From: Cellulosilyticum lentocellum DSM 5427
GTDB lineage: Bacteria > Bacillota > Clostridia > Lachnospirales > Cellulosilyticaceae
Direction of reading: 5' to 3'
Assembly (NCBI RefSeq): GCF_000178835.2
Contig: NC_015275.1
Location: forward strand, 1,261,001-1,325,000
DNA: 64,000 nucleotides
Shown here: one piece after another, positions 1 through 64,000 of the stretch
Position numbering within the stretch: position 1 is the stretch's first letter
Layout: the number at the start of each line of letters is the position of its first letter
Notes under the pieces: model-generated
Told to the model about the DNA's origin: nothing
The model's database searches: none
What the model saw: the letters and a program-made list of their open reading frames with translations, nothing else
Position numbers and translations under genes: made by a program

Positions 1-275
1 TCATGAGCTAACTGAAGCTCTGGATTATCTTCATGGATAGCAGCAGTATAAACGATAAGATCTACATCATCAGCAATATTATTTTTATCATGGCCGTAAT
101 AAATAGTAAGGCCTAAATCTTCAAGGTGTTTAGTTGTTATTGAGGCCTTCATATCAGAGCCTGTTACCTCATAACCTTTATAATGAACAATTTCAGCTAG
201 CCCGCTCATGCTAATGCCACCGATGCCGATAAAATGTATTTTCTTCTTACCTATTAAAGAATTGATGTTTGACAT
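1..275 (-). CDS. murC: UDP-N-acetylmuramate--L-alanine ligase MurC, N-terminal part
   Basis: MurC adds L-alanine to UDP-MurNAc in the cytoplasm, the first amino-acid step of peptidoglycan precursor synthesis. About 91 codons are visible before the window edge cuts the gene. After [12 protein letters not shown] the translation reads [17 protein letters not shown], the glycine-rich UDP-binding loop of the Mur ligases, followed by a GSDMK segment typical of MurC. The ATG at 273-275 has a GAAAGGAC ribosome site just upstream. The gene is divergent from purR, with both promoters in the 213-bp gap. The call rests on the N-terminal domain only, since the ATP-binding domain lies outside the window. 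Confidence 0.93.
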
Positions 276-488
276 AGTATTAGTCCTTTCAATGAATAAA
301 TTATTATTCTTTAAAAATGATGCCTTATATCATATTATGCATCATATTATTTTATAATTATATACCAAGAATAAAATAATAAACAAATTTTTTTTGAAAG
401 GTGAATGTTTTTCATGTAATGCTTTTAAATATTCGGTTTTGTGTTTATAATAGAAGAAAGCAATTTAGCTTAGAAAAGGAGAAATATA
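276..488. promoter_or_regulatory. Divergent murC/purR intergenic promoter region
   Basis: This AT-rich spacer separates two divergent genes. On the plus strand a TATAAT at 446-451 lies about 38 bp before the purR ATG, with a weak TTTTAA at 423-428 as the -35 (17-bp spacing). The purR ribosome site is AAAAGGAG just before 489. I saw no clear PurR-box palindrome by eye. The murC promoter on the minus strand is not distinct enough to place. Confidence 0.45.
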
Positions 489-1298
489 ATGAGAAAAGTA
501 CAAAAGCATGATCGTATTAGTGTGATTACAAATATTCTGACTAATAACCCTAACAAAATTTTTACACTTACTCATTTTTGCAATATATTTGACTGTGCTA
601 AATCTACTATAAGTGAAGATCTTGATGTAGTTAAAGATATCTTTGCACAATATGATTTAGGAAATATAGAAACAATATCAGGTGCAGCAGGGGGGGTATA
701 CTATAATCCATTAATGACTAAAGAGCAGATTAGGGAGTTTACTAATGAACTTTGTGAAATGATTAATCATTCGGAAAGAATTATTCCGGGAGGGTACATT
801 TATACAAATGACTTATTATACTCTCCAACTATTTCTAAAAATATTGGAAGAGCTTTAGCAAGCTTATTTAAGGATGTGGAAGTAGATTATATTATCACGG
901 TAGAAACAAAGGGAATCCCTATTGCTTTGATGACAGCGATGATTTTAAATAAACCAATGGTAGTGGTACGCAATCAAAGTAAGTTAACAGATGGAACTGT
1001 TATTCATATGAATTACATTACAGGAAGTAATCATCGTATAAAAACCATGTGCCTTTCTACAAAAGCAATTAAAAAAGGTTCAAAAGTACTGTTTATTGAT
1101 GACTTTATGAAAGCAGGAGGAACTGCAAAAGGAATTATTGATTTAATGCAAGAATTTGAAGCAGAAATGGTAGGGATAGGTGTTTTAATGGCTACTAAAA
1201 ATCCTGAGAAAAAGGTGGTAGAAGATTTTAAAACACTATTATGGTTAGATACAGTGGATGAGAATAATAAGGTTGTAGATATTTATAATGTAGAGTAG
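489..1298 (+). CDS. purR: Pur operon repressor PurR
   Basis: PurR is a DNA-binding repressor of purine genes that senses PRPP through a phosphoribosyltransferase-like domain. The 269-residue protein has an N-terminal winged helix-turn-helix (about residues 5-75, with FTLTHFCNIFDCAKSTISED) and a C-terminal PRTase fold. The PRPP-binding signature VLFIDDFMKAGG is at residues 200-211. Length is near the family norm of 270-285. In B. subtilis purR is followed by yabJ and spoVG; here glgC-glgD come between purR and spoVG. The start has AAAAGGAG seven bases upstream. PRTase enzymes share the signature, but the fused helix-turn-helix and the gene order favour PurR. Confidence 0.93.
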   Translation: MRKVQKHDRISVITNILTNNPNKIFTLTHFCNIFDCAKSTISEDLDVVKDIFAQYDLGNIETISGAAGGVYYNPLMTKEQIREFTNELCEMINHSERIIPGGYIYTNDLLYSPTISKNIGRALASLFKDVEVDYIITVETKGIPIALMTAMILNKPMVVVRNQSKLTDGTVIHMNYITGSNHRIKTMCLSTKAIKKGSKVLFIDDFMKAGGTAKGIIDLMQEFEAEMVGIGVLMATKNPEKKVVEDFKTLLWLDTVDENNKVVDIYNVE

Positions 1299-1361
1299 AA
1301 GTCAAGTAGAAAAAAAACAGATATTTTTGTTAAATTTTTAAAAATATATATTGATATAATA

Positions 1362-1390
1362 TTGTAAAAAAAATGGGAAAATGGTACAAT
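1362..1390 (+). promoter_or_regulatory. Sigma-A-type promoter for glgC-glgD
   Basis: TTGTAA at 1362-1367 and TACAAT at 1385-1390 are separated by 17 bp. They lie about 70 bp upstream of the glgC start and downstream of purR, so the glycogen pair probably has its own promoter. Judged by eye against the sigma-A consensus. Confidence 0.5.
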
Positions 1391-1457
1391 GCTAATACGC
1401 AACAGGCAAGAAATTATTCAAGAATAAACTCGGCATACAAAAGGTAGGAGGGATTGC

Positions 1458-2723
1458 ATGAATAAGAAAGAAATGATTGCTATGTTATTAGCAGGGGGAC
1501 AAGGAAGCAGGTTGGGCATTCTGACAAAACAGATTGCAAAGCCTGCTGTTATGTTCGGTGGAAAATATAGAATAATAGATTTCCCACTTAGTAACTGTAT
1601 CAACTCAGGCATTGATACAGTAGGTGTGCTCACTCAATATGAACCATTACTTCTAACAAAGCATATAGGAATAGGTATTCCTTGGGATCTAGATAGAAGA
1701 AATGGTGGTGTAACTGTACTACCACCTTTCTTAAAAACGGGAAATGAAGGTTCGTGGTATTCAGGAACAGCTAATGCAATTTATCACAATATTCGTTATA
1801 TCGATGAATATAATCCGGAGTATATATTGGTTCTGTCTGGTGACCATGTTTATAAGATGGATTATAGTGCTATGCTTGAGGAACATAAGAAAAATAATTC
1901 AGATGCCACTATTGCAGTTATTGATGTACCTTTAGAAATTGCTGATCAATTTGGTATTATGAATACAGATGAAACAGGGCGTATTGTGGAATTCGAAGAA
2001 AAGCCTAAACAACCAAAAAGTACTTTGGCTTCTATGGGTATTTATATTTTTACATGGAAGGTACTTAAGGAAGCACTTATAAAAGATAATACTATCCATG
2101 AGCATAGCGATTTTGGAAAACATATTATTCCAGAGATGATTAATGGAGAGAAAAATGTATTTGCCTATCGTTTCAATGATTATTGGAGGGATATTGGTAC
2201 TATTGAAGCTTACTGGAAAGCAAATATGGAATTAACTGAAACCGTGCCTGTTTTTAATCTTTATGATGAGTTTTGGAAAATTTATACGAATATAGAACAT
2301 CAATTGCCACAATATATAGGAGTCGATGCTATATTAGAGCAATCACTTGTAGCAGAAGGCTGTGAAGTCTATGGTCAAGTTTATAATTCTGTACTAGGAC
2401 CAAGAGTTATTATTGAAGAAGGTGCTGTTGTTAAAAATTCTATTGTTATGGGAGAAACAATAGTAAGAAAAGGGGCTAATTTAGATCACTGTGTGGTTTC
2501 TGAAAAGTCAGAAATAGGTGAGAATACATATATAGGAGTAGGAGAAGCTGTCCCACATGTTACCAAACCACATATTTATTATAGTGGTATAACAGCTATA
2601 GGTGATAACACAGTTATTCCTGACAATGTTAAGATTGGTAAGAACTGTGAAGTTGGTGGTCATACACTACAAGAACACTATGTAAACGGCGAATTAGAAA
2701 GCGGACATTCACTTATTGTGTAG
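1458..2723 (+). CDS. glgC: Glucose-1-phosphate adenylyltransferase, catalytic subunit GlgC
   Basis: GlgC makes ADP-glucose from glucose-1-phosphate and ATP, the committed step of bacterial glycogen synthesis. The 421-residue protein starts with the nucleotidyltransferase motif [16 protein letters not shown], followed by [19 protein letters not shown]. Further on come the substrate motif [10 protein letters not shown], the catalytic-loop motif [10 protein letters not shown] and EFEEKP. A C-terminal left-handed beta-helix of hexapeptide repeats fills about residues 290-410. AGGAGGG precedes the ATG. The next gene, glgD, starts 12 bp after the stop, so the two form an operon. No glycogen synthase or branching enzyme is nearby. 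Confidence 0.95.
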
Positions 2724-2734
2724 GAGGGGAAAAC

Positions 2735-3844
2735 ATGAGAGCTATCGGAATCATATTAGCGGGTGGAAAAAGGAATTCACTAGGGGTATTAACCAAACAA
2801 AGAAATGTTGCAGCTATGCCTATTGGTGGTTCTTATAGAGCAATTGACTTTGCTTTAAGTAACCTAAGTAATTCAGGGATTAAAAAAGTAGCAGTTATTT
2901 CTCAATATAGTGCGAGATCATTGGCGGATCATATTGGTTCATCTAAATGGTGGGATTTTGGTAGAAAAAAGACAGGACTTTTTTTATTCACACCGACCAT
3001 GCTTAATCAAGAAACCTATGGTTTTAGAGGAACAGCAGATTCTATTTTCCAAAACATTGATTTCCTAAAGAAAAGTAATGAGCCGTATGTTGTTATTACT
3101 TCAGGGGAACAAATTTATAAGATGGATTATGAAAAGATTATTAAGTATCATGAACAACGTAATGCGGACATTACAATCGCATATAAGGATATGAATACGT
3201 ATAATGTAGAAGACTATGGTGTTATTGGGTTAGATGAAAATAAACAAATGATTGACTTTGAAGAAAAACCACTTAACCCACAGTTTACTACCGTTTCCTT
3301 AGGGGTATATGTAATGAGTAGAGAGTTACTCATTAAACTTCTAGAACAACTGGAAGTAGAAGGAAGATACAATTTAGTAAGTGATATTATCATTCGTTAC
3401 CGTAAAAAGCTTAAAATTTATGGTTATCACTTTGAAGGCTATTGGAGGAGAATAAGAGATATTAATGAATTCTATCGCATTAATATGGATTTCTTGACAC
3501 CTGAAGTAAGAAATCTATTCTTTAATACCTACCCTTATATTTATACAAAAGCTAAAGATGAGCCACCAACAAAGTTTAATGTACAAGCTAAAGTGCTTAA
3601 TAGCATTGTTAGTGGAGGTGATATTATTAATGGGCAGGTAGAAAACTCTGTACTTTTTAGAAAAGTATTTATTGGTGAAGGGACAAAGGTTAAAGACTCT
3701 ATCATTATGGAAGGAGCTACCATTGGTAAGGGATGTATCATTGAAAATGCTATTCTAGATAAACAAGTTTTTGTATCTGATGGACAGAAAGTAATTGGAA
3801 CAAAAGACAATATTATTCTTTTGGAAAAAAGAAATATTGTTTAA
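2735..3844 (+). CDS. glgD: Glucose-1-phosphate adenylyltransferase regulatory subunit GlgD
   Basis: GlgD is the weakly active or inactive paralogue that pairs with GlgC in Firmicutes. The 369-residue protein follows the GlgC fold but has lost key motifs. Where GlgC has [10 protein letters not shown] this protein has SGEQIYKMDY, so the catalytic aspartate is replaced. The KPAV segment of GlgC reads NVAAM here. The C-terminal hexapeptide-repeat domain is kept (about residues 280-350). It is translated from AGGAGGGG, 12 bp after glgC. The pairing and degenerate active site support a structural or allosteric role in a GlgC-GlgD complex, which is inferred from the family. Confidence 0.93.
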   Translation: MRAIGIILAGGKRNSLGVLTKQRNVAAMPIGGSYRAIDFALSNLSNSGIKKVAVISQYSARSLADHIGSSKWWDFGRKKTGLFLFTPTMLNQETYGFRGTADSIFQNIDFLKKSNEPYVVITSGEQIYKMDYEKIIKYHEQRNADITIAYKDMNTYNVEDYGVIGLDENKQMIDFEEKPLNPQFTTVSLGVYVMSRELLIKLLEQLEVEGRYNLVSDIIIRYRKKLKIYGYHFEGYWRRIRDINEFYRINMDFLTPEVRNLFFNTYPYIYTKAKDEPPTKFNVQAKVLNSIVSGGDIINGQVENSVLFRKVFIGEGTKVKDSIIMEGATIGKGCIIENAILDKQVFVSDGQKVIGTKDNIILLEKRNIV

Positions 3845-3929
3845 TAACGCTAAAAAAAAGTGATTAAGTTACTAGTATATGTTGTAAATGCCTTATACAT
3901 GATGGAATTATAAGTCAAAATAAAAAATA

Positions 3930-3958
3930 TTGACTATTTCTTAAAAATATCATATAAT
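3930..3958 (+). promoter_or_regulatory. Promoter for spoVG
   Basis: TTGACT at 3930-3935 and TATAAT at 3953-3958, with 17-bp spacing, lie 68 bp before the spoVG start. This looks like a vegetative sigma-A promoter. In B. subtilis spoVG is transcribed by sigma-H; I did not see a convincing sigma-H site here. Confidence 0.55.
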
Positions 3959-4026
3959 TCAAATAATAATACAATATTAATAGGATAGCCAACATGGCAC
4001 TAGTTAATAACAGGGAGGATTTGCTA

Positions 4027-4332
4027 ATGGAAATCACAGATATTAGAGTAAGAAAAATCAATAAGGATGGCAAAATGAAAGCAGTTGTGTCTGTTACTTT
4101 TGATAATGAATTTGTTGTTCATGATATCAAAGTAATTGAAGGGGATAAAGGACGCTTTATTGCAATGCCAAGCCGTAAGACTTTAGATGGGGAGTTCAGA
4201 GATATTGCTCATCCTATTAATTCAGAAACAAGAGATCGTATTCAAAATCAAGTGTTAGAAAAATATGAAATGGTATTATTATCAGATGAGGTTGCTATCG
4301 CTGATGATAGCGATTTAACTGCTGAAGAATAA
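4027..4332 (+). CDS. spoVG: SpoVG, site-specific DNA/RNA-binding regulator
   Basis: SpoVG is a small conserved protein affecting septation and spore cortex formation, and a nucleic-acid-binding regulator in several Firmicutes. The 101-residue protein begins [11 protein letters not shown], the hallmark family start, and carries the conserved MPSRKT and FRDIAHPI segments. I chose the ATG at 4027 because GGGAGG lies seven bases upstream and family members begin at this point; an in-frame ATG at 3994 lacks a ribosome site. Its position between purR and glmU matches B. subtilis. A terminator follows directly. Confidence 0.95.
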
Positions 4333-4346
4333 TTACATATGAAGAG

Positions 4347-4380
4347 TGTCCTAAAGGTTATGCTTTTAGGACATTTTTTT
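4347..4380 (+). terminator. Rho-independent terminator after spoVG
   Basis: TGTCCTAAA (4347-4355) pairs with TTTAGGACA (4365-4373) and is followed by a run of T. It separates spoVG from glmU. Confidence 0.85.
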
Positions 4381-4445
4381 GTTGCATAAATGATTATAAA
4401 GTGAGAGAATAGCTTAGAAGTAGAAACGTGAAAGGAAGATTTTAA

Positions 4446-5810
4446 ATGAAAACAAAGGCATTAATTCTAGCAGCTGGTCAAGGCACACGTATGAAATCAA
4501 ATGGTTCAAAAGTACTTCATAAAGTGTTTGGAAAAAGCCTAGTGGAATATCCTATATTAGCAGCAAAAGCAGTAGGAGTAGAAGAGGTTTGTTTAATTGT
4601 AGGACATAAAGCAGAAGATGTTAAAAATGCATTAGGGGAAGATGTAAGCTATGTACTTCAAAAAGAGCAATTAGGAACAGGGCATGCTGTTATGCAAGCT
4701 ATGGACTTTATTGAAAGTGCTGATGAAGTACTTATTTTATGTGGGGATACGCCGTTAGTTACTGGGGAAACTTTACAAGATATGTTAGATTTTCATCATC
4801 ATAATAATAATGCGATTACAGTACTTTCGGCTATGATGGATGACCCAACAGGCTATGGCCGTATTGTAAGAGATGCTAATGGCAATTTGGTAAAAATTGT
4901 TGAACAAAAAGATGCTACTGAAGAAGAAAAAGCAATCAAAGAGATTAATGGTGGTATGTATGCTTTTGACGCGAAACTTCTAAAATATGCTTTATCTAAA
5001 CTTACGAATAATAATGTACAAAACGAGTATTATTTAACTGATACAATCGAAATACTATTAAAAGATGGCCACAAGGTAAATGCTATTGCTACAAGGGAAG
5101 CTGATGACATTGCAGGTGTTAATTCAAGAGTTCAACTAGCAGCTGTAACAGAGGTGATGAAGAAACGTATTAATGAAAAGCATATGGCAAATGGTGTTAC
5201 CTTCATTGATCCGATGAGCACTTATATTGAGTTAGATGTTATTATTGGCAAAGATACCATTATTGAACCAGGCTGTATGCTAGAAGGAAAAACTGCTATT
5301 GGAGAAGGGTGCCGTATTGGTTATCATTCCAAATTAAAAAATACTACTCTAGCAGATCAGGTTGAGGTAGAAATTAGCGTTATAACAGATAGTTTTGTAG
5401 ATGAAGGAACACATGTAGGACCTTTTGCTTATATTAGACCAAATTCTCATATCGGTAAAAATATTAAGGTAGGGGATTTTGTAGAAATTAAAAATGCTAA
5501 TATTGGTGATGGGACTAAAATATCTCATCTGACTTATGTAGGAGATGCTGATGTAGGTAAAAATGTCAACTTTGGCTGTGGCAGTGTAGTTGTTAATTAC
5601 GATGGGCAGAAAAAGCATCGTACAATAATTGGAGACAATGCTTTTATAGGATGTAACACAAATTTAGTATCGCCTGTAACTGTGGAAGATAATGCTTATA
5701 CAGCGGCAGGGTCTACTATTACTAAAACTGTTCCTAAAGATAGCTTAGCTATAGCTAGAGCAAAACAAGAAAACAAGGAAAACTGGGTAGCAAAAAAGCG
5801 ACAAAAATAA
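4446..5810 (+). CDS. glmU: Bifunctional GlmU (GlcN-1-P acetyltransferase / GlcNAc-1-P uridyltransferase)
   Basis: GlmU makes UDP-GlcNAc, the precursor of peptidoglycan and other glycans. The 454 residues match the usual 455-460. The N-terminal uridyltransferase opens with LILAAGQGTRMKS and continues with LVEYPI and CGDTPLV. From about residue 250 a left-handed beta-helix carries the acetyltransferase, with GPFAYIRP, VEIKNA, GCGSVVVNYDG and AAGSTITK. An AAAGGAAG ribosome site precedes the ATG. The order glmU-prs is as in B. subtilis. Both catalytic halves look complete. Confidence 0.97.
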   Translation: MKTKALILAAGQGTRMKSNGSKVLHKVFGKSLVEYPILAAKAVGVEEVCLIVGHKAEDVKNALGEDVSYVLQKEQLGTGHAVMQAMDFIESADEVLILCGDTPLVTGETLQDMLDFHHHNNNAITVLSAMMDDPTGYGRIVRDANGNLVKIVEQKDATEEEKAIKEINGGMYAFDAKLLKYALSKLTNNNVQNEYYLTDTIEILLKDGHKVNAIATREADDIAGVNSRVQLAAVTEVMKKRINEKHMANGVTFIDPMSTYIELDVIIGKDTIIEPGCMLEGKTAIGEGCRIGYHSKLKNTTLADQVEVEISVITDSFVDEGTHVGPFAYIRPNSHIGKNIKVGDFVEIKNANIGDGTKISHLTYVGDADVGKNVNFGCGSVVVNYDGQKKHRTIIGDNAFIGCNTNLVSPVTVEDNAYTAAGSTITKTVPKDSLAIARAKQENKENWVAKKRQK

Positions 5811-5861
5811 GTAAAAAAACAAGAAAAAATTGTTAATTGTCATTAAAATAGTTTGTATGCT

Positions 5862-5889
5862 TTGCATCCTGTATACAATATGATATAAT
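5862..5889 (+). promoter_or_regulatory. Possible promoter for prs
   Basis: TTGCAT at 5862-5867 and TATAAT at 5884-5889, with 16-bp spacing, lie about 45 bp before the prs start. A GTATAC palindrome is in the spacer. Moderate match only. Confidence 0.45.
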
Positions 5890-5934
5890 ATTTTGCGGAA
5901 TACATGGTCTATTATTGAAGGAGGACTCAATCAA

Positions 5935-6891
5935 ATGATTAGAAATTACACTGATATTAAAGTGTTTACTTGTAATGCTCACCCCCAGCTTGCTAAGGAA
6001 ATCGCACAAGGATTAGACGTTACACTTGGTAAATCAGAGGTTATGAAATTTAGTGATGGAGAAATAAGCGTTAAAATTGACGAGAAAGTACGTGGTACCG
6101 ATGTTTATATTATCCAACCAACTTCTACTCCAGCTAATGAACATCTTATGGAATTGCTTATTATGATTGATGCCATGAAACGTGCTTCAGCAGGGCGTAT
6201 TACGGCAGTTATCCCATACTATGGTTATGCAAGACAAGATAGAAAAACAAGAGCTAGAGATCCAATTAGTTCAAAACTTGTAGCAGATATTCTGCAAACA
6301 GCTGGTGCTGACAGAGTACTTACAATGGACTTACACTGCTCACAAATTCAAGGGTTCTTTAACATTCCAGTAGATCATTTAGTAGGTATGCCACTTTTAA
6401 CTAAATACTATGCGGATAAATTTGGTGATCAAACAGAAGATGTAGTGGCTGTATCACCAGACTTAGGTAGTGTGGGTAGAGTCAGATCTTTTGCTACTAA
6501 ACTCGATATACCTTTAGCGATTATTGATAAGAGAAGACCAAAAGCAAATGTATCTGAAATTATGAATATCATTGGTGATGTTAATGGTAAACGCGTTCTC
6601 TTAATTGACGATATGATTGATACAGCAGGAACTATTTGCAATGCTGCAAATGCACTTAAAGAAAGAGGGGCAACAGCTGTATATGCTTGTTGTACACATG
6701 GTGTGCTTTCAGGTCCTGCGTTAGAAAGAATAGAAGCTTCTGCTATTGAAGAATTAGTAGTGCTTAATACAATTGCTATACCAGAAGAGAAAAGAATTGC
6801 AAAAATCAAAGAGATTTCAGTTGCTCCAATTTTTGCAGATGCAATCAGACGCATACACGAAGATTTATCAGTATCTAAATTATTTGATTAG
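5935..6891 (+). CDS. prs: Ribose-phosphate pyrophosphokinase (PRPP synthetase)
   Basis: Prs makes PRPP from ribose-5-phosphate and ATP for purine, pyrimidine, His and Trp synthesis. The 318 residues are the family length. Visible motifs include [11 protein letters not shown], the ATP-binding stretch [29 protein letters not shown], and the PRPP-binding loop [14 protein letters not shown]. The ATG at 5935 has GGAGG about 10 bases upstream; the longer reading frame from 5893 has no ribosome site and adds non-family residues. B. subtilis has ctc next; here a mannanase gene follows after a terminator. Confidence 0.97.
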
Positions 6892-6896
6892 AGTAA

Positions 6897-6932
6897 AGAG
6901 AGGTAGTCCTTTTATGGATTATCTCTTTTTTT
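6897..6932 (+). terminator. Terminator after prs
   Basis: AGAGGTAGTCC (6899-6909) pairs with GGATTATCTCT (6916-6926), including two G-T pairs, and is followed by T7. Confidence 0.8.
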
Positions 6933-7298
6933 ATTAACAGAAAGTATTATTTTATATTGTATATAACATATTTTGAACTGATATAGATAAAAGTACAGCA
7001 ATAAGGAGTGTTACATAGAATATCTCTAAATGCGATAGAATTAATAGCTAACTAATAAAATTTAAGGTTAAAAAAACTAATATTTAATGCAAATAAAGTA
7101 TAATATTAGTTAAAATGAGAGGGGTAATAATAAGAAAGAGTGTAAAGCAAAAAAATCTATGAGGAGGGGGAGGTGTGCTAAGAAATATCCATATTCAAAA
7201 AATGAACATAAATAGTGCTTTAAATATAAAATAATTTACTAATTAAATTAAAAATACCTTACAATTAAAAAACTGATGAGTAAAAAATACTAAATAAT
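6933..7298. other. AT-rich intergenic stretch, no gene seen
   Basis: About 370 bases with no convincing reading frame, RNA gene or repeat. It has a purine-rich patch near 7160 that resembles a ribosome binding site but is not followed by an open frame of useful length. It could hold regulatory DNA for the mannanase, or be the scar of an insertion that replaced ctc. Confidence 0.4.
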
Positions 7299-7332
7299 TT
7301 AGAAAAATATATTTAAAAATATATTTTTCTAA
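7299..7332. repeat. Perfect 16-bp inverted repeat over the mannanase promoter
   Basis: TTAGAAAAATATATTT (7299-7314) and its exact reverse complement (7317-7332) are separated by only two bases. The right arm overlaps the expected -35 of the promoter at 7347-7352. The near-zero spacer makes it a better protein-binding palindrome than an RNA hairpin. Confidence 0.7.
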
Positions 7333-7343
7333 CTAATAATATG

Positions 7344-7352
7344 TGATATAAT
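7344..7352 (+). promoter_or_regulatory. Extended -10 promoter of the GH26 gene
   Basis: TGATATAAT reads as an extended -10 (TG, one base, TATAAT at 7347-7352). The -35 position falls in the inverted repeat and is a poor match. The arrangement suits an activator- or repressor-controlled promoter. Confidence 0.5.
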
Positions 7353-7383
7353 GCATTTAAACATATAGAAGGGGGTATTTTAA

Positions 7384-10158
7384 ATGCATAATAAGAAGTT
7401 AAAAAGGGTATGGGCATCTCTTATGGCAGCGACTATGATAGTGCCAATCTTACCTACAGCTCAAGTATTTGGTGCATCAGGGGAAAGTGCAATGATTTAT
7501 GAGAATGATTTTAAAAAAGAAGCATCAGCAGAGGACATAGGAGGGAACAAAGCATTAGGATTTGAATTGGAAGGTGATATTAATAACTCATGGCTTACTG
7601 TTTTTCAACAAGACTTATATTATGAGTATGCTGACCAAATTAATGCTGGAGCAACCTTGAGTTTTGATTTGATTATTCCAGAAAAAAGTACTTTTACAGG
7701 TGTATTTAAAGCACAAGCTGTAGCTAAAATGGGGAATGATTGGACTTGGACTCAGTGTGAAACAATTCCAGAAATTGCAGTAAGCGCATTTGCTTCAATG
7801 GGAAATGGTTATAAAAGTGCTAATGTTTCCATTTCATTTGGAAAAGAGATTGAACAAATAAAAGGTTTAAAAGCAGTAGTACCTTGTTTAGCTGCTAGTA
7901 ATTGTGATTATAAAGGTAAGATTTATCTAGATAATGTCAAACTTACTAATGGTAAAGCTGCTATTACAGAACCTGTGATCGTAGAAGCAACACAAAAAGT
8001 GAAAACTCAAACAGCTATCAAGGTTAATGCCAATTCTATTGTTTCAAATGGTAAGCAGGTGAATACATCTAAAGAAGTTAAATTGGTAGATGACAAGGCA
8101 GTAGATTCAGTAGCTCAATTATATGCTTATTTAGAAGCCGTAGGCAAATCGGATAGTGTATTGTATGGTCATCAAAATGATACACATCATAAAGCAGGCA
8201 ATAAGAAATTAAGTAATTCAGATACAAAAGATGTGACAGGCTCTATTTCTGCTGTAGTGGGAATTGATACTTTGTCTTTAGCTGGAAATGAGTTTCCTGG
8301 TGGACTTGAAAATCAGTACCCTACAAACATGACTAGTCAACAACGTATAGAAGCATGCGCTAAAATGAACAAGGAGGCAGTAGCAGAAGGTGCTATTATA
8401 ACTGTTTCAGCACACATGCCTAACTTTACTATTATTGCTGACCGTATAGCTAATAAACCAGGGAAAGATGGCACGCTAGATTGGACAAAAGCAGACTTCT
8501 TGAGTGAAGGCAATAATGTGGATGGTTCATGGGTTACCAGTGGGGATGTTGTTCAAAAGATTATGCCAGGTGGAAAGCTCAATTATTTATTTAATGCTTA
8601 TCTTGATATGATTGCAGCTTATGCGGAAGAAATGGGAGATACACCTATATTACTACGTCCTTTCCACGAAAATACAGGCAGTTGGTTCTGGTGGGGAGCA
8701 GCCTTCTGTGATGAAGATGCCTACAAAAACTTATATAAATATACTGTAGACTATTTACGTGATACAAAACAGATACATAACATTCTCTATGTATATGGAC
8801 CAGGATCAGAGGCAGAGAGTGTGGCTGACTATGCAAAACGCTATCCTGGAGATGACTATGTTGATATGGTAGGTTTTGATATGTATCATCAATATCCAGC
8901 AGAAGGAGATAGTTTTATTGCTAATTTTAAAAAGCAACTTATTGTTGTAGAACAATTTGCTCAACAACATAATAAATTGTTCGCTGTAACAGAAACAGGT
9001 ATTTCTAATGGAAATGAAGTATTACTTAAAGGTGGAAATGAGAGGAAAGATTGGTATAATGAAGTGCTAGAAGCTATAGCACCATCTTCGGCATCTTATT
9101 TCTTGCTATGGGCAAACTTTGGAACAAACAGTGGTTATTATACACCATATGTGACAGAAAAGACGGAAGCTAGCATGAAGGGACATGAAATGCTAGATAA
9201 CTTTATTGATTTTTATAATAATAGTAAATCTGTATTTGCAGCACAAGTAGGAGATTTAAATAAGCTTTCTGTAAAAGTTAAAGACAATACAAATGTAACA
9301 GGATATATTACTTATCCTACATCGGGTAGTCGTATATTAGATACTATAACAATTAAAGCAAGTGTTAATAATGTCATTGATACAGCTAAAGTTAACTTTA
9401 CAATTAAAAATAAGGCAGGAAAAGTAGTTAAAACCTTAGCTGCAACTCAAGATGTCTCTGGAGCTTATGTGTCAGAATTAACAAAAGCAGAGCTTAAAAA
9501 AGTAGGTGAAACTACAGGGACAATCAACCTCACTGTAGAGGGTAAAGAAATCAGTAAAATAAATGGTAAATTCAATATGCCAGAACCTGTTTATGTACCT
9601 ACAGTAGTAGATACTTTCGATGATTACTATGGAGATAATGAAGTTCTAAATACAAGTTGGAGTATAGGAAAAGGAACCGGTTGTACATTGGCACCAAGCT
9701 TAAGTGATAAGAAGTATGCAGGAAAATATGGACTAGAATTTAAGTATAACCTTGTAGCAGGCGGTTATATTGGTGTTACAAAGAGTCTCAATAATGTAGA
9801 TTGGTCTAAGCAAAATGCATTACAGTTATGGACTATTCCAGATGGAAAGAATAAAAAGGTTGTTATTCAAGTGACATCAGGTGGCAATGTATTTGAGGTA
9901 TACTTAAATGACTATGAAGCATATAACAAGGCTACAGGACCTATCTTGGTAACTATACCATTTAGTAGCTTTGTAGGTAGAGATGATGCAAATGCTGTAT
10001 TTGATTCAACTAAGATTGAAGGCTTTGGATTATGGTGCAATACCATTTTGCCAGAAGGAGCAGATGCAGATACTTATAAGTTAATAGGAAGTATTTACTA
10101 TGATGACATTAAAGCAATAACTAGCAAAGAGACTAGTATATCATTTACTAAAAAGTAA
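7384..10158 (+). CDS. Secreted multidomain beta-mannanase (GH26)
   Basis: This 924-residue protein is predicted to cut beta-1,4-mannans outside the cell. A signal peptide covers about residues 1-31 (KKLKR, a hydrophobic run, then QVFGA). Residues 38-175 look like a beta-sandwich carbohydrate-binding module. The GH26 catalytic domain (about 235-620) has LYGHQNDTHH, the acid/base motif RPFHENTGSWFWWG with E429, and the nucleophile motif AVTETGIS with E537. An Ig-like domain follows (about 645-735), then a second binding module (about 745-920). There is no dockerin or SLH repeat, so it is probably freely secreted. GGGGG precedes the ATG. It interrupts an otherwise conserved housekeeping order. 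Family is firm; exact binding-module families are not. Confidence 0.92.
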   Translation: MHNKKLKRVWASLMAATMIVPILPTAQVFGASGESAMIYENDFKKEASAEDIGGNKALGFELEGDINNSWLTVFQQDLYYEYADQINAGATLSFDLIIPEKSTFTGVFKAQAVAKMGNDWTWTQCETIPEIAVSAFASMGNGYKSANVSISFGKEIEQIKGLKAVVPCLAASNCDYKGKIYLDNVKLTNGKAAITEPVIVEATQKVKTQTAIKVNANSIVSNGKQVNTSKEVKLVDDKAVDSVAQLYAYLEAVGKSDSVLYGHQNDTHHKAGNKKLSNSDTKDVTGSISAVVGIDTLSLAGNEFPGGLENQYPTNMTSQQRIEACAKMNKEAVAEGAIITVSAHMPNFTIIADRIANKPGKDGTLDWTKADFLSEGNNVDGSWVTSGDVVQKIMPGGKLNYLFNAYLDMIAAYAEEMGDTPILLRPFHENTGSWFWWGAAFCDEDAYKNLYKYTVDYLRDTKQIHNILYVYGPGSEAESVADYAKRYPGDDYVDMVGFDMYHQYPAEGDSFIANFKKQLIVVEQFAQQHNKLFAVTETGISNGNEVLLKGGNERKDWYNEVLEAIAPSSASYFLLWANFGTNSGYYTPYVTEKTEASMKGHEMLDNFIDFYNNSKSVFAAQVGDLNKLSVKVKDNTNVTGYITYPTSGSRILDTITIKASVNNVIDTAKVNFTIKNKAGKVVKTLAATQDVSGAYVSELTKAELKKVGETTGTINLTVEGKEISKINGKFNMPEPVYVPTVVDTFDDYYGDNEVLNTSWSIGKGTGCTLAPSLSDKKYAGKYGLEFKYNLVAGGYIGVTKSLNNVDWSKQNALQLWTIPDGKNKKVVIQVTSGGNVFEVYLNDYEAYNKATGPILVTIPFSSFVGRDDANAVFDSTKIEGFGLWCNTILPEGADADTYKLIGSIYYDDIKAITSKETSISFTKK

Positions 10159-10176
10159 TTTGCTAAGCTTAAAAAG

Positions 10177-10221
10177 CATCTTGGCCGGAGATAATCCTCC
10201 CTCCTAGCCAAGATGTTTTTT
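10177..10221 (+). terminator. Terminator after the mannanase gene
   Basis: CATCTTGGC (10177-10185) pairs with GCCAAGATG (10207-10215) across a 21-base loop and is followed by T6. Confidence 0.8.
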
Positions 10222-10383
10222 ATTTGCATAAAGTAAATTGTAATATATAATATTGTTATTATACATTTGAAAAAAGAATGATATGATAGAAATACAGATA
10301 AACTATAAAAAACTGCCACATTTAAATATGATATAGCAAGTTACAAAGATATATTGGTAGTTATAAAAGATAGGTGGAAAACA

Positions 10384-10956
10384 ATGAAATTAATAGTAGG
10401 ACTAGGAAATCCAGGTCTGCAATATGCAGCCACAAGACATAATATTGGTTTTGAAGTGATAGATAGCTTAGCAGAAGCGTATAATATACAAGTAACGAAA
10501 AGTAAATATAAAGCTTTAATTGGGGAAGCTAATATTAAAGGTGAACGTGTTATCTTAATGAAGCCTCAAACCTATATGAATTTAAGTGGCGAAGCTGTAA
10601 GGGCTTGTATGGACTTTCATAAAATAACCAATGAAGAAGTATTTGTTATTTTTGATGATGTTTCTTTAGAAGTAGGACAACTACGCCTGCGTAAAAATGG
10701 TAGTGCTGGTGGGCATAATGGGATTAAAAGTATTATTGCACACATAGGCACACAAGATTTCTCAAGACTTAAGTTTGGTGTTGGTGAAAAACCAGCAGGT
10801 TGGGACTTGGCTAATTATGTATTAGGTAGATTTTCAGAAGATGATCTTAAAATAATAGGGCCTAGATTTAAGGATGCTGTAGATGCTACAACTATGTTTG
10901 TAACGGATGGCATTGATAAAGCAATGAATAAGTATAACTTAAAAGTAAGACGGTGA
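10384..10956 (+). CDS. pth: Peptidyl-tRNA hydrolase
   Basis: Pth releases peptides from tRNAs that drop off the ribosome. The 190-residue protein starts MKLIVGLGNPG, then ATRHNIGFEV with the catalytic His, KPQTYMNLSG, DDVSLEVGQLRLRKNGS and GGHNGIKSI, all family signatures. I set the start at 10384, where AGGTGG lies upstream; the frame extends back to 10354 but without family residues. B. subtilis pth (spoVC) also precedes mfd. The mfd frame overlaps the pth stop by four bases (GTGA). Confidence 0.97.
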   Translation: MKLIVGLGNPGLQYAATRHNIGFEVIDSLAEAYNIQVTKSKYKALIGEANIKGERVILMKPQTYMNLSGEAVRACMDFHKITNEEVFVIFDDVSLEVGQLRLRKNGSAGGHNGIKSIIAHIGTQDFSRLKFGVGEKPAGWDLANYVLGRFSEDDLKIIGPRFKDAVDATTMFVTDGIDKAMNKYNLKVRR

Positions 10957-13900
10957 TTAAATTGGGATATAAACATAAAGGACTTATAGAACCTTTAAAA
11001 GAAGTGCAGGGAATGTCACAGCTTTTAGAGCATCTGGAGTACGGTGAAAATGTCAAGGTGGTAAACATGATAGATGCCTGCAAAGGTCATTTTTCATATG
11101 GCATAGGTTGCTTCACTGAAAAGCCACTTGTAATTATCACTTATGATGAGCCAAGTACCAAGCAAATTTCAGAAGATATGATGGCTTTAAACGGTAAAGA
11201 AAAAGTGTATATTTATCCTGCAAGAGATATCTTGTTTTATAACGCAGATGTGCACAGTATGGATATTACTTCCCAGCGTATTAAAGTGATTGAGGCCTTA
11301 CAAAAAGGAGAAAAGGCAGTGTTTATCATTCCTATTGAGGCACTACTTAATCCTTTGTCCCCTAAAGAAACATGGGAATCTTATACAAAGATTGTACAAG
11401 CGGGAGAATGCATTAACATTAGCCGTTTAGAACGTGAATTAGTTCAAATGGGCTATGAACGAGTTGGGCGAGTAGAAGGAATGGGACAATTTGCCATTCG
11501 TGGCGGTATTATAGACATTTATACACCTATTGATGAAGAACCTTATAGAATTGAACTTTGGGATGATGAAGTCGACTCTATAAGGAACTTTAACGTGCAA
11601 ACACAACGCTCTATTCAAAAGGTAGAGGCACTACGTATTGTGCCTAATCAGGAAATTATTTTTCATTTAGACCTTTTAAAAGAAGCTATTCCAGCGATTA
11701 AAGAAGACCTGAAAAAGACTACTAAAGCGTTAAGACAAGCCGGCAAAAAGGAAAGTGCACTTAAGATAGAGGAACAAGTGGGAGAAGCAATAGATCAAAT
11801 TCAAAATGATATTAGTCCTCGAGGATTAGAGATGTATATACCATATACGTCGCTAAAATTAGTATCTATTTTAGATTACTTACCTAAAGAGACACTTCTC
11901 ATTATTGATGAACCAATTAAAACAAAGGCAAGATGTGAACGGGTATTAGAAGAATACGGTATGAGTATGAAAGATCGCCTTGAATACGGTCATATTTTAC
12001 CCAAACAAATTCAGCTTATTTTTGAGTATGAGCATTTAATTGCGCGTATGGAAACCTTCACTAAACTTTTTCTCATGAACTTTAATGCAGAAGTGGCGAC
12101 TTTTGATGTTGCTTATACGCTATTCCTTAAAGTGCATGAGAATAATACTTTTTATAAAAATCTTGAACTCCTAGAGAAGGATTTAAAGGAATGGAAGAAA
12201 GATAATAAAAGAGTTATTATTTTATCAGGTGTTAAAGCAAAATCCTTACGTCTTATGAGTGAGCTAGAAGAAAGAGGAGTCATTGCGAGTTATAGTGAAA
12301 ATAGTGAAGAGGAAGTTAAGAAGGGGCAAATTCTAATTTACAAGGGTGTTTTAGAGAAAGGTTTTTATTATGAGGATTTAGGCCTTTATATAGTGGCTGA
12401 TAAAGATTTATTTGGAAAAGATAAGAAAACCAAAAAATCCAAGAAAAAACACAGTGGTGCTAAAATACAAAGCTTTTTGGAACTTGCACCTGGAGATTAT
12501 GTTGTACATGAACAACATGGTATCGGTGTATTTAAAGGGGTCGAGCAACTTGTCATTGAAGGTATTAGTAGAGACAATTTAAAAATAGAATATGCAGACA
12601 ACAATGTATTGTACGTTAATATCAATCAAATGGATATGGTTCAAAAATATGTAGGTTCAGAAGGTAAGGCGCCTAAACTTAGTAAACTAGGTGGATCTGA
12701 ATGGAAAAAATCTAAAGCAAAAGTCAAAGGAGCTATTCAAAACATAGCTAAAGAGCTTGTTAAGCTTTATAGCCAAAGACAATATTCAAGAGGATTTTGC
12801 TATGAAGAAGATACAATTTGGCAAAAAGAATTTGAAGCTATGTTTCCTTATGAAGAAACTGGTGATCAACTAGAAGCTATTGAAGATGTTAAAAAAGATA
12901 TGGAAAGTGATAAAATCATGGACCGTCTTATTTGTGGAGATGTAGGATATGGGAAAACAGAAGTGGCTATCCGTGCTGCTTTTAAAGCAGTACAAAATAG
13001 CAAGCAAGTGGCATATCTTGTACCAACTACTATTTTAGCTCAGCAACATTATCAGCGTTTTGCAGAACGTATGGCAGACTATCCTATTACCATAGAATTG
13101 CTTTCACGTTTTAGAACGCCTAAGCAAATTAAGAAAAGCTTAGAAGGCCTAGCAAGTGGAAAAGTAGATATTATCGTCGGGACCCATAGATTGTTATCCA
13201 AGGATGTACAGTTTAAAGACTTGGGGCTTGTAATCATTGATGAAGAGCAACGCTTCGGTGTAACTCACAAAGAAAAACTTAAACAGCTTCGTACACAAGT
13301 TGATGTAATGAATTTAACAGCAACACCTATTCCGAGAACCCTTCACATGAGTTTAATAGGGATTAGGGATATGAGTGTTTTAGAAGAAGCTCCGGTTGAA
13401 AGAAAACCTGTACAAACCTATGTGATTGAGTATAGTGAAGACTTTATTAAGGATGCCATTAATAGAGAGTTAACTAGAGGAGGACAGGTCTATTTCCTTC
13501 ATAATCAAGTCAAAGATATAGAAGAAAAGGCACATGCTATTCAAGAGCTGATTCCTAAAGCAAGAGTGGCATTTGCCCATGGACAAATGAGCGAACGAGA
13601 ACTGGAGCAAATCATGTTGCGCTTTATAGAAGGTGAAATTGACGTTTTAGTATGTACTACTATTATTGAAACGGGTTTGGATATTTCTAATGCGAATACA
13701 ATTATTATGAATCATGCAGATCGTATGGGGCTGAGTCAATTGTATCAACTTCGTGGACGTGTTGGGCGCTCAAGTCGTATGGGGTATGCTTATTTGATGT
13801 ATCAAAAAGATAAGGTACTAAAAGAAGTAGCTGAGAAGCGTCTTCAAGCCATTAAGCAGTTTACTGAACTTGGAGCTGGTTTTAAAATTGCAATGAGAGA

Positions 13901-14492
13901 CTTAGAAATTAGAGGGGCAGGCAATTTATTAGGTGCTCAGCAACATGGGCATATGGAGTCCATTGGATACGATTTGTACTGCAAAATGTTAGCGGAAGTA
14001 GTGAGTGAAGAAAGAGGGGAAGAAGTAGCGGAAGAATATGAAACAACTATAGAAATTAAATTGAATGCTTATATTCCAGGTAGTTATATTCCTGATGAAA
14101 TACAAAAGCTGGATATTTATAAAAAGATTGCTTCGATTAAAAATGAAACAGACTATTTAGATGTTCAAGAAGAAATTGAAGACCGTTATGGAAACATCCC
14201 AGTGGCTGTATATAATTTATTAGACATTGCCCTTATCAAAGCTATGGCACATGATTTATATATTATTTTAGTATCTGAGAACAATAAACATGTAACCTTT
14301 AAGTTTAAAGAAAATGCACCTCTTAATGCTGAAAAAGTACCTGAAATACTTAAAGAGTATGGTAGAAATCTAAAATTCGTAGGAGGCAAGGAACCTGCTT
14401 TTAAAGCGAATCTAGAAGAAGCAGGGAAAAAAGAGCTACTTAGTAATATTAAAAATATATTACATCTGCTCAAAAAATTGAAGAGTGAATGA
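10953..14492 (+). CDS. mfd: Transcription-repair coupling factor Mfd
   Basis: Mfd displaces RNA polymerase stalled at DNA lesions and recruits UvrA. The 1179 residues match the family (about 1150-1180). N-terminal UvrB-like domains include FAIRGGIIDIYTP. The RNA-polymerase-interacting domain (about 510-580) has GDYVVHEQHGIGVFKG. The translocase has Walker A GDVGYGKTEVA from residue 662 and the Walker B DEEQ from residue 763. Motif VI is QLRGRVGRSS, and a C-terminal TRCF domain follows. The GTG start overlaps the pth stop, so translation is probably coupled; an in-frame TTG at 10962 is an alternative. No key motif is missing. Confidence 0.96.
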   Translation: MIKLGYKHKGLIEPLKEVQGMSQLLEHLEYGENVKVVNMIDACKGHFSYGIGCFTEKPLVIITYDEPSTKQISEDMMALNGKEKVYIYPARDILFYNADVHSMDITSQRIKVIEALQKGEKAVFIIPIEALLNPLSPKETWESYTKIVQAGECINISRLERELVQMGYERVGRVEGMGQFAIRGGIIDIYTPIDEEPYRIELWDDEVDSIRNFNVQTQRSIQKVEALRIVPNQEIIFHLDLLKEAIPAIKEDLKKTTKALRQAGKKESALKIEEQVGEAIDQIQNDISPRGLEMYIPYTSLKLVSILDYLPKETLLIIDEPIKTKARCERVLEEYGMSMKDRLEYGHILPKQIQLIFEYEHLIARMETFTKLFLMNFNAEVATFDVAYTLFLKVHENNTFYKNLELLEKDLKEWKKDNKRVIILSGVKAKSLRLMSELEERGVIASYSENSEEEVKKGQILIYKGVLEKGFYYEDLGLYIVADKDLFGKDKKTKKSKKKHSGAKIQSFLELAPGDYVVHEQHGIGVFKGVEQLVIEGISRDNLKIEYADNNVLYVNINQMDMVQKYVGSEGKAPKLSKLGGSEWKKSKAKVKGAIQNIAKELVKLYSQRQYSRGFCYEEDTIWQKEFEAMFPYEETGDQLEAIEDVKKDMESDKIMDRLICGDVGYGKTEVAIRAAFKAVQNSKQVAYLVPTTILAQQHYQRFAERMADYPITIELLSRFRTPKQIKKSLEGLASGKVDIIVGTHRLLSKDVQFKDLGLVIIDEEQRFGVTHKEKLKQLRTQVDVMNLTATPIPRTLHMSLIGIRDMSVLEEAPVERKPVQTYVIEYSEDFIKDAINRELTRGGQVYFLHNQVKDIEEKAHAIQELIPKARVAFAHGQMSERELEQIMLRFIEGEIDVLVCTTIIETGLDISNANTIIMNHADRMGLSQLYQLRGRVGRSSRMGYAYLMYQKDKVLKEVAEKRLQAIKQFTELGAGFKIAMRDLEIRGAGNLLGAQQHGHMESIGYDLYCKMLAEVVSEERGEEVAEEYETTIEIKLNAYIPGSYIPDEIQKLDIYKKIASIKNETDYLDVQEEIEDRYGNIPVAVYNLLDIALIKAMAHDLYIILVSENNKHVTFKFKENAPLNAEKVPEILKEYGRNLKFVGGKEPAFKANLEEAGKKELLSNIKNILHLLKKLKSE

Positions 14493-14548
14493 TTATAAGC
14501 TATAATAGTTTACAAAGAGAAAAAGGAACTGTATAAGGAGAGAGTAGC

Positions 14549-15562
14549 GTGAAGAGCATCAGTAGAACCTTAATTATGCTAGTATTAGCAAGTATTATAG
14601 CTTTTGGATTAACTGGTTGCGCCAAAGAAACAATAGTAGCCACTGTTAATAGTGAAAAGGTATCAGAGCCCTTATATCGTATTTTCTTATGGTCAACACA
14701 GCGCGGTCTAGAGAGTATTTTACCTGACATATGGGATGTTGATCCTATAGAAGGAAAAACACCAGAGGAGTTTGCAAAGGAAAGAGCTCTTAAATCCATA
14801 ACCTATTACGTAGCTGTAAAACAAAAAGCAGAAGAAGCAGGTATTAATAAGCTTACAAAGGAAGAAAAGAGTGCCATTAAGGAATCTGCTAAAAATTATG
14901 TAGAGACAAATAAAGAATTTGTAACAAATTATGGCATTAAGCAAAAAGATTATGAGAAGTTCTTAGAATATGGAAAGTTAGAAGAAAAGGTTGTTAGTCA
15001 ATTAGGTGGAACCTATATTCCTAATGAAGAGGAACTTAAAGAAGCTATGAAAGTGCTTGAAGAAGAAGGTGAATTTACATCAAGTGCGACTATTACTCAT
15101 GTGCTCATTAAGAATAAAGATGAACAGGGTAATACATTACCTTCTGATAAGGATGCGGAGGCAAAAAAAAGAGCAGAAGATGTCTTAAATCAAGCATTAA
15201 ATGGTGAAGATTTAACGATACTTGCTAGAAAGTATTCAGAAGATGCTGCTGTAAGTACAAATGATGGACAGTATACTTTCAAAAAAGGAGAAATGGAAGA
15301 AAGTCTAGAAGAGGTAGTATTTAATGAAGCAAAAATAGGAGCAGTTTATCCTAAGCTTATTGAAACGAGTATGGGGTATGAAATTGTAAAAGTAGAAGAG
15401 CTTAATGATATGGATGAAGTAACAATGAAAGAAGCTGCTATTAGAAAAATTCAGCAGGATTTTGTGAATCATGAGTTGTCAGAACTTAGTGCAACTTACA
15501 AAGTAGAAAAGACAGAGTCTTACGAAAATATTCATATTATGAATCTCGGTGAAGAATCTTAA
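14549..15562 (+). CDS. PrsA-like foldase lipoprotein (parvulin-type PPIase)
   Basis: This 337-residue lipoprotein probably helps secreted proteins fold at the outer face of the membrane. It has a hydrophobic signal with the lipobox LTGC (Cys about residue 26), a SurA/PrsA-like helical N-terminal region, and a parvulin domain (about 180-290) with ATITHVLIKNK, LARKYSEDAA and SMGYEIVKVEE. It starts at GTG with AAGGAGAG upstream. B. subtilis places prsA elsewhere, so this position after mfd is a clostridial feature. A strong terminator follows. A housekeeping secretion role is inferred from the family. Confidence 0.88.
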   Translation: MKSISRTLIMLVLASIIAFGLTGCAKETIVATVNSEKVSEPLYRIFLWSTQRGLESILPDIWDVDPIEGKTPEEFAKERALKSITYYVAVKQKAEEAGINKLTKEEKSAIKESAKNYVETNKEFVTNYGIKQKDYEKFLEYGKLEEKVVSQLGGTYIPNEEELKEAMKVLEEEGEFTSSATITHVLIKNKDEQGNTLPSDKDAEAKKRAEDVLNQALNGEDLTILARKYSEDAAVSTNDGQYTFKKGEMEESLEEVVFNEAKIGAVYPKLIETSMGYEIVKVEELNDMDEVTMKEAAIRKIQQDFVNHELSELSATYKVEKTESYENIHIMNLGEES

Positions 15563-15599
15563 AAGAATCAAATCATTTTTATGATTTGATTCTTTTTTT
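15563..15599 (+). terminator. Terminator after the PrsA-like gene
   Basis: AAGAATCAAATCA (15563-15575) pairs with TGATTTGATTCTT (15582-15594), followed by T5. It begins immediately after the stop codon. Confidence 0.9.
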
Positions 15600-15752
15600 G
15601 AATGAGTTTTGATGATATTGGTAATAATTTATTATATAAAGCGAAAGCAAGGAGTATCATGCATAGAATCCCAAAATATGTAGCATAATAATTGTAAATT
15701 ATAGTTAAAGCTATATATCATCAATTTGACATTGTTAAGGAGGTTGTTTCTT

Positions 15753-16304
15753 TTGAAAGCAACAGGCATCGTTAGACGAATAGATGACTTAGGTCGTGTC
15801 GTTATCCCTAAAGAGATTAGACGCACATTACGTATTAGAGAAGGAGATCCTTTAGAAATCTTTACAGACAATGAAGGGCAAGTTATTTTGAAAAAGTATT
15901 CTCCGGTTGGTGAACTGAGCTCTTTTGTAAAAGAATATGCGGATGCCTTAGCACAAGCAACAGGACATATCACCTGTATTGCTGATAAAGATCAAGTTAT
16001 TGCTGTGGCCGGTGGTTCTAAAAAAGAATTTTTAGATAAAAGTATTAGTAGTCATTTAGAAAAAATTATTCAAGGACGCTCTATTTTCAAAGCAACTAAA
16101 GATGATGCAAAATTTGTACCTATTCTTCTAGAAGGAACTACAGAAAGCTATTATTCAGAAGTGATTTCACCTATTATTTGTGAAGGTGATGCTATAGGAG
16201 CAGTTATCTTTCTTTCAGCTAATAAAAATAATGCTATGGGTGAAGTAGAAGAAAAATTAGCTTATTCTGCTTCTGGTTTTATAGGTAAACAGATGGAACA
16301 ATAA
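15753..16304 (+). CDS. spoVT: Stage V sporulation regulator SpoVT
   Basis: SpoVT is an AbrB-family regulator of forespore sigma-G genes. The 183-residue protein begins MKATGIVRRIDDLGRVVIPK, the swapped-hairpin AbrB DNA-binding domain, followed by EIRRTLRIREGDPLEIF. The C-terminal two thirds form a GAF-like domain (about 60-178). I chose the TTG at 15753: AAGGAGG (15737-15743) is nine bases upstream and the family starts with MKATG. The frame back to 15726 overlaps the ribosome site. The position after mfd matches B. subtilis; spoVB, next there, is absent here. Confidence 0.95.
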   Translation: MKATGIVRRIDDLGRVVIPKEIRRTLRIREGDPLEIFTDNEGQVILKKYSPVGELSSFVKEYADALAQATGHITCIADKDQVIAVAGGSKKEFLDKSISSHLEKIIQGRSIFKATKDDAKFVPILLEGTTESYYSEVISPIICEGDAIGAVIFLSANKNNAMGEVEEKLAYSASGFIGKQMEQ

Positions 16305-16308
16305 AATA

Positions 16309-16358
16309 AAAGCTAGCAACCTTAATAATCATTGATTAAGTTGCTGGCTTTTGTTTTT
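16309..16358 (+). terminator. Terminator after spoVT
   Basis: AAAGCTAGCAAC (16309-16320) pairs with GTTGCTGGCTTT (16340-16351), with further AT pairing in the loop and a TTGTTTTT tail. Confidence 0.88.
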
Positions 16359-16540
16359 AATAACTGTTAATGATATTTTTAAGAAGTAAGGAAAGAGTCA
16401 TCCTGAATAGTTACTAAGAGGTATAAAGAGTATATTTGAGATTAATGTAAGAGATAAATGAGAAGTTTTCTTTATAGTACGGAGGGAATTGGTGTGATAA
16501 AATAAAGAAATAAGCATTTTAACTGCCAAGGAGGAGAGTA

Positions 16541-17257
16541 ATGGAATCATTATATAGCTATGAGGATTTGGTAGCAATTATTGAAAAACTAAGAGGTGAG
16601 GGTGGATGTCCTTGGGATAGAGAACAAACGCATGAATCTCTTACTCCCTGTTTATTAGAAGAAAGCTATGAGCTTATGGAAGCTTTACAAAATAATGATA
16701 TACCTTTAATGAGAGAAGAATTGGGAGATGTACTATTGCAAGTGCTGATGCATACACAAATTGCAAAAGAAGATGGTGAATTTACTTTAGAAGAGGTAAT
16801 CCATGACTTAGCGCATAAATTAATTTATAGACATCCTCATGTTTTTAAGGATACGAAGGTAGAAAATTCCCAGGAGGTATTGACTAATTGGGAAGAACTT
16901 AAGCAAAAAGAAAAAAATGAGACAAGCTTAGTGGAATCTATGGACCGAGTAGCTAAGACGCTTCCCGCTTTAGTTAAAACTCAAAAAGTACAAAATAAAG
17001 CAATAAATAATGGAGCTATAAATAGGGATATTTTACAGGAATTAGAAGGATTAATTGATAGGTTGAATTGCATAAAAGATACTGTAAAACAAGGTGATAT
17101 TGTACAAAATGAAGAAAAAATAGGCGAAATCCTGTTTGCTGTAGTAAAATTATCCACTTTTTTTGAGATAAATGCGGAATTTGCCTTGACAAAATCAATG
17201 GAAAAGTTTATAAATAGATTTAGATATATTGAAAATTCAAGGGTTCCAAAAGATTGA
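16541..17257 (+). CDS. mazG: Nucleoside triphosphate pyrophosphohydrolase MazG
   Basis: MazG hydrolyses NTPs to NMP and PPi and is thought to clear non-canonical nucleotides. The 238-residue protein has the N-terminal signature GGCPWDREQTHESL. It also has the metal-binding EEx(n)ExxD helix set: EESYELMEAL followed by REELGDVLLQVLMH. A weaker second MazG-like half occupies about residues 130-230 with GEILFAVVKLS. AAGGAGGAG precedes the ATG. B. subtilis yabN (mazG) sits at the corresponding place before yabO, but lacks the hup gene seen next here. Confidence 0.93.
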   Translation: MESLYSYEDLVAIIEKLRGEGGCPWDREQTHESLTPCLLEESYELMEALQNNDIPLMREELGDVLLQVLMHTQIAKEDGEFTLEEVIHDLAHKLIYRHPHVFKDTKVENSQEVLTNWEELKQKEKNETSLVESMDRVAKTLPALVKTQKVQNKAINNGAINRDILQELEGLIDRLNCIKDTVKQGDIVQNEEKIGEILFAVVKLSTFFEINAEFALTKSMEKFINRFRYIENSRVPKD

Positions 17258-17316
17258 ACCTAAAATTTTCAATACATATATCCATGTTAGAAACATGAAT
17301 AGAGGAGGAACAAATA

Positions 17317-17595
17317 ATGAACAAATCTGAATTAGTAGCTGCTATGTCTGCAAAAGCAGAAATTAGCAAAAAAGATGCTGAAAAAGCACTTAAGGCTTTT
17401 GAAGATGTTGTAATGGAAGAACTTCAAGCTGGGGGAAAAATTCAATTAGTTGGTTTTGGAACATTTGAAGTTACAGAGCGTAAACCACGTGTAGGTAGAA
17501 ATCCAAAAACAAATGAAGAAATGCCAATCCCAGGTGGAAAAGCACCTAAATTCAAACCTGGTAAAGCTTTAAAAGATGTTGTTAAAGGTAACTAA
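17317..17595 (+). CDS. hup: DNA-binding protein HU
   Basis: HU is a small dimeric nucleoid protein that bends DNA. The 92-residue protein starts MNKSELVAAM and has the core GGKIQLVGFGTFEVTERK. The DNA-binding beta arm has PRVGRNPKTNEEMPIPGGK, including the conserved proline. Length is normal. AGAGGAGGA lies before the ATG and a strong terminator follows, so it is likely a monocistronic, highly expressed gene. Confidence 0.96.
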   Translation: MNKSELVAAMSAKAEISKKDAEKALKAFEDVVMEELQAGGKIQLVGFGTFEVTERKPRVGRNPKTNEEMPIPGGKAPKFKPGKALKDVVKGN

Positions 17596-17601
17596 TATAT
17601 A

Positions 17602-17633
17602 AAAATCTACACTGTTAGTGTAGATTTTTTTTT
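17602..17633 (+). terminator. Terminator after hup
   Basis: AAAATCTACACT pairs with AGTGTAGATTTT around a four-base loop, followed by a T run to 17633. Confidence 0.9.
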
Positions 17634-17650
17634 GTCAAATGGAGGATAAG

Positions 17651-17890
17651 ATGCGTATAGATAAATACTTAAAGATTAGTCGTATCATTAAAAGAAGAAC
17701 TATTGCTCAAGAAGCATGTGATAGTGGAAGAGTGATGGTTAATGATAAGCTTGCAAAACCAGGAACTGATGTAAAGATAGGTGATGTTATAGAGATTCGT
17801 TTTGGGACGCAGACCGCTAAGTATGAAGTGTTAGAAATTAAGGAACATGTAAAAAAAGAAGAAACAGATAACTTGTACCGTATTTTGTAA
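17651..17890 (+). CDS. rqcP: S4-domain RNA-binding protein RqcP (YabO)
   Basis: RqcP works with RqcH on stalled 50S subunits to add C-terminal alanine tails in bacterial ribosome quality control. The 79-residue protein is essentially one S4 domain: MRIDKYLKISRIIKRRTIA, then SGRVMVNDKLAKPG and IGDVIEIRFG. I start at 17651 because GGAGG (17641-17645) ends five bases before this ATG; the in-frame ATG at 17639 overlaps that site. The neighbours mazG, yabP, yabQ and divIC match the B. subtilis yabO locus, which separates it from other S4 proteins such as Hsp15. Confidence 0.92.
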   Translation: MRIDKYLKISRIIKRRTIAQEACDSGRVMVNDKLAKPGTDVKIGDVIEIRFGTQTAKYEVLEIKEHVKKEETDNLYRIL

Positions 17891-17952
17891 TAAATATCAT
17901 TTCCTTTCATATAAATAGTTATAGAAGGCTATAAGATGAAAGGATGATAAAA

Positions 17953-18234
17953 ATGGAAGAAAAAATGGGACGAAAGCACATGCTTACTTTATCAGATAGA
18001 GAAAAGCTATCTATTACAGGCGTAACAGAAGTTTTTTCTTTTGATGAAGAAGTTATAGAATTAGAAACGGGTAAAGGGTATCTGGAGATTAAAGGAGACG
18101 GGCTCCATATCATTAAGATGAATATTGATGATGGAGAGGTGATTGTAGAAGGAACAGTTGATGAACTTATTTATCATGATAATCAAAGCCAAGGTAAGAA
18201 AAAGGGCGCGATTATGTCGAAATTATTTAAATAA
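17953..18234 (+). CDS. yabP: Sporulation protein YabP
   Basis: YabP is a small sporulation protein of unknown biochemical role, needed for normal spore formation with YabQ. The 93-residue protein has the family pattern LSITGVTEVFSFDEEVIELE, GYLEIKGDGLHI, VEGTVDELIY and a C-terminal SKLFK. I favour the ATG at 17953, with AAAGG about nine bases upstream; the ATG at 17944 directly abuts that site. yabQ begins 12 bp after the stop. Confidence 0.9.
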   Translation: MEEKMGRKHMLTLSDREKLSITGVTEVFSFDEEVIELETGKGYLEIKGDGLHIIKMNIDDGEVIVEGTVDELIYHDNQSQGKKKGAIMSKLFK

Positions 18235-18246
18235 GTCGGTGATGTT

Positions 18247-18768
18247 ATGAATCAAATTGTAAGCAGTCAAACCAGGCTCTTTATCACTTCTATCGAAATA
18301 GGGATTATGATGGGGATTATATTTGACCTAGTAAGAATTGTGAGAAAAATTATAAAGCACCCTAATTTCTTTGTACAGCTAGAAGATATGCTATACTGGA
18401 TTTTTTGTGGTTTTACTGGGTTCTATATGCTTTATATATGTAATTATGCAGATATAAGACCTTATATCTTTATTGGTATTATTTTAGGAGCAACTCTGTA
18501 TTTCCTAACCTTTAGCATTGTTTTTATGGGAATTATGACTAGGATTATTAATTATGTAAAAGCAGTACTTAGAAAGCTTTATCATCTAATCCTTATCCCT
18601 GTTAGAGGAACTATAAGGCTAATTAAGGTTCCTTTAAATTACATACAAAATAAACACAATCAGATGAAATACTATCAAAAACTTAAAAGACGGGCGGTTG
18701 CCAGGAAGAAATATCAACAAGAGGCAGATAAAAAAACAGAACGTTTTTTAAAAAATCAAAAAATATGA
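18247..18768 (+). CDS. yabQ: Spore cortex protein YabQ
   Basis: YabQ is an integral membrane protein required for spore cortex formation in B. subtilis. The 173-residue protein has about three hydrophobic helices (near residues 15-32, 45-62 and 70-95) and a strongly basic C-terminal tail from about 105 on. That topology matches the family. It follows yabP closely and precedes divIC, the same order as in B. subtilis. Sequence motifs are weak, so the call leans on topology and context. Confidence 0.88.
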   Translation: MNQIVSSQTRLFITSIEIGIMMGIIFDLVRIVRKIIKHPNFFVQLEDMLYWIFCGFTGFYMLYICNYADIRPYIFIGIILGATLYFLTFSIVFMGIMTRIINYVKAVLRKLYHLILIPVRGTIRLIKVPLNYIQNKHNQMKYYQKLKRRAVARKKYQQEADKKTERFLKNQKI

Positions 18769-18797
18769 TTTACAAAGGCTGATAGCTTTTATATTAT
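18769..18797 (+). promoter_or_regulatory. Possible promoter for divIC
   Basis: TTTACA at 18769-18774 and TATTAT at 18792-18797 are 17 bp apart, about 57 bp before the divIC-like start. It may let the cell-division gene be expressed apart from the upstream sporulation genes. Confidence 0.45.
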
Positions 18798-18853
18798 AAT
18801 AAGTAAGAAGGATACAAAATAAATTTTAATTTTATATAAAAGCAGGGATACAA

Positions 18854-19135
18854 ATGAGAAAACAAAAAGTAATCATTTTAAGAATTACATTTATCGTCAC
18901 TACCCTGGGAGTATTGGGCTTGTTTGTAAGTGGACAAAATCTTAGGGTATTGAACCAAAAAGTTGATAAAGAGTTAGAAGTAACAAGAGAAAAAGTAGCT
19001 GTTCAACAAGATAAGCTAGAGGCACTACAAAAAGAAGTGACAGATATTAACTCTAAAGAGTATATTGAAAAGGTAGCAACAGATCAACTGGGTATGGTAG
19101 AAGAGGATACAATTGTCTTTCGAGAAAAGAAATAG
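18854..19135 (+). CDS. Septum formation initiator, FtsB/DivIC family
   Basis: This 93-residue single-pass membrane protein belongs to the divisome coiled-coil family that bridges FtsL and FtsQ/DivIB. It has a basic N-terminus, one transmembrane helix (about residues 9-28) and a coiled coil (about 30-68). The C-terminal segment EYIEKVATDQLGMVEEDTIV holds the conserved family motif. Its place after yabQ matches B. subtilis divIC. The initiator tRNA promoter begins three bases after its stop. Confidence 0.88.
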   Translation: MRKQKVIILRITFIVTTLGVLGLFVSGQNLRVLNQKVDKELEVTREKVAVQQDKLEALQKEVTDINSKEYIEKVATDQLGMVEEDTIVFREKK

Positions 19136-19137
19136 CC

Positions 19138-19165
19138 TTGACAAAAATGATACATGGATTATACT
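19138..19165 (+). promoter_or_regulatory. Promoter for the initiator tRNA
   Basis: TTGACA at 19138-19143 and TATACT at 19160-19165 with 16-bp spacing, 45 bp upstream of the tRNA. Confidence 0.7.
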
Positions 19166-19210
19166 TAAATTAACAGAGCATATAGTGTTGCTTTGTTATT
19201 AGAAGAATAA

Positions 19211-19283
19211 CGCGGGATGGAGCAGTTGGCAGCTCGTCGGGCTCATAACCCGAAGGTCACAGGTTCAAGTCCTGTTCCCGCTA
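19211..19283 (+). tRNA. Initiator tRNA-fMet (CAT)
   Basis: All arms fold: acceptor CGCGGGA with TCCCGCT, D-arm GAGC/GCTC, anticodon arm TCGGG-CTCATAA-CCCGA, T-arm ACAGG/CCTGT. The three consecutive G-C pairs in the anticodon stem and the unpaired position 1-72 mark it as an initiator. The 1-72 pair is C and T here, where A72 is usual. CCA is not encoded. Confidence 0.96.
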
Positions 19284-19290
19284 TTACCAA

Positions 19291-19327
19291 AAGAAACAGC
19301 TTAAACCTATTTAAGCTGTTTCTTTTT
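19291..19327 (+). terminator. Terminator after tRNA-fMet
   Basis: A perfect 15-bp stem: AAGAAACAGCTTAAA (19291-19305) with TTTAAGCTGTTTCTT (19310-19324), four-base loop, T-rich tail. Confidence 0.92.
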
Positions 19328-19408
19328 ATGAAATTAGCTTTTATGAATGAAAAATAGTTGAACAAATAGACATAAACAAGCTATGATAAATACAAAAGGA
19401 GTGATAAG

Positions 19409-20519
19409 ATGTTAGAAATGGAGCAATTGCAGACAAGTTTGCAACCGTATAAAGCGAAATTAGTTGAAATGGGGAACCGTCTTTGACATCGAAGGATGCA
19501 AAGTTAAAGCTAGTGAACTAGAAGAAATGTCTATGGACAATGCTTTTTGGAATGATATAGAAAGGGCCCAAAGTGTACTACAACAACTTAAAAATTATAA
19601 AGACCGTATAGAAAAATACGATAAATTATGTGGTAGTTTTGAAGATATTTTAGTGCTGATAGAAATGGCTAATGAGGATGAGGATATTGGGCTAGCAGAG
19701 GAAGCAAAAGCATGTGCCAAAACTTTTGAAGAAGATTACAGTGAAATGCTTACTGCCACGTTATTAGATCAGGAGTATGACCGTAATAATGCCATATTAG
19801 AACTCCATCCAGGAGCAGGTGGAACTGAGGCGTGTGACTGGGTAGCTATGCTTTTTAGAATGTATACAAGATGGGCTGACAGAAAAGGTTTTAAGGTGGA
19901 AGTCCTTGATTATCTCGATGGAGATGAAGCAGGTATTAAGTCAGTAACTATTCAAATAAGTGGTGAGAATGCCTATGGTTATTTAAAATCTGAAAAGGGA
20001 ATTCACCGTTTAGTACGTATATCACCTTTTGATTCTTCTGGAAGAAGACATACTTCTTTTGCTTCGTGTGATGTTATACCTGAGATTACAGATGAAATAG
20101 AAATTGATATTAGGCCAGAAGACTTACGTATAGATACGTATCGTTCGACAGGTGCAGGTGGACAACATGTCAATACAACAGATTCAGCTGTGCGTATTAC
20201 TCATTTACCAACTAATATCGTGGTACAATGCCAAAATGAACGTTCACAGATTCAAAATAGAGAAAGAGCTATGCAAATGCTAAAAGCAAAACTCTATGAA
20301 AAAGAACAAGAGGAACGTATGGATAGAATAGATGGTATACGAGGAGAAAAAAAAGATATTGCATGGGGAAGTCAAATTAGATCCTATGTTTTTCATCCCT
20401 ATAATATGGTAAAGGACCATAGAACGAGTGAGGAAACAGGTAATACTTCAGCCGTTATGGATGGAGATATAGACCGCTTTATGAATGCTTATTTAGGATG
20501 GATTCATCAAAAAGATTGA
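19409..20519 (+). CDS. prfB: Peptide chain release factor 2, made by programmed +1 frameshift
   Basis: RF2 ends translation at UGA and UAA. The gene is two frames. The first runs from ATG 19409 for 25 codons to the in-frame TGA at 19484-19486. The main frame resumes with GAC at 19485 and ends at 20519. The slip site is CTT TGA C, the universal prfB autoregulatory site, with GGGG (19471-19474) upstream as the likely internal Shine-Dalgarno stimulator. The joined product is 369 residues. The GGQ motif falls at 250-252, the E. coli numbering, and the stop-codon recognition motif SPF is in [15 protein letters not shown]. Reading only the second frame would lose the N-terminal 25 residues. Confidence 0.96.
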
Positions 20520-20538
20520 TATTCAGGGGGAATGTCTT

Positions 20539-21021
20539 ATGGAGAGTAAGCAGATTGTCGTTTTCAAATTATTAGAACATGAGTTTGGTATGGATATAAT
20601 AAAGGTGTTAGAAATACAAAATTATGAATCAATAAGGCCTGTACCAGAGGTGCCCGATTATATAGAGGGGATTATCAATGTGAGAGGTGTTGTATTTACC
20701 ATATTCAATTTACGAAAAAGACTAAACCTGCCATTACAGGAAAACTTAAGTCATTCAAAACTGATTTTAATGAATCTAAAGGATAATAGGGTTGGGTTTA
20801 TTGTGGATAGTGTATCAGAGATATTAACAGTAGAAACCATGCATATAGAAGAATCATCAACTATATTAGGAAAAAAAGAAGTAAGCTGTATACAAGGAAT
20901 TATCAAAAAAGCAGATCAAATGATTCTTTTATTGGATGTAGATATACTTATTTCAGAGACACAAGAAATGATGCCGTTAGGAGTAAATGATGAAAACAAT
21001 TATAGTAGCAACTCAAAATAA
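20539..21021 (+). CDS. cheW: CheW-like chemotaxis adaptor
   Basis: CheW couples chemoreceptors to the kinase CheA. The 160-residue protein is a single CheW domain: IVVFKLLEHEFGMDIIKVLEI, YIEGIINVRGVVFTIFNLRK and VGFIVDSVSEI are the family blocks. It is not in a chemotaxis operon; its 3' end overlaps the rdgB start by about 30 bp, suggesting co-transcription. CheV (56893) and a chemoreceptor (52753) are elsewhere in the window. It may serve a specialised receptor set. A strong AGGGGG site precedes the ATG. Confidence 0.92.
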   Translation: MESKQIVVFKLLEHEFGMDIIKVLEIQNYESIRPVPEVPDYIEGIINVRGVVFTIFNLRKRLNLPLQENLSHSKLILMNLKDNRVGFIVDSVSEILTVETMHIEESSTILGKKEVSCIQGIIKKADQMILLLDVDILISETQEMMPLGVNDENNYSSNSK

Positions 21022-21586
21022 AGGAAAAGTAAAAGAAATAAAAGAGATGTTAGCTGATCTACAAGTTGAAGTAAAAACTATGGGAGAAGCAGGGATAGAT
21101 ATAGATATCGAAGAAAATGGTACGACCTTTGAAGCGAATGCCATCATTAAGTCAGAAGCAATAGCAGCGCTTGAACCAAATGCTATTGTAATTGCAGATG
21201 ATTCAGGGCTAGAAATTGATTATTTAAATAAGGAACCGGGTGTATATTCTGCTAGGTATTTAGGGAAAGATACATCATATGAAATAAAAAATCAAATGAT
21301 ATTAGAAAAATTACAAGATGTAGCTAAAGAAGAACGAACAGCAAGATTCGTTTGTAGTATTGCTATGAGTCGTAAGAATGAAGCTACAATAACGACAACA
21401 GGTGTATTAGAAGGCTATATTGGTTATGAAGCGAAGGGCACTAATGGATTCGGATATGACCCTATTTTTTACGTAGAAGAATTAGGGACTTCTACAGCTA
21501 TGCTCTCTATGGAGGAGAAGAATCAAATTAGTCATCGTGCCAAAGCACTTAAAGCTATGAAAAAAGAATTATTAAAAGTACTGTAG
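20990..21586 (+). CDS. rdgB: XTP/dITP diphosphatase (RdgB/Ham1 family)
   Basis: This enzyme removes inosine and xanthosine triphosphates from nucleotide pools. The 198-residue protein starts MKTIIVATQNKGKVKEIKEM and has GTTFEANAIIKSEA, ADDSGLEIDYLN, GVYSARYLG, GTNGFGYDPIF and a C-terminal SHRAKALKAM, all family motifs. I prefer ATG 20990 over 20987: AGGAG at 20979-20983 gives a six-base spacing. The start lies inside cheW. The next gene is a YfcE/YsnB phosphoesterase, the same pair as ysnA-ysnB in B. subtilis. Confidence 0.95.
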   Translation: MKTIIVATQNKGKVKEIKEMLADLQVEVKTMGEAGIDIDIEENGTTFEANAIIKSEAIAALEPNAIVIADDSGLEIDYLNKEPGVYSARYLGKDTSYEIKNQMILEKLQDVAKEERTARFVCSIAMSRKNEATITTTGVLEGYIGYEAKGTNGFGYDPIFYVEELGTSTAMLSMEEKNQISHRAKALKAMKKELLKVL

Positions 21587-21594
21587 GTGAGTAA

Positions 21595-22137
21595 ATGAAA
21601 GTACTAATAATAAGTGATACTCATGGAAAGATTGAAAATGTAAAAATGATATTAGAACGCACAATTCCTCTAGGTGTGGGTACTGTATTGCATTGTGGAG
21701 ATTATGTTAGTGATGCAAGGCTATTACAAAAATACTATCCTGGTGTAGAGATATATTATGTGTATGGTAATTGTGATGTTGGCTTTGGAGGTGCATACAG
21801 TGAAGTGGTAACTATAGAAGGTGTATCCTTTTATATGACTCATGGGCACAGGTATGGTGTAAAATGGGGAGAATATGATGATCTTATTATTGATGCCATA
21901 GCTCATGAAGCACAGGTAGCAGTATGTGGTCATTCTCATTGTGCTCATATAGAGAGAAAAGAAGATGTACTTCTATTAAACCCGGGAAGTATGACGCAGC
22001 CTAGAGATGGAAAATACCCTTCTTATGCTATTGTAGAAGTTAAGGGTGGGCAAATCAAAGAAGCAAATATCATGCAAATAATTGAGAATGAGAATGTCAT
22101 TATACATCCTATAAGTAATAGATATAGGGCAAGGTAA
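21595..22137 (+). CDS. YfcE/YsnB-type metallophosphoesterase
   Basis: This 180-residue protein is a calcineurin-like phosphoesterase of the YfcE/MJ0936 group, active on small phosphodiesters. The metal ligands appear in order: DTHG near the N-terminus, HCGDYVSDA, GNCD, THGHRYG and GHSHCAH, followed by NPGSMTQPRDG, which is typical of YfcE. It starts eight bases after the rdgB stop with AGGTGAG. The physiological substrate cannot be read from sequence. Confidence 0.92.
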   Translation: MKVLIISDTHGKIENVKMILERTIPLGVGTVLHCGDYVSDARLLQKYYPGVEIYYVYGNCDVGFGGAYSEVVTIEGVSFYMTHGHRYGVKWGEYDDLIIDAIAHEAQVAVCGHSHCAHIERKEDVLLLNPGSMTQPRDGKYPSYAIVEVKGGQIKEANIMQIIENENVIIHPISNRYRAR

Positions 22138-22163
22138 AAAAAATAAAAAAAACATAAAAGGTG

Positions 22164-22192
22164 TTGACGTATGCAAAGAAGTTAGGTATAAT
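22164..22192 (+). promoter_or_regulatory. Strong promoter of the nine-tRNA operon
   Basis: TTGACG (22164-22169) and TATAAT (22187-22192) are spaced by exactly 17 bp, 58 bp upstream of the first tRNA. It is among the best sigma-A matches in the window. Confidence 0.88.
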
Positions 22193-22193
22193 A

Positions 22194-22236
22194 CATTTTG
22201 TCAGTCGAGGAGGGAACTCTAAGAACTGACAAAATG
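22194..22236 (+). promoter_or_regulatory. Leader hairpin of the tRNA operon
   Basis: CATTTTGTCAGT (22194-22205) is perfectly complementary to ACTGACAAAATG (22225-22236), giving a 12-bp stem with a 19-base loop that contains GAGGAGGGAACTC. It starts right after the -10, so it would form at the 5' end of the tRNA precursor. No T run follows, so it is not a terminator. A processing signal or stabiliser is possible. Confidence 0.6.
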
Positions 22237-22249
22237 AAGCATATGATAT

Positions 22250-22320
22250 GCGGGTGTAGTTCAATGGTAGAACTTCAGCCTTCCAAGCTGACTACGTGGG
22301 TTCGATTCCCATCACCCGCT
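22250..22320 (+). tRNA. tRNA-Gly (TCC), copy 1
   Basis: 71 bases. Acceptor GCGGGTG/CACCCGC, anticodon loop CTTCCAA, T-loop TTCGATT. CCA is not encoded. Identical to copy 2 at 22816. Confidence 0.96.
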
Positions 22321-22325
22321 CTTGT

Positions 22326-22399
<74 letters not shown>

Positions 22400-22403
22400 G
22401 TAT

Positions 22404-22478
22404 GGTGGGTATAGCTCAGTTGGTAGTAGCACTGGATTGTGGTTCCAGGTGTCGTGGGTTCGAGCCCCATTACCCACC
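22404..22478 (+). tRNA. tRNA-His (GTG)
   Basis: 75 bases including the extra 5' G typical of tRNA-His (22404), which faces C73. Acceptor GTGGGTA/TACCCAC, anticodon loop TTGTGGT. The D-arm reads GCTC then GTAGC where GAGC is normal: one inserted T breaks the last D-stem pair. Confidence 0.93.
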
Positions 22479-22509
22479 TTTTATTATGGACAAACGTACA
22501 TAATAATGT

Positions 22510-22581
22510 AGGGTTATCGCCAAGCGGTAAGGCACAGGATTTTGATTCCTGCATTCGGAGGTTCAAATCCTCCTAGCCCTG
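22510..22581 (+). tRNA. tRNA-Gln (TTG), copy 1
   Basis: 72 bases. Acceptor AGGGTTA/TAGCCCT, anticodon stem CAGGA/TCCTG with loop TTTTGAT. Differs from copy 2 in the variable region and at one T-loop base. Confidence 0.95.
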
Positions 22582-22604
22582 TTAGGACATTTGTCCTATG
22601 GTTT

Positions 22605-22677
22605 GGGTCACTAGCTCAGTCGGTAGAGCACTTGACTTTTAATCAAGTTGTCCCGGGTTCGATTCCCGGGTGGCTCA
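22605..22677 (+). tRNA. tRNA-Lys (TTT)
   Basis: 73 bases. Acceptor GGGTCAC/GTGGCTC with G-T pairs, anticodon stem CTTGA/TCAAG with loop CTTTTAA. Confidence 0.96.
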
Positions 22678-22707
22678 TTCTTAACTCAATAGTTAAGGTT
22701 TTAATAT

Positions 22708-22789
22708 GCGGGCGTGGCGGAATTGGCAGACGCACTAGACTTAGGATCTAGCGCCGCGAGGTGTAAGGGTTCGACTCCCTTCGCCCGCA
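22708..22789 (+). tRNA. tRNA-Leu (TAG)
   Basis: 82 bases with the long variable arm of class II tRNAs. Acceptor GCGGGCG/CGCCCGC, anticodon loop CTTAGGA. Confidence 0.96.
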
Positions 22790-22815
22790 TCATTAAATAA
22801 ATATGCATAGTATAT

Positions 22816-22886
22816 GCGGGTGTAGTTCAATGGTAGAACTTCAGCCTTCCAAGCTGACTACGTGGGTTCGATTCCCATCACCCGCT
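22816..22886 (+). tRNA. tRNA-Gly (TCC), copy 2
   Basis: Exact repeat of copy 1 at 22250. It starts a Gly-Arg-Gln block that repeats the earlier part of the operon. Confidence 0.96.
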
Positions 22887-22891
22887 CTTAT

Positions 22892-22965
<74 letters not shown>

Positions 22966-22971
22966 GTATAT

Positions 22972-23043
22972 AGGGTTATCGCCAAGCGGTAAGGCACAGG
23001 ATTTTGATTCCTGCAGACGGAGGTTCGAATCCTCCTAGCCCTG
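22972..23043 (+). tRNA. tRNA-Gln (TTG), copy 2
   Basis: 72 bases. Same stems and anticodon as copy 1 but the variable region reads GACGG, not TTCGG, and the T-loop has G in place of A. The last tRNA of the operon. Confidence 0.95.
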
Positions 23044-23052
23044 TATAAAAAA

Positions 23053-23088
23053 CCCAGTGTAGATGATAGCATCTATACTGGCTTTTTT
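23053..23088 (+). terminator. Terminator of the tRNA operon
   Basis: CCAGTGTAGAT (23054-23064) pairs with ATCTATACTGG (23071-23081), followed by T6. Confidence 0.9.
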
Positions 23089-23129
23089 ATGTTTGTGAGA
23101 GAAATAAAAAGAAGGTAGAAATACATTAT

Positions 23130-23183
23130 AAAAGAAGCCGAACTAAGGAAATAAAATATACTTAGTTCGGCTTCTTTTGTTTA
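23130..23183. terminator. Second terminator-like hairpin, 18-bp perfect stem
   Basis: AAAAGAAGCCGAACTAAG (23130-23147) is exactly complementary to 23161-23178, and TTTTGTTT follows on the plus strand; the arms give T-rich tails in both directions. It lies 42 bp after the first terminator with no gene between. Confidence 0.8.
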
Positions 23184-23199
23184 TCTAGCTCTTTGAAGA

Positions 23200-23375
23200 A
23201 ACTTAATTAATAATTGCTACAAGGAACCTTATGAAAGATATAGCAAGGCTCCTCAGCATTGTCGGCGCTTCATGATACTACTAAATGGCAATTATTAAAG
23301 CTTAACCAAGAGGAGGGGCCTTAAGGATTTGATGGATGAACCTTTTTGAGGAATCAAACCTCTAAGACTCTAGTT
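23200..23375. ncRNA. Candidate structured RNA, strand and function unknown
   Basis: This gene-free stretch is less AT-rich than its surroundings and has nested long-range pairings. TTAATAATTGC (23207-23217) pairs with GCAATTATTAA (23288-23298). AAGGCTCCTC (23245-23254), inside that helix, can pair with GAGGGGCCTT (23313-23322), outside it, giving a pseudoknot. TTTGAT near 23328 pairs with ATCAAA near 23353. I do not recognise it as a known RNA class. It could be coincidental pairing or a decayed mobile-element end. Confidence 0.35.
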
Positions 23376-23448
23376 TAAAAACTTTATTTTTATATAAAGA
23401 TATATGTAGCTAGGAAAGACAATCCCTAATAAATAATAAAACAAATTC

Positions 23449-23907
23449 CTATTTTTCTGTAGGAACTCCATAGGTAGCTAAATTATTGTTTTTATAGCGA
23501 TTATCTAATGTGATGTCTTTTCCAAACCACTGAGGAGCTTTGAAAGAATCAGCAGCGGCTACGGAAGTAAATTCAACTTCTACGGTGCATAAGCCATCTA
23601 AGTGACCTTGATAGATATCTAACTCAGCTGTTAATTGATTTTCTAAAGGAATAAAATACCTTGTTTTTTTAATAGGCGAGCTATCTACTTTTTTATAAAG
23701 AGAATCATACTGCTCTTTGGTGATGGGCATTTCAAATTCTTCTCGTATCATATGCCCTTGGGATTTAACTGTAAGAAAATATTGGTTTCCCATCTCACGA
23801 AGCCTTATAACAGGATCGGTTGAAATGTATGCCTGTGTTATTTTTTCGCTTGAGTATGCTTCAAGTGAAGGATAGTCTTGCACTAAAAATTTACGTTCAA
23901 TTTCCAA
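23449..23907 (-). CDS. CYTH-domain triphosphatase
   Basis: CYTH proteins form a tunnel fold that hydrolyses inorganic triphosphate or other triphosphates with a metal. The 152-residue protein is one CYTH domain. It opens with the signature EIERKFLV (ExExK) and continues with ITQAYIS, VIRLREMG, YFLTVKSQG, ELDIYQG and VEVEF, which line the tunnel. It starts at TTG (23907) behind GGGGG, unusual among its neighbours. It is alone and opposite in direction to the tRNA operon and to the next gene. The substrate is not determinable from sequence, though tripolyphosphate is usual for short clostridial members. Confidence 0.9.
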   Translation of the reverse strand: MEIERKFLVQDYPSLEAYSSEKITQAYISTDPVIRLREMGNQYFLTVKSQGHMIREEFEMPITKEQYDSLYKKVDSSPIKKTRYFIPLENQLTAELDIYQGHLDGLCTVEVEFTSVAAADSFKAPQWFGKDITLDNRYKNNNLATYGVPTEK

Positions 23908-24157
23908 AATTAATTACCCCCTTAATTAAACCTTACTATATATTATATTACCATATTAGAAATATAAAAGCATGTTATTTAGAAAAATAGAGCGTATGAA
24001 TTAATTGAGAGGTTGTTATAAGAAGGCATATTAAAGCAAATAAGTAAAGATTTCTTATTAATACGTTTTAGATTAAAGCTATGTCATATATATATAAGAG
24101 AATAAGATAAAACAGGATGAAAGAATTATATGGCTATATTTAGTAAAGAGGTGAATA

Positions 24158-25240
24158 ATGGGAAAATATAAGGTATGTGTTTATGCGATTAGTAAAGATG
24201 AAGAGCAGTTTGTTGAGCGGTGGATGGATGCTGTAAGTGAAGCAGATTTAGTAGTTGTTTTGGACACTGGTTCTACGGATGAGACGGTTGGTAAATTGCG
24301 TAAAAGAGGGGCGATTGTTTATGAAGATAAGATAGAGCCATGGAGATTTGATGTGGCTCGAAATAAGGCCTTAGACTATGTGCCTATAGATGTAGATATT
24401 TGTGTATCCAACGACTTAGATGAAGTATTTGAAAAAGGATGGAGAAAAAAACTAGAAGAAGTCTGGCGACCTTTTTATACAAGAGCAAAATATAGATTTA
24501 CATGGTCATATAAAGCGGATAGTAGTCCTGATAAACAATTTGTAATGGAAAAAATACATGCTAGGAATAATTTTAGGTGGATTCATCCTGTACATGAGGT
24601 ACTTGAGTATATTGGAGAAGAACCAGATCAGTCAGTAGCTATTTATGATATTGTGTTAAATCATTATCCAGACTTAACTAAACCTAGGAGTCAATACTTA
24701 GCTTTATTGGAATTATCAGCAGAAGAAAACCCTATGGATGATCGTACAATTTTTTGGCTAGGGCGAGAGTATATGTATTATAGCCAATATGATGCTTGTA
24801 TAGAGATTTTAAAGAGGCATCTGTCGTTACCAACAGCTACTTGGGATGAGGAAAGGTCAGCTTCTATGCGTTTTATTTCTAATAGTTATAAAGCAATGGA
24901 GAATATGTCAGAAGCAAAAGTATGGCTTTATCGGGCTATAGCGGAGTGCCCATATGTAAGAGAACCTTATGTATATATGGCAAAGTTGGCGTACAGTGAA
25001 GAAAATTGGGAATTATTATTTTTTGTAACAGAAAAAGGATTAGAAATAAAAGAAAGGTCTGGAAGTTATTTAGTTGAACCTGAGAGCTGGGGATATATAT
25101 TAGAAGATTACGCAGCTATTTCTTGTTATTACTTAGGTCTTTATGAAAAATCTTATGAACATGCTATAAAAGCGTGTGAGTTATTACCTAACGACTCAAG
25201 ATTAGAAAATAATAAAAAACTTATTAAAGCCAAATTATAA
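24158..25240 (+). CDS. Family 2 glycosyltransferase with TPR-like C-terminus (first of tandem pair)
   Basis: This 360-residue protein has an N-terminal GT-A domain: VCVYAISKDEEQFVERWMDA, VLDTGSTDETV, WRFDVARNKALD and the metal-binding DLDE motif in SNDLDEVFE. Residues about 195-355 are helical repeats resembling TPRs, with REYMYYSQYDACIEIL and LYRAIAECPYVREPYVYMAK. This layout resembles SunS-like and other cytoplasmic glycosyltransferases that modify proteins or peptides. It is followed 15 bp later by a paralogue with the same start. No membrane segment is seen. The acceptor and sugar are unknown; the nearby BclB-like relic suggests a spore-surface target. Confidence 0.85.
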   Translation: MGKYKVCVYAISKDEEQFVERWMDAVSEADLVVVLDTGSTDETVGKLRKRGAIVYEDKIEPWRFDVARNKALDYVPIDVDICVSNDLDEVFEKGWRKKLEEVWRPFYTRAKYRFTWSYKADSSPDKQFVMEKIHARNNFRWIHPVHEVLEYIGEEPDQSVAIYDIVLNHYPDLTKPRSQYLALLELSAEENPMDDRTIFWLGREYMYYSQYDACIEILKRHLSLPTATWDEERSASMRFISNSYKAMENMSEAKVWLYRAIAECPYVREPYVYMAKLAYSEENWELLFFVTEKGLEIKERSGSYLVEPESWGYILEDYAAISCYYLGLYEKSYEHAIKACELLPNDSRLENNKKLIKAKL

Positions 25241-25255
25241 GGAAGGAGGAGTAGA

Positions 25256-27214
25256 ATGAGACATTTTAAAGTGGGAGTTTATGCAATATGTAAAAATGAA
25301 GAAAAATTTGCTGAAGCATGGATGAACTCTATGAGTGAGGCTGATATTATTGTTGTTACAGATACAGGGTCAACGGATAAAACAGTAGAAATATTAGAAA
25401 CTAAGGGAGCTGTAGTTTATAAAGAAGAGATTATCCCTTGGCGTTTTGATGTGGCTAGAAATATTTCTTTAGAACATCTTCCGGAGAATGTAGATATTTG
25501 TGTCTGTACGGATTTGGATGAAATGCTAGTACCAGGATGGAGAGAAACATTAGAAAGTACGTGGCAAAAAGGCATTCATCAAGGTAAATACCTGTATAAT
25601 TGGAATTTAAATCCAGATGGTACACCAAATAGCCAATTTACCTATTTTAAAGTACATGATAGGCAGCATTTTAGATGGGTATATCCTGTGCATGAAGTTT
25701 TAGAATATGTAGGTAAAGAACCATATAGGGAAGTTTTTATAGAAGGGATGGTTCTTAACCATTATCCTGATTCAACTAAATCTAGAGACTCTTATCTAGA
25801 ACTTTTGGAGATGGCAATAGAAGAAAGTCCGGAAGATGATAGGATGACCTACTATTTAGGTAGGGAATATATGTACAAAGAAAAATCGCAGCAGTGTATA
25901 GATACACTAATAAGATATTTACAATTAAAGTCAGCAGTTTGGAAAGAAGAAAGATGTGCGGCAATGAGATGGATAGCAACTAGCTATGGAAACTTAGGTG
26001 AGGGTAAAGAAGCAGAGGCTTGGTATTACCGAGCTATTGCAGAGGTACCTTATATGAGAGAGGCTTACGTAGAAATGGCTCAATATGCTTATTTAAAAGA
26101 AGAATGGATAACAGTTTTTATGATGGCCAATGAAGCATTAAAAATCAAAGAGAAGTCAAAATGTTATATTAACATGGGCTATGCATGGAATGAGACTCCC
26201 TATGATTTAGCAGCCTTGGGAGCATATTACTTAGGTATGTATGATAAAGCGTTAGTATATGCAAAAGAAGCCAATATAATTAATCCTAATAATCAGCGTA
26301 TAAAGAACAATTTGAAGCTAATACAAGATAAATGCTTAGAATTGGCACAGAAAAAGGTAACTAAGATTCAAGCAAAAGAGGAATTGGTGCATACTTTACT
26401 ACTTTTATTTAGAAACGAGCATTTATCAGAAGATCAAGAGTTAGCCATGACTTGTCTTTTTTCATTAGAAGAAGCAAAGTATAAAACAGTTATTATTTAT
26501 AATCAAGGGTGCTTATCTAACCAGGAGCTAGAGAAGTTTCTAGAGAAATTTAAGCTCAATTTTATTATCATTGGAGAAGGAAAGAATGTAGGCATTCCAG
26601 TAGGGCGTCAGCGCTGTTTTGAATACATATGGACGCATAGGAGAGAAACAAAATATATAAGTGAATTGCATTTAGATATGATTTTTTCACCTTTATGGGA
26701 AGAAGCTTTAGTAGGATACTTAAGAACTCATGAGGAACCCATGATTAGCTGTGGTATTATTGATAAAAGTGGAGATATGAAGTTCAGTGGCAATACCATA
26801 AGGGAGATACCTAGAGATGGTACGGAAATGCAGAAGTTTTTAAGAAATTTAACAAGTAATAAGATTGTTCATGGATTTACGCATCCCTGTATTCACGTGA
26901 GTCATATTCTTGAGGAAGTAGGAGGATATGATTTAAGATTTCTAGAAGGTAAGCATTGCTTTGAGGATGATAGTCTGTTATTAGGTTATTACTATTATTA
27001 TGGAACAAAGGCAAAGTGGTATCCAAAAGTAAATTATCAATCAGTTGTTTATCATGCTATAGCCATGCAACGCCTAGAGGTGGCGGATGATATTACTGTA
27101 AATTTTAATGGGTTAGTGAAACAGTATGGAGCTATGGGGTTAAAGTATTTAAGTGAACTCCATAAAAGTAGCTGGCAAGTTGATTTTTTTCAAGAGCAAT
27201 TTTTGAATCAGTAA
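25256..27214 (+). CDS. Longer paralogous glycosyltransferase with a second C-terminal GT-A-like domain
   Basis: The first 360 of 652 residues match the upstream gene block by block: VGVYAICKNEEKFAEAWM, VTDTGSTDKTVEIL, RFDVARN, TDLDEM, then TPR-like repeats with REYMYKEKSQQCIDTL. From about residue 375 a further domain begins HTLLLLFRNEHLSEDQELAM. It has a strand pattern and the motif HLDMIFSPLWEEALVGYL, followed by HCFEDDSLLLGYYYYYG, which looks like a second GT-A-type fold. AAGGAGGAG lies before the ATG, so the pair is an operon. Two fused transferase domains suggest the enzyme adds two sugars, which is inference. No terminator with a T run follows. Confidence 0.82.
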   Translation: MRHFKVGVYAICKNEEKFAEAWMNSMSEADIIVVTDTGSTDKTVEILETKGAVVYKEEIIPWRFDVARNISLEHLPENVDICVCTDLDEMLVPGWRETLESTWQKGIHQGKYLYNWNLNPDGTPNSQFTYFKVHDRQHFRWVYPVHEVLEYVGKEPYREVFIEGMVLNHYPDSTKSRDSYLELLEMAIEESPEDDRMTYYLGREYMYKEKSQQCIDTLIRYLQLKSAVWKEERCAAMRWIATSYGNLGEGKEAEAWYYRAIAEVPYMREAYVEMAQYAYLKEEWITVFMMANEALKIKEKSKCYINMGYAWNETPYDLAALGAYYLGMYDKALVYAKEANIINPNNQRIKNNLKLIQDKCLELAQKKVTKIQAKEELVHTLLLLFRNEHLSEDQELAMTCLFSLEEAKYKTVIIYNQGCLSNQELEKFLEKFKLNFIIIGEGKNVGIPVGRQRCFEYIWTHRRETKYISELHLDMIFSPLWEEALVGYLRTHEEPMISCGIIDKSGDMKFSGNTIREIPRDGTEMQKFLRNLTSNKIVHGFTHPCIHVSHILEEVGGYDLRFLEGKHCFEDDSLLLGYYYYYGTKAKWYPKVNYQSVVYHAIAMQRLEVADDITVNFNGLVKQYGAMGLKYLSELHKSSWQVDFFQEQFLNQ

Positions 27215-27225
27215 TAAATGGATAA

Positions 27226-27250
27226 GAGGTACCTCTATGAAAGGTACCTC
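27226..27250. repeat. Short inverted repeat between convergent genes
   Basis: GAGGTACCT (27226-27234) and AGGTACCTC (27242-27250) pair as a hairpin, and AGGTACCT is itself palindromic. No T run follows on either strand, so it is a poor terminator. It lies between the glycosyltransferase stop and the relic gene stop. Confidence 0.6.
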
Positions 27251-27284
27251 ATACTAAAATAGTTTAGCTGAAAGACTTAGGTTT

Positions 27285-27762
27285 CTATTCTAGTAAAAGA
27301 CCAGCACTTGCATAACCAATGATGTTATTTCCACCCTTTTGACCTGATGGTACTATAGTGAAGAAAATAACCATTATACGTGTTTTAGCTGTTACACTTA
27401 TATTAAAGGTAGAGTTAATCTTATGAGCTATAAGATTATTTGAAGCGATGTCTGGTGCTAGCTCAATAAAGCCATTTGCAACAGGTGAAAATACTTTATT
27501 TGGTGTTGTAGATATATAGATTTGAGCTATAATGGTTGCACTGGTAAATTACCTGTAACAGAAAAGTATGTTGATAGAGCCTTAATAGTACCAGCACTTG
27601 GCATACTAAAGGCTGTGTTCATACCATTCAAATTACTAGAGTCCATAGTGATAGTATCATTAATACCATCACCGACATCAATACCTGATTCAGAAGCGCC
27701 GAACTACAGTGATTCATAGAATGTTTTTCGGGTGTATATTTTCTTCCGTAGCTATTGGACAT
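27285..27762 (-). pseudogene. Frameshifted exosporium BclB-like gene
   Basis: Read on the minus strand in three frames, this gives one continuous BclB C-terminal-like domain. Frame one from ATG 27762 gives MSNSYGRKYTPEKHSMNHCS. Frame two gives ESGIDVGDGINDTITMDSS, then NGMNTAFSMPSAGTIKALS. Frame three gives ATIIAQIYISTTPNKVFSP, then ISVTAKTRIMVIFF and GYASAGLLLE before TAG at 27285-27287. The order of blocks matches the spore exosporium BclB family. Two frameshifts, near 27540 and near 27700, break it. A GGGGAAG ribosome site remains before the ATG. There are no collagen-like repeats, so the intact protein would be about 158 residues. Sequencing error at both points is the alternative. Confidence 0.82.
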
Positions 27763-28106
27763 ACAACTTCCCCTATTCTAAAATCAAATTTACATATAGA
27801 AAATAAGGGTATTACAAGCATATACTATGTGTATAAGGCAAATTAGGTGATTATTTCAAAATAGCTTAATAAACTATTTCAAATGATTTTACCAATAGGA
27901 TAGTGGTAGAAAATCAGATAATAACATTATTTCTGATGAGATAAGTAAAAAAATTAGATAATAACTGGCAAGTTTATTTTTTACCCCTTATACTTAAGTT
28001 ATAATAACGAAAGTACGAATGTGATATGAACTTATAAGATAAAAATAATCTTTTTAAGTAAGCTAGACTGTTCGTAATTAAAAAATTGATATTAAAGGAG
28101 GAAAAT
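27763..28106. other. Intergenic stretch with a short direct repeat
   Basis: About 340 bases between the relic gene and the DJ-1 gene. AGATAATAAC occurs twice about 40 bp apart (near 27915 and 27955). A TATAAT at 28000-28005 has only a TTTTTT at -35, so it is a weak promoter candidate for the DJ-1 gene. No reading frame or RNA is recognised. Confidence 0.4.
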
Positions 28107-28655
28107 ATGAGAGTAGCAGTTTATTTTGGTACAGGCTATGAAGAGATAGAAGCATTATCAGTAGTAGATATATTAAGAAGAGGAAAAGTAGAAGTTACTA
28201 TGGTGGGTGTTAGTGGAAAGACTGTGGTAAGTTCACGTGGTATTAGCGTTAATATGGATAAAACTATCGATGAAGTAGATCATACAAAAGTTGATATGAT
28301 TGTATTACCGGGTGGTGTACCAGGTATTAATCATCTAGAAGAAAATAGCATGCTTATAGAACAACTCAGATGTTTTAAAGAACAGCATAAATGGATAGCA
28401 GCAATTTGTGCAGCGCCTAGTATTTTAGGAAAGCATGGATTACTAAAAGGAGAAACGGCAACATGCTATCCAGGATATGAGAATGAGCTTATAGGCTGCC
28501 AGTATTCGGAAGAGGGAGTAGTCTTAAGTAACCATGTGGTAACAGGAAAAGGAGCTGGCTATTCTATTTCATTCGCATTTAAGTTATTAGAAATAATAAA
28601 GGGTGAAATAGTAGCAGGAGAAGTAAAAAAAGGTATGTTGATTGCAGATAAATAA
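28107..28655 (+). CDS. DJ-1/PfpI family protein (YajL/ThiJ type)
   Basis: DJ-1 proteins are cysteine-dependent enzymes linked to glyoxal detoxification, deglycation or chaperone roles. The 182-residue protein has the N-terminal GTGYEEIEALSVVDILRR with the conserved glutamate. The MIVLPGGVPG block is next, then the nucleophile elbow IAAICAAPSIL with C101, and ATCYPGYE. The start at 28107 has AAAGGAGG upstream; the frame back to 28086 includes that site. It stands alone with a terminator after it. Exact activity cannot be assigned. Confidence 0.9.
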   Translation: MRVAVYFGTGYEEIEALSVVDILRRGKVEVTMVGVSGKTVVSSRGISVNMDKTIDEVDHTKVDMIVLPGGVPGINHLEENSMLIEQLRCFKEQHKWIAAICAAPSILGKHGLLKGETATCYPGYENELIGCQYSEEGVVLSNHVVTGKGAGYSISFAFKLLEIIKGEIVAGEVKKGMLIADK

Positions 28656-28664
28656 GGGTAAAAT

Positions 28665-28700
28665 AAAAAGGTATATCGCTACTAAGTGATATACCTTTTA
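28665..28700. terminator. Bidirectional terminator after the DJ-1 gene
   Basis: AAAAGGTATATC (28666-28677) pairs with GATATACCTTTT (28688-28699). AT tracts on both sides allow use in either direction, serving the DJ-1 gene and possibly the convergent unknown gene. Confidence 0.7.
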
Positions 28701-28756
28701 AATGTTGTTAAGAAAAACTAAATATTTCTTTAAAAGTATTAAAAATGCTTATACTA

Positions 28757-29194
28757 CTAAAAAACAGTGGTGTGAATACGCTTAAACACTTCCATAAGTT
28801 CTACATCAGTAATGAGTTCAGTACCTATTTCTTCAAAAGCACTGGTTACTTTATGTATATTTAACTTATAAATATCTGAAATCATTTGAGCACTATAGGC
28901 TTTACAATTATGATATTTCCACTGCTTAGTGATTAATTTACAAATATCACTTGATAAATAGAAAATCACATGAAAAAAGGTAAGGCGATTTAGTTCTACA
29001 ATGTTATTTTCATTCATAGTGTTTAATAATTCAGCATGTTCTACACCAAGAACAGAAGCTACTTCCGTGCTGGCATAAGGTGCTTCACTTGATTTTAAAA
29101 AAAGATCAATAGCTTCAAGTTTAGGACGTATGGAATTTGTATAGGTCTGGTCAAAGCTTTGAAGTGTGACGCAGCTACTTGTATAATGATCCAT
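28757..29194 (-). CDS. Unknown protein with a possible helix-turn-helix
   Basis: I do not recognise this 145-residue protein. It is soluble and slightly acidic, without signal peptide or membrane segment. Residues about 41-66 (ASTEVASVLGVEHAELLNTM) have the spacing of a helix-turn-helix, and three cysteines are scattered (residues 8, 84 and 96). It starts at ATG behind AGGAAGG and is divergent from tig. The start, ribosome site and codon use look real. A small regulator is possible but unproven. Confidence 0.7.
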   Translation of the reverse strand: MDHYTSSCVTLQSFDQTYTNSIRPKLEAIDLFLKSSEAPYASTEVASVLGVEHAELLNTMNENNIVELNRLTFFHVIFYLSSDICKLITKQWKYHNCKAYSAQMISDIYKLNIHKVTSAFEEIGTELITDVELMEVFKRIHTTVF

Positions 29195-29485
29195 CGTTTA
29201 AAATCCTTCCTAATGTGAAATCTATATTACAAAGTTATTACATAACCCAATTATAAGGTAAGAGGCCTATATAAGGCTAGTTGTAATACTTGGAATAAAA
29301 GTAGAAAAGCATGTATGAAAGCATGGAAAAATATGCAAAATATAGTTGACTATCAAGAAAATATTCGAAAATGCGATATGGATTTTTTACCAAGGATATG
29401 ATATAATAACGAAATGTTAGTTTAAAATGCTATATTTATGCAATGACACTACAAAGCAGGGAAACCTTAAGGAGGATAAATTTTA

Positions 29486-30784
29486 ATGAACACACAAGTA
29501 GAAACAATGGAAAAAAGTGAGGTTAAACTTACAGTAGAAGTAGAAGGTGCTAAGGTTACAGCGGCAATTGATAAGGCTTATGAAGCAATGAAAAAAGACT
29601 TCAATATTCAAGGCTTCCGTAAAGGGAAAGTGCCTCGTGCGATGATTGAAAAAATGTATGGTGTTGAAGTATTCTTCAATAAAGCAGCAGACATCTTAAT
29701 TGATGAAACATTATTTGCAGCAATCGAAGAAAACAAAATTGATATTGCAGCACGTATTAGTCCAAATGGATTAGAAGTAACTGAAATGTCAAAAGATGGT
29801 ATGAAGTATACAGCAATTATTACTGTAAAACCAGAAGTAACACTTGGTGAATACAAAAACTTAAAAGTTGAAGTAGAAAAAACAGAAGTAACAGATGAAG
29901 AAGTAAACGAAGCAGTTAATAAAGAAGCACAAAAAAATGCTCGTGAAATCACAGTTGAAGATAGAGCAGTTATGCCTCAAGATAAAGTAACAATCGACTT
30001 TGAAGGTTTTGTAGATGGTGCTGCATTTGAAGGTGGAAAAGGAACAGATTATGATTTAGTAATTGGTTCTAAATCATTCATCGATAATTTTGAAGATCAA
30101 TTAATTGGTAAAAACATTGGTGAAGAAGTAGAAGTTAATGTAACATTCCCAGCTGAATACCATGTAGCAGAACTTGCTAGCAAACCAGCATTATTTAAAG
30201 TAGCTATTAAAGGTATTAAAGTAAATGAATTACCAGAAATTAATGATGATTTTGCAGCTGATATTTCAGAATTTGAAACATTAGCTGAATACAAAGAAGA
30301 TCTTAAGGCAAAACTTCTTAAAGACAAAGAGACAAATAATAAAAACATTTTTGAACAACAAGCTGTAGAAAATGCAGTAGCAAATGCTACATTAGAAGTA
30401 CCAGCAGCTATGGTTGAAGAGCAAGTAGACAGAAACGTTAAAAACTTCTCAAACCGTATGGCTTCTCAAGGTTTACAATTAGAACAATATTTACAATTCA
30501 CAGGTCAAAGTATGGATGCATTCAGAGAAAACTTTGCTAAAGATGCGGAGCACCAAATTAAAACTCGTTTAGTTCTTGAAAAAGTTGCTGAAGTAGAAGG
30601 TGTTACTGTTTCTGAAGAAGACATCGATGAAGAATTAAAAACAATTGCAGCTATGTACCAAATGCCATATGAAGAACTTAAGAAATCTTTTGCTAACTAT
30701 GAGCAAGATGCTTTAACAGCAGATATTAAAGTTCAAAAAGCAGTTAAGGTGATTACAGAGTCTGCAGAAAAAGTGGAAAAATAG
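29486..30784 (+). CDS. tig: Trigger factor
   Basis: Trigger factor is the ribosome-bound chaperone that meets nascent chains at the exit tunnel. The 432-residue protein has the ribosome-binding domain with the signature GFRKGKVPR (about residues 41-49). A PPIase domain (about 150-245) has [11 protein letters not shown] and [15 protein letters not shown], and a long helical C-terminal arm follows. Length is normal. AAGGAGG precedes the ATG. As in many Firmicutes, tig is directly upstream of clpP and clpX, linking folding and degradation. The lysine- and glutamate-rich coding sequence suggests high expression. Confidence 0.97.
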
Positions 30785-30828
30785 GAAGATTAGGTATATA
30801 TCCTAAAAGAGAGAAGGAGGCTACTAGA

Positions 30829-31410
30829 ATGAGTTTAGTCCCAATGGTTATAGAACAAACCAATAGAGGAGAACGTTCATATGATATTTACTCTCGTCTA
30901 TTAAAAGATCGTATCATTATTTTAGGTGATGAGGTTAACAACGTTACAGCTAACCTTATTGTGGCACAACTATTGTTTTTAGAAGCTGAAGATCCTGATA
31001 AAGACATTATGTTTTACATTAATAGTCCAGGTGGCTCTATAACAGATGGTATGGCTATTTATGATACAATGCAATATATTAAGTGTGATGTGTCAACGAT
31101 TTGTATGGGTATGGCAGCGAGCATGGGTGCATTCTTACTTGCAGGAGGAACAAAAGGTAAACGTTTTGCGCTTCCTAATGCAGAAGTTATGATTCACCAA
31201 CCACTTGGTGGAGCAAAAGGTCAAGCAACTGACATTCAAATTACAGCGCAGCACATCATTAAAACAAAAGAGCGTATGAACCGTATGTTATCAGAGTTTA
31301 CAGGGCAACCTATTGAACGTATTAATAATGACGTTGAAAGGGACAACTGGAAAACTGCTGAAGAAGCAAAAGAATATGGCCTTATAGACGATATTATTAC
31401 ATCAAAATAG
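30829..31410 (+). CDS. clpP: ATP-dependent Clp protease proteolytic subunit
   Basis: ClpP forms the tetradecameric serine protease chamber fed by ClpX or ClpC. The 193-residue protein begins [20 protein letters not shown] and contains the catalytic Ser98 in [13 protein letters not shown] and His123 in VMIHQPLGG. The catalytic Asp follows in [13 protein letters not shown] is present. AGAAGGAGG precedes the start and clpX follows 20 bp later. No CtsR box was seen upstream, consistent with tig-clpP-clpX co-transcription. Confidence 0.97.
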
Positions 31411-31429
31411 TTCCCAAAGGAGGTGCAGA

Positions 31430-32716
31430 ATGCCAACAAAGTTTGATGATACAAAACAGCTAAGATGTTCATTTTGTGGTAAAACACAAGAACAGGTAAA
31501 AAGACTTATTGCAGGTCCAAATGTTTATATCTGTGATGAATGTATTGAGTTATGCTCTGAAATTATAGAAGAGGAGCTTGAAGCTGGTTACGAAGATGAT
31601 GATATGGTAGATATGCCAAAGCCAAAAGAAATTAAGGCGCATCTTGATGAGTATGTTATTGGTCAAGAAGATGCTAAAAAAGCTTTAGCAGTAGCAGTAT
31701 ACAATCATTATAAACGTATTTATAAACAAAGTAAGAGTAACGATGTAGAAGTACAAAAGAGTAATATTTTACTTTTAGGACCTACAGGAACAGGTAAAAC
31801 ACTTTTAGCACAAACCCTTGCTAAAATGTTAAATGTACCCTTTGCTGTAGCTGATGCCACCTCTCTTACAGAAGCAGGCTATGTAGGCGAAGATGTAGAA
31901 AATATTCTACTTAAGCTTATTCAAGCAGCTAATTATGATGTGGAAAAAGCACAATTGGGTATTATTTATATAGATGAGATTGACAAGATTTCTAGAAAAT
32001 CTGAAAATCCATCTATTACTAGAGATGTAAGTGGAGAAGGTGTACAGCAAGCACTTCTTAAAATCATAGAGGGAACAGTAGCTTCTGTACCACCTCAAGG
32101 CGGTAGAAAACATCCACACCAAGAATTTATTCAAATTGATACAACTAATATTCTATTTATCTGTGGTGGAGCCTTTGATGGGCTTGATAAAATCATTGAA
32201 CGTAGAGTAGGACAAAAGAGCATGGGCTTTGGTGCCAATATTGTGAGTAAGAAAGAGAAAAGCATAGGCGAACTCTTTAAACAAATCGAACCTCAAGACC
32301 TTGTTAAATTTGGACTTATTCCTGAATTTGTAGGACGTATTCCATCCATTGTATCTCTTAATAATTTAGACAAAGAAGCACTTATTAAAATTCTAACAGA
32401 GCCTAAAAATGCGCTTACAAAACAATACGAGCATCTTTTTGAACTAGATGGTATTAAGTTAGAGTTTGAAGAAGAAGCTTTAGTAGCTGTAGCAGAATTA
32501 GCTATTGAAAGAGAAACTGGAGCTAGAGGATTACGTGCCATCTTTGAAACTATGATGAGAAATATTATGTATGATGCACCTTCTATGGGAGATGCTTTAG
32601 AAAAAATTATTATTCATGCAGATGTGATTAAAGAAGGCAAAGAACCTACATTGGTTTATAATGATAAAGTTAAACCAAAAGAAAAGAATAAAAAAGCTAA
32701 TAATGAATCAGCTTAA
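31430..32716 (+). CDS. clpX: Clp protease ATPase subunit ClpX
   Basis: ClpX is the AAA+ unfoldase that recognises substrates and feeds ClpP. The 428-residue protein has the N-terminal zinc-binding domain with C13, C16, C35 and C38. Walker A GPTGTGKT is at 117-124, Walker B has [10 protein letters not shown], and the [20 protein letters not shown] region and the sensor-2 GARGLR motif are present. It is co-directional with clpP behind AAAGGAGGTG. A strong hairpin follows the stop. Confidence 0.97.
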
Positions 32717-32735
32717 GCTGTGTTCATGAAAATAT

Positions 32736-32775
32736 AATAAGGGGCTGTTGCATTTATGTGCAATAGCCCCTTATT
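32736..32775 (+). terminator. Hairpin after clpX
   Basis: A 17-bp stem: AATAAGGGGCTGTTGCA (32736-32752) with TGCAATAGCCCCTTATT (32759-32775), one G-T pair. Only a short T stretch follows. Its GCTGTTGCA core recurs in the hairpin at 43324. Confidence 0.75.
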
Positions 32776-32898
32776 AATGAGATAGTAACATCCTAATTTA
32801 TCCCTGATCTCTTAAATGAATGATAGATTTATAGGTATCCTTTTTGTAACTGTTGGCAATACTTGTAAAGTAGAAAAAAGTAAGCAGGAGGATACTGT

Positions 32899-34542
32899 AT
32901 GTTATCAGGTATATTAATTGGGGTTCAATTATTTTTTTCGTGTGTAATTGGGATGTATTTCTTACTACAGCTTAAAAGTCAAACAACATCTAAATCTAAT
33001 ATTTATAAAGATTCTTTAGTAAAATGGGAGAAGATGCAAGCTCTAAGAAAAGTTGCATTGACACCTCCATTGTCTGAAAAGGTAAGGCCGAAAAGTGAAA
33101 AGGATATTATAGGGCAAGCAGATGGATTGCAAGCTTTAAAAATTGCTTTATGTGGACCTAGTCCACAACATATTTTAATTTATGGTTCTCCTGGAATAGG
33201 AAAAACAGCGGCAGCTAGAATTGCATTGGATATTGCCAAGGAATCACCTGGATCACCATTTAAAAGAAATGCTAAGTTTATAGAGATTGATGCAACGACA
33301 CTGCGTTTTGATGAAAGAAGTATTGCTGACCCGCTAATGGGATCTGTTCATGATCCTATTTATCAAGGAGCAGGTGCTTATGGTCCAGCAGGAGTACCTC
33401 AACCTAAACCTGGGGCAGTCACAAAGGCACATGGTGGCGTTTTATTTATAGATGAAATTGGAGAACTGCATCAAGTGCAAATGAATAAGCTTTTAAAAGT
33501 TCTAGAGGATAGAAAAGTGTTTTTGGAGAGCTCGTATTACTCTGAAAGTGATGAAAATATTCCTAAAGATATTCATGATGTATTTAAAAATGGTTTACCT
33601 GCAGATTTTAGATTAATTGGAGCTACCACTAGGAATCCGGAAGATATACCACCAGCATTACGTTCGAGGTGTACAGAGATTTTCTTTAAAGACTTAAGTT
33701 ATGATGATATTAGGGCCATTGTAGACAATGTAGCAGCACGTGAAAAAATGACCATTGTAGGAGAAGCAAAGGAACTTATAGGACAGTATGCTTATAATGG
33801 AAGGGATGCAGTTAATATGTTGCAGACTTCTTTTAGTTTAGTACATCAAGAAGGACGAATAGAAATCTTGGAAAAAGATGTGGAATGGGTTATTCAAACA
33901 GGTAGGTATGTACCTAGACTTGTAAAGAAAGTAGATCCTAAAGCTGCAGTAGGGAAAGTAAATGGTTTAGGTGTCATGGGGATTAATAGAGGTATGGTCT
34001 TAGGCATAGAAGCTGTTACTAAGAAAACAGGAATAGAGCAGGCAGAGATTAAAGTAACTGGCATTATAGAAGAAGAAGAACTGCATATGAAACAAAGCAG
34101 TTCTAAAAGAAAAAGTATGGCGTCAAATTCTGTAGAAAATGTACTCACGGTTTTAAAAATGCGCTATAATGTTAATACAAAGGAATATTTAATGCATCTT
34201 AATTTTACCTCGGGAATTCCAATTGATGGACCATCAGCAGGTATTGCTATATTTACAGTGTTGTATTCAGCACTTTTTGATAAGGCTATACCTGGGAATA
34301 TTGCTATGACTGGAGAGATATCTATACAAGGTAAGGTTTGTCCTGTAGGTGGTGTTTATGAAAAGTTATTAGCAGCTAGGGAAGCTGGCGTAAAGAAAGT
34401 ATTTATTCCTAAGGATAATATTCAAAAAGTGTTTGATACAATAGATATAGAAATTATTCCTGTTGAAGATATAGATGAGGTTATTAGTACCTTATTTGAT
34501 AAAGAGATTATTGAAAAAGCCAATGAAATATTACATGCGTAG
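32899..34542 (+). CDS. lonB: LonB-type ATP-dependent protease
   Basis: LonB is the sporulation-associated Lon-like protease of Firmicutes. The 547-residue protein has an N-terminal hydrophobic segment (about residues 3-24). An AAA+ domain has Walker A GSPGIGKTA from residue 96 and Walker B GGVLFIDEIGEL. A C-terminal Lon protease domain has Ser446 in DGPSAGIA and Lys489 in YEKLLAAREAG. It lacks the long N-terminal substrate domain of LonA. The next gene is lonA, the same tandem as in B. subtilis. A forespore sigma-F promoter, known for B. subtilis lonB, was not identified here. Confidence 0.95.
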   Translation: MLSGILIGVQLFFSCVIGMYFLLQLKSQTTSKSNIYKDSLVKWEKMQALRKVALTPPLSEKVRPKSEKDIIGQADGLQALKIALCGPSPQHILIYGSPGIGKTAAARIALDIAKESPGSPFKRNAKFIEIDATTLRFDERSIADPLMGSVHDPIYQGAGAYGPAGVPQPKPGAVTKAHGGVLFIDEIGELHQVQMNKLLKVLEDRKVFLESSYYSESDENIPKDIHDVFKNGLPADFRLIGATTRNPEDIPPALRSRCTEIFFKDLSYDDIRAIVDNVAAREKMTIVGEAKELIGQYAYNGRDAVNMLQTSFSLVHQEGRIEILEKDVEWVIQTGRYVPRLVKKVDPKAAVGKVNGLGVMGINRGMVLGIEAVTKKTGIEQAEIKVTGIIEEEELHMKQSSSKRKSMASNSVENVLTVLKMRYNVNTKEYLMHLNFTSGIPIDGPSAGIAIFTVLYSALFDKAIPGNIAMTGEISIQGKVCPVGGVYEKLLAAREAGVKKVFIPKDNIQKVFDTIDIEIIPVEDIDEVISTLFDKEIIEKANEILHA

Positions 34543-34579
34543 TGATTAACACGTAAGTGGCAATTTAGAGGGTGGAGCG

Positions 34580-36883
34580 ATGAAAAAAGAAATTAAAGAT
34601 ATACCAGTACTTCCTTTAAGAGGAGTGACAATATTTCCAGAAATGGTTATGCATTTTGATGTAGGCAGAGAAAAATCATTAAAAGCTATTGAAGAAGCGA
34701 TGAAACAAAATGAAATGATTTTAGCTGTTTCACAAAGAGATGCAGATGTAGATGAGCCAAAACGAGAAGATTTATATGAAATTGGAACCCTAGTAGAAAT
34801 TAAGCAAACAGTTAAGGTAGGAGAAGATCAGCTTAAAGTGCTTGTCAAAGGAACTGCTAGGGCGAAAATTTTAACGTTGCAAGATGAAACTTATATGAGT
34901 GCAGATGTAGAGGTTATAAAAGATAAGCTTATAGAAGCTGATAAAGAAGAACAAGCACTTATACGTACAATTGCAGAGTTATTTGAAAAGTATGCTTCTA
35001 TTAATCCACGTATTACAGATGAGGTCTTATATGGTATACTGGGGCTTAAGAATAGTATTGAAATGATGGACATTATTATTGGTCATATTGTTTTAGAGGT
35101 AGAGAAGAAGCAAGCTATTTTGGAGTGTCTAGATATAAAAGAACGTATGTTTAAGATCATTACCATATTAGAAGCTGAAATAGAAATATTAACACTACAA
35201 AAAGAAATTTTTAATAAAGTGAAACAAAATATAGATCAGTCTCAAAAAGAATATTTTTTAAGAGAGCAAGTTAAGATTATCCAAGAACAGTTAGGTGATA
35301 AAGACGGTATTCAAGGAGATATTGATAAATATAATGAACAGTTAAAGAATACTCCAGAGTTCGTTAAAGAAAAAATAGAAAAAGAAATAAGACGCTTAAA
35401 GAATACACCGGCTAGTTCACCTGATAACGGAAATATTAGAACTTATATAGAGACTGTCTTGGATATTCCTTGGAATCATTATACTAAGGAAAATATTCAG
35501 TTAAAGAAAGCAGCAGAAATCCTAGATAAAGAACATTATGGACTTGAAAAGGTTAAGGAAAGAGTTTTAGAATATTTAGCCGTTAGAAGCTTGGCTGAAG
35601 AGTCTCCAGCACCTATTTTATGTTTAGTTGGACCACCGGGGGTAGGTAAGACATCCATAGCTAAATCAATTGCACATGCTACTGGAAGGAATGATGTACG
35701 TATTTCTTTAGGGGGTGTGAGAGATGAAGCTGAAATAAGAGGACATAGAAGAACTTATGTAGGTTCCATACCAGGACGTTTTGTTTATGGTATTTCTGAA
35801 GCTAAGTCTATGAATCCACTTATTCTTTTAGATGAGATTGATAAAATGGCTAGTGATTTTAAAGGTGACCCAGCTGCAGCCTTACTCGAAATCTTAGATA
35901 GTAAACAAAATAATAGTTTTAAAGATCATTATTTAGAATTGCCATTAGACTTGTCTAAGGTTTTGTTTGTAGCAACAGCTAATAGTTTATCGACAGTTCC
36001 AAAGCCATTATTAGATCGTATGGAAATTATAGAGGTGGGAAGTTATACAAGCCTTGAAAAACTAGAGATTGCAATGAAATATTTACTGCCAAATCAGCTG
36101 AAAGCACACCATTTAGATAAAAAGCAAATTAAATTTTCAAGAACAAATATCCTGTATTTAATTGAACATTATACAAAAGAAGCAGGTGTAAGAGGTTTAG
36201 AGAGAATGTTGGCTAAAGTGTGTAGAAAAGCGGCTAGAGAAATTGTTGAGCAAGATATAGCTAGTATACAAATAACCCCTAAAAAGCTTGGAGAGTATTT
36301 AGGAAGCTCTAGTTTCGATTATGAACTTAAGAATAAGGAGCCCGAAGTAGGTATTGTAAGGGGACTAGCTTGGACTAGCGTTGGTGGAGATACATTATCT
36401 ATTGAAGTTAATTGTATGCCTGGTAAAGGGCAGCTTGAACTCACAGGACAGATGGGAAATGTAATGAAGGAGTCTGCCAAGGCAGCTATGAGTTATATTC
36501 GTTCTAAAGTGAATGAATTAGGTATAGCAGAAGATTTTTATGTAAAAAATGATTTACATATCCACATTCCTGAAGGCGCAGTACCTAAAGATGGACCATC
36601 AGCAGGAATTACCATGGCTACAGCGATGATTTCAGCACTGACAAATAAGCCAGTTAAAGCTGATTTAGCAATGACAGGAGAAATTACAATCAGAGGTAGA
36701 GTTTTACCTATTGGTGGGTTAAAAGAGAAATTATTAGCAGCAAAACGTGCAAAGATTAAGCATGTTATTGTGCCAGACCAAAACAAAAAGAATGTAGAAG
36801 AGCTAGAAAATCATATTGTAGAAGGTTTGAAAATTAGTTTTGTTCATACAATGGATGAAGTGCTACAATATGTTTTTGCATAA
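34580..36883 (+). CDS. lon: ATP-dependent protease Lon (LonA)
   Basis: LonA degrades damaged and short-lived regulatory proteins. The 767-residue protein has the N-terminal substrate-recognition domain opening with LPLRGVTIFPEMVMHFDVGR and a coiled-coil region (about 190-290). The AAA+ domain has GPPGVGKT at 351-358 and ILLDEIDKM. The protease domain has the catalytic dyad Ser674 (KDGPSAGITMA) and Lys717 (GGLKEKLLAAKRA). Length is normal. GAGGGTGG precedes the ATG; lonB is 37 bp upstream and engB 18 bp downstream, as in B. subtilis lonB-lonA-ysxC. Confidence 0.97.
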   Translation: MKKEIKDIPVLPLRGVTIFPEMVMHFDVGREKSLKAIEEAMKQNEMILAVSQRDADVDEPKREDLYEIGTLVEIKQTVKVGEDQLKVLVKGTARAKILTLQDETYMSADVEVIKDKLIEADKEEQALIRTIAELFEKYASINPRITDEVLYGILGLKNSIEMMDIIIGHIVLEVEKKQAILECLDIKERMFKIITILEAEIEILTLQKEIFNKVKQNIDQSQKEYFLREQVKIIQEQLGDKDGIQGDIDKYNEQLKNTPEFVKEKIEKEIRRLKNTPASSPDNGNIRTYIETVLDIPWNHYTKENIQLKKAAEILDKEHYGLEKVKERVLEYLAVRSLAEESPAPILCLVGPPGVGKTSIAKSIAHATGRNDVRISLGGVRDEAEIRGHRRTYVGSIPGRFVYGISEAKSMNPLILLDEIDKMASDFKGDPAAALLEILDSKQNNSFKDHYLELPLDLSKVLFVATANSLSTVPKPLLDRMEIIEVGSYTSLEKLEIAMKYLLPNQLKAHHLDKKQIKFSRTNILYLIEHYTKEAGVRGLERMLAKVCRKAAREIVEQDIASIQITPKKLGEYLGSSSFDYELKNKEPEVGIVRGLAWTSVGGDTLSIEVNCMPGKGQLELTGQMGNVMKESAKAAMSYIRSKVNELGIAEDFYVKNDLHIHIPEGAVPKDGPSAGITMATAMISALTNKPVKADLAMTGEITIRGRVLPIGGLKEKLLAAKRAKIKHVIVPDQNKKNVEELENHIVEGLKISFVHTMDEVLQYVFA

Positions 36884-36901
36884 GCTTATAGGAGAAATCA
36901 A

Positions 36902-37492
36902 ATGAATGTAACAAAAGCAGAAATGATTATAACAGCGGGACTTTCGTCTCAGTTTCCAGTACATGATATGCCAGAGATTGCCTTTGCAGGTAAATCTAAT
37001 GTAGGAAAATCTTCATTGTTAAATGCTATGCTTAACCGTAAAGCATTAGCAAGAACAAGTTCACAACCAGGAAAAACACAGACCATTAATTTTTATAATG
37101 TGCAAGATACGTATATGTTTGTAGATTTGCCTGGATATGGATATGCAAAAGTCTCTAAGACAGATAGAGAACGTTGGGGAAAACTCATTGAAGGTTATTT
37201 AGAAAAAAGAGAACAATTAAAGAAGATCATTTTATTAATTGATATTAGACATGAGGTAGGCAATAATGATAAAATGATGTATGACTGGATTAAGCATTAC
37301 CATAATGAAGTGATTGTAGTAGCCACTAAGATGGATAAGATTAAAAGAAGCCAAGTTCAAAAGCACCTATCTATGATTAGAAAAGGTCTTAACTTAATGC
37401 CAGAAGATAAATTAGTAGGCTTTTCTTCAGAAACAAAGCAAGGGAAAGAAGAACTCTGGAAGATTATTGAGGAAATCCAAGAGATGAACTAG
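36902..37492 (+). CDS. engB: Ribosome-assembly GTPase EngB (YsxC/YihA)
   Basis: EngB is an essential GTPase for 50S ribosome assembly. The 196-residue protein shows the G1 motif FAGKSNVGKSSLLNAM, the switch I SSQPGKTQTINFY, the G3 motif DLPGYGYAKVS, the G4 motif ATKMDK and the G5 region VGFSSETKQG. It follows lon by 18 bp with AGGAGA, the classic Firmicute arrangement. All GTP-binding residues are present. Confidence 0.96.
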   Translation: MNVTKAEMIITAGLSSQFPVHDMPEIAFAGKSNVGKSSLLNAMLNRKALARTSSQPGKTQTINFYNVQDTYMFVDLPGYGYAKVSKTDRERWGKLIEGYLEKREQLKKIILLIDIRHEVGNNDKMMYDWIKHYHNEVIVVATKMDKIKRSQVQKHLSMIRKGLNLMPEDKLVGFSSETKQGKEELWKIIEEIQEMN

Positions 37493-37529
37493 CAAAGAGT
37501 TACTAGAGATTTATAATGGGGGGATAATC

Positions 37530-38468
37530 ATGAATAAATCTGATAAATATTATTTAAAGCAAGGCAAGCTTGAATTATCTATGCTAGATGATGATGATGA
37601 TGAAATTGAACTACGTAACTCTCTTCAGACAACTCCAAAGAAAGATTTATTTGCAGACTTAGAATTTCCACATACTAAAAGAATTAGAGAAAATCGTACA
37701 AAGTCGGTACGTGCAAAAGAGCCTAAGCTTAAGGTAACACAGGATATTTATAATACCTTACATACCATGGGACAGTTCTTAACTAAGACCGATGAAGGAG
37801 AGGCAGAGGAAGTAAAGCAGGTACCACCTAGAAAACCAATAAATGCTGCAAAAGCACAAAAATTAGAGCAAATTGCCAGTACTTTAAAAATACAAGAAAT
37901 AGAATTACCGCCTAGAACTATTAATAGGGACCAAGTAATAGAAGCAGTAGAAAATAAAGAAGGTATTCCTTTTGAAAGTATACCTATAGACAAACAAAAA
38001 GAAGAAATTACAGGAATCTTACCAAATAGGGAAGTTATTGCAAATAAGGATCAAGAGACCATTAACACATTACAAGAAGAAATAGCTGCTGAGATTAATG
38101 AACTTTTAGCGGAAGAAAAAGAATTAGAAGGTTATCAGGAAGCAATAACAGAGGTATTAGTAGAAAATGTACTAAATGAAGAAGAGCTTGCTAACAGTAA
38201 AGAAGTAGAAGCAAGAGCGAAGCCAATGACGGTAGTATCAGCTATTGAAAAAGAGGTACAGCAAGTTTACTATGGGGCAAATCATTTAGAAGACAATAAA
38301 GTATTCCTTGAACAAAAAGAAGAAGATCCTAATAAAGATCTAAAGCAGAGTCATATTGATGAGGTTCTTAAAACTTTTTTTGGAAATGTAACACCTCGAT
38401 ATACTTATGCAAAAGAATTAAAAAGGCATATAGATAAACAAATAGCGGCAATTGAGAATTATGAATAA
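37530..38468 (+). CDS. Acidic, low-complexity protein of unknown function
   Basis: I do not recognise this 312-residue protein. It is rich in Glu, Lys and Gln with no signal peptide or membrane helix. An N-terminal acidic patch LDDDDDEIEL sits near residues 19-28, and long stretches look disordered or coiled coil. The most conserved-looking part is the C-terminus (about 275-312), with HIDEVLKTFFGNVTPRYTYAKEL. It begins 37 bp after engB behind GGGGGG and probably shares its transcript. A structural or adaptor role is possible but nothing in the sequence proves one. Confidence 0.75.
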   Translation: MNKSDKYYLKQGKLELSMLDDDDDEIELRNSLQTTPKKDLFADLEFPHTKRIRENRTKSVRAKEPKLKVTQDIYNTLHTMGQFLTKTDEGEAEEVKQVPPRKPINAAKAQKLEQIASTLKIQEIELPPRTINRDQVIEAVENKEGIPFESIPIDKQKEEITGILPNREVIANKDQETINTLQEEIAAEINELLAEEKELEGYQEAITEVLVENVLNEEELANSKEVEARAKPMTVVSAIEKEVQQVYYGANHLEDNKVFLEQKEEDPNKDLKQSHIDEVLKTFFGNVTPRYTYAKELKRHIDKQIAAIENYE

Positions 38469-38496
38469 AAATAGTGTGTTTTCAGATTTAAATAGG

Positions 38497-38525
38497 TTGA
38501 CACTAAAATTAAAATATGATAATAT
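38497..38525 (+). promoter_or_regulatory. Promoter of the tRNA-Gly/tRNA-Pro pair
   Basis: TTGACA (38497-38502) with TAATAT (38520-38525) at 17-bp spacing, 34 bp before tRNA-Gly. An overlapping TATAAT at 38523-38528 would give 20-bp spacing. Confidence 0.7.
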
Positions 38526-38559
38526 AATCTTCGTCGGATAACAAGACGATGGAGATTAT

Positions 38560-38632
38560 GCGCGAATGGCTCAGTTGGTAGAGCATCTCCTTGCCAAGGA
38601 GAGGGTCGCGGGTTCGAGTCCCGTTTCGCGCT
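38560..38632 (+). tRNA. tRNA-Gly (GCC)
   Basis: 73 bases. Acceptor GCGCGAA/TTCGCGC, anticodon loop TTGCCAA, T-loop TTCGAGT. Together with the TCC copies at 22250 and 22816 it covers all Gly codons by wobble. Confidence 0.96.
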
Positions 38633-38636
38633 CTTA

Positions 38637-38711
38637 CGGGGTGTGGCTCAGTTTGGCTAGAGCGCCTGATTTGGGATCAGGAGGCCGCAGGTTCGAGTCC
38701 TGTCACCCCGA
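38637..38711 (+). tRNA. tRNA-Pro (TGG)
   Basis: 75 bases. Acceptor CGGGGTG/CACCCCG, anticodon loop TTTGGGA. Follows tRNA-Gly after four bases. Confidence 0.96.
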
Positions 38712-38741
38712 TTTTTATTGAATAAGCCAATTAAAAATAAT

Positions 38742-38780
38742 CCTTTGAAGCCCATTGTAGTTGATGCTCAGAGGTTTTTT
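38742..38780 (+). terminator. Terminator after tRNA-Pro
   Basis: CCTTTGAAGC (38742-38751) pairs with GCTCAGAGG (38766-38774), with one bulged A, followed by T6. Confidence 0.75.
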
Positions 38781-38894
38781 ATTTTTTGCCTTTTCTTCTA
38801 AAATAAAGATAAAATCTTACTAAAAGTAATAGGGTTTAATTTAATATTGAGTATGATAACAGAAACGTATAAATAAAGTATGGTTGATAGAAAA

Positions 38895-38940
38895 AAGCAA
38901 AATAAAAGAGTAGCTAAGGGAATAACTTAGCTACTCTTTT
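38895..38940 (-). terminator. Terminator of the DUF4364 gene
   Basis: AAAAGAGTAGCTAAG (38904-38918) pairs with CTTAGCTACTCTTTT (38926-38940). On the minus strand the stem starts at the stop codon and is followed by a T-rich tail. Confidence 0.85.
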
Positions 38941-39463
38941 ATTTTGAAAGCAATTGCAGAATTTCACCATAAAGTTCAGTGGCATTTGTCTTCCACTTGT
39001 TACAGAGTTCAATAGCTTGTTTCTTAGAGCCAACACTTATATTTAAATCAATGAGTGTTGAGTGATTTTCTGTCACCTTACAATGAACCATATAATCATT
39101 GGTTTTATTAGGAGTATATTCAGCATGAATATCTAATTCACTTTTGAATTTTCTCCAGTTGTTTTCTATAAATAGATCTAACTCTTTTCTTATGAATTCA
39201 GGAATACGGGAAGCGAAAAATTCTAAAGCCTCTTCTCCCTTAGAACTAATCTCAAAGTAAGATGCATTACTTTGTTTGGAGATGGTAATAAACTTAGAAG
39301 TTTCTAACTCAGTTAAGTATTGCTGAAGCGAAAAGTAGTCTGTGTAGCCTCTTTCAAGAATTATTTGTGTCATTTGAGATAAAGAAAGAGGCATTTTTAC
39401 TTGCGATAAAAGATAGAGTACGATGAGTTTATTGACTGTAAAGTCTTCATGATTAATATTCAC
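38939..39463 (-). CDS. DUF4364-family predicted regulator
   Basis: DUF4364 proteins are small clostridial proteins with a winged-helix N-terminal half, presumed transcriptional regulators. The 174-residue protein starts MNINHEDFTVNKLIVLYLLS and continues with LSLSQMTQIILERGYTDYFS and YLTELETSKFITI, a wing-helix layout. SYFEISSKGEEALEFFASRI is characteristic. I chose the GTG at 39463: AGGAGG lies just upstream, inside the longer frame that opens at 39478. Its target genes are unknown. Confidence 0.82.
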   Translation of the reverse strand: MNINHEDFTVNKLIVLYLLSQVKMPLSLSQMTQIILERGYTDYFSLQQYLTELETSKFITISKQSNASYFEISSKGEEALEFFASRIPEFIRKELDLFIENNWRKFKSELDIHAEYTPNKTNDYMVHCKVTENHSTLIDLNISVGSKKQAIELCNKWKTNATELYGEILQLLSK

Positions 39464-39516
39464 AACTTGCCTCCTCACACTTTTTACTATTATTGTATCT
39501 TAAAAGTGGGGTAAAC

Positions 39517-40440
39517 TCAATATTTGTTTAAATATTTACCTTGATAGATGTCATGCTTATTCAAGTAGCGTGTAATACCATTAAGGACATGACGCTTATT
39601 TTTAGTCCAAAGAGGACCAATTAGATGTTCTTTGGGACCATCTCCTGTTAAGCGGTGAATAACAAAGTCGGGAGGTAACAAGGTAATAATATCACCTAAA
39701 AGCGCTATATACTCTTCTTCTGTCAGAAGTGGAAAAGGATGAGCTTCGTAATAGTGGCCTAAGGGGGAATTATCTAAAATATGCAGCATATGCAGCTTAA
39801 TACCTTGCAATGGTAAATGACATAGATATCTAGCAGAAGCTAGCATATCGGATTTGGTCTCATGAGGAAGCCCTAAAATAAGATGGACAACAGTTTCTAT
39901 AGAATAAGTAGCTAGTTTTTGAACGACTGTATAAAATATGTCTAAAGAATAACCTCGGTTAATGAGCTTAGCAGTGGGTTCATGAATAGTTTGTAAGCCC
40001 AGTTCAACCCATAGATGTGTACGCGTACTTAGTTCACCTAGATAAGCAATGATTTCGTCAGTTAAGCAATCTGGTCTAGTGGCAATAGCAAGTCCAACGA
40101 CACCAGGAAAAGCAAGGGCTTCTTCATATTTTTGCTTAAGCTCCTCTAAAGGTGCATAGGTATTAGTAAAAGCCTGGAAATAAGCAATATATTTCGTGGC
40201 ATTTCCCCATTTAACTGAAAGTAATCCAGTAGCCATAGAAAGTTGTTTGGTAATATAATGTTCATCTGAAAAAGTAAAGTCACCACTACCACGTTCGCTA
40301 CAAAATAAGCAGCCTTTAGAAGAAATACGACCATCTCTATTAGGACAAGTAAAACCACCATCTATGGAAAGTTTAATCACCTTAGTACCATGTTTTTCTC
40401 GTAAAAAGGTATTAAGAGTTCTATAACGTTGTTTTTGCAT
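39517..40440 (-). CDS. Radical SAM protein, YtqA/TIGR01212 type
   Basis: This 307-residue protein is a radical SAM enzyme of the YtqA group. The iron-sulfur cysteines are C32, C44 and C47, in the spaced arrangement of this group in place of CxxxCxxC. The motif context is GGFTCPNRDG then GCLFCSERG. Later blocks GLAIATRPDCL, WVELGLQTIHEPTAKLINRG and HLILGLPHETKSDM are typical. The reaction is not known for most members. It starts at ATG behind AAGGAGA. Confidence 0.9.
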   Translation of the reverse strand: MQKQRYRTLNTFLREKHGTKVIKLSIDGGFTCPNRDGRISSKGCLFCSERGSGDFTFSDEHYITKQLSMATGLLSVKWGNATKYIAYFQAFTNTYAPLEELKQKYEEALAFPGVVGLAIATRPDCLTDEIIAYLGELSTRTHLWVELGLQTIHEPTAKLINRGYSLDIFYTVVQKLATYSIETVVHLILGLPHETKSDMLASARYLCHLPLQGIKLHMLHILDNSPLGHYYEAHPFPLLTEEEYIALLGDIITLLPPDFVIHRLTGDGPKEHLIGPLWTKNKRHVLNGITRYLNKHDIYQGKYLNKY

Positions 40441-40464
40441 AAAATCTCCTTACTTAAGTAAAAA

Positions 40465-40505
40465 TAACAAAAAAGATAATATAAGTTCATGACTTATATT
40501 ATCTT
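40465..40505 (-). terminator. Terminator of the gene at 40513-40947
   Basis: AAGATAATATAAGT (40473-40486) pairs with ACTTATATTATCTT (40492-40505). On the minus strand a T-rich tail follows. Confidence 0.82.
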
Positions 40506-40512
40506 ATAGAAG

Positions 40513-40947
40513 TTAATGAAGTGCAAGGAGCATTTCTTCTTTTCTAAGCCTAATTTCTTCACACGTATTAATGACATGATTCCAGCCTTCATCTGTCGTG
40601 ACAGTTCTAGAAAATTTAATAAAATCATCTCTTAAAATTTTGGTATAGTTCACTTTTATTTGTTTTACTTCATCGTCATTTTGAGTATGACTAAGAGCCT
40701 CTAAAAATTCATTGGCCCTATTAGAAGAAACAAAGGGTAAATAAGGTTGGAGGGCATCTAATTTTTTTTGAAGTGCTTCATAATGTTTTTCAAAAGGATT
40801 GCCTTCTACATTTTCCATATAAGCAAAAAAGGCATCTAAGTTAAGAAAGGTAACATTTTTGATACAAGAATAATCAAAGTTTTGAAGTAGCTGATGAAAT
40901 TCATAGAGGTGATTTTCTAGTTCTTGTTTAGTCAGTAATGTTGGCAT
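40513..40947 (-). CDS. Unknown 144-residue protein
   Basis: I do not recognise this protein. It is soluble, mostly helical by composition, and without cysteine motifs beyond isolated residues. Repeated hydrophobic spacing (LENHLYEFHQLLQNF, YEALQKKLDALQPYL) suggests helical bundles. Its start is good (GGGGGAT before ATG) and it has its own terminator, so it is probably expressed alone. It is divergent from the phoP-like gene. Confidence 0.72.
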   Translation of the reverse strand: MPTLLTKQELENHLYEFHQLLQNFDYSCIKNVTFLNLDAFFAYMENVEGNPFEKHYEALQKKLDALQPYLPFVSSNRANEFLEALSHTQNDDEVKQIKVNYTKILRDDFIKFSRTVTTDEGWNHVINTCEEIRLRKEEMLLALH

Positions 40948-41124
40948 AATAAGATCCCCCTTAAAGTCATTTCAAGTAAAATTTCTTTTTATATAGCTTA
41001 GTATATCCAGACAAAAATAAAAAAGTGTATGTAAATTTTACTTTATAATTTTTGCAGCTTGTAATATAGTAAAAGAAAGTATATTAGCCAATAATGCTTA
41101 AAATGATTATAAAAGGGTGAGATA

Positions 41125-41835
41125 ATGAATAAGAAACATATTGTTGTAATTGATGATGAAGAACATATTTTAGAACTCATCAAATATAATTTAGAAGCAA
41201 ATGGTTTTATAGTATCTACTTATACAAGTGTCGAAGCAATGCAAAAAAGTATAGGGGAAAGCCCTATTGATTTAATTTTATTAGATATTATGCTTCCTGG
41301 CATGGATGGTATCACTGCACTTAATATCTTTAGAAATCATGAACAGTTAGGGTGTGTACCTGTTTTATTGGTGAGCGCTAAAGCAGAAGAAATTGATAAA
41401 ATATTGGGATTAGAGCTAGGAGCAGATGATTATATTACCAAGCCATTCAGTGTAAGAGAGTTAGTGGCTAGAGTAAAAGCTATACTGCGCCGAGCTGATA
41501 GAAATGAAGTGCCGACTAAAAAAACAGAGGAAGATCATTTTTTAGTACATCAGGACTTAAAGTTAGATATAGAAAGCCATTTACTTACTTTTAAAGATGA
41601 ACCCATAGAACTTACCTACAAAGAATTTGAAATTCTTAAGTTACTTATGAGTAACAAAGGAAAGGTTTTAACAAGGGAAGTTATTCTGGATAAAGTATGG
41701 GGATATGATTATTATGGTGAAACACGTACAGTAGATGTACATATTCGTTATCTAAGAGCCAAGTTTGAAGCCTATGGCATAGGAGAGTATATTGAAACTG
41801 TTCGTGGCGTAGGGTATAGGTTTGTAAAGGAGTAG
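41125..41835 (+). CDS. phoP: Response regulator, PhoP-type (OmpR family)
   Basis: This 236-residue regulator probably controls phosphate-starvation genes. The receiver domain has the acidic pair in VIDDEEHIL, the phosphoacceptor D54 in LLDIMLPGMDG and K106 in ITKPFSVREL. The C-terminal winged helix includes LTYKEFEILKLLMSNKGKVL and TVDVHIRYLRAKFE. The kinase gene starts three bases after the stop. The Pst phosphate genes with PhoP-like boxes lie 3 kb downstream, which supports PhoP over other OmpR regulators. That identity is inferred, not proven. Confidence 0.85.
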   Translation: MNKKHIVVIDDEEHILELIKYNLEANGFIVSTYTSVEAMQKSIGESPIDLILLDIMLPGMDGITALNIFRNHEQLGCVPVLLVSAKAEEIDKILGLELGADDYITKPFSVRELVARVKAILRRADRNEVPTKKTEEDHFLVHQDLKLDIESHLLTFKDEPIELTYKEFEILKLLMSNKGKVLTREVILDKVWGYDYYGETRTVDVHIRYLRAKFEAYGIGEYIETVRGVGYRFVKE

Positions 41836-41838
41836 CGC

Positions 41839-43236
41839 ATGAAAAATAAAATCATTTGGCCTACTTTAACGGCTATTTGGATACTTGTTATTGCAGTGGC
41901 GGCGGAAGCCACCTTAATGGGTAGTAGACTAATGAATGAAGCTGGAATCAGTTTAGCAGCAGGTGAGGTGAATCGTATGATTTACCACATTTTTGTGATA
42001 GCGGGCATCATAAGCTTTGTCCTTTATGTGGTTTTAAAAGGTGCTATTAAAAAGATTACAGACCCTATTGAAGCTTTAACTGAGGATGCTAAAAAGTTTA
42101 AAGAGGACCAATATACACATCAACTAAGAGATTATGATATAGAAGAACTACAAAATCTAGCCCATGCTTTTGACTATATGGGAGATGAATTAAGTGGAAC
42201 TATCAGAAAACTAAGGCATCAAAAAGCTAAATTAGAAAGTATGTTTTCTTCTTTAGAAGAAGGCATTATTGTTATTGATAAAAAGGGGTATATTGATGAA
42301 ACTAATGAATTGGCTAGAAAGCTACTAGGGTTAAAAGGAAATATACCTAACAATTGCCACATTACGCATTTGCTAAGAGAAGAACAGTTCGTTAAACTTG
42401 TTACTGAAGGGCTTAAAACTAATAAAATGCAAGTGATTGAATTAAAGATAGGAGAATACATTGTCTATATTACGATGGTAGCTGTAGGTAGATCTGGTAA
42501 AGTATATGAATATTTATTGCTGATAAAAGATGTAACGCAGCTTAGAGGATTAGAAGAAATGAAGTATCAATTTGTAAGTAATGTTTCTCATGAGTTAAAG
42601 ACTCCTTTAACAAGTATTCAAGGTTTTGTGGAGACCTTGCAAGCTGGAGCTATAGAAAATAAAGAAGTCGCTTATCGCTTTTTAAATATTATTGACATTG
42701 AGACCAAAAGGCTCTATCGCTTAATCCAAGATATATTATTACTATCTGAAATCGAAAATATGGATAAACAAGAATATGGTGATGTGAAGGTTGCAAGTGT
42801 CATTGAAAATTGCATGAGTTTGCTTCAAGAACAAGCTGATAAAAAATCTGTTAAAATAGTATTTAATGAGGAGCAATCTTTAGTCATTAAAAATATGAGT
42901 GAGGACCACTTGACTCAAATGATGATGAATTTATTAGGAAATGCAGTAAGATATACAGACAATGGTGCTATTATTATTACAACTCAGGAAAATAGTAAGC
43001 AGCAAATCATTACGATTAGAGACAGTGGTATTGGCATCCCAGAGGAAAGTATTCCACATATTTTTGAGCGCTTCTACAGAGTAGATAAAGGACGTTCAAG
43101 ACAAAGTGGTGGAACTGGTCTAGGGCTCTCTATAGTTAAGCATATTGCAAAGCTTTATGAAATTAAGATTGAAGTCAGTAGTGAATTAGGAGAAGGGACA
43201 TGTTTTCGTCTTATATTGAATAAGGAAAATGAGTGA
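41839..43236 (+). CDS. phoR: Sensor histidine kinase, PhoR-type
   Basis: The 465-residue kinase has two membrane helices (about residues 8-28 and 47-66) with a very short extracytoplasmic loop. A HAMP domain (about 67-120) and a PAS domain (about 130-230) come next. The HisKA box VSNVSHELKTPLTS carries the phosphorylated H251. The ATPase domain has MMNLLGNAVRYT, DSGIGIPEES and GTGLGLSIVKH. The lack of a large outer sensor domain is common in PhoR/PnpS kinases that read the Pst-PhoU state from inside. AGGAG overlaps the end of the regulator gene, so the pair is co-translated. Confidence 0.87.
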   Translation: MKNKIIWPTLTAIWILVIAVAAEATLMGSRLMNEAGISLAAGEVNRMIYHIFVIAGIISFVLYVVLKGAIKKITDPIEALTEDAKKFKEDQYTHQLRDYDIEELQNLAHAFDYMGDELSGTIRKLRHQKAKLESMFSSLEEGIIVIDKKGYIDETNELARKLLGLKGNIPNNCHITHLLREEQFVKLVTEGLKTNKMQVIELKIGEYIVYITMVAVGRSGKVYEYLLLIKDVTQLRGLEEMKYQFVSNVSHELKTPLTSIQGFVETLQAGAIENKEVAYRFLNIIDIETKRLYRLIQDILLLSEIENMDKQEYGDVKVASVIENCMSLLQEQADKKSVKIVFNEEQSLVIKNMSEDHLTQMMMNLLGNAVRYTDNGAIIITTQENSKQQIITIRDSGIGIPEESIPHIFERFYRVDKGRSRQSGGTGLGLSIVKHIAKLYEIKIEVSSELGEGTCFRLILNKENE

Positions 43237-43323
43237 GATAATCATAAGACAATGTCTTCATTGAAAAGTGAGAGTAATAGGAGAAGTTAAGGAAAGAAAA
43301 ATGATAAGATAAGCCATATAAGC

Positions 43324-43363
43324 AAAGGAGCTGTTGCAATAAAATGTGCAACAGCTCCTTTTG
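43324..43363. terminator. Hairpin after phoR with a GCTGTTGCA core
   Basis: AAAGGAGCTGTTGCA (43324-43338) pairs exactly with TGCAACAGCTCCTTT (43347-43361), then TTGATAT. It resembles the hairpin after clpX. Confidence 0.75.
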
Positions 43364-43371
43364 ATATTTGT

Positions 43372-43418
43372 AAGTGCAAATGTAAAGCGCAACTAGCCGA
43401 TTATATTTGCACTTTTTT
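43372..43418. terminator. Second hairpin between convergent phoR and rlmL-like genes
   Basis: AAGTGCAAAT (43372-43381) pairs with ATTTGCACTT (43405-43414), followed by T4 on the plus strand. It could stop transcripts that pass the first hairpin. Confidence 0.6.
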
Positions 43419-43419
43419 G

Positions 43420-44592
43420 TTAGTTATTAGATATTTCTTTAAAATTTTCTCCATCCTTTGGAGGTTTTGGACCAAAGTATTGATAGAAATCAACCTTTAA
43501 ATTACCATTAAATAATTTGCGTTTTTTATTAGCTTTTTTACCATAATCACGTTCAAAGGTATCCACAGAGGTAATAGCATAAAGCGACCAAGTTGGATTG
43601 CTATCGATTAAGCGACGAAGCTCACGATGGATTTGTTCAATTTGCGACAGATTACTAATACGCTCACCATACGGAGGGTTAGCAATGACAATGCCATAAT
43701 CACCATGTGGCAAGGTAGCTTTGTGGATAGGCTTGGCAAAGAACTGAATATATTCACCAACACCAGCAGCTTCCGCATTTTCTCTAGCTTTATTAATGAC
43801 ATTTCTATCAATATCAGAAGCGTAGATAATAGGATTACCTTTTTGATCAATGGCTTCTCTCGCTTCCTGACGAAGCTCGTCCCAAAGGGTTTTAGGTACT
43901 TGTGGCCAGAAAGAAGAAGCAAATTGCCTGTTAAGGCCAGGGGCAATGTTTTTAGCTAACATAGCAGCTTCAATAGCGAAAGTACCTGAACCACAACAAG
44001 GGTCGTAAAGCATACGTCCTTTTTGCCAGTAGCTAATTTGCAAGAGGGCAGCTGCCATGGTTTCTTTAAGAGGGGCCTCTACATTGCTTACGCGGTAGCC
44101 ACGCTTATGAAGACCTTCACGGCCAGTTGTATCAATAGTTAAGGTAGCCACATCTTTTAAAATAGAAACTTGTACCGTATAAGAAGGCCCTGTTTCAGGA
44201 AACCAATCCATTTTATATTTCTCACTAAGGCGTTTAACAATTGCCTTTTTAGTAATGGCTTGACAGTCTGAGATACTAAAAAGCTTCGACTTAACAGACT
44301 TACCATTAACAGTAAATTTAGCATCTGGTGTAATCCAAGCTTCCCAAGGAAGTGCAGTAACTTTATCAAAAAGTTCTACGAAAGTAGTGGCCTTGAATTC
44401 TCCCATTTTAATAAGTACACGGTCAGCACTGCGAAGCCATAAGTTAGAAAGCACAATAGCTTCTGAATCTCCAGTATAAACAACCTTGCCATCTTGCACA
44501 GCATTTATTTCATAACCTAAATCTTCTACTTCTTTTCGTACCATGGCTTCAAGTCCGAAGGTAGAAGTAGCAATTAGTTCAAATGTTTTCAT
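43420..44592 (-). CDS. THUMP-domain 23S rRNA methyltransferase (RlmL/YpsC type)
   Basis: This 390-residue protein is a class I RNA methyltransferase predicted to make N2-methylguanosine in 23S rRNA. An N-terminal ferredoxin-like and THUMP region (about 1-155) begins FELIATSTFGLEAMVRKEV. The methyltransferase domain has LYDPCCGSGTFAIEAA as the SAM-binding loop and the catalytic VIANPPYGERIS. Length fits the single-domain Firmicute YpsC-like form, not the fused E. coli RlmKL. It stands alone behind AGAGGAG. Confidence 0.9.
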   Translation of the reverse strand: MKTFELIATSTFGLEAMVRKEVEDLGYEINAVQDGKVVYTGDSEAIVLSNLWLRSADRVLIKMGEFKATTFVELFDKVTALPWEAWITPDAKFTVNGKSVKSKLFSISDCQAITKKAIVKRLSEKYKMDWFPETGPSYTVQVSILKDVATLTIDTTGREGLHKRGYRVSNVEAPLKETMAAALLQISYWQKGRMLYDPCCGSGTFAIEAAMLAKNIAPGLNRQFASSFWPQVPKTLWDELRQEAREAIDQKGNPIIYASDIDRNVINKARENAEAAGVGEYIQFFAKPIHKATLPHGDYGIVIANPPYGERISNLSQIEQIHRELRRLIDSNPTWSLYAITSVDTFERDYGKKANKKRKLFNGNLKVDFYQYFGPKPPKDGENFKEISNN

Positions 44593-44719
44593 AATGTTCT
44601 CCTCTAAAAATACTCATTTCGTATTCTTATTGTACACCAATATAGATAAGCTGTATACCAAGTAAGTAGAATCAATTAGTAAGTGATGAAGAAGGGATCA
44701 TTGAGCTTAAAAATATTAT

Positions 44720-44758
44720 TTAACAAATTCTTAACCTAAACCAAATATTAATTGAACA
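44720..44758 (+). promoter_or_regulatory. PhoP-box array upstream of pstS1
   Basis: TTAACA (44720), TTAACC (44731), a degenerate CAAATA (44742) and TGAACA (44753) recur at exactly 11-bp steps, the helical spacing of Bacillus PhoP boxes. A TAATAT at 44765-44770 would be the -10 and replaces the need for a -35. Confidence 0.7.
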
Positions 44759-44842
44759 TTGTAATAATATCATATCGATGTACAGAAAAAACAAAAACAA
44801 AAACAGCTATAATACCTATAGCTTTCCAGGAGGGAATTAAAA

Positions 44843-45754
44843 ATGAAAAGAAAATTTTTAGCTTGCTTTGCGGCTCTAACATTAGGAACTATGATGTTTG
44901 CAGGATGCTCAGCTAACACAGGAAATGAAAATAAAACAAATGAAGCCAGTACTACACCAGCTACATCAGCAGAAGCTAGCCCAGAAGCTAGTTCAGCAGA
45001 TGCAACAAGAAAAGGTGTAAAAATATCAATCGTAGGTTCTACAACCATAGCTGAACCAATGGAAAAATTAGTAGAAGCTTATAAAGCTACTGGGTCTCCA
45101 GACAATATTGAAGTACAAGGAAATGGCTCATCAGCAGGTATTAAAGCTGCTATTGATGGAACAGCAGATATTGGGATGGCATCTAGAGAACTTAGTGAAG
45201 AAGAAAAAGGCTCAGGACTTGTAGAAACAGTAATTGCTTATGATGGAATTGCAGTAGTAGTTAATCCAAGCAATGGTGTAGCAGATCTTACAAAGGATCA
45301 AGTTAAAGATATCTTTGAAGGAAAAATTACTAACTGGAGCGAAGTTGGTGGCGTAGATAAAGATATTATCGTAGTAACAAGAGAAGCAGGCTCAGGTACA
45401 AGAGGTGCTTTTGAAGAAATTCTTAAATTATTAGATGAAAACAAAGCTTCAACTATTGTAGAAACAGCTTTAGTTTCAGAAGGTACAGGTGCAGTTATGG
45501 CTACAGTAGCAACAAAGGATGCTGCTATCGGATTCGTTTCAGAAGGGTACCTTGATGATACAGTAAAAGCAGTGGCAATTGATGGCGTAGAATGTACAGT
45601 AGATAATGTAAAAGCAGGTAGCTATACTATTTCAAGACCTCTTATCTTAGTAGCACAACCAAGTATCAAAGCAGAAGCACAAGAAGTAATTGATTTCATC
45701 GTAAGTGACGAAGGTCAAAAGATTATGAGTGATAAGTATATCTCTATAAAATAG
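44843..45754 (+). CDS. pstS: Phosphate-binding lipoprotein PstS (first copy)
   Basis: PstS binds inorganic phosphate outside the cell and hands it to PstC-PstA. The 303-residue protein has a signal with lipobox FAGC and a Ser/Thr/Ala-rich linker. The binding fold has IVGSTTIAEPMEKL, VQGNGSSAGIKAAIDGTADIGMASREL and VTREAGSGTRGAFEE, the phosphate-contact motifs. It is preceded by its own PhoP-box array and followed by a hairpin, so it is probably transcribed alone. A close paralogue heads the pst operon 357 bp downstream. The long linker, absent from the second copy, distinguishes it. Confidence 0.95.
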   Translation: MKRKFLACFAALTLGTMMFAGCSANTGNENKTNEASTTPATSAEASPEASSADATRKGVKISIVGSTTIAEPMEKLVEAYKATGSPDNIEVQGNGSSAGIKAAIDGTADIGMASRELSEEEKGSGLVETVIAYDGIAVVVNPSNGVADLTKDQVKDIFEGKITNWSEVGGVDKDIIVVTREAGSGTRGAFEEILKLLDENKASTIVETALVSEGTGAVMATVATKDAAIGFVSEGYLDDTVKAVAIDGVECTVDNVKAGSYTISRPLILVAQPSIKAEAQEVIDFIVSDEGQKIMSDKYISIK

Positions 45755-45963
45755 TAGTGTAATGAATAGCTTAAGAGTTGAAGTAGATAAGCTAATATGG
45801 ACATAAAAAATAGAGAAGTAATGATTCAATAATATTTAAACAAAGTAACAACTAATAAAGCAATACGCTAATATACTTAAACATTGCTAATGTTTCAAAA
45901 TATTTACTCCTAAAATATCTTATAAATTGTTATTATCCCCAATAACTAAATAAATGAATGAAG

Positions 45964-45992
45964 TAGGTCTAGGGTGGGTAAGCCTAGGCCTA
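45964..45992 (+). terminator. Hairpin between the two pstS genes
   Basis: TAGGTCTAGG (45964-45973) pairs with CCTAGGCCTA (45983-45992) with one G-T pair; a short TTT follows. It ends two bases before the next PhoP-box array and could end the pstS1 transcript. The rest of the 45755-45993 gap holds no gene that I can see. Confidence 0.55.
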
Positions 45993-45993
45993 T

Positions 45994-46032
45994 TTAACAT
46001 AGATTTAACATTGTTCCAACATAAATTAAACA
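45994..46032 (+). promoter_or_regulatory. Four-repeat PhoP-box array upstream of the pst operon
   Basis: TTAACA (45994), TTAACA (46005), CCAACA (46016) and TAAACA (46027) are spaced exactly 11 bp apart, matching the Bacillus PhoP consensus of TTAACA-like repeats. A TAATAT at 46042-46047 gives the -10 about ten bases after the last repeat. Confidence 0.8.
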
Positions 46033-46111
46033 TTAGGGGCGTAATATAGGGATACAAATTTACAAAACATTATTGGCTAAGATATATATTATTTTTAGGA
46101 GGCATATAGCT

Positions 46112-46939
46112 ATGAAAAAGAAATTACTTCTATGTATAGCAGGGGTAATGATTGGGACTATGGCGCTTACAGGTTGTGGCAGCAGTAGTTCAAAAGGACC
46201 TAAAGTTTCAATTGTAGGTTCTACAACAGTATCAGAACCGATGGAACAATTAGCAGAAAAATATAAAGAAACCGTGCCAGATGCTAATATTGAAGTACAA
46301 GGAAATGGTTCATCAGCAGGCATTAAAGCTGTAGCAGATGGGACTGCAGATATGGGTATGAGTTCACGTGAACTAAGTGAAGAAGAAAAAAGACTTGGTT
46401 TAACAGAGACAGTTATTGCTCATGATGCCATTGCAGTTGTAGTTAATACAACTAATGAAGTGACGAATTTAACAAAAGAGCAAATTAAAGATATTTATGA
46501 AGGTAAAATCACTAACTGGAGTCAAGTAGGTGGTAAAGATGAGAATATTATTGTGGTAACAAGAGAAGCAGGTTCAGGTACAAGAGGGGCCTTTGAAGAA
46601 TTATTAGGTCTTTTAACAACTGATAAAGCTTCTACTATTATTGACAGAGCTTTGGTAAGTGAAGGTACAGGTAGTATTATGGCCACAGTAGCTTCCAAAG
46701 AAAATGCAATTGGCTATATTTCTTTAGGTTATAGGAATGAAACAGTAAAACTAGTAGAAGTAGATGGTGTGATGCCAAGTGCTGAAACAGTTTTAGCGAA
46801 TGAATATATGATTTCAAGACCATTACTTCTTTTAACATCAAATAATACAAGTGATGAGGCAAAAGCTTTGTTAGATTATATCGTTGGAGCAGAAGGTCAA
46901 AGCGTTATAGCAGAAAAATATATTCCAATTAATCAATAG
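46112..46939 (+). CDS. pstS: Phosphate-binding lipoprotein PstS (second copy)
   Basis: This 275-residue PstS heads the pst operon. It has a signal with lipobox LTGC, then IVGSTTVSEPMEQL, VQGNGSSAGIKAVADGTADMGMSSREL and VTREAGSGTRGAFEE, nearly the same as the first copy. It lacks the long low-complexity linker. I start at ATG 46112, with TAGGAGG about nine bases upstream; the frame back to 46073 has no signal-peptide character. The two copies look like a tandem duplication with later divergence in promoter and linker. Confidence 0.95.
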   Translation: MKKKLLLCIAGVMIGTMALTGCGSSSSKGPKVSIVGSTTVSEPMEQLAEKYKETVPDANIEVQGNGSSAGIKAVADGTADMGMSSRELSEEEKRLGLTETVIAHDAIAVVVNTTNEVTNLTKEQIKDIYEGKITNWSQVGGKDENIIVVTREAGSGTRGAFEELLGLLTTDKASTIIDRALVSEGTGSIMATVASKENAIGYISLGYRNETVKLVEVDGVMPSAETVLANEYMISRPLLLLTSNNTSDEAKALLDYIVGAEGQSVIAEKYIPINQ

Positions 46940-46963
46940 TAATCTATAAACGAGTAAAGGTAG

Positions 46964-47827
46964 ATGAAGTACATGGATAAATTAATGAAAAGAGTGTTTT
47001 GGTTATGTGCAGCCATCATGATTTTAGTAGTTGGATTTATGGCAGTATATATTATAGTAGGAGGAGTACCTTTCTTTAAAGAAGTGAGTATTTGGGATTT
47101 CCTATTCGGTAAGAAGTGGAATCCATCAGGAAAAATATTTGGTATTTATCCAATGTTAGTAGCAAGTTTATATGCTACATTAGGTGCAACTCTTATAGGG
47201 GTTGTAGTTGGTGTGAGTACAGCAATTGTTTTAGTAGAAGTCTTACCACAAAAAGTGGCTAAGGTGTTTTCAGCGGCAATTGACTTACTTGCTGGTATAC
47301 CATCTGTTATCTATGGATTCTTTGGTCTGATGGTAATTGTACCCATCCTGAATGACCTTTTTGGGGGTATAGGTGGTGGTAGTAGTTTATTAGCAGCAAT
47401 GCTGATTTTAGCAGTTATGCTACTACCTACAGTGATAAGAATGACAGAAGTAAGTCTTAGAGCTGTTCCAAATGAATATAAGGAAGGGGCCTTAGGATTA
47501 GGGGCTTCTAAATTTCAATATATTTTCAAAGTACAATTAGGTGCAGCTAAATCTGGTATTATGGCAGGAATTGTACTAGGTATAGGTAGAGCGTTAGGCG
47601 AGACTATGGCTGTTATCTTAGTAGCAGGTAACTCTGTACTTATCCCAAGTAGTATTATGGATCCAGTAAGAACACTAACCGCTAATATTGCAATGGAAAT
47701 GGGATATGCAACAGGCATTCACCAGCAAGCACTATTTGCAACAGGGATGGTGCTTTTCGTACTGATTATGGCAATTAATTTAGTACTTACGCAGTTTATT
47801 CGAAGGGCAGAAAGGAGAGCTAGATAA
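46964..47827 (+). CDS. pstC: Phosphate ABC transporter permease PstC
   Basis: PstC is one of two membrane channel subunits of the Pst importer. The 287-residue protein has six predicted membrane helices. The permease signature is in the EYKEGALGLGASKFQYIFKV loop, and GRALGETMAVILVAGNS is typical of PstC. The start is uncertain: ATG 46964 sits very close to AAAGG, and ATG 46973 is also plausible. The stop overlaps pstA by one base. Confidence 0.94.
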   Translation: MKYMDKLMKRVFWLCAAIMILVVGFMAVYIIVGGVPFFKEVSIWDFLFGKKWNPSGKIFGIYPMLVASLYATLGATLIGVVVGVSTAIVLVEVLPQKVAKVFSAAIDLLAGIPSVIYGFFGLMVIVPILNDLFGGIGGGSSLLAAMLILAVMLLPTVIRMTEVSLRAVPNEYKEGALGLGASKFQYIFKVQLGAAKSGIMAGIVLGIGRALGETMAVILVAGNSVLIPSSIMDPVRTLTANIAMEMGYATGIHQQALFATGMVLFVLIMAINLVLTQFIRRAERRAR

Positions 47828-48618
47828 TGCAAAGAAAACATAAGGAAAGTCTGATAAAAGTTATATTACTTGCCATTTCATCCATAACTATTATTATGTT
47901 AGGTTGGATTATAGGCTACATTGTGTTTAAAGGTATAGCGCATATTGACTTTGGCAAACTAGTTCCTCCAATTGTTTCAACGTTATACATGGTAGCTATT
48001 GGACTTCTTATTTCAGGGCCCATTGGTATTGGAGCCGCTATCTACTTAAATGAGTATGCAAAGCCAGGCAAGTTCGTAAATGCCATTCGTTTTGCAACAG
48101 AAAGTTTGGCAGCTGTTCCTTCGATTATATTTGGTTTATTCGGGATGGCTTTCTTCTTAACACAATGTAAATTAGGTATCTCTATTATGGCGGGTTCACT
48201 TACTGTGTCTATGATGGTATTACCTACTATTGTAAAAACGACAGAAGAAGCACTAAAGACTGTACCTGTAAGCTATAGAGAAGGTTCACTTGCCTTAGGA
48301 GCCTCTAAGTTTAAAACCATTATTAAAGTAGTACTCCCTAATGCTTTATCTGGTATTTTAACAGGTGTTGTTTTAGGGACAGGAAGAATCGTAGGAGAAA
48401 CAGCAGCCATTTATTTAACAGCAGGAACGATGTATCGTTTTCCAGAAAGCCCGATGGAATCAGGTAGAACTTTAGCTGTTCACTTATATTTATTGGCTAA
48501 AGAAGGTATTTCTTTCGACGAAGCTTACGGCACAGCTGTTGTACTGCTGATTACAATTTTACTTTTAAATTTACTTACTTACTTTATTGGATATAAATTA
48601 AGTAAAGTCAAATCATAG
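47827..48618 (+). CDS. pstA: Phosphate ABC transporter permease PstA
   Basis: PstA is the second channel subunit. The 263-residue protein has about six hydrophobic helices, with SLAAVPSIIFGLFGMAFF and the coupling loop SYREGSLALGASKFKTIIKV. GRIVGETAAIYLTAGT matches the family. Its ATG shares a base with the pstC stop (TAATG), so translation is coupled. AGGAGAG at the end of pstC provides the ribosome site. Confidence 0.95.
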   Translation: MQRKHKESLIKVILLAISSITIIMLGWIIGYIVFKGIAHIDFGKLVPPIVSTLYMVAIGLLISGPIGIGAAIYLNEYAKPGKFVNAIRFATESLAAVPSIIFGLFGMAFFLTQCKLGISIMAGSLTVSMMVLPTIVKTTEEALKTVPVSYREGSLALGASKFKTIIKVVLPNALSGILTGVVLGTGRIVGETAAIYLTAGTMYRFPESPMESGRTLAVHLYLLAKEGISFDEAYGTAVVLLITILLLNLLTYFIGYKLSKVKS

Positions 48619-48630
48619 AGGAGAAAGACT

Positions 48631-49380
48631 ATGGAAACAATTATGAGTATTAAAGATTTATCATTCTATTATGGTGACTTTAAAGCTTTAAAAAATATTA
48701 ACTTAGATATTATCGAAAATGAAGTACTTGCTTTTATTGGGCCTTCAGGTTGTGGTAAATCTACTTTATTACGTATCTTTAACCGTATGAGTGATTTGGC
48801 TGCAGCACCTAAGGTAGAAGGGTCTATTACTTATCGTGGTCAAGAAATCTTTGGTATGGATACGATTGAACTTAGAAAAAAAGTAGGTATGGTATTTCAG
48901 AAGCCTAATCCATTCCCAATGAGCATTTATGATAATATTTCTTATGGACCACGTATGCAAGGTATTAAGAAAAAATCAGAATTAGATGAAATTGTAGAAG
49001 ATAGCTTAAAGAAAGCAGCCATTTGGGACGAAGTAAAAGATAAGCTTAAGAAAAATGCCATTAGCTTGTCTGGGGGACAACAGCAAAGAATTTGTATAGC
49101 ACGTTCCATCGCTATGCGTCCAGAAATATTATTAATGGACGAGCCAACCTCTGCTCTTGATCCTATTTCTACTTCTAAAATAGAAGATTTAATTAGTGAA
49201 CTAAAAAAACAATACACAATTGTAATCGTAACGCATAATATGCAACAGGCAGCAAGAATTTCTGACCGTACAGCCTTCTTTTTACTAGGGGAATTAATTG
49301 AGGTGGATGATACACACAAAATCTTTAATATGCCAGCTCATAAAAAGACAGAAGACTATATTACGGGTAGATTTGGCTAA
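48631..49380 (+). CDS. pstB: Phosphate ABC transporter ATPase PstB
   Basis: PstB powers phosphate import. The 249-residue ATPase has Walker [10 protein letters not shown] from residue 37, the Q-loop [16 protein letters not shown] typical of PstB, signature [14 protein letters not shown], Walker [14 protein letters not shown] and the H-loop IVTHNM. It follows pstA by 12 bp behind GAGGAGA. All ATPase motifs are intact. Confidence 0.97.
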
Positions 49381-49424
49381 GCCACTAATAAAAAACAGAG
49401 AGCAATCAGTAAAGGAGAAGGAAA

Positions 49425-50111
49425 ATGCCATCTAGAATAGTATATGAAGAGCAGTTACAAGGATTAAACAAACGTATTATTGAAATGGGCCATGCTGCAG
49501 AAGAAATGATTAGTGATACACTTAATTCTTTGATTCATGGTGACCATACATTAGCACAAAAAGTAATTGATAGTGATGACAAGGTAGATTTAATACAACT
49601 TGAGATAGAAAAAGAATGTGCCATACTTATTGCCCATCAACAACCTATTGCAAGAGATCTTCGTTTTATCTTATCAGTGGTTAAGATTGTAACGGATATA
49701 GAAAGAATAGCAGATCAATGCTGTGATATTTGTAAATATAGCATTAAGCTTAAAGAGGATAAATGGAGTGAGGAAGTTAACTACCAACGCCATATTGAAA
49801 AAATGGCTGTTGCTGCTAAAGAGATGTTAACAGGAGCCTTAAATACTTTTGCAACTAAAAACATAGAGGATATCAAAGATATTTGTAAAGCAGATGATAA
49901 GATTGATGAAGCTTTCTGGAAGGTTTGGAAAGAAATAAGGGATGAAATGGTAGCTGATAAGGAGTTTATTAGAAGTGGACTTCATTACATTATGATTATT
50001 AAGTATTTAGAAAGAATAGCAGATCATATTACCAATATAGCAGAGTGGATTTATTACAGCTTAACAGGTGAATATGTTATTCATGCTTCTATTAATGAAA
50101 TAGAAAAATAA
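49425..50111 (+). CDS. phoU: Phosphate-signalling protein PhoU
   Basis: PhoU links Pst transport to PhoR signalling and limits phosphate uptake. The 228-residue protein is two PhoU helical repeats: residues about 12-100 with HAAEEMISDTLNSLIHGD and ARDLRFILSVVKIVTDIERI, and 115-215 with IMIIKYLERIADHITNIAEW. The metal-binding E/DxxxD patterns are present. It ends the operon that begins with the second pstS. AGGAGAAGG precedes the ATG. Confidence 0.96.
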   Translation: MPSRIVYEEQLQGLNKRIIEMGHAAEEMISDTLNSLIHGDHTLAQKVIDSDDKVDLIQLEIEKECAILIAHQQPIARDLRFILSVVKIVTDIERIADQCCDICKYSIKLKEDKWSEEVNYQRHIEKMAVAAKEMLTGALNTFATKNIEDIKDICKADDKIDEAFWKVWKEIRDEMVADKEFIRSGLHYIMIIKYLERIADHITNIAEWIYYSLTGEYVIHASINEIEK

Positions 50112-50114
50112 AGA

Positions 50115-50220
50115 TAAGAGGCTGACGTGAAACATGATATCAAATATAAGATGGTGTATCTAGTAATTGAATGGCTAGAGCACATCTTGTGTTGAAGCAT
50201 TATTTCATGTCAGCCTCTTA
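50115..50220. repeat. 106-bp element with 18-bp terminal inverted repeats
   Basis: TAAGAGGCTGACGTGAAA (50115-50132) and TTTCATGTCAGCCTCTTA (50203-50220) are complementary except for one G-T. The arms begin and end with TA, which could be a TA target duplication. No T run follows. It could be a miniature inverted-repeat element or a large stem-loop at the 3' end of the pst-phoU transcript. Inner segments near 50149 and 50183 also partly pair. Confidence 0.55.
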
Positions 50221-50284
50221 CTATTTATTGAGTTTGTGTAGAGGGTTAAATAGGCAAGAATACAATATACAATAGAGTACAAAT

Positions 50285-50313
50285 TTGATTATTTTGGAAA
50301 AATGTTTTATAAT
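50285..50313 (+). promoter_or_regulatory. Promoter of the cytidylate-kinase-like gene
   Basis: TTGATT (50285-50290) and TATAAT (50308-50313) with 17-bp spacing, about 89 bp before the start codon. Confidence 0.65.
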
Positions 50314-50401
50314 AATGTAAAGTAGATTCTACAAAGTATAAATGCTACTGCAATCATCTAATGCATATTAAATGAAGAAGTAGTTGAATGGAGGAATGGC
50401 C

Positions 50402-51028
50402 ATGAGCAAAAAAGTGATTATTACCATTGATAGACAATATGGAAGTGGCGGTAGGGCAATCGGTGAAAAGTTGGCTAAAGATTTAGGCATTCCCTTTTAT
50501 AACAAAGAAGTTACAGAAATGGCCGCAAAGCAAAGTGGTATGAGTAAGGAAGTGTTTGACAAAGTAGATGAAACAGCAGCAAGTAGCTTGTTATATTCTG
50601 TGGTAACAGGAGCTTATATGTTTGGCAATCACGTACCACCTACCCTAGATCTCCCTATTAATGATAAGTTATTTATAGCACAAACTGAAGTCATCAAATC
50701 TCTTGCCAATGAAGGGTCTTGTGTTATTGTAGGAAGATGTGCAGATTACATTTTAAGAGATGATGAGAGTGTAGTTAATATATTTATTCATGCAGATCTA
50801 CCTGTTCGTTTAGAACGCGCTATAAAAGAATATCAATTACCACCAGAAAAAGCAGAAGCGCAGTTAAATAAGATAGATAAAACAAGAGCTAATTACTATC
50901 ATTATTATTCAGGTGAAAAATGGGGAAATAGCTTTAACTATAAACTATGTATAGATAGTGGTATGTTAGGAATAGAAGGTAGTGTAGCTGTTATTAAAGC
51001 TTTTATTGAGCAAAGAAATACAAAATAA
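50402..51028 (+). CDS. Cytidylate kinase-like protein
   Basis: This 208-residue protein belongs to the cytidylate-kinase-like P-loop family that is common in Clostridia and distinct from housekeeping Cmk. It begins VIITIDRQYGSGGRAIGEKLA, the P-loop region, and has IPFYNKEVTEMAAKQSG, CVIVGRCADYIL, FIHADLPVRLERAI and RANYYHYYSGEKWG. I start at ATG 50402, seven bases after GGAGG; the ATGs at 50396 and earlier crowd that site. Its true substrate is not known. Its terminator has been split by an IS element. Confidence 0.85.
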   Translation: MSKKVIITIDRQYGSGGRAIGEKLAKDLGIPFYNKEVTEMAAKQSGMSKEVFDKVDETAASSLLYSVVTGAYMFGNHVPPTLDLPINDKLFIAQTEVIKSLANEGSCVIVGRCADYILRDDESVVNIFIHADLPVRLERAIKEYQLPPEKAEAQLNKIDKTRANYYHYYSGEKWGNSFNYKLCIDSGMLGIEGSVAVIKAFIEQRNTK

Positions 51029-51040
51029 TTAATGATAAAT

Positions 51041-51053
51041 AAAAAGTAGTGCA
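51041..51053. terminator. Left half of a terminator split by an IS element
   Basis: AAAAAGTAGTGCA is the left arm of a hairpin whose right arm, TGCACTACTTTTTT, is at 52724-52737. Removing the IS and one target copy restores a hairpin with a ten-base loop and a T6 tail, between two convergent genes. Confidence 0.85.
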
Positions 51054-51063
51054 CTTCATGTGG
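51054..51063. repeat. Target site duplication, left copy
   Basis: CTTCATGTGG, identical and in the same orientation as 52714-52723. A length of 10 bp is usual for the IS231 group of IS4. Confidence 0.92.
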
Positions 51064-51105
51064 CAATGTCATTAAGTTAACATTGTGATAGAAACGCATC
51101 CCTAG

Positions 51106-51144
51106 GAAAAGAAGTTGAAGATTTATTTCTTCAGCTTCTTTTTC
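51106..51144. terminator. IS-internal terminator-like hairpin, left end
   Basis: GAAAAGAAGTTGAAGA (51106-51121) pairs with TCTTCAGCTTCTTTTTC (51128-51144) with one G-T and one bulge. It has A/T tracts on both sides and lies downstream of the transposase stop. Confidence 0.75.
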
Positions 51145-51210
51145 TATTTCCAGGTACCACAAATAGACAGATTTGCATCTGCCTCAAAATTTATATTCTT
51201 TTACAAAGAT

Positions 51211-52527
51211 TTATGCTACTCTATAAAGGAAGCCATGAAAAAGCTTGATAGTTAAGTTTCGTTCCCTATGCCTATTAGGCCGTACAGGAATGAGATTTCT
51301 TGCGATTATGACTTCTAAATCAGGTGATGTTGCTTTTCCATGATAGAATAACCTACACATATGCACTGCAACTGAGAAATTTGCTTTATATGTATGCTTT
51401 CTTTGCTTTTTTTCAATGACTACGTGCCATGTAATCATTTCTGCAAAGTTATACATTATCATATGTGCATAGATTTCTTGTTGGATACACATCACCTTTT
51501 TTGAATGAAAATCTAACATTCCAATCGTATATTTCAAATCTCGAAAAGATGTTTCAATCCCCCAACGAGAAGCATACAGTTTTTTTACCTCATCAGGAGG
51601 ATACTTTTCACTATTTAGATTTGTAACTATTGTTTCATAGGAAGTTTCTGAAATAGGAAATCTCACTATTCGGAAGTGTAATTCATAGAATTTAGCAGGT
51701 TCAGATTTCTTGTTTTTAAGTGGTAAATAATCAAACGGTTGGGCTGAAGAAACACTTCGATAATGATTTTTGTCTTTGAAAAGTTCTTTGACTGCATTCG
51801 TTTTCTTTCTTGTAAGTTTTAAAGAAATATCAATATCAAAACAGTCTGTTTTGGGTAAATCCAATCCATTCTTTATACCATTAATTCCATCTTTGACACG
51901 AATAAGAAAGAACCATCCTTTTTCTTGAATGTGAGCCATGCTGTTGAAAGATTCATAACCTCTATCAGCTATCACGAGTGCTTTAGGAATTTCAGAACGA
52001 TCAACCATTTCTTGTAGAGCGTTATGTTCATTCTTTTCTTTAGATTTTTGTATTATCACATCATGATAAATAGAATAATTTATATTATACAATGCATTTA
52101 TATGCAGAAGATTATATGATTTTCTTCCATCTTTTCCAGAATGAAATGAATTTAAATCATCAGGATTGGTAGGAATCTGTACATCAGACCCATCAACAGC
52201 AAGTATGGGCATATCTTCATTAAAGTTATCTATAAGTTTACTTGAAAAGCCGTCAAATATCTTCTTAAACGCTTCGGGCTTTATCTTTTTCCTCTGCTGA
52301 ACAAACGCAGAAGAAGTGGGTGTATCTGCAGATGCACCAAATAGATCTAATAATTCGTTTGTAAGGCTCCCACTTCCCATTCCAATAATTCCAGCTAAAA
52401 TTTTATTCATGGGCAATTTTCTTTTGCGTAAAAAATCACTACCTGGATTGGTACAATAATCTTGCGGATTGTCAGCTAACTTTTGGATTTCATCTACTAA
52501 AAGCTTTTTAATTTGTTTGGGTTTCAT
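51211..52527 (-). CDS. IS4-family transposase
   Basis: The 438-residue DDE transposase has the first catalytic Asp in ILAVDGSDVQIP, the second in ALVIADRGYES, and the IS4 signature YASRWGIETSFRDLK, which is the Y-(2)-R-(3)-E-(6)-K motif holding the catalytic Glu. I start at ATG 52527, where AAGGAGG lies six bases upstream; the frame extends to 52593 but that part is a stem-loop leader. The frame is unbroken, so the element may be active. Confidence 0.95.
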   Translation of the reverse strand: MKPKQIKKLLVDEIQKLADNPQDYCTNPGSDFLRKRKLPMNKILAGIIGMGSGSLTNELLDLFGASADTPTSSAFVQQRKKIKPEAFKKIFDGFSSKLIDNFNEDMPILAVDGSDVQIPTNPDDLNSFHSGKDGRKSYNLLHINALYNINYSIYHDVIIQKSKEKNEHNALQEMVDRSEIPKALVIADRGYESFNSMAHIQEKGWFFLIRVKDGINGIKNGLDLPKTDCFDIDISLKLTRKKTNAVKELFKDKNHYRSVSSAQPFDYLPLKNKKSEPAKFYELHFRIVRFPISETSYETIVTNLNSEKYPPDEVKKLYASRWGIETSFRDLKYTIGMLDFHSKKVMCIQQEIYAHMIMYNFAEMITWHVVIEKKQRKHTYKANFSVAVHMCRLFYHGKATSPDLEVIIARNLIPVRPNRHRERNLTIKLFHGFLYRVA

Positions 52528-52537
52528 ATGTGTCCTC

Positions 52538-52611
52538 CTTGTAACTAAGTTTCCTTTAATTACAAGGGCCGCTCTCACTACCTCTTTATTCAATCAGTAG
52601 TGAGAGCGGCC
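52538..52611 (-). promoter_or_regulatory. Leader hairpins ahead of the transposase start
   Basis: GGCCGCTCTCACTAC (52567-52581) and GTAGTGAGAGCGGCC (52597-52611) form a 15-bp stem. CTTGTAA (52538-52544) pairs with TTACAAG (52560-52566), and its stem overlaps the edge of the ribosome site at 52534-52539. Such leaders commonly restrict transposase translation from outside transcripts. Confidence 0.65.
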
Positions 52612-52644
52612 GCACATTTTCTTTGTCTTGTCAACTACTTTTTC

Positions 52645-52689
52645 AAAAAAAGATCCCTATACCATTTGATTGGTATAGAGATCTTTTTT
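52645..52689. terminator. IS-internal bidirectional terminator, right end
   Basis: A 17-18-bp stem built on CTATACC/GGTATAG and AAAAAAGATC/GATCTTTTTT, with A and T tracts on both sides. It would stop transcripts entering from the chemoreceptor side. Confidence 0.85.
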
Positions 52690-52713
52690 CGTCATCTTAA
52701 CTTAATGACATTG

Positions 52714-52723
52714 CTTCATGTGG
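52714..52723. repeat. Target site duplication, right copy
   Basis: CTTCATGTGG, the exact match of 51054-51063. Confidence 0.92.
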
Positions 52724-52737
52724 TGCACTACTTTTTT
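52724..52737. terminator. Right half of the split terminator
   Basis: TGCACTACTTTTTT, complementary to the arm at 51041-51053, now 1.67 kb away. It lies 15 bp after the chemoreceptor stop. Confidence 0.85.
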
Positions 52738-52752
52738 GATTAGTATAATCTA

Positions 52753-54756
52753 CTAGACCCTGAAGGTTTGAATAGCTTGATTAAGTGTCTCCATATTATT
52801 TTTTAAGGAATTTGCTAAATCAGACAGGTCAGAAATAACAGTTTGTTGAGTAGTTGTTAAACTACTTACTTCCTCAGTAGAAGCAGCTGACTCTTGAGTA
52901 ATAGTAGCAATACTGTTAATTTGTGTAACCATCGTTTCTTTTAAAGACTGCATGCTATTGATACTAGAGTTAATATCTTTAAGCTCACTATTCATTTGTT
53001 TAAGAATGTCAATAATATTAAAGAAAAGCTGATAAGTTTCAGAAACAACAGTTGATTGGTCTTTAATGATGGTATTTGACTGTTCTACTAATTGAGTAGT
53101 TTCATTCATTTTATTAGCAATGGTATTTAACGTATCACGTACATTGAGGGTAGAATGCTTAGATTGATCAGCTAGATTACGAACCTCATTAGCAACTACT
53201 GCAAAGCCTTTACCGGCTTCACCAACTCTGGCAGCCTCAATACTAGCATTAAGGGCAAGTAAGTTAGTTTCTTCGCTGATATTGTCTACGAGTTTCATAA
53301 TGTCCTCTATATTTTGGTTGAGAGTTTTTAATTCATTCATACTTTCGCGAATATGAGAAGACATTTGCATAGAATTAGTCATAGTAGCAGTAAGAGTATC
53401 CATAGTTGTTGCAGCAGTTTCCATCATTGTTTTAGCACCCTCAGTATTTTCTAAAAGGTGATTAGTTTTATTGGTAACAGTTTGCATACTTTCAGCAAGC
53501 GTAATCATACCTGTATTACTTTCTTGTGCATCCATAGCTTGGAGAGTAGTACCCTCTGCAATATCAGAAATAGAAGCAGCAAGTTGAGTAAAGGTTTCTA
53601 CAGATTCTGAAGTAGAACGTGAAAGAATTTTACTCGTATCTAAGGTATGTACAATAACCTGCTGAGTTTGGTTAATAAGTTTGCTCATATTAGCAATCAT
53701 AAGATTAAAGCTCTTACATAGTTGGGTTGTTTCATCACGGCCTTTTTCAGGAGCGATAACCGTCAAGTCGCCGTTCTCAGCTTTTTTCATCAATCCCATT
53801 AGGTGAATAATTGGATTTGAAAGACGCTTGGCTAATAGATAACCAAGACCAATTGCAAGTAAAATAGTAATAATAACAAGAATAATAACCATGACAATAG
53901 CTGTATTAAGTTGTGAAGTTAAGGATTTTTCAGGTGCTTGTACAATGACCTTCCAACCATTAGAAAGACTAGCATATGAGAATAAATAGTTTGATAAATC
54001 GATTGTCTGGTTAAAAGAACCTAAGGTGGACTCACTAGAAAGATTGTTAGTAATAGAGTCATTTAAGTGAGAGACACTATCATTGGAAGTATAAAGCACT
54101 TCATTATTCTCATCTACAAGGAAGATGAGAGAATTATCTAGAAGTGTCATATTACCTAAATAATCAAAAATACTCTTTAAGTTAACATCTACATATACTG
54201 TATATTGAGCATTATGATCAAAGTCAGTATAGGTTTGGAAAACTACCATATGATCATTTGGTGTATTTTCTGTAGCAGTCCAAGTAAAGCTTCCCGTTTG
54301 GACAGTCTCTCCTAATAATTTGATTTCATCTTCAGTTAAATAAGGAATTTTACCAATAGGAAGTTTTGTTTTAGTTGAAGTGATATAAACATTAGAAACA
54401 TTATGGTCCAGTTCTTGAAAATATACAATTTGTGATTGAATCTTTTCAAGGGCATTAGTTTGTTTTCTAACATCACCTGAGTGATAATCTCTTAATAAAC
54501 CACTTTGAGATAAATCAGAAATAGTAAATTGTGTAACATTTTTTTCTACATCCTTAGTATAGGTGTCTAAATTACTAGCGGCTTGTTTAACGAGCTCTAA
54601 GGTGAGTTTACTACTAGTAGCACTCAGTGCATTTTTAGAAGCAGAAGTAAAAACAATAGCTAGAATAAACAAAGGAAGTAGTGCAAAACATATAAACATA
54701 ATAATAAGTTTATATTTAATAGAAAAAGTGTAGTTAAGATGCTTAGTTTTTTTCAT
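52753..54756 (-). CDS. Methyl-accepting chemotaxis protein
   Basis: This 667-residue chemoreceptor has a membrane helix (about 14-37), a large extracellular domain (about 40-285, dCache-like) and a second helix (about 286-310). A HAMP domain follows (about 311-365), then the cytoplasmic signalling coiled coil. The conserved hairpin tip reads [20 protein letters not shown] followed by [17 protein letters not shown]. Residues after this form the descending arm and end without a CheR-docking pentapeptide that I can see. The ligand is unknown. CheW and CheV genes elsewhere in the window suggest a dispersed chemotaxis set. Confidence 0.94.
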
Positions 54757-54957
54757 AGATTAAACCTCCCTTAAGTCGTCATAACTATTTTAACACAAAC
54801 ATAATTTGGAAAACTAAATAATAGTCATAAAATACTAGAAAAGGGGGAGGTTGTAACAAGAAAAGTAAAAAGTGCTATATTAACAACAATAAATGACAAG
54901 AAATGAGTAAAAAATATAATAAAGCGTAGGAATAATAAAGCGAAATATAAGAATAAT

Positions 54958-54986
54958 AAAAAGCGAACCATTAAGTTCGCTTTTTT
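54958..54986. terminator. Terminator of the anchored FMN-bind-like gene
   Basis: AAAAAGCGAAC (54958-54968) pairs with GTTCGCTTTTTT (54975-54986). It is symmetric and works on either strand; it lies 30 bp after the minus-strand gene. Confidence 0.85.
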
Positions 54987-55015
54987 ATTAGATAAATTTA
55001 CTAAAAGGATAAGAA

Positions 55016-55672
55016 TTAGTTGGTACTAGCTGTCGTATCATTACTAACATTGGCATCGACACTAGTGTTAGTGTCAGCATTGTTAGAAGTAGCAGCTTCA
55101 GCATTGTCTGGAACTACGATATTATCTGTAGTAGCTGTGTTATCTAATAGAGTATCGTCTGCGAATTCATCAACAAAAATATCTTCTTCAGCATTATCTC
55201 CAGTTGAAGCAGCTGAAGGTGTTAAATCCAGTTTTTCATAAGTAGAGGTAATAGAAGCGTTGTCATTGTCTGATAATGCTACTTTAACTGCATCCATTAA
55301 CATATTAGTTGCAGAAGAAGTATTAGCATTAGAAGGTAGCTCTAAGGATTGGGTAGTAGTAATATAAGTATTTACATAATCAATACCAGATACTAGATCT
55401 TTATAAAGCGTAGTTGATGATTCATCTAAGCCAGATAAAGCTACAGAAGAAATAGTATGATCTTTTACTTCTACTACTAAATCCATTTGGGCATCAGATA
55501 ATGTGATGCCAGCTATGTATTTACCATCTTGATAAGTATCAGACGGAGCAAAAGTTTGTGTTGTCTTATTCTTTATTAGTAAGAAAACAAATAAAGCAAT
55601 GACAACTAAGAAAATGAGGATTGGAATTCTAAGATCTTTGAGTTTGATAACCATGAATTTAGGACTAGACAT
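55016..55672 (-). CDS. Membrane-anchored FMN-bind-like protein with acidic Asn/Thr-rich tail
   Basis: I recognise the fold only tentatively. The 218-residue protein has one N-terminal membrane helix (about 14-33). An outside domain (about 45-135) has the pattern YQDGKYIAGITLSD, a VEVKDHTISSVAL strand pair and MLMDAVKVAL, which resembles the FMN_bind domain. The SGATxTS motif that accepts covalent FMN reads ANTSSATNM here, so flavin attachment is doubtful. The last 75 residues are Asp/Thr/Asn/Ala-rich and look disordered. AGGAGGG precedes the ATG. Confidence 0.65.
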   Translation of the reverse strand: MSSPKFMVIKLKDLRIPILIFLVVIALFVFLLIKNKTTQTFAPSDTYQDGKYIAGITLSDAQMDLVVEVKDHTISSVALSGLDESSTTLYKDLVSGIDYVNTYITTTQSLELPSNANTSSATNMLMDAVKVALSDNDNASITSTYEKLDLTPSAASTGDNAEEDIFVDEFADDTLLDNTATTDNIVVPDNAEAATSNNADTNTSVDANVSNDTTASTN

Positions 55673-55893
55673 TAATGACCCTCCTTTTTAAAATAAGATG
55701 TCCTACTACATATATATGGACGAGGTCTTTATTATATGCAAAATAAAAAATAAATTTTGGACTAAAAAATAGAAATAGTGTGATTTCCAAAAAGTAAATA
55801 TTATCCTAATGGGAATAGTTGTCAGAGTAAAGCAAAATATGATAAGATAAGCTTAAAATAAGGTTTTACTTATAAGAAAGAAGGACTAAAATA

Positions 55894-56574
55894 ATGAACA
55901 TTTCACAAACAATTGACCACACTCTTTTAAGAGCAACTGCCACAGAAGCTGAAATTAAAGCTATTTGCGAAGAAGCCATAGCTTATCAATTTAAGACAGT
56001 ATGTGTGCCTACTTGTTATGTACCTATAGCAGCAGATTTGTTAGAAGGAACAGACATAGGTATTACAACAGTAGTAGGCTTCCCTCTTGGTAATGAAACA
56101 GCGGCTACTAAAGCGTTTCAAGCAAAAGAAGCAGTTGTAAATGGAGCAAGCGATATTGATACGGTTATTAATATAGGAGCCCTTAAGGATGAAAAATATG
56201 ACTATGTTCAATTTGATATTGAAGAGGTTGTAAAAGCAGCTAAAGCAGCAGATCCAAAGACAATTGTGAAGGTTATTATTGAAACTTGTTATTTAACAAA
56301 AGAAGAAATTATAAAAGCAACAGAAATTGTTATGGCAGCTGGGGCTGATTTCGTTAAGACCTCAACTGGTTTTGGAACAGGCGGTGCCACTTTAGAAGAT
56401 GTTAAATTAATGAAACAAACAGCAGGTAATCAAATACAAGTAAAAGCTTCAGGTGGTATTAGTGATGCAGAGACTGCAAACGCTATGATTGAAGCTGGCG
56501 CTACAAGACTGGGCGTAAGCAAAAGCATTGCTATTGTTACAGGGCAAAAAGTAACAGATGATGGTTCTTACTAA
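55894..56574 (+). CDS. deoC: Deoxyribose-phosphate aldolase
   Basis: DeoC splits 2-deoxyribose-5-phosphate into acetaldehyde and glyceraldehyde-3-phosphate in nucleoside salvage. The 226-residue protein starts ISQTIDHTLLRATATEAEIK and has VVGFPLG. The Schiff-base K155 is in FVKTSTGFGTGGAT and the second active-site lysine K184 is in VKASGGI. Length is normal (220-260). It is not linked to other deo genes here and has its own terminator. Confidence 0.96.
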   Translation: MNISQTIDHTLLRATATEAEIKAICEEAIAYQFKTVCVPTCYVPIAADLLEGTDIGITTVVGFPLGNETAATKAFQAKEAVVNGASDIDTVINIGALKDEKYDYVQFDIEEVVKAAKAADPKTIVKVIIETCYLTKEEIIKATEIVMAAGADFVKTSTGFGTGGATLEDVKLMKQTAGNQIQVKASGGISDAETANAMIEAGATRLGVSKSIAIVTGQKVTDDGSY

Positions 56575-56606
56575 TATAAAAGGTTTTTTAGTTGATAGGA
56601 ATAATG

Positions 56607-56650
56607 AAAAACATATCAAGCACCTTATAAAGTGTTTGATATGTTTTTTT
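56607..56650 (+). terminator. Terminator after deoC
   Basis: AAACATATCAAGCAC (56609-56623) pairs with GTGTTTGATATGTTT (56632-56646) with one G-T, followed by T4. Confidence 0.88.
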
Positions 56651-56771
56651 ATTATTTAAAAATGATTATAATTTTGTTGTATTTCTAACATCAATAAGTG
56701 ATAGAGGCTTTTGTGTGAGGGGAGCTCAATGCTTTTTATAGAATAAATTGACAAGAATTGCAGAAGATTAA

Positions 56772-56800
56772 TTGAAATAAACAATTAATTAAAGTATAAT
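56772..56800 (+). promoter_or_regulatory. Promoter of cheV
   Basis: TTGAAA (56772-56777) and TATAAT (56795-56800) with 17-bp spacing, 92 bp before the ATG. It resembles sigma-A, not the sigma-D promoters often used by motility genes. Confidence 0.65.
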
Positions 56801-56892
56801 TTAAATTATAAAGAATAGATGAATAATGCTGTTTTGATGAAGGTAAAAACAACTAGGTTATAGTTATGATTAAAGGATGAGGAAGTGAAACC

Positions 56893-57795
56893 ATGAAAGA
56901 ATCAGTTTTATTAGATGTAGGAACTGGAGAATTAGAAGTTATTGTTTTTTTAGTTAATAATAATCGCTACTGTATTAATGTACTTAAAGCAAGAGAGATT
57001 ATACAATTAAATGATGTAAGGCCTTCAACTGATAGCAGTCAAAATATCTTAGGTATTACTAATGTAAGAGATAAAGTAATGACTGTTATTGATTTAAGTT
57101 ACATATTAGATAAAAAACCAACTGAAGTTACAAATAAAAAAATGGCGCTTGTATGTGAGTTTAATAGAAAACAAGTAATGTTCGCTGTAGATAGCATAGA
57201 AGGTATTCGTCGTGTGAAGTGGTCAGATATTACAAAGCCTGATCAATTATTAAGAGGTTCATTATCTGTAGGAAATATTTTAACTGAAGAAGGCATTTTA
57301 TTAATGTTAGACTTTGAAAAGATTATTACTGATATTTCTAAAGAAGAAAACCCATATATAAGGGGTCAAAAGGAAATTGTTAAAAAATCAGAAAGAGCTA
57401 GCAAAAAAATTTATATGGCAGATGATTCAAAAACCATAAGAACTTTATTACAATCTGTACTAGAATCTGCAGGATATACGAATATTCATAGCTTTGATAA
57501 TGGCCAAGAAGTACTAGATGCATTAAGTAAACTTAAGCAAGAACAAGGTGCTGGATTTAAAAAAGAGGTGGATCTCTTAATTACAGATATAGAAATGCCA
57601 ATTCTAGATGGGCATACAGTAACTCGTAGAATTAAAGAAGATAATATATTATGCGAATTACCTGTTATTATTTTCTCTTCTCTTATTTCAGATGAGCTTT
57701 ATCATAAGGGAGAAGCAGTAGGGGCAGATGCACAAATTAGTAAACCATCTATCCATGAATTAGTAGATGCCGTTGACCGTTTAGTATTTAAATAA
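56893..57795 (+). CDS. cheV: Chemotaxis adaptor CheV (CheW domain plus receiver)
   Basis: CheV couples receptors to CheA and tunes adaptation through phosphorylation of its receiver domain. The 300-residue protein has a CheW domain (about 10-160) with EVIVFLVNNNRYCINVLKA, GITNVRDKVMTVIDLSYIL and FAVDSIEGIRRV. The receiver domain (about 172-298) has MADDSKTIRTL, the phosphoacceptor D232 in LLITDIEMPILDG and ISKPSIHEL. Both domains look intact. It is alone with its own promoter. Confidence 0.95.
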   Translation: MKESVLLDVGTGELEVIVFLVNNNRYCINVLKAREIIQLNDVRPSTDSSQNILGITNVRDKVMTVIDLSYILDKKPTEVTNKKMALVCEFNRKQVMFAVDSIEGIRRVKWSDITKPDQLLRGSLSVGNILTEEGILLMLDFEKIITDISKEENPYIRGQKEIVKKSERASKKIYMADDSKTIRTLLQSVLESAGYTNIHSFDNGQEVLDALSKLKQEQGAGFKKEVDLLITDIEMPILDGHTVTRRIKEDNILCELPVIIFSSLISDELYHKGEAVGADAQISKPSIHELVDAVDRLVFK

Positions 57796-57812
57796 GCTAT
57801 GAATTTTAAGGC

Positions 57813-57840
57813 TTGACTAAAAGGGAAACTTTGATAAAAT
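57813..57840 (+). promoter_or_regulatory. Promoter of the hisS-aspS T-box transcript
   Basis: TTGACT (57813-57818) and TAAAAT (57835-57840), 16-bp spacing, just ahead of the T-box leader. Confidence 0.65.
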
Positions 57841-57847
57841 ATAAGAT

Positions 57848-58081
57848 AATACAAATACATCTATGATGAGAAGAAGTATAATCTTAACTCCAGAGAGTAA
57901 GCATTTAGCTGAGAGCTTACATGAGATTAGAAGACATCTCGGAGAGAACTCTTGAAATAGTAGTAGGGAGTAACGTTTAAGCCCCGTTATCGGCTAAAGA
58001 AGAGCAAAGACTTAAGGTCTTTGAAACAGGGTGGCAACACGGTTATATCGTCCCTGACAATTATGTCAGGGGCGTTTTTTA
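57848..58081 (+). promoter_or_regulatory. T-box riboswitch of hisS-aspS, specifier GAC (Asp)
   Basis: The leader has the T-box order. Stem I has the distal hairpin GTAAGC/GCTTAC (57897-57920) and the GAA-NNN-A specifier context at 57930-57936, where the codon is GAC (57933-57935). Stem II with a TAACG/CGTTA pseudoknot region and stem III AAAGAC/GTCTTT follow. The T-box sequence AGGGTGGCAACACGG is at 58028-58042. The UGGN bulge reads TGGC, expecting a tRNA with G73. tRNA-Asp has G73; the tRNA-His in this window has C73. An intrinsic terminator follows at 58049. Confidence 0.9.
58049..58081 (+). terminator. T-box intrinsic terminator
   Basis: CGTCCCTGACA (58049-58059) pairs with TGTCAGGGGCG (58064-58074), then T6. 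It forms when charged tRNA leaves the antiterminator unsupported. Confidence 0.92.
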
Positions 58082-58201
58082 TTGCCCTAAAAAGGAAAAA
58101 TTTTCTGAAGGTGTATAATAAATATGTGTTAAAAAATAGCCGCTTATGTAAATAATTATAGTAAATACTATTTAAGATGTGAAAACAGAAAGGAGTAACT
58201 T

Positions 58202-59467
58202 ATGGAACTTCGTGCCCTTAAAGGAACAAAAGATATTTACGGAGAAGAAATGAGAAAATGGTTGGATGTAGAACAAATCATTAGAAATTTATGTGATGAT
58301 TTTGGCTTTAACCAAATTAGAACACCAATGTTTGAGTTTACAGACCTTTTTGCAAGAGGAGTAGGTGAAACAACAGATATTGTTAATAAGGAAATGTATT
58401 CCTTCGTTGACAAAGGAGAAAACCGTATTACCCTTAAACCAGAAAGTACAGCAGCAGTTGTACGTGCTTTCTTAGAGCATAGTATGTTTGCTGATACACA
58501 ACCTACAAAGCTTTATTATATTTCTCCAACTTTCCGTTATGAAAGACCACAAGCAGGTCGTCAAAGACAGTTCCACCAATTTGGAGTAGAAATGTTTGGT
58601 ACAGACTCGCCAACAGCAGATGCAGAGGTTATTGCTATTGGTCATACATTACTAAAACGTTTAGGCATTAATAAAGTAGAGCTTCATATTAACTCTCTTG
58701 GTGGCCCAGAATGTAGAAAGAAATATAACGAGAGTTTAAAAGCTTTCTTAAACACAAAGAAAGAACACCTTTGTGAGCTTTGCCAGGAAAGAATGGATAA
58801 AAATCCACTTCGTGTACTAGATTGTAAAAATCCACAGTGTCAAGAGCACTTAAAAGGTGCACCAACTGTACTTGAAAACTTAGGTGAAGAGTGCCGTGCA
58901 CACTTTGAAACCCTTCAAAAGCTTTTAACTGCTATGGAAATTCCATTTGTAGTAGACCCGGGTATTGTTCGTGGCCTTGACTACTATACTAAAACTGTAT
59001 TTGAATTTATCTCTAATGATATCGGAGCACAAGGTACGGTATGTGGTGGTGGCCGTTATGACCGTTTAGTAGATGAAATAGGTGGTAAACACGTACCTGC
59101 GGTAGGCTTTGGAGCAGGGATGGAGCGTCTTATTATTGTAAGAGATGCAGAAAATAATGCACCATTAGCGCCAGCAATGCGTGATCTTTTTATTGGTTAT
59201 CGCGGTGATGAAGCCATGATGGAAGCGTTCAAACTCGTTAATGCACTTCGTCAAGAAGGTATTAGTGCAGAAAGTGACCATCTTCAAAGAAGCATCAAAG
59301 CTCAAATGAAGTTTGCTAACAAAATTAATGCGCGCTACTCAGCTATCATTGGAGAAAGTGAGCTTGAAAATGGCGAAATTCAGCTTAAAGAAATGGAATC
59401 AGGGGATAGTGTAACAGTACCAATGAGCCAATTCGTTCAAATGTTTAGCAATATCATCAAGAAATAA
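58202..59467 (+). CDS. hisS: Histidyl-tRNA synthetase
   Basis: HisRS charges tRNA-His. The 421-residue class II synthetase has motif 1 around QIRTPMFEFTDLFARGVGE, motif 2 in YYISPTFRYERPQAGRQRQF, the histidine-specific GLDYYTKTVFEF and motif 3 in AVGFGAGMERLI. The C-terminal anticodon-binding domain covers about 325-420. A four-cysteine cluster (CELCQERM ... CKNPQCQEH, about residues 189-220) is typical of bacterial HisRS. It is behind the T-box leader and upstream of aspS, as in B. subtilis. Confidence 0.97.
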   Translation: MELRALKGTKDIYGEEMRKWLDVEQIIRNLCDDFGFNQIRTPMFEFTDLFARGVGETTDIVNKEMYSFVDKGENRITLKPESTAAVVRAFLEHSMFADTQPTKLYYISPTFRYERPQAGRQRQFHQFGVEMFGTDSPTADAEVIAIGHTLLKRLGINKVELHINSLGGPECRKKYNESLKAFLNTKKEHLCELCQERMDKNPLRVLDCKNPQCQEHLKGAPTVLENLGEECRAHFETLQKLLTAMEIPFVVDPGIVRGLDYYTKTVFEFISNDIGAQGTVCGGGRYDRLVDEIGGKHVPAVGFGAGMERLIIVRDAENNAPLAPAMRDLFIGYRGDEAMMEAFKLVNALRQEGISAESDHLQRSIKAQMKFANKINARYSAIIGESELENGEIQLKEMESGDSVTVPMSQFVQMFSNIIKK

Positions 59468-59517
59468 TAGTGAAGAATGAGAATGAAGAATAAAGAACAA
59501 TTATTGAAAGTCATTTT

Positions 59518-59560
59518 AATAAACAATTATTAATGCTTCATTATTAATTGTTTATTTTTA
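59518..59560 (+). repeat. Hairpin between hisS and aspS
   Basis: An 18-bp arm (59518-59535) pairs with 59539-59556 with one mismatch, followed by TTTTA. The stem is almost all A-T, so it is a weak terminator that could reduce read-through to aspS. Confidence 0.55.
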
Positions 59561-59584
59561 CCAATAACATAGGAGGATTAGAAT

Positions 59585-61387
59585 ATGTCAGAATCAATGC
59601 ATGGTTTAAAAAGAACTCATCGTTGTACAGAACTTAGTGCTGCTAATGTAGGCCAAGAAGTTATTGTCATGGGATGGGTACAAAGAAGAAGAAATTTAGG
59701 TCAAATTTTATTTATCACACTTCGTGATCGTTCAGGCCTTTTACAATTATCTTTTAATGAAAATACAGAGAAAGAGCTTTTTGAAAAAGCTGAAACACTT
59801 AGAAGTGAATATGTAATTGCAGCTCGTGGGATAGTAGTATCTCGTGGTGCTGATGCTAATAAGTCAATGCAAACGGGTGATATCGAAATAGATGTTAAAG
59901 AACTTCGTATTCTTTCAGAAGCAGAAACAACACCTTTTGAAATCCTAGAAGACATTGATACAAAAGAAGAACTTCGTTTAAAATATCGTTACCTTGACCT
60001 TAGAAGACCAGATATGCAAAAAAATCTTATTCTTCGTAGTAAGGTAACACAAAGTGTAAGACGTTTCCTTGAAACAGAAGGTTTCCTTGAAATTGAAACA
60101 CCAATTATGCAAAAATCAACACCAGAAGGTGCTCGTGATTATTTAGTACCATCACGTGTACACCCAGGTAACTTCTATGCGTTACCTCAATCACCACAGT
60201 TATTTAAACAGTTATTAATGGTATCTGGTTTTGACCGTTACTTCCAAATTGCGAAATGCTTCCGTGATGAAGACCTGCGTGCAGACAGACAACCAGAGTT
60301 TACACAAATCGATATGGAACTTTCTTTCGTAGAGCCAGAGGATGTTATGGCTGTTAATGAAAGATTAATTCAAACTGTATTTAAAGAAGCTTTAGATGTG
60401 GATGTACAACTTCCAATTCAAAAAATGACTTATAAGGAAGCTATGGATCGTTTTGGGTCCGATAAACCAGATCTTCGTTTTGGAGTAGAACTTCAGGACC
60501 TTACAGAAGTAGTAAAAGGCTGTGGTTTTGCTGTATTTGAAAATGCTATTGCAAATGGTGGGACAGTAAGAGCTATCAATGCAAAAGGTATGGGAGACTT
60601 AGGCCGTAAACAAATTGATGCTTTAGTTAAATATGGACAAGACTTTGGTGCAAAAGGTGTAGCTTGGCATCAAATAAAAACAGATGGAGAAGAAAAATCT
60701 TCATTTGCTAAATTCTTAAGTGAGAAGACACTTGCTGCAATTAAAGAAAAAATGAGCGTTGATAAGGATGACTTAATCTTAATTGTAGCTGACAAACCAT
60801 CAGTAGTTTTTGCTGCACTTGGGGCTTTAAGACTTGAAGTAGCTAGAAGACTTGACCTTATCAATCAAGATGAATTTAGATTCGTATGGATTACAGAATT
60901 CCCACTTCTTGAGTATGATGAAGAAGCAGGCAGATTCGTAGCAATGCACCACCCATTCACTATGCCAATGGATGAAGACTTAGAGATGATGGAAACAAAT
61001 CCTGGGGCTGTAAGAGCAAAAGCTTATGACCTTGCATTAAATGGTTGTGAACTTGGTGGTGGAAGTATCCGTATTTACCAAAATGACGTTCAAAAAAGAA
61101 TGTTTAACCTTTTAGGCTTCACAGACGAACAAGCAGAAGAACGCTTTGGCTTCTTATTAAATGCTTTCAAATATGGTGTGCCACCACACGGCGGACTTGC
61201 ATTTGGTCTTGACCGTATGATTATGCTTATGTGTAAGGCTGATAGCATCCGTGATGTTATTGCCTTCCCTAAAGTAAAAGATGCAAGTTGTTTAATGACA
61301 AATGCACCAGATGTAGTAGACCAAAAACAATTAGATGAGTTAGCACTTGTCATTGTAGAAAAACAAGAAGAAGTAATAGAAGAATAA
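59585..61387 (+). CDS. aspS: Aspartyl-tRNA synthetase
   Basis: AspRS charges tRNA-Asp. The 600-residue bacterial-type enzyme has the N-terminal OB fold opening LKRTHRCTELSAANVGQEV with GWVQRRRNLGQILF. Motif 2 is in KCFRDEDLRADRQPEFTQID, a GAD insertion domain covers about 285-410, and motif 3 is in GLAFGLDRMIMLM. Length fits the bacterial type. AGGAGG precedes the ATG. It lies 117 bp after hisS and probably shares its T-box transcript. Confidence 0.97.
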   Translation: MSESMHGLKRTHRCTELSAANVGQEVIVMGWVQRRRNLGQILFITLRDRSGLLQLSFNENTEKELFEKAETLRSEYVIAARGIVVSRGADANKSMQTGDIEIDVKELRILSEAETTPFEILEDIDTKEELRLKYRYLDLRRPDMQKNLILRSKVTQSVRRFLETEGFLEIETPIMQKSTPEGARDYLVPSRVHPGNFYALPQSPQLFKQLLMVSGFDRYFQIAKCFRDEDLRADRQPEFTQIDMELSFVEPEDVMAVNERLIQTVFKEALDVDVQLPIQKMTYKEAMDRFGSDKPDLRFGVELQDLTEVVKGCGFAVFENAIANGGTVRAINAKGMGDLGRKQIDALVKYGQDFGAKGVAWHQIKTDGEEKSSFAKFLSEKTLAAIKEKMSVDKDDLILIVADKPSVVFAALGALRLEVARRLDLINQDEFRFVWITEFPLLEYDEEAGRFVAMHHPFTMPMDEDLEMMETNPGAVRAKAYDLALNGCELGGGSIRIYQNDVQKRMFNLLGFTDEQAEERFGFLLNAFKYGVPPHGGLAFGLDRMIMLMCKADSIRDVIAFPKVKDASCLMTNAPDVVDQKQLDELALVIVEKQEEVIEE

Positions 61388-61397
61388 ACAGACTAAT

Positions 61398-61442
61398 AAA
61401 GGCTATTTAAGGGATAGGAAGCTGTCCCTTAAATAGCCTTTT
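61398..61442. terminator. Bidirectional terminator between aspS and the amylase gene
   Basis: AAAGGCTATTTAAGGGA (61398-61414) is exactly complementary to TCCCTTAAATAGCCTTT (61425-61441). It serves aspS on the plus strand and may serve the convergent amylase gene. Confidence 0.88.
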
Positions 61443-61469
61443 AGATTGAAGTAAAAAGTCTCTAGATGA

Positions 61470-64000
61470 TTAATTAGGCTTACTAGAAGTCCAAGTGCCG
61501 TCTTTATACCACATTTCACCATTTGCCTCGAAACCAGGTTGATTAGCAGTAGGAATTTGTTGATTATTACTGTTAAACAGTACTTTCACGGCAATTTCAC
61601 TTGGTATAGTATAGGTGTACCAATTATTCCCTTCAGCAGTCATAGCCTCACCAGGCCATTTAGGACCAGTTTTGCTTTCTGTTTCATAGTAATAAAGGTT
61701 TGGTATGCCCCAACCAGAAGGATTATAGAAATGAACAGTTATAACCTTTTCTTCAGGTTTTGAAGTATAAAGCATACCATCTTTGTACCAAATTTCTTTT
61801 GAAACTTCTATACCAGGCTCATTAGCATCGGGGATTTGTTGACCGTTGCTATTAAATAAAACGTAAGCAGTCGTCCAGTCTTTGATTGTATAGCTGTACC
61901 AACCATCTCCTTCATTGATCATAGCTTCACCAGGCCATTTAGGTCCAGTTTTGCTTTCTGTTTCATAATAGTAAAGATTTGGTATACCCCAGCTAGAAGG
62001 TTTATAGAAATGAACAGTAATGTCTGTTGGTGGGAGCACCGTTTCTTTTTTATACGTAAATGTTCCATTAAATAAACCTTGCTCATTTTCTGCTTTTACT
62101 TTAATAGAAGTTATTGTACCAGTAGCTACATCTTTACCTATTTCGAAGCTTTCACCAGAAGCTACTGAAAAAGCTTCACCATTATCGATTTGGCAGGTAG
62201 CACTTATTACATTTTTAAGTATTACTTTAATGGAAAGTGTACTACTTGTATAAGTTGTAGTTGTACTACTGTTTCCAGGCGTTAACGTAACAGAAGGCTT
62301 GCCATCCGGATTAGTTGAGGTCCAGACACCCTCTTTATACCACATTTCGCCTTCTACGACAAAACCAGGTTTTTCTTTATCTGGAATTTGTGTAGTACCA
62401 TTATTCGTATTAAATATAACCTGAGCTGTTTCGTATTCGGCTGGAAGTGTATAACTATACCAGTTATCTCCTTCGCTATTCATAGTAACACCAGGCCATT
62501 TAGGTCCAGTTAATGAAAGTACATCATTATAATAGTAGAGGGATGGGGTAGACCAATCAGCAGGCTTATAAAAATGAACCGTGACTGGTTTACGTTCAGT
62601 TTTTAAATAAGAATAAGTTTGTGAGTAAGTACCTAGTGTATTAATAGCTGAAACAGTAATTTTAGTTGTTGTCTCTAGGGCTTCCCCCTTACCAATAGTA
62701 ATGATATCCCCATTCTTAACAGTATAAGCTTCATTACCATTAATCATGCAAGTAGCTTCAGTGACATTTTGTAAAGCTACCTTTACATCTAAAGTATCCG
62801 TATAATATTTAGTTGTATCGGCAACGTTTCCAGGAGTTAATGTAACAACTGGTGTAAGTGGTTCTTCACCATTTTGTTCAATCAAGATAACACCTGCTGA
62901 GCCAGCAGTAAAGGTAACAGAGCCATTAGCTACAGTTGCTTTTGCGCCGGTATAAGCATCTTTTACTGGTGTACCATCTTTAAAGATAGAAGATACATTA
63001 ATTGTTGTACTACCTGTTGCATTTAATGCTACAACGACTTTATCAGAGATACCTTCTTTATTATAGGTGCGACTAAATACATAAGGAGAAGAACTAATAA
63101 CAGTATGAGTACCAGCGCCTATAGAAGGGTGGTTCTTTCTAAAGGTACCAATGATTTGCCAGTGATTAAGTGTTGATTGATTCACACTTGACCAGTTCAT
63201 GTCAGAACGACTTGGTTGATCCTTATCAGAGCACGTTTCGCTGCCAGGTCTATTGGTTTCATCACCATAAAAGATTTGAACACCTCCAGGAGATAAAAGT
63301 AAAGCTGTACCTAAATTAGTCATATTAGCCCTAGTTAAGCCTTCGTCATGAGATGAAATATAACTAAGGACATTCCAATTATCCTTTGTATTAACTTTAC
63401 TTGCAATATCTTGATAAGTATTATTAATAGTATTTAGATTGCCATCTTTAGGGAAGAAGAAGTTAATAAGTGAATCAAATTTACCGGTTTCGAAGTATTC
63501 AGCTTTATATTCTACACCAGTATTATATACTTCACCAGTCATCCAGAAATCATCATCCCAATTAGCACCAGCTTTAGTTGGATTAGCAACACGCCACTCT
63601 TTAAGTGCTGTATTACAAGCATCCTTTAATTGTCCCCAGCGGAATGGTTCTACGTGTTTTGCTGTATCAACTCTGAATCCATCAATACCAAATTCACGCA
63701 CCCAAGCAGCTAACCATTTAATATTATACTCAGTAGGAGCAACGCCTAAATCAGTTCTTAAGCTTTTAGCAGCAGGAACAATCCAGTTATCATAACCAGA
63801 AGTTTCTTGTGACCATTTTGTTTTTAAAAGAGGTGCTAAACCTTGATTGCTAGTTACTTCTGTTTTAAAGTCTGGTAAACCTGCCAGGTTCATACGAAGC
63901 TCTGAATTATCTCCAGCAGTATAGCCAGCTACACCAGCACGAATCCAACCAGAACTCCACCATTTTGCCCAGGCGTCATTGTGTCCAGTGTAATCAAGGA
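61470..64000 (-). CDS. Multimodular secreted alpha-amylase (GH13) with three CBM26-like modules, 5' end missing
   Basis: This enzyme should hydrolyse starch outside the cell. The reading frame is open to the window end, so the N-terminus, signal peptide and part of the barrel are missing. In the visible part, numbering from the Met at 63893, the catalytic residues are D76 (GFRVDTAKHVE), E121 (MTGEVYNTG) and D183 (SSHDEG). A GH13 C-terminal domain follows to about 350. Then come two spacer modules with TPGN starts (about 353-430 and 540-620) and three similar starch-binding modules (about 434-535, 627-712 and 719-807). These share VHFYKP or VHFYNP, LYYY, TGPKWPG and a terminal EMWYKDG-like motif. 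The modules look like CBM26. Confidence 0.93.
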   Translation of the reverse strand, partial: LDYTGHNDAWAKWWSSGWIRAGVAGYTAGDNSELRMNLAGLPDFKTEVTSNQGLAPLLKTKWSQETSGYDNWIVPAAKSLRTDLGVAPTEYNIKWLAAWVREFGIDGFRVDTAKHVEPFRWGQLKDACNTALKEWRVANPTKAGANWDDDFWMTGEVYNTGVEYKAEYFETGKFDSLINFFFPKDGNLNTINNTYQDIASKVNTKDNWNVLSYISSHDEGLTRANMTNLGTALLLSPGGVQIFYGDETNRPGSETCSDKDQPSRSDMNWSSVNQSTLNHWQIIGTFRKNHPSIGAGTHTVISSSPYVFSRTYNKEGISDKVVVALNATGSTTINVSSIFKDGTPVKDAYTGAKATVANGSVTFTAGSAGVILIEQNGEEPLTPVVTLTPGNVADTTKYYTDTLDVKVALQNVTEATCMINGNEAYTVKNGDIITIGKGEALETTTKITVSAINTLGTYSQTYSYLKTERKPVTVHFYKPADWSTPSLYYYNDVLSLTGPKWPGVTMNSEGDNWYSYTLPAEYETAQVIFNTNNGTTQIPDKEKPGFVVEGEMWYKEGVWTSTNPDGKPSVTLTPGNSSTTTTYTSSTLSIKVILKNVISATCQIDNGEAFSVASGESFEIGKDVATGTITSIKVKAENEQGLFNGTFTYKKETVLPPTDITVHFYKPSSWGIPNLYYYETESKTGPKWPGEAMINEGDGWYSYTIKDWTTAYVLFNSNGQQIPDANEPGIEVSKEIWYKDGMLYTSKPEEKVITVHFYNPSGWGIPNLYYYETESKTGPKWPGEAMTAEGNNWYTYTIPSEIAVKVLFNSNNQQIPTANQPGFEANGEMWYKDGTWTSSKPN

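Follow-up and report, generated by a model that had tools for sequence, protein, structure and literature searches.

In the genome of Cellulosilyticum lentocellum DSM 5427, an insertion sequence (IS) separates the two arms of a terminator-like hairpin, which raises the question of whether such elements choose these places and, if so, by which property the transposase would recognize them. The element, a complete IS of 1650 bp from the IS4 family, lies in the window analysed here, a 64,000-nucleotide stretch of the genome, between convergent genes for a cytidylate kinase-like protein (PF13189) and a chemoreceptor (PF00015). It ends in 17-bp inverted repeats, CAATGTCATTAAGTTAA, and is bordered on either side by the same 10-bp sequence, CTTCATGTGG; outside these copies, AAAAAGTAGTGCA on the left is complementary to TGCACTACTTTTTT on the right (Table 1). 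When the flanks are joined without the IS, they form a hairpin that had been split at its loop and that has the stem-loop and T-tract of an intrinsic terminator, being preceded by A5 and trailed by T6. The joined flanks contain 14 paired positions around an axis that is the exact centre of the duplication. Of about 398,000 positions sampled across this genome, 0.064% have an equally strong palindrome (score of at least 14) no more than 2 bp away; this background covers all positions rather than intergenic ones alone. The preliminary description of this locus had given the positions of the IS, of the duplicated 10-mer and of the flanks, which are correct on re-reading the sequence; its claims that the site lies between convergent kinase-like and chemoreceptor genes and that removal of the IS restores a terminator-like hairpin with the target site as its loop are also borne out. 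Judged by their form, the split hairpin and the hairpins carried by the IS itself are probably transcription terminators.

Table 1. Features of the IS and of its insertion site, in window positions.
Feature	Position	Strand	Basis
Left half of the split hairpin (A-tract and arm AAAAAGTAGTGCA)	51041-51053		sequence, joined flanks
Left copy of the target duplication, CTTCATGTGG, the hairpin loop	51054-51063		sequence
IS4-family insertion sequence of 1650 bp (six genomic copies)	51064-52713	-	genome search, profile match
Terminal inverted repeat CAATGTCATTAAGTTAA, end downstream of the transposase gene	51064-51080		sequence
IS-borne terminator-like hairpin facing the kinase gene	51103-51146	+	hairpin scan, folding
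Terminator-like hairpin behind the transposase gene	51165-51184	-	hairpin scan, folding
Transposase, 460 aa from TTG	51211-52593	-	DDE_Tnp_1; NF033592, 180.2 bits (cut-off 115)
Leader hairpin between the transposase promoter region and the ATG	52567-52611	-	folding
IS-borne terminator-like hairpin facing the chemoreceptor gene, covarying in relatives	52644-52691	-	alignment, folding
Terminal inverted repeat, end upstream of the transposase gene	52697-52713		sequence
Right copy of the target duplication, CTTCATGTGG	52714-52723		sequence
Right half of the split hairpin, TGCACTACTTTTTT	52724-52737		sequence

Elsewhere, the window holds a T-box leader (57854-58058) and, at 22250-23043, a cluster with 9 of its 12 tRNA genes found through Rfam. 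Downstream of the TTG start of the transposase, an ATG at 52527 behind AGGAGG can be read off the sequence. The protein matches the profiles PF01609 and NF033592 and contains the Y(2)R(3)E(6)K motif by pattern match (YASRWGIETSFRDLK), and the target duplications of the six copies in the genome measure 10, 10, 10, 12, 10 and 10 bp, about one helix turn, as in the IS4 family. The motif, the NF033592 match and the length of the duplication thus assign the element to this family, as first described. Its further description as IS231-type is wrong, because the ends miss the CAT start and match the signature of the IS4 subgroup. In particular, Table 1 of PMC2266710 gives for the IS4 subgroup ends of the form -AATR--------WTW----, a length of 1400-1650 bp and a duplication of 10-13 bp; CAATGTCATTAAGTTAA fits this signature by eye, and 1650 bp and 10-12 bp fit as well. 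The ends listed there for the IS231 subgroup are CAT-------AA--TAA---, of which the AA and TAA positions do fit, while the third base is A, not T. Compared with the insG product of E. coli IS4, the transposase is 19% identical over the aligned part only (E 4e-16), and in a tree of 50 transposases IS4 sits on a very long branch (8.5), the focal element belonging to a group of 25 rows with support of 98/96. Within the collections searched, ISfinder being outside these, the closest named relative is IS1675, with 43.6% transposase identity; a sequence search of solved structures gave no match.

Six full copies of the IS are present in the genome (one contig of 4,714,237 bp), the window copy differing from each of the other five at 7 positions. 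At all six, the duplication centre coincides with a palindrome axis or misses it by 0.5 bp, with scores of 14, 14.5, 19, 18, 6 and 17.5 and long stems at five of the six sites. The weak site (L005) has a short stem and a T7 tract on one strand, and its score of 6 is reached within 2 bp at 2.8% of background positions. Palindromes were scored by an axis scan, which catches two sites (L033 and L105) that are missed when the arms must be flush with the duplication. Copies with no palindrome at the target, which the preliminary description had seen as speaking against its proposal, were not encountered: the five outside the window are likewise centred on palindromes, of which one is weak. The stems of the six sites are six different sequences, so that the IS does not have the single conserved repeated target typical of REP-targeting elements. 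No ORF of at least 80 aa is interrupted by these copies; their neighbouring ORFs are convergent in four cases, of the same direction in one and divergent in one.

Sites free of the IS were sought with the kinase as query in seven genomes of the genus, the own genome included. In three congeners (G001, G003 and G005) the kinase is 62-65% identical and adjoins a related chemoreceptor (56-59%); in each, the interval between the two genes is without any IS and carries a strong hairpin at the 3' end of the chemoreceptor gene, with a second hairpin adjoining the kinase in G001. The letters of the stem differ among the three species. Three genomes were left out of this comparison, namely G002 (kinase matched in two parts), G004 (truncated at a contig end) and G006 (no match). 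All three relatives examined with the same gene pair thus carry a hairpin there, and the contrary case named at the outset, an empty site that lacks it, is not among them.

A scan with the transposase returned 43 loci, mostly from Butyrivibrio, Pseudobutyrivibrio and other Lachnospiraceae, together with two from Treponema and Cellulosilyticum ruminicola. Eleven of them, complete at both ends and in both flanks and with an exact duplication of at least 8 bp, were scored; a further 10 have both flanks without an exact duplication, and 22 are missing an end or a flank. The best palindrome axis, in a scan of 20 bp each way, lies within 2 bp of the duplication centre in 11 of the 11 scored relatives, and 9 of these sites reach a score of at least 8; L008 and L032 score 4, as do 24% of background positions. 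No palindrome was found where one was sought at the site of L106 (43% identity). Genome G002, which is C. ruminicola by the identity of L033/L051, holds 48 matches, including L051-L079, many of them decayed copies.

The property common to these sites was assessed by an arm shuffle, in which the right arms are redealt among sites and the make-up of every column is preserved. The arms of the own six sites pair at 59 of 72 positions against 41.5 (sd 4.8) after shuffling, a value reached in 23 of 10,000 shuffles. The counts are 79/132 for the unselected 11 sites (shuffled 55.3, sd 5.2), 138/204 for the 17 sites together (88.2, sd 6.54) and 323/516 for all 43 sites with a duplication, three repeats being dropped and clades with other targets included (169.2, sd 11.6); none of these three was reached in 10,000 shuffles. 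The evidence on pairing is taken from unselected sets, a shuffle of 28 sites picked after inspection being set aside, and an RNAfold hairpin classifier is too lax to speak of rarity, as it calls a hairpin at 835 of 4000 background positions, 383 of them also with a tract. Since redealt arms lose their pairing, the property common to the 17 sites is self-complementarity rather than a sequence motif. The early suggestion that a hairpin loop is a target preference of this IS is supported, with six of six own and 11 of 11 relatives' sites centred, and it is very probable that the clade selects its targets by self-complementarity, at the axis of a palindrome.

Across related transposases, the same or nearly the same ends go with different targets, and relatives below about 41% identity have other targets, some without any palindrome. 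Five elements from Lachnospiraceae (L114, L115, L117, L119 and L121; 35-41% identity) are inserted at GTTAC[T/C][GTTCAnnnn], where no excess of arm pairing was found (18 of 60 pairs vs 16.2), and a palindrome was sought at L112, L123 and L127 and not found. On these two results, hairpin targeting as a rule for the whole transposase group was rejected. The flanks of L116, L118, L148 and L153 resemble GTTAC[T/C][GTTCAnnnn] sites, with no clear duplication. Elements of 33-35% identity from two genomes have palindromic sites in five of five cases, of the type GGGGACGGGGTT[..]AACCCCGTCCCC or GGGGACGTAG.A[..]TACTACGTCCCC. Related ISs, L130, L149-L151 (G598) and L147 (G699), are found at the axis of GGGGACG..CGTCCCC palindromes that resemble a repeated intergenic element.

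Named elements place the focal IS further. IS1675, from Lactococcus plasmids and IS4-like according to NCBI, shares its 17-bp ends, 10-bp duplications and a palindromic target; unlike the focal IS, it uses one near-fixed palindrome, RRGTATACYC, and not a class of terminators, the 10 loci read representing 7 distinct sites with junctions all near that sequence. E. coli IS4, also of the IS4 family and with duplications of 11-14 bp, was read at 13 loci, picked mostly for multi-copy records, of which 12 were resolved into 8 distinct sites. Five of these are terminator-like hairpins (glgP, bamD-raiA, gnsA/cspG, tdk-adhE and pdxK-crr), the site at yicI is an imperfect palindrome inside the gene, and at two, the resident K-12 site and paaE, no palindrome was found. 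With its low identity, its other ends and three of eight sites palindrome-free or imperfect, E. coli IS4 differs from the focal IS, and it shows a weaker form of hairpin targeting. According to an older paper, IS4 is said to occur in the pheS,T attenuator as well.

Insertion at the axis of REP palindromes has been published, including for the IS4-family ISRm22 (PMC1525189); as with the focal IS, ISRm22 and the IS3-family elements IS1397, ISKpn1 and ISPsy8 go into extragenic palindromes, at the axis or close to it. REPs are one conserved repeated sequence per genome, whereas the target stems of the focal IS vary by site. Group IIC introns insert by a terminator stem-loop or another inverted repeat (PMC7923331), but they are RNA-based retroelements that land beside the stem-loop, unlike a DDE transposase acting at the axis. 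IS30 prefers nearly palindromic hot spots; it differs in family and mechanism, and a tie to terminators is not seen in the available text of PMC9333248.

The same genome also carries three IS3-family elements (NF033516), here groups A to C, and an IS1182-like element (264.9 bits, cut-off 270). A PF00872 profile search of the genome gave no match, and further matches to PF01609 (L137, L138 and L140) and to PF00665 (L182-L185) stand outside this comparison. None of the six group A copies lies at a palindrome, and duplications are unclear in three. ORFs of at least 80 aa cross an end of five of the six, including a chemoreceptor gene interrupted in its signalling domain and an ORF resembling the gene of another IS, and the genome therefore tolerates ISs in ORFs. 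Group B (L177-L181, five of five copies) and group C (L175-L176, two of two) lie in terminator-like hairpins with 3-bp duplications, so that more than one IS family lands in such hairpins. A search with group B returned 30 loci, 26 of them outside the own genome, and 16 of the 26 have both ends and a duplication of at least 3 bp; 9 of these 16 scorable relatives have a palindrome score of at least 9 within 6 bp, and no palindrome was found near L210, L212 and L229. A partial group B copy is also present in the own genome. The IS1182-like element (L139 and L141-L144), which makes no duplication, has two of five copies in strong AT-rich palindromes and three in weak ones or none.

The focal IS also brings hairpins of its own. 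Terminator-like hairpins near both ends, already noted in the preliminary description, stand up to folding of the window copy, with -25.5 kcal/mol (z -8.2) on the side of the kinase gene and -28.2 kcal/mol (z -9.5) on that of the chemoreceptor gene, and they recur in relatives. At the end upstream of the transposase gene, an alignment of 29 relatives shows a hairpin and a T-tract, in which 14 of 15 pairs occur in at least two Watson-Crick types, with some broken cells, among rows that are related and from which the fold itself was derived; this variety of pairs speaks for a kept structure. At the downstream end, 16 of 20 elements have terminator-like hairpins by a simple scan, 11 with one facing transcription from outside, and the consensus fold contains 4 pairs only, the hairpin not being aligned. 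Since each end hairpin faces one neighbouring gene, transcription from either gene would run into a new terminator within the IS, and the end hairpins may also shield the transposase gene. The leader hairpin comprises 16 pairs (z -7.9), and its starting letters, GTGCGGCCGC, recur in many relatives.

As to the mechanism, the transposase would insert at the axis of a palindrome and duplicate the surrounding 10 to 14 bp, the palindromes hit by the focal clade being, as it appears, mostly terminator-like stem-loops with A- and T-tracts. Most likely the transposase itself reads the dyad, in the form either of an extruded hairpin or cruciform or of a bent duplex with symmetry. The excess of pairing over the make-up of the columns favours a reading of self-complementarity, and a reading of the duplex is kept alive by the A/T tracts and by IS1675 with its fixed palindrome. 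A transposase dimer that reads symmetric double-stranded DNA (A-tract, GC-richer arms, T-tract and bend) and never an extruded hairpin, terminators being the commonest such sequence, comes close to an even chance in our estimation. It would explain the preference for A to the left of the duplication and for T to its right, 8-12 bp outside it, the AAA and TTT flanks that the hairpin-free E. coli IS4 sites keep by eye and the one near-fixed palindrome of IS1675, as expected of a duplex reader; however, pairing lies far above column make-up, and the stems vary in letters, the half-site in common being limited to the A/T tracts. We tentatively consider, at somewhat less than even probability, that the transposase recognizes a hairpin or cruciform by its structure and independently of sequence, and that terminator homing arose separately in the IS4 and IS3 families as a safe-site strategy with replacement terminators. 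Insertion behind genes, together with the imported terminators, would lower the cost to the host.

Coupling to transcription, in which RNA polymerase stalled at terminators exposes the DNA, is improbable: the targets of the focal clade do resemble terminators, but insertions are centred on the axis of the DNA, and sister elements hit palindromes that do not have the form of terminators, such as GGGGACG..CGTCCCC and GGGTATACCC. It is harder still to credit that insertion is random and that harmless intergenic copies alone persist. The intact ORFs around the six focal copies agree with such a bias, but group A copies in the same genome have ORFs across an end in five of six cases, even if one of these ORFs resembles the gene of another IS, and selection for intergenic positions leaves centring to 0.5 bp unexplained. 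An accidental landing of a single IS in a hairpin, which has nothing in its favour beyond the single site, is negligible in probability and was rejected on the centring of all scored sites, own and relatives', and on the arm-shuffle result.

Palindrome-hitting ISs are known mainly for one repeated sequence, for example REP, whereas the target here is a structural class, the terminator-like hairpin, with no conserved stem letters. A search of the open-licence literature, with older subscription papers outside it, brought up no account of terminators serving as a target class for ISs; a published figure may already show part of it. The combination of near-identical ends with differing targets (terminators, GGGTATACCC, GGGGACG palindromes and GTTACTGTTCA) would make the target-reading part of the DDE transposase mappable by swaps. 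If true, the targeting of terminator-like hairpins predicts the landing places of such ISs and, together with the hairpins at their own ends, may let an IS of rumen and gut bacteria spread without gene breakage.
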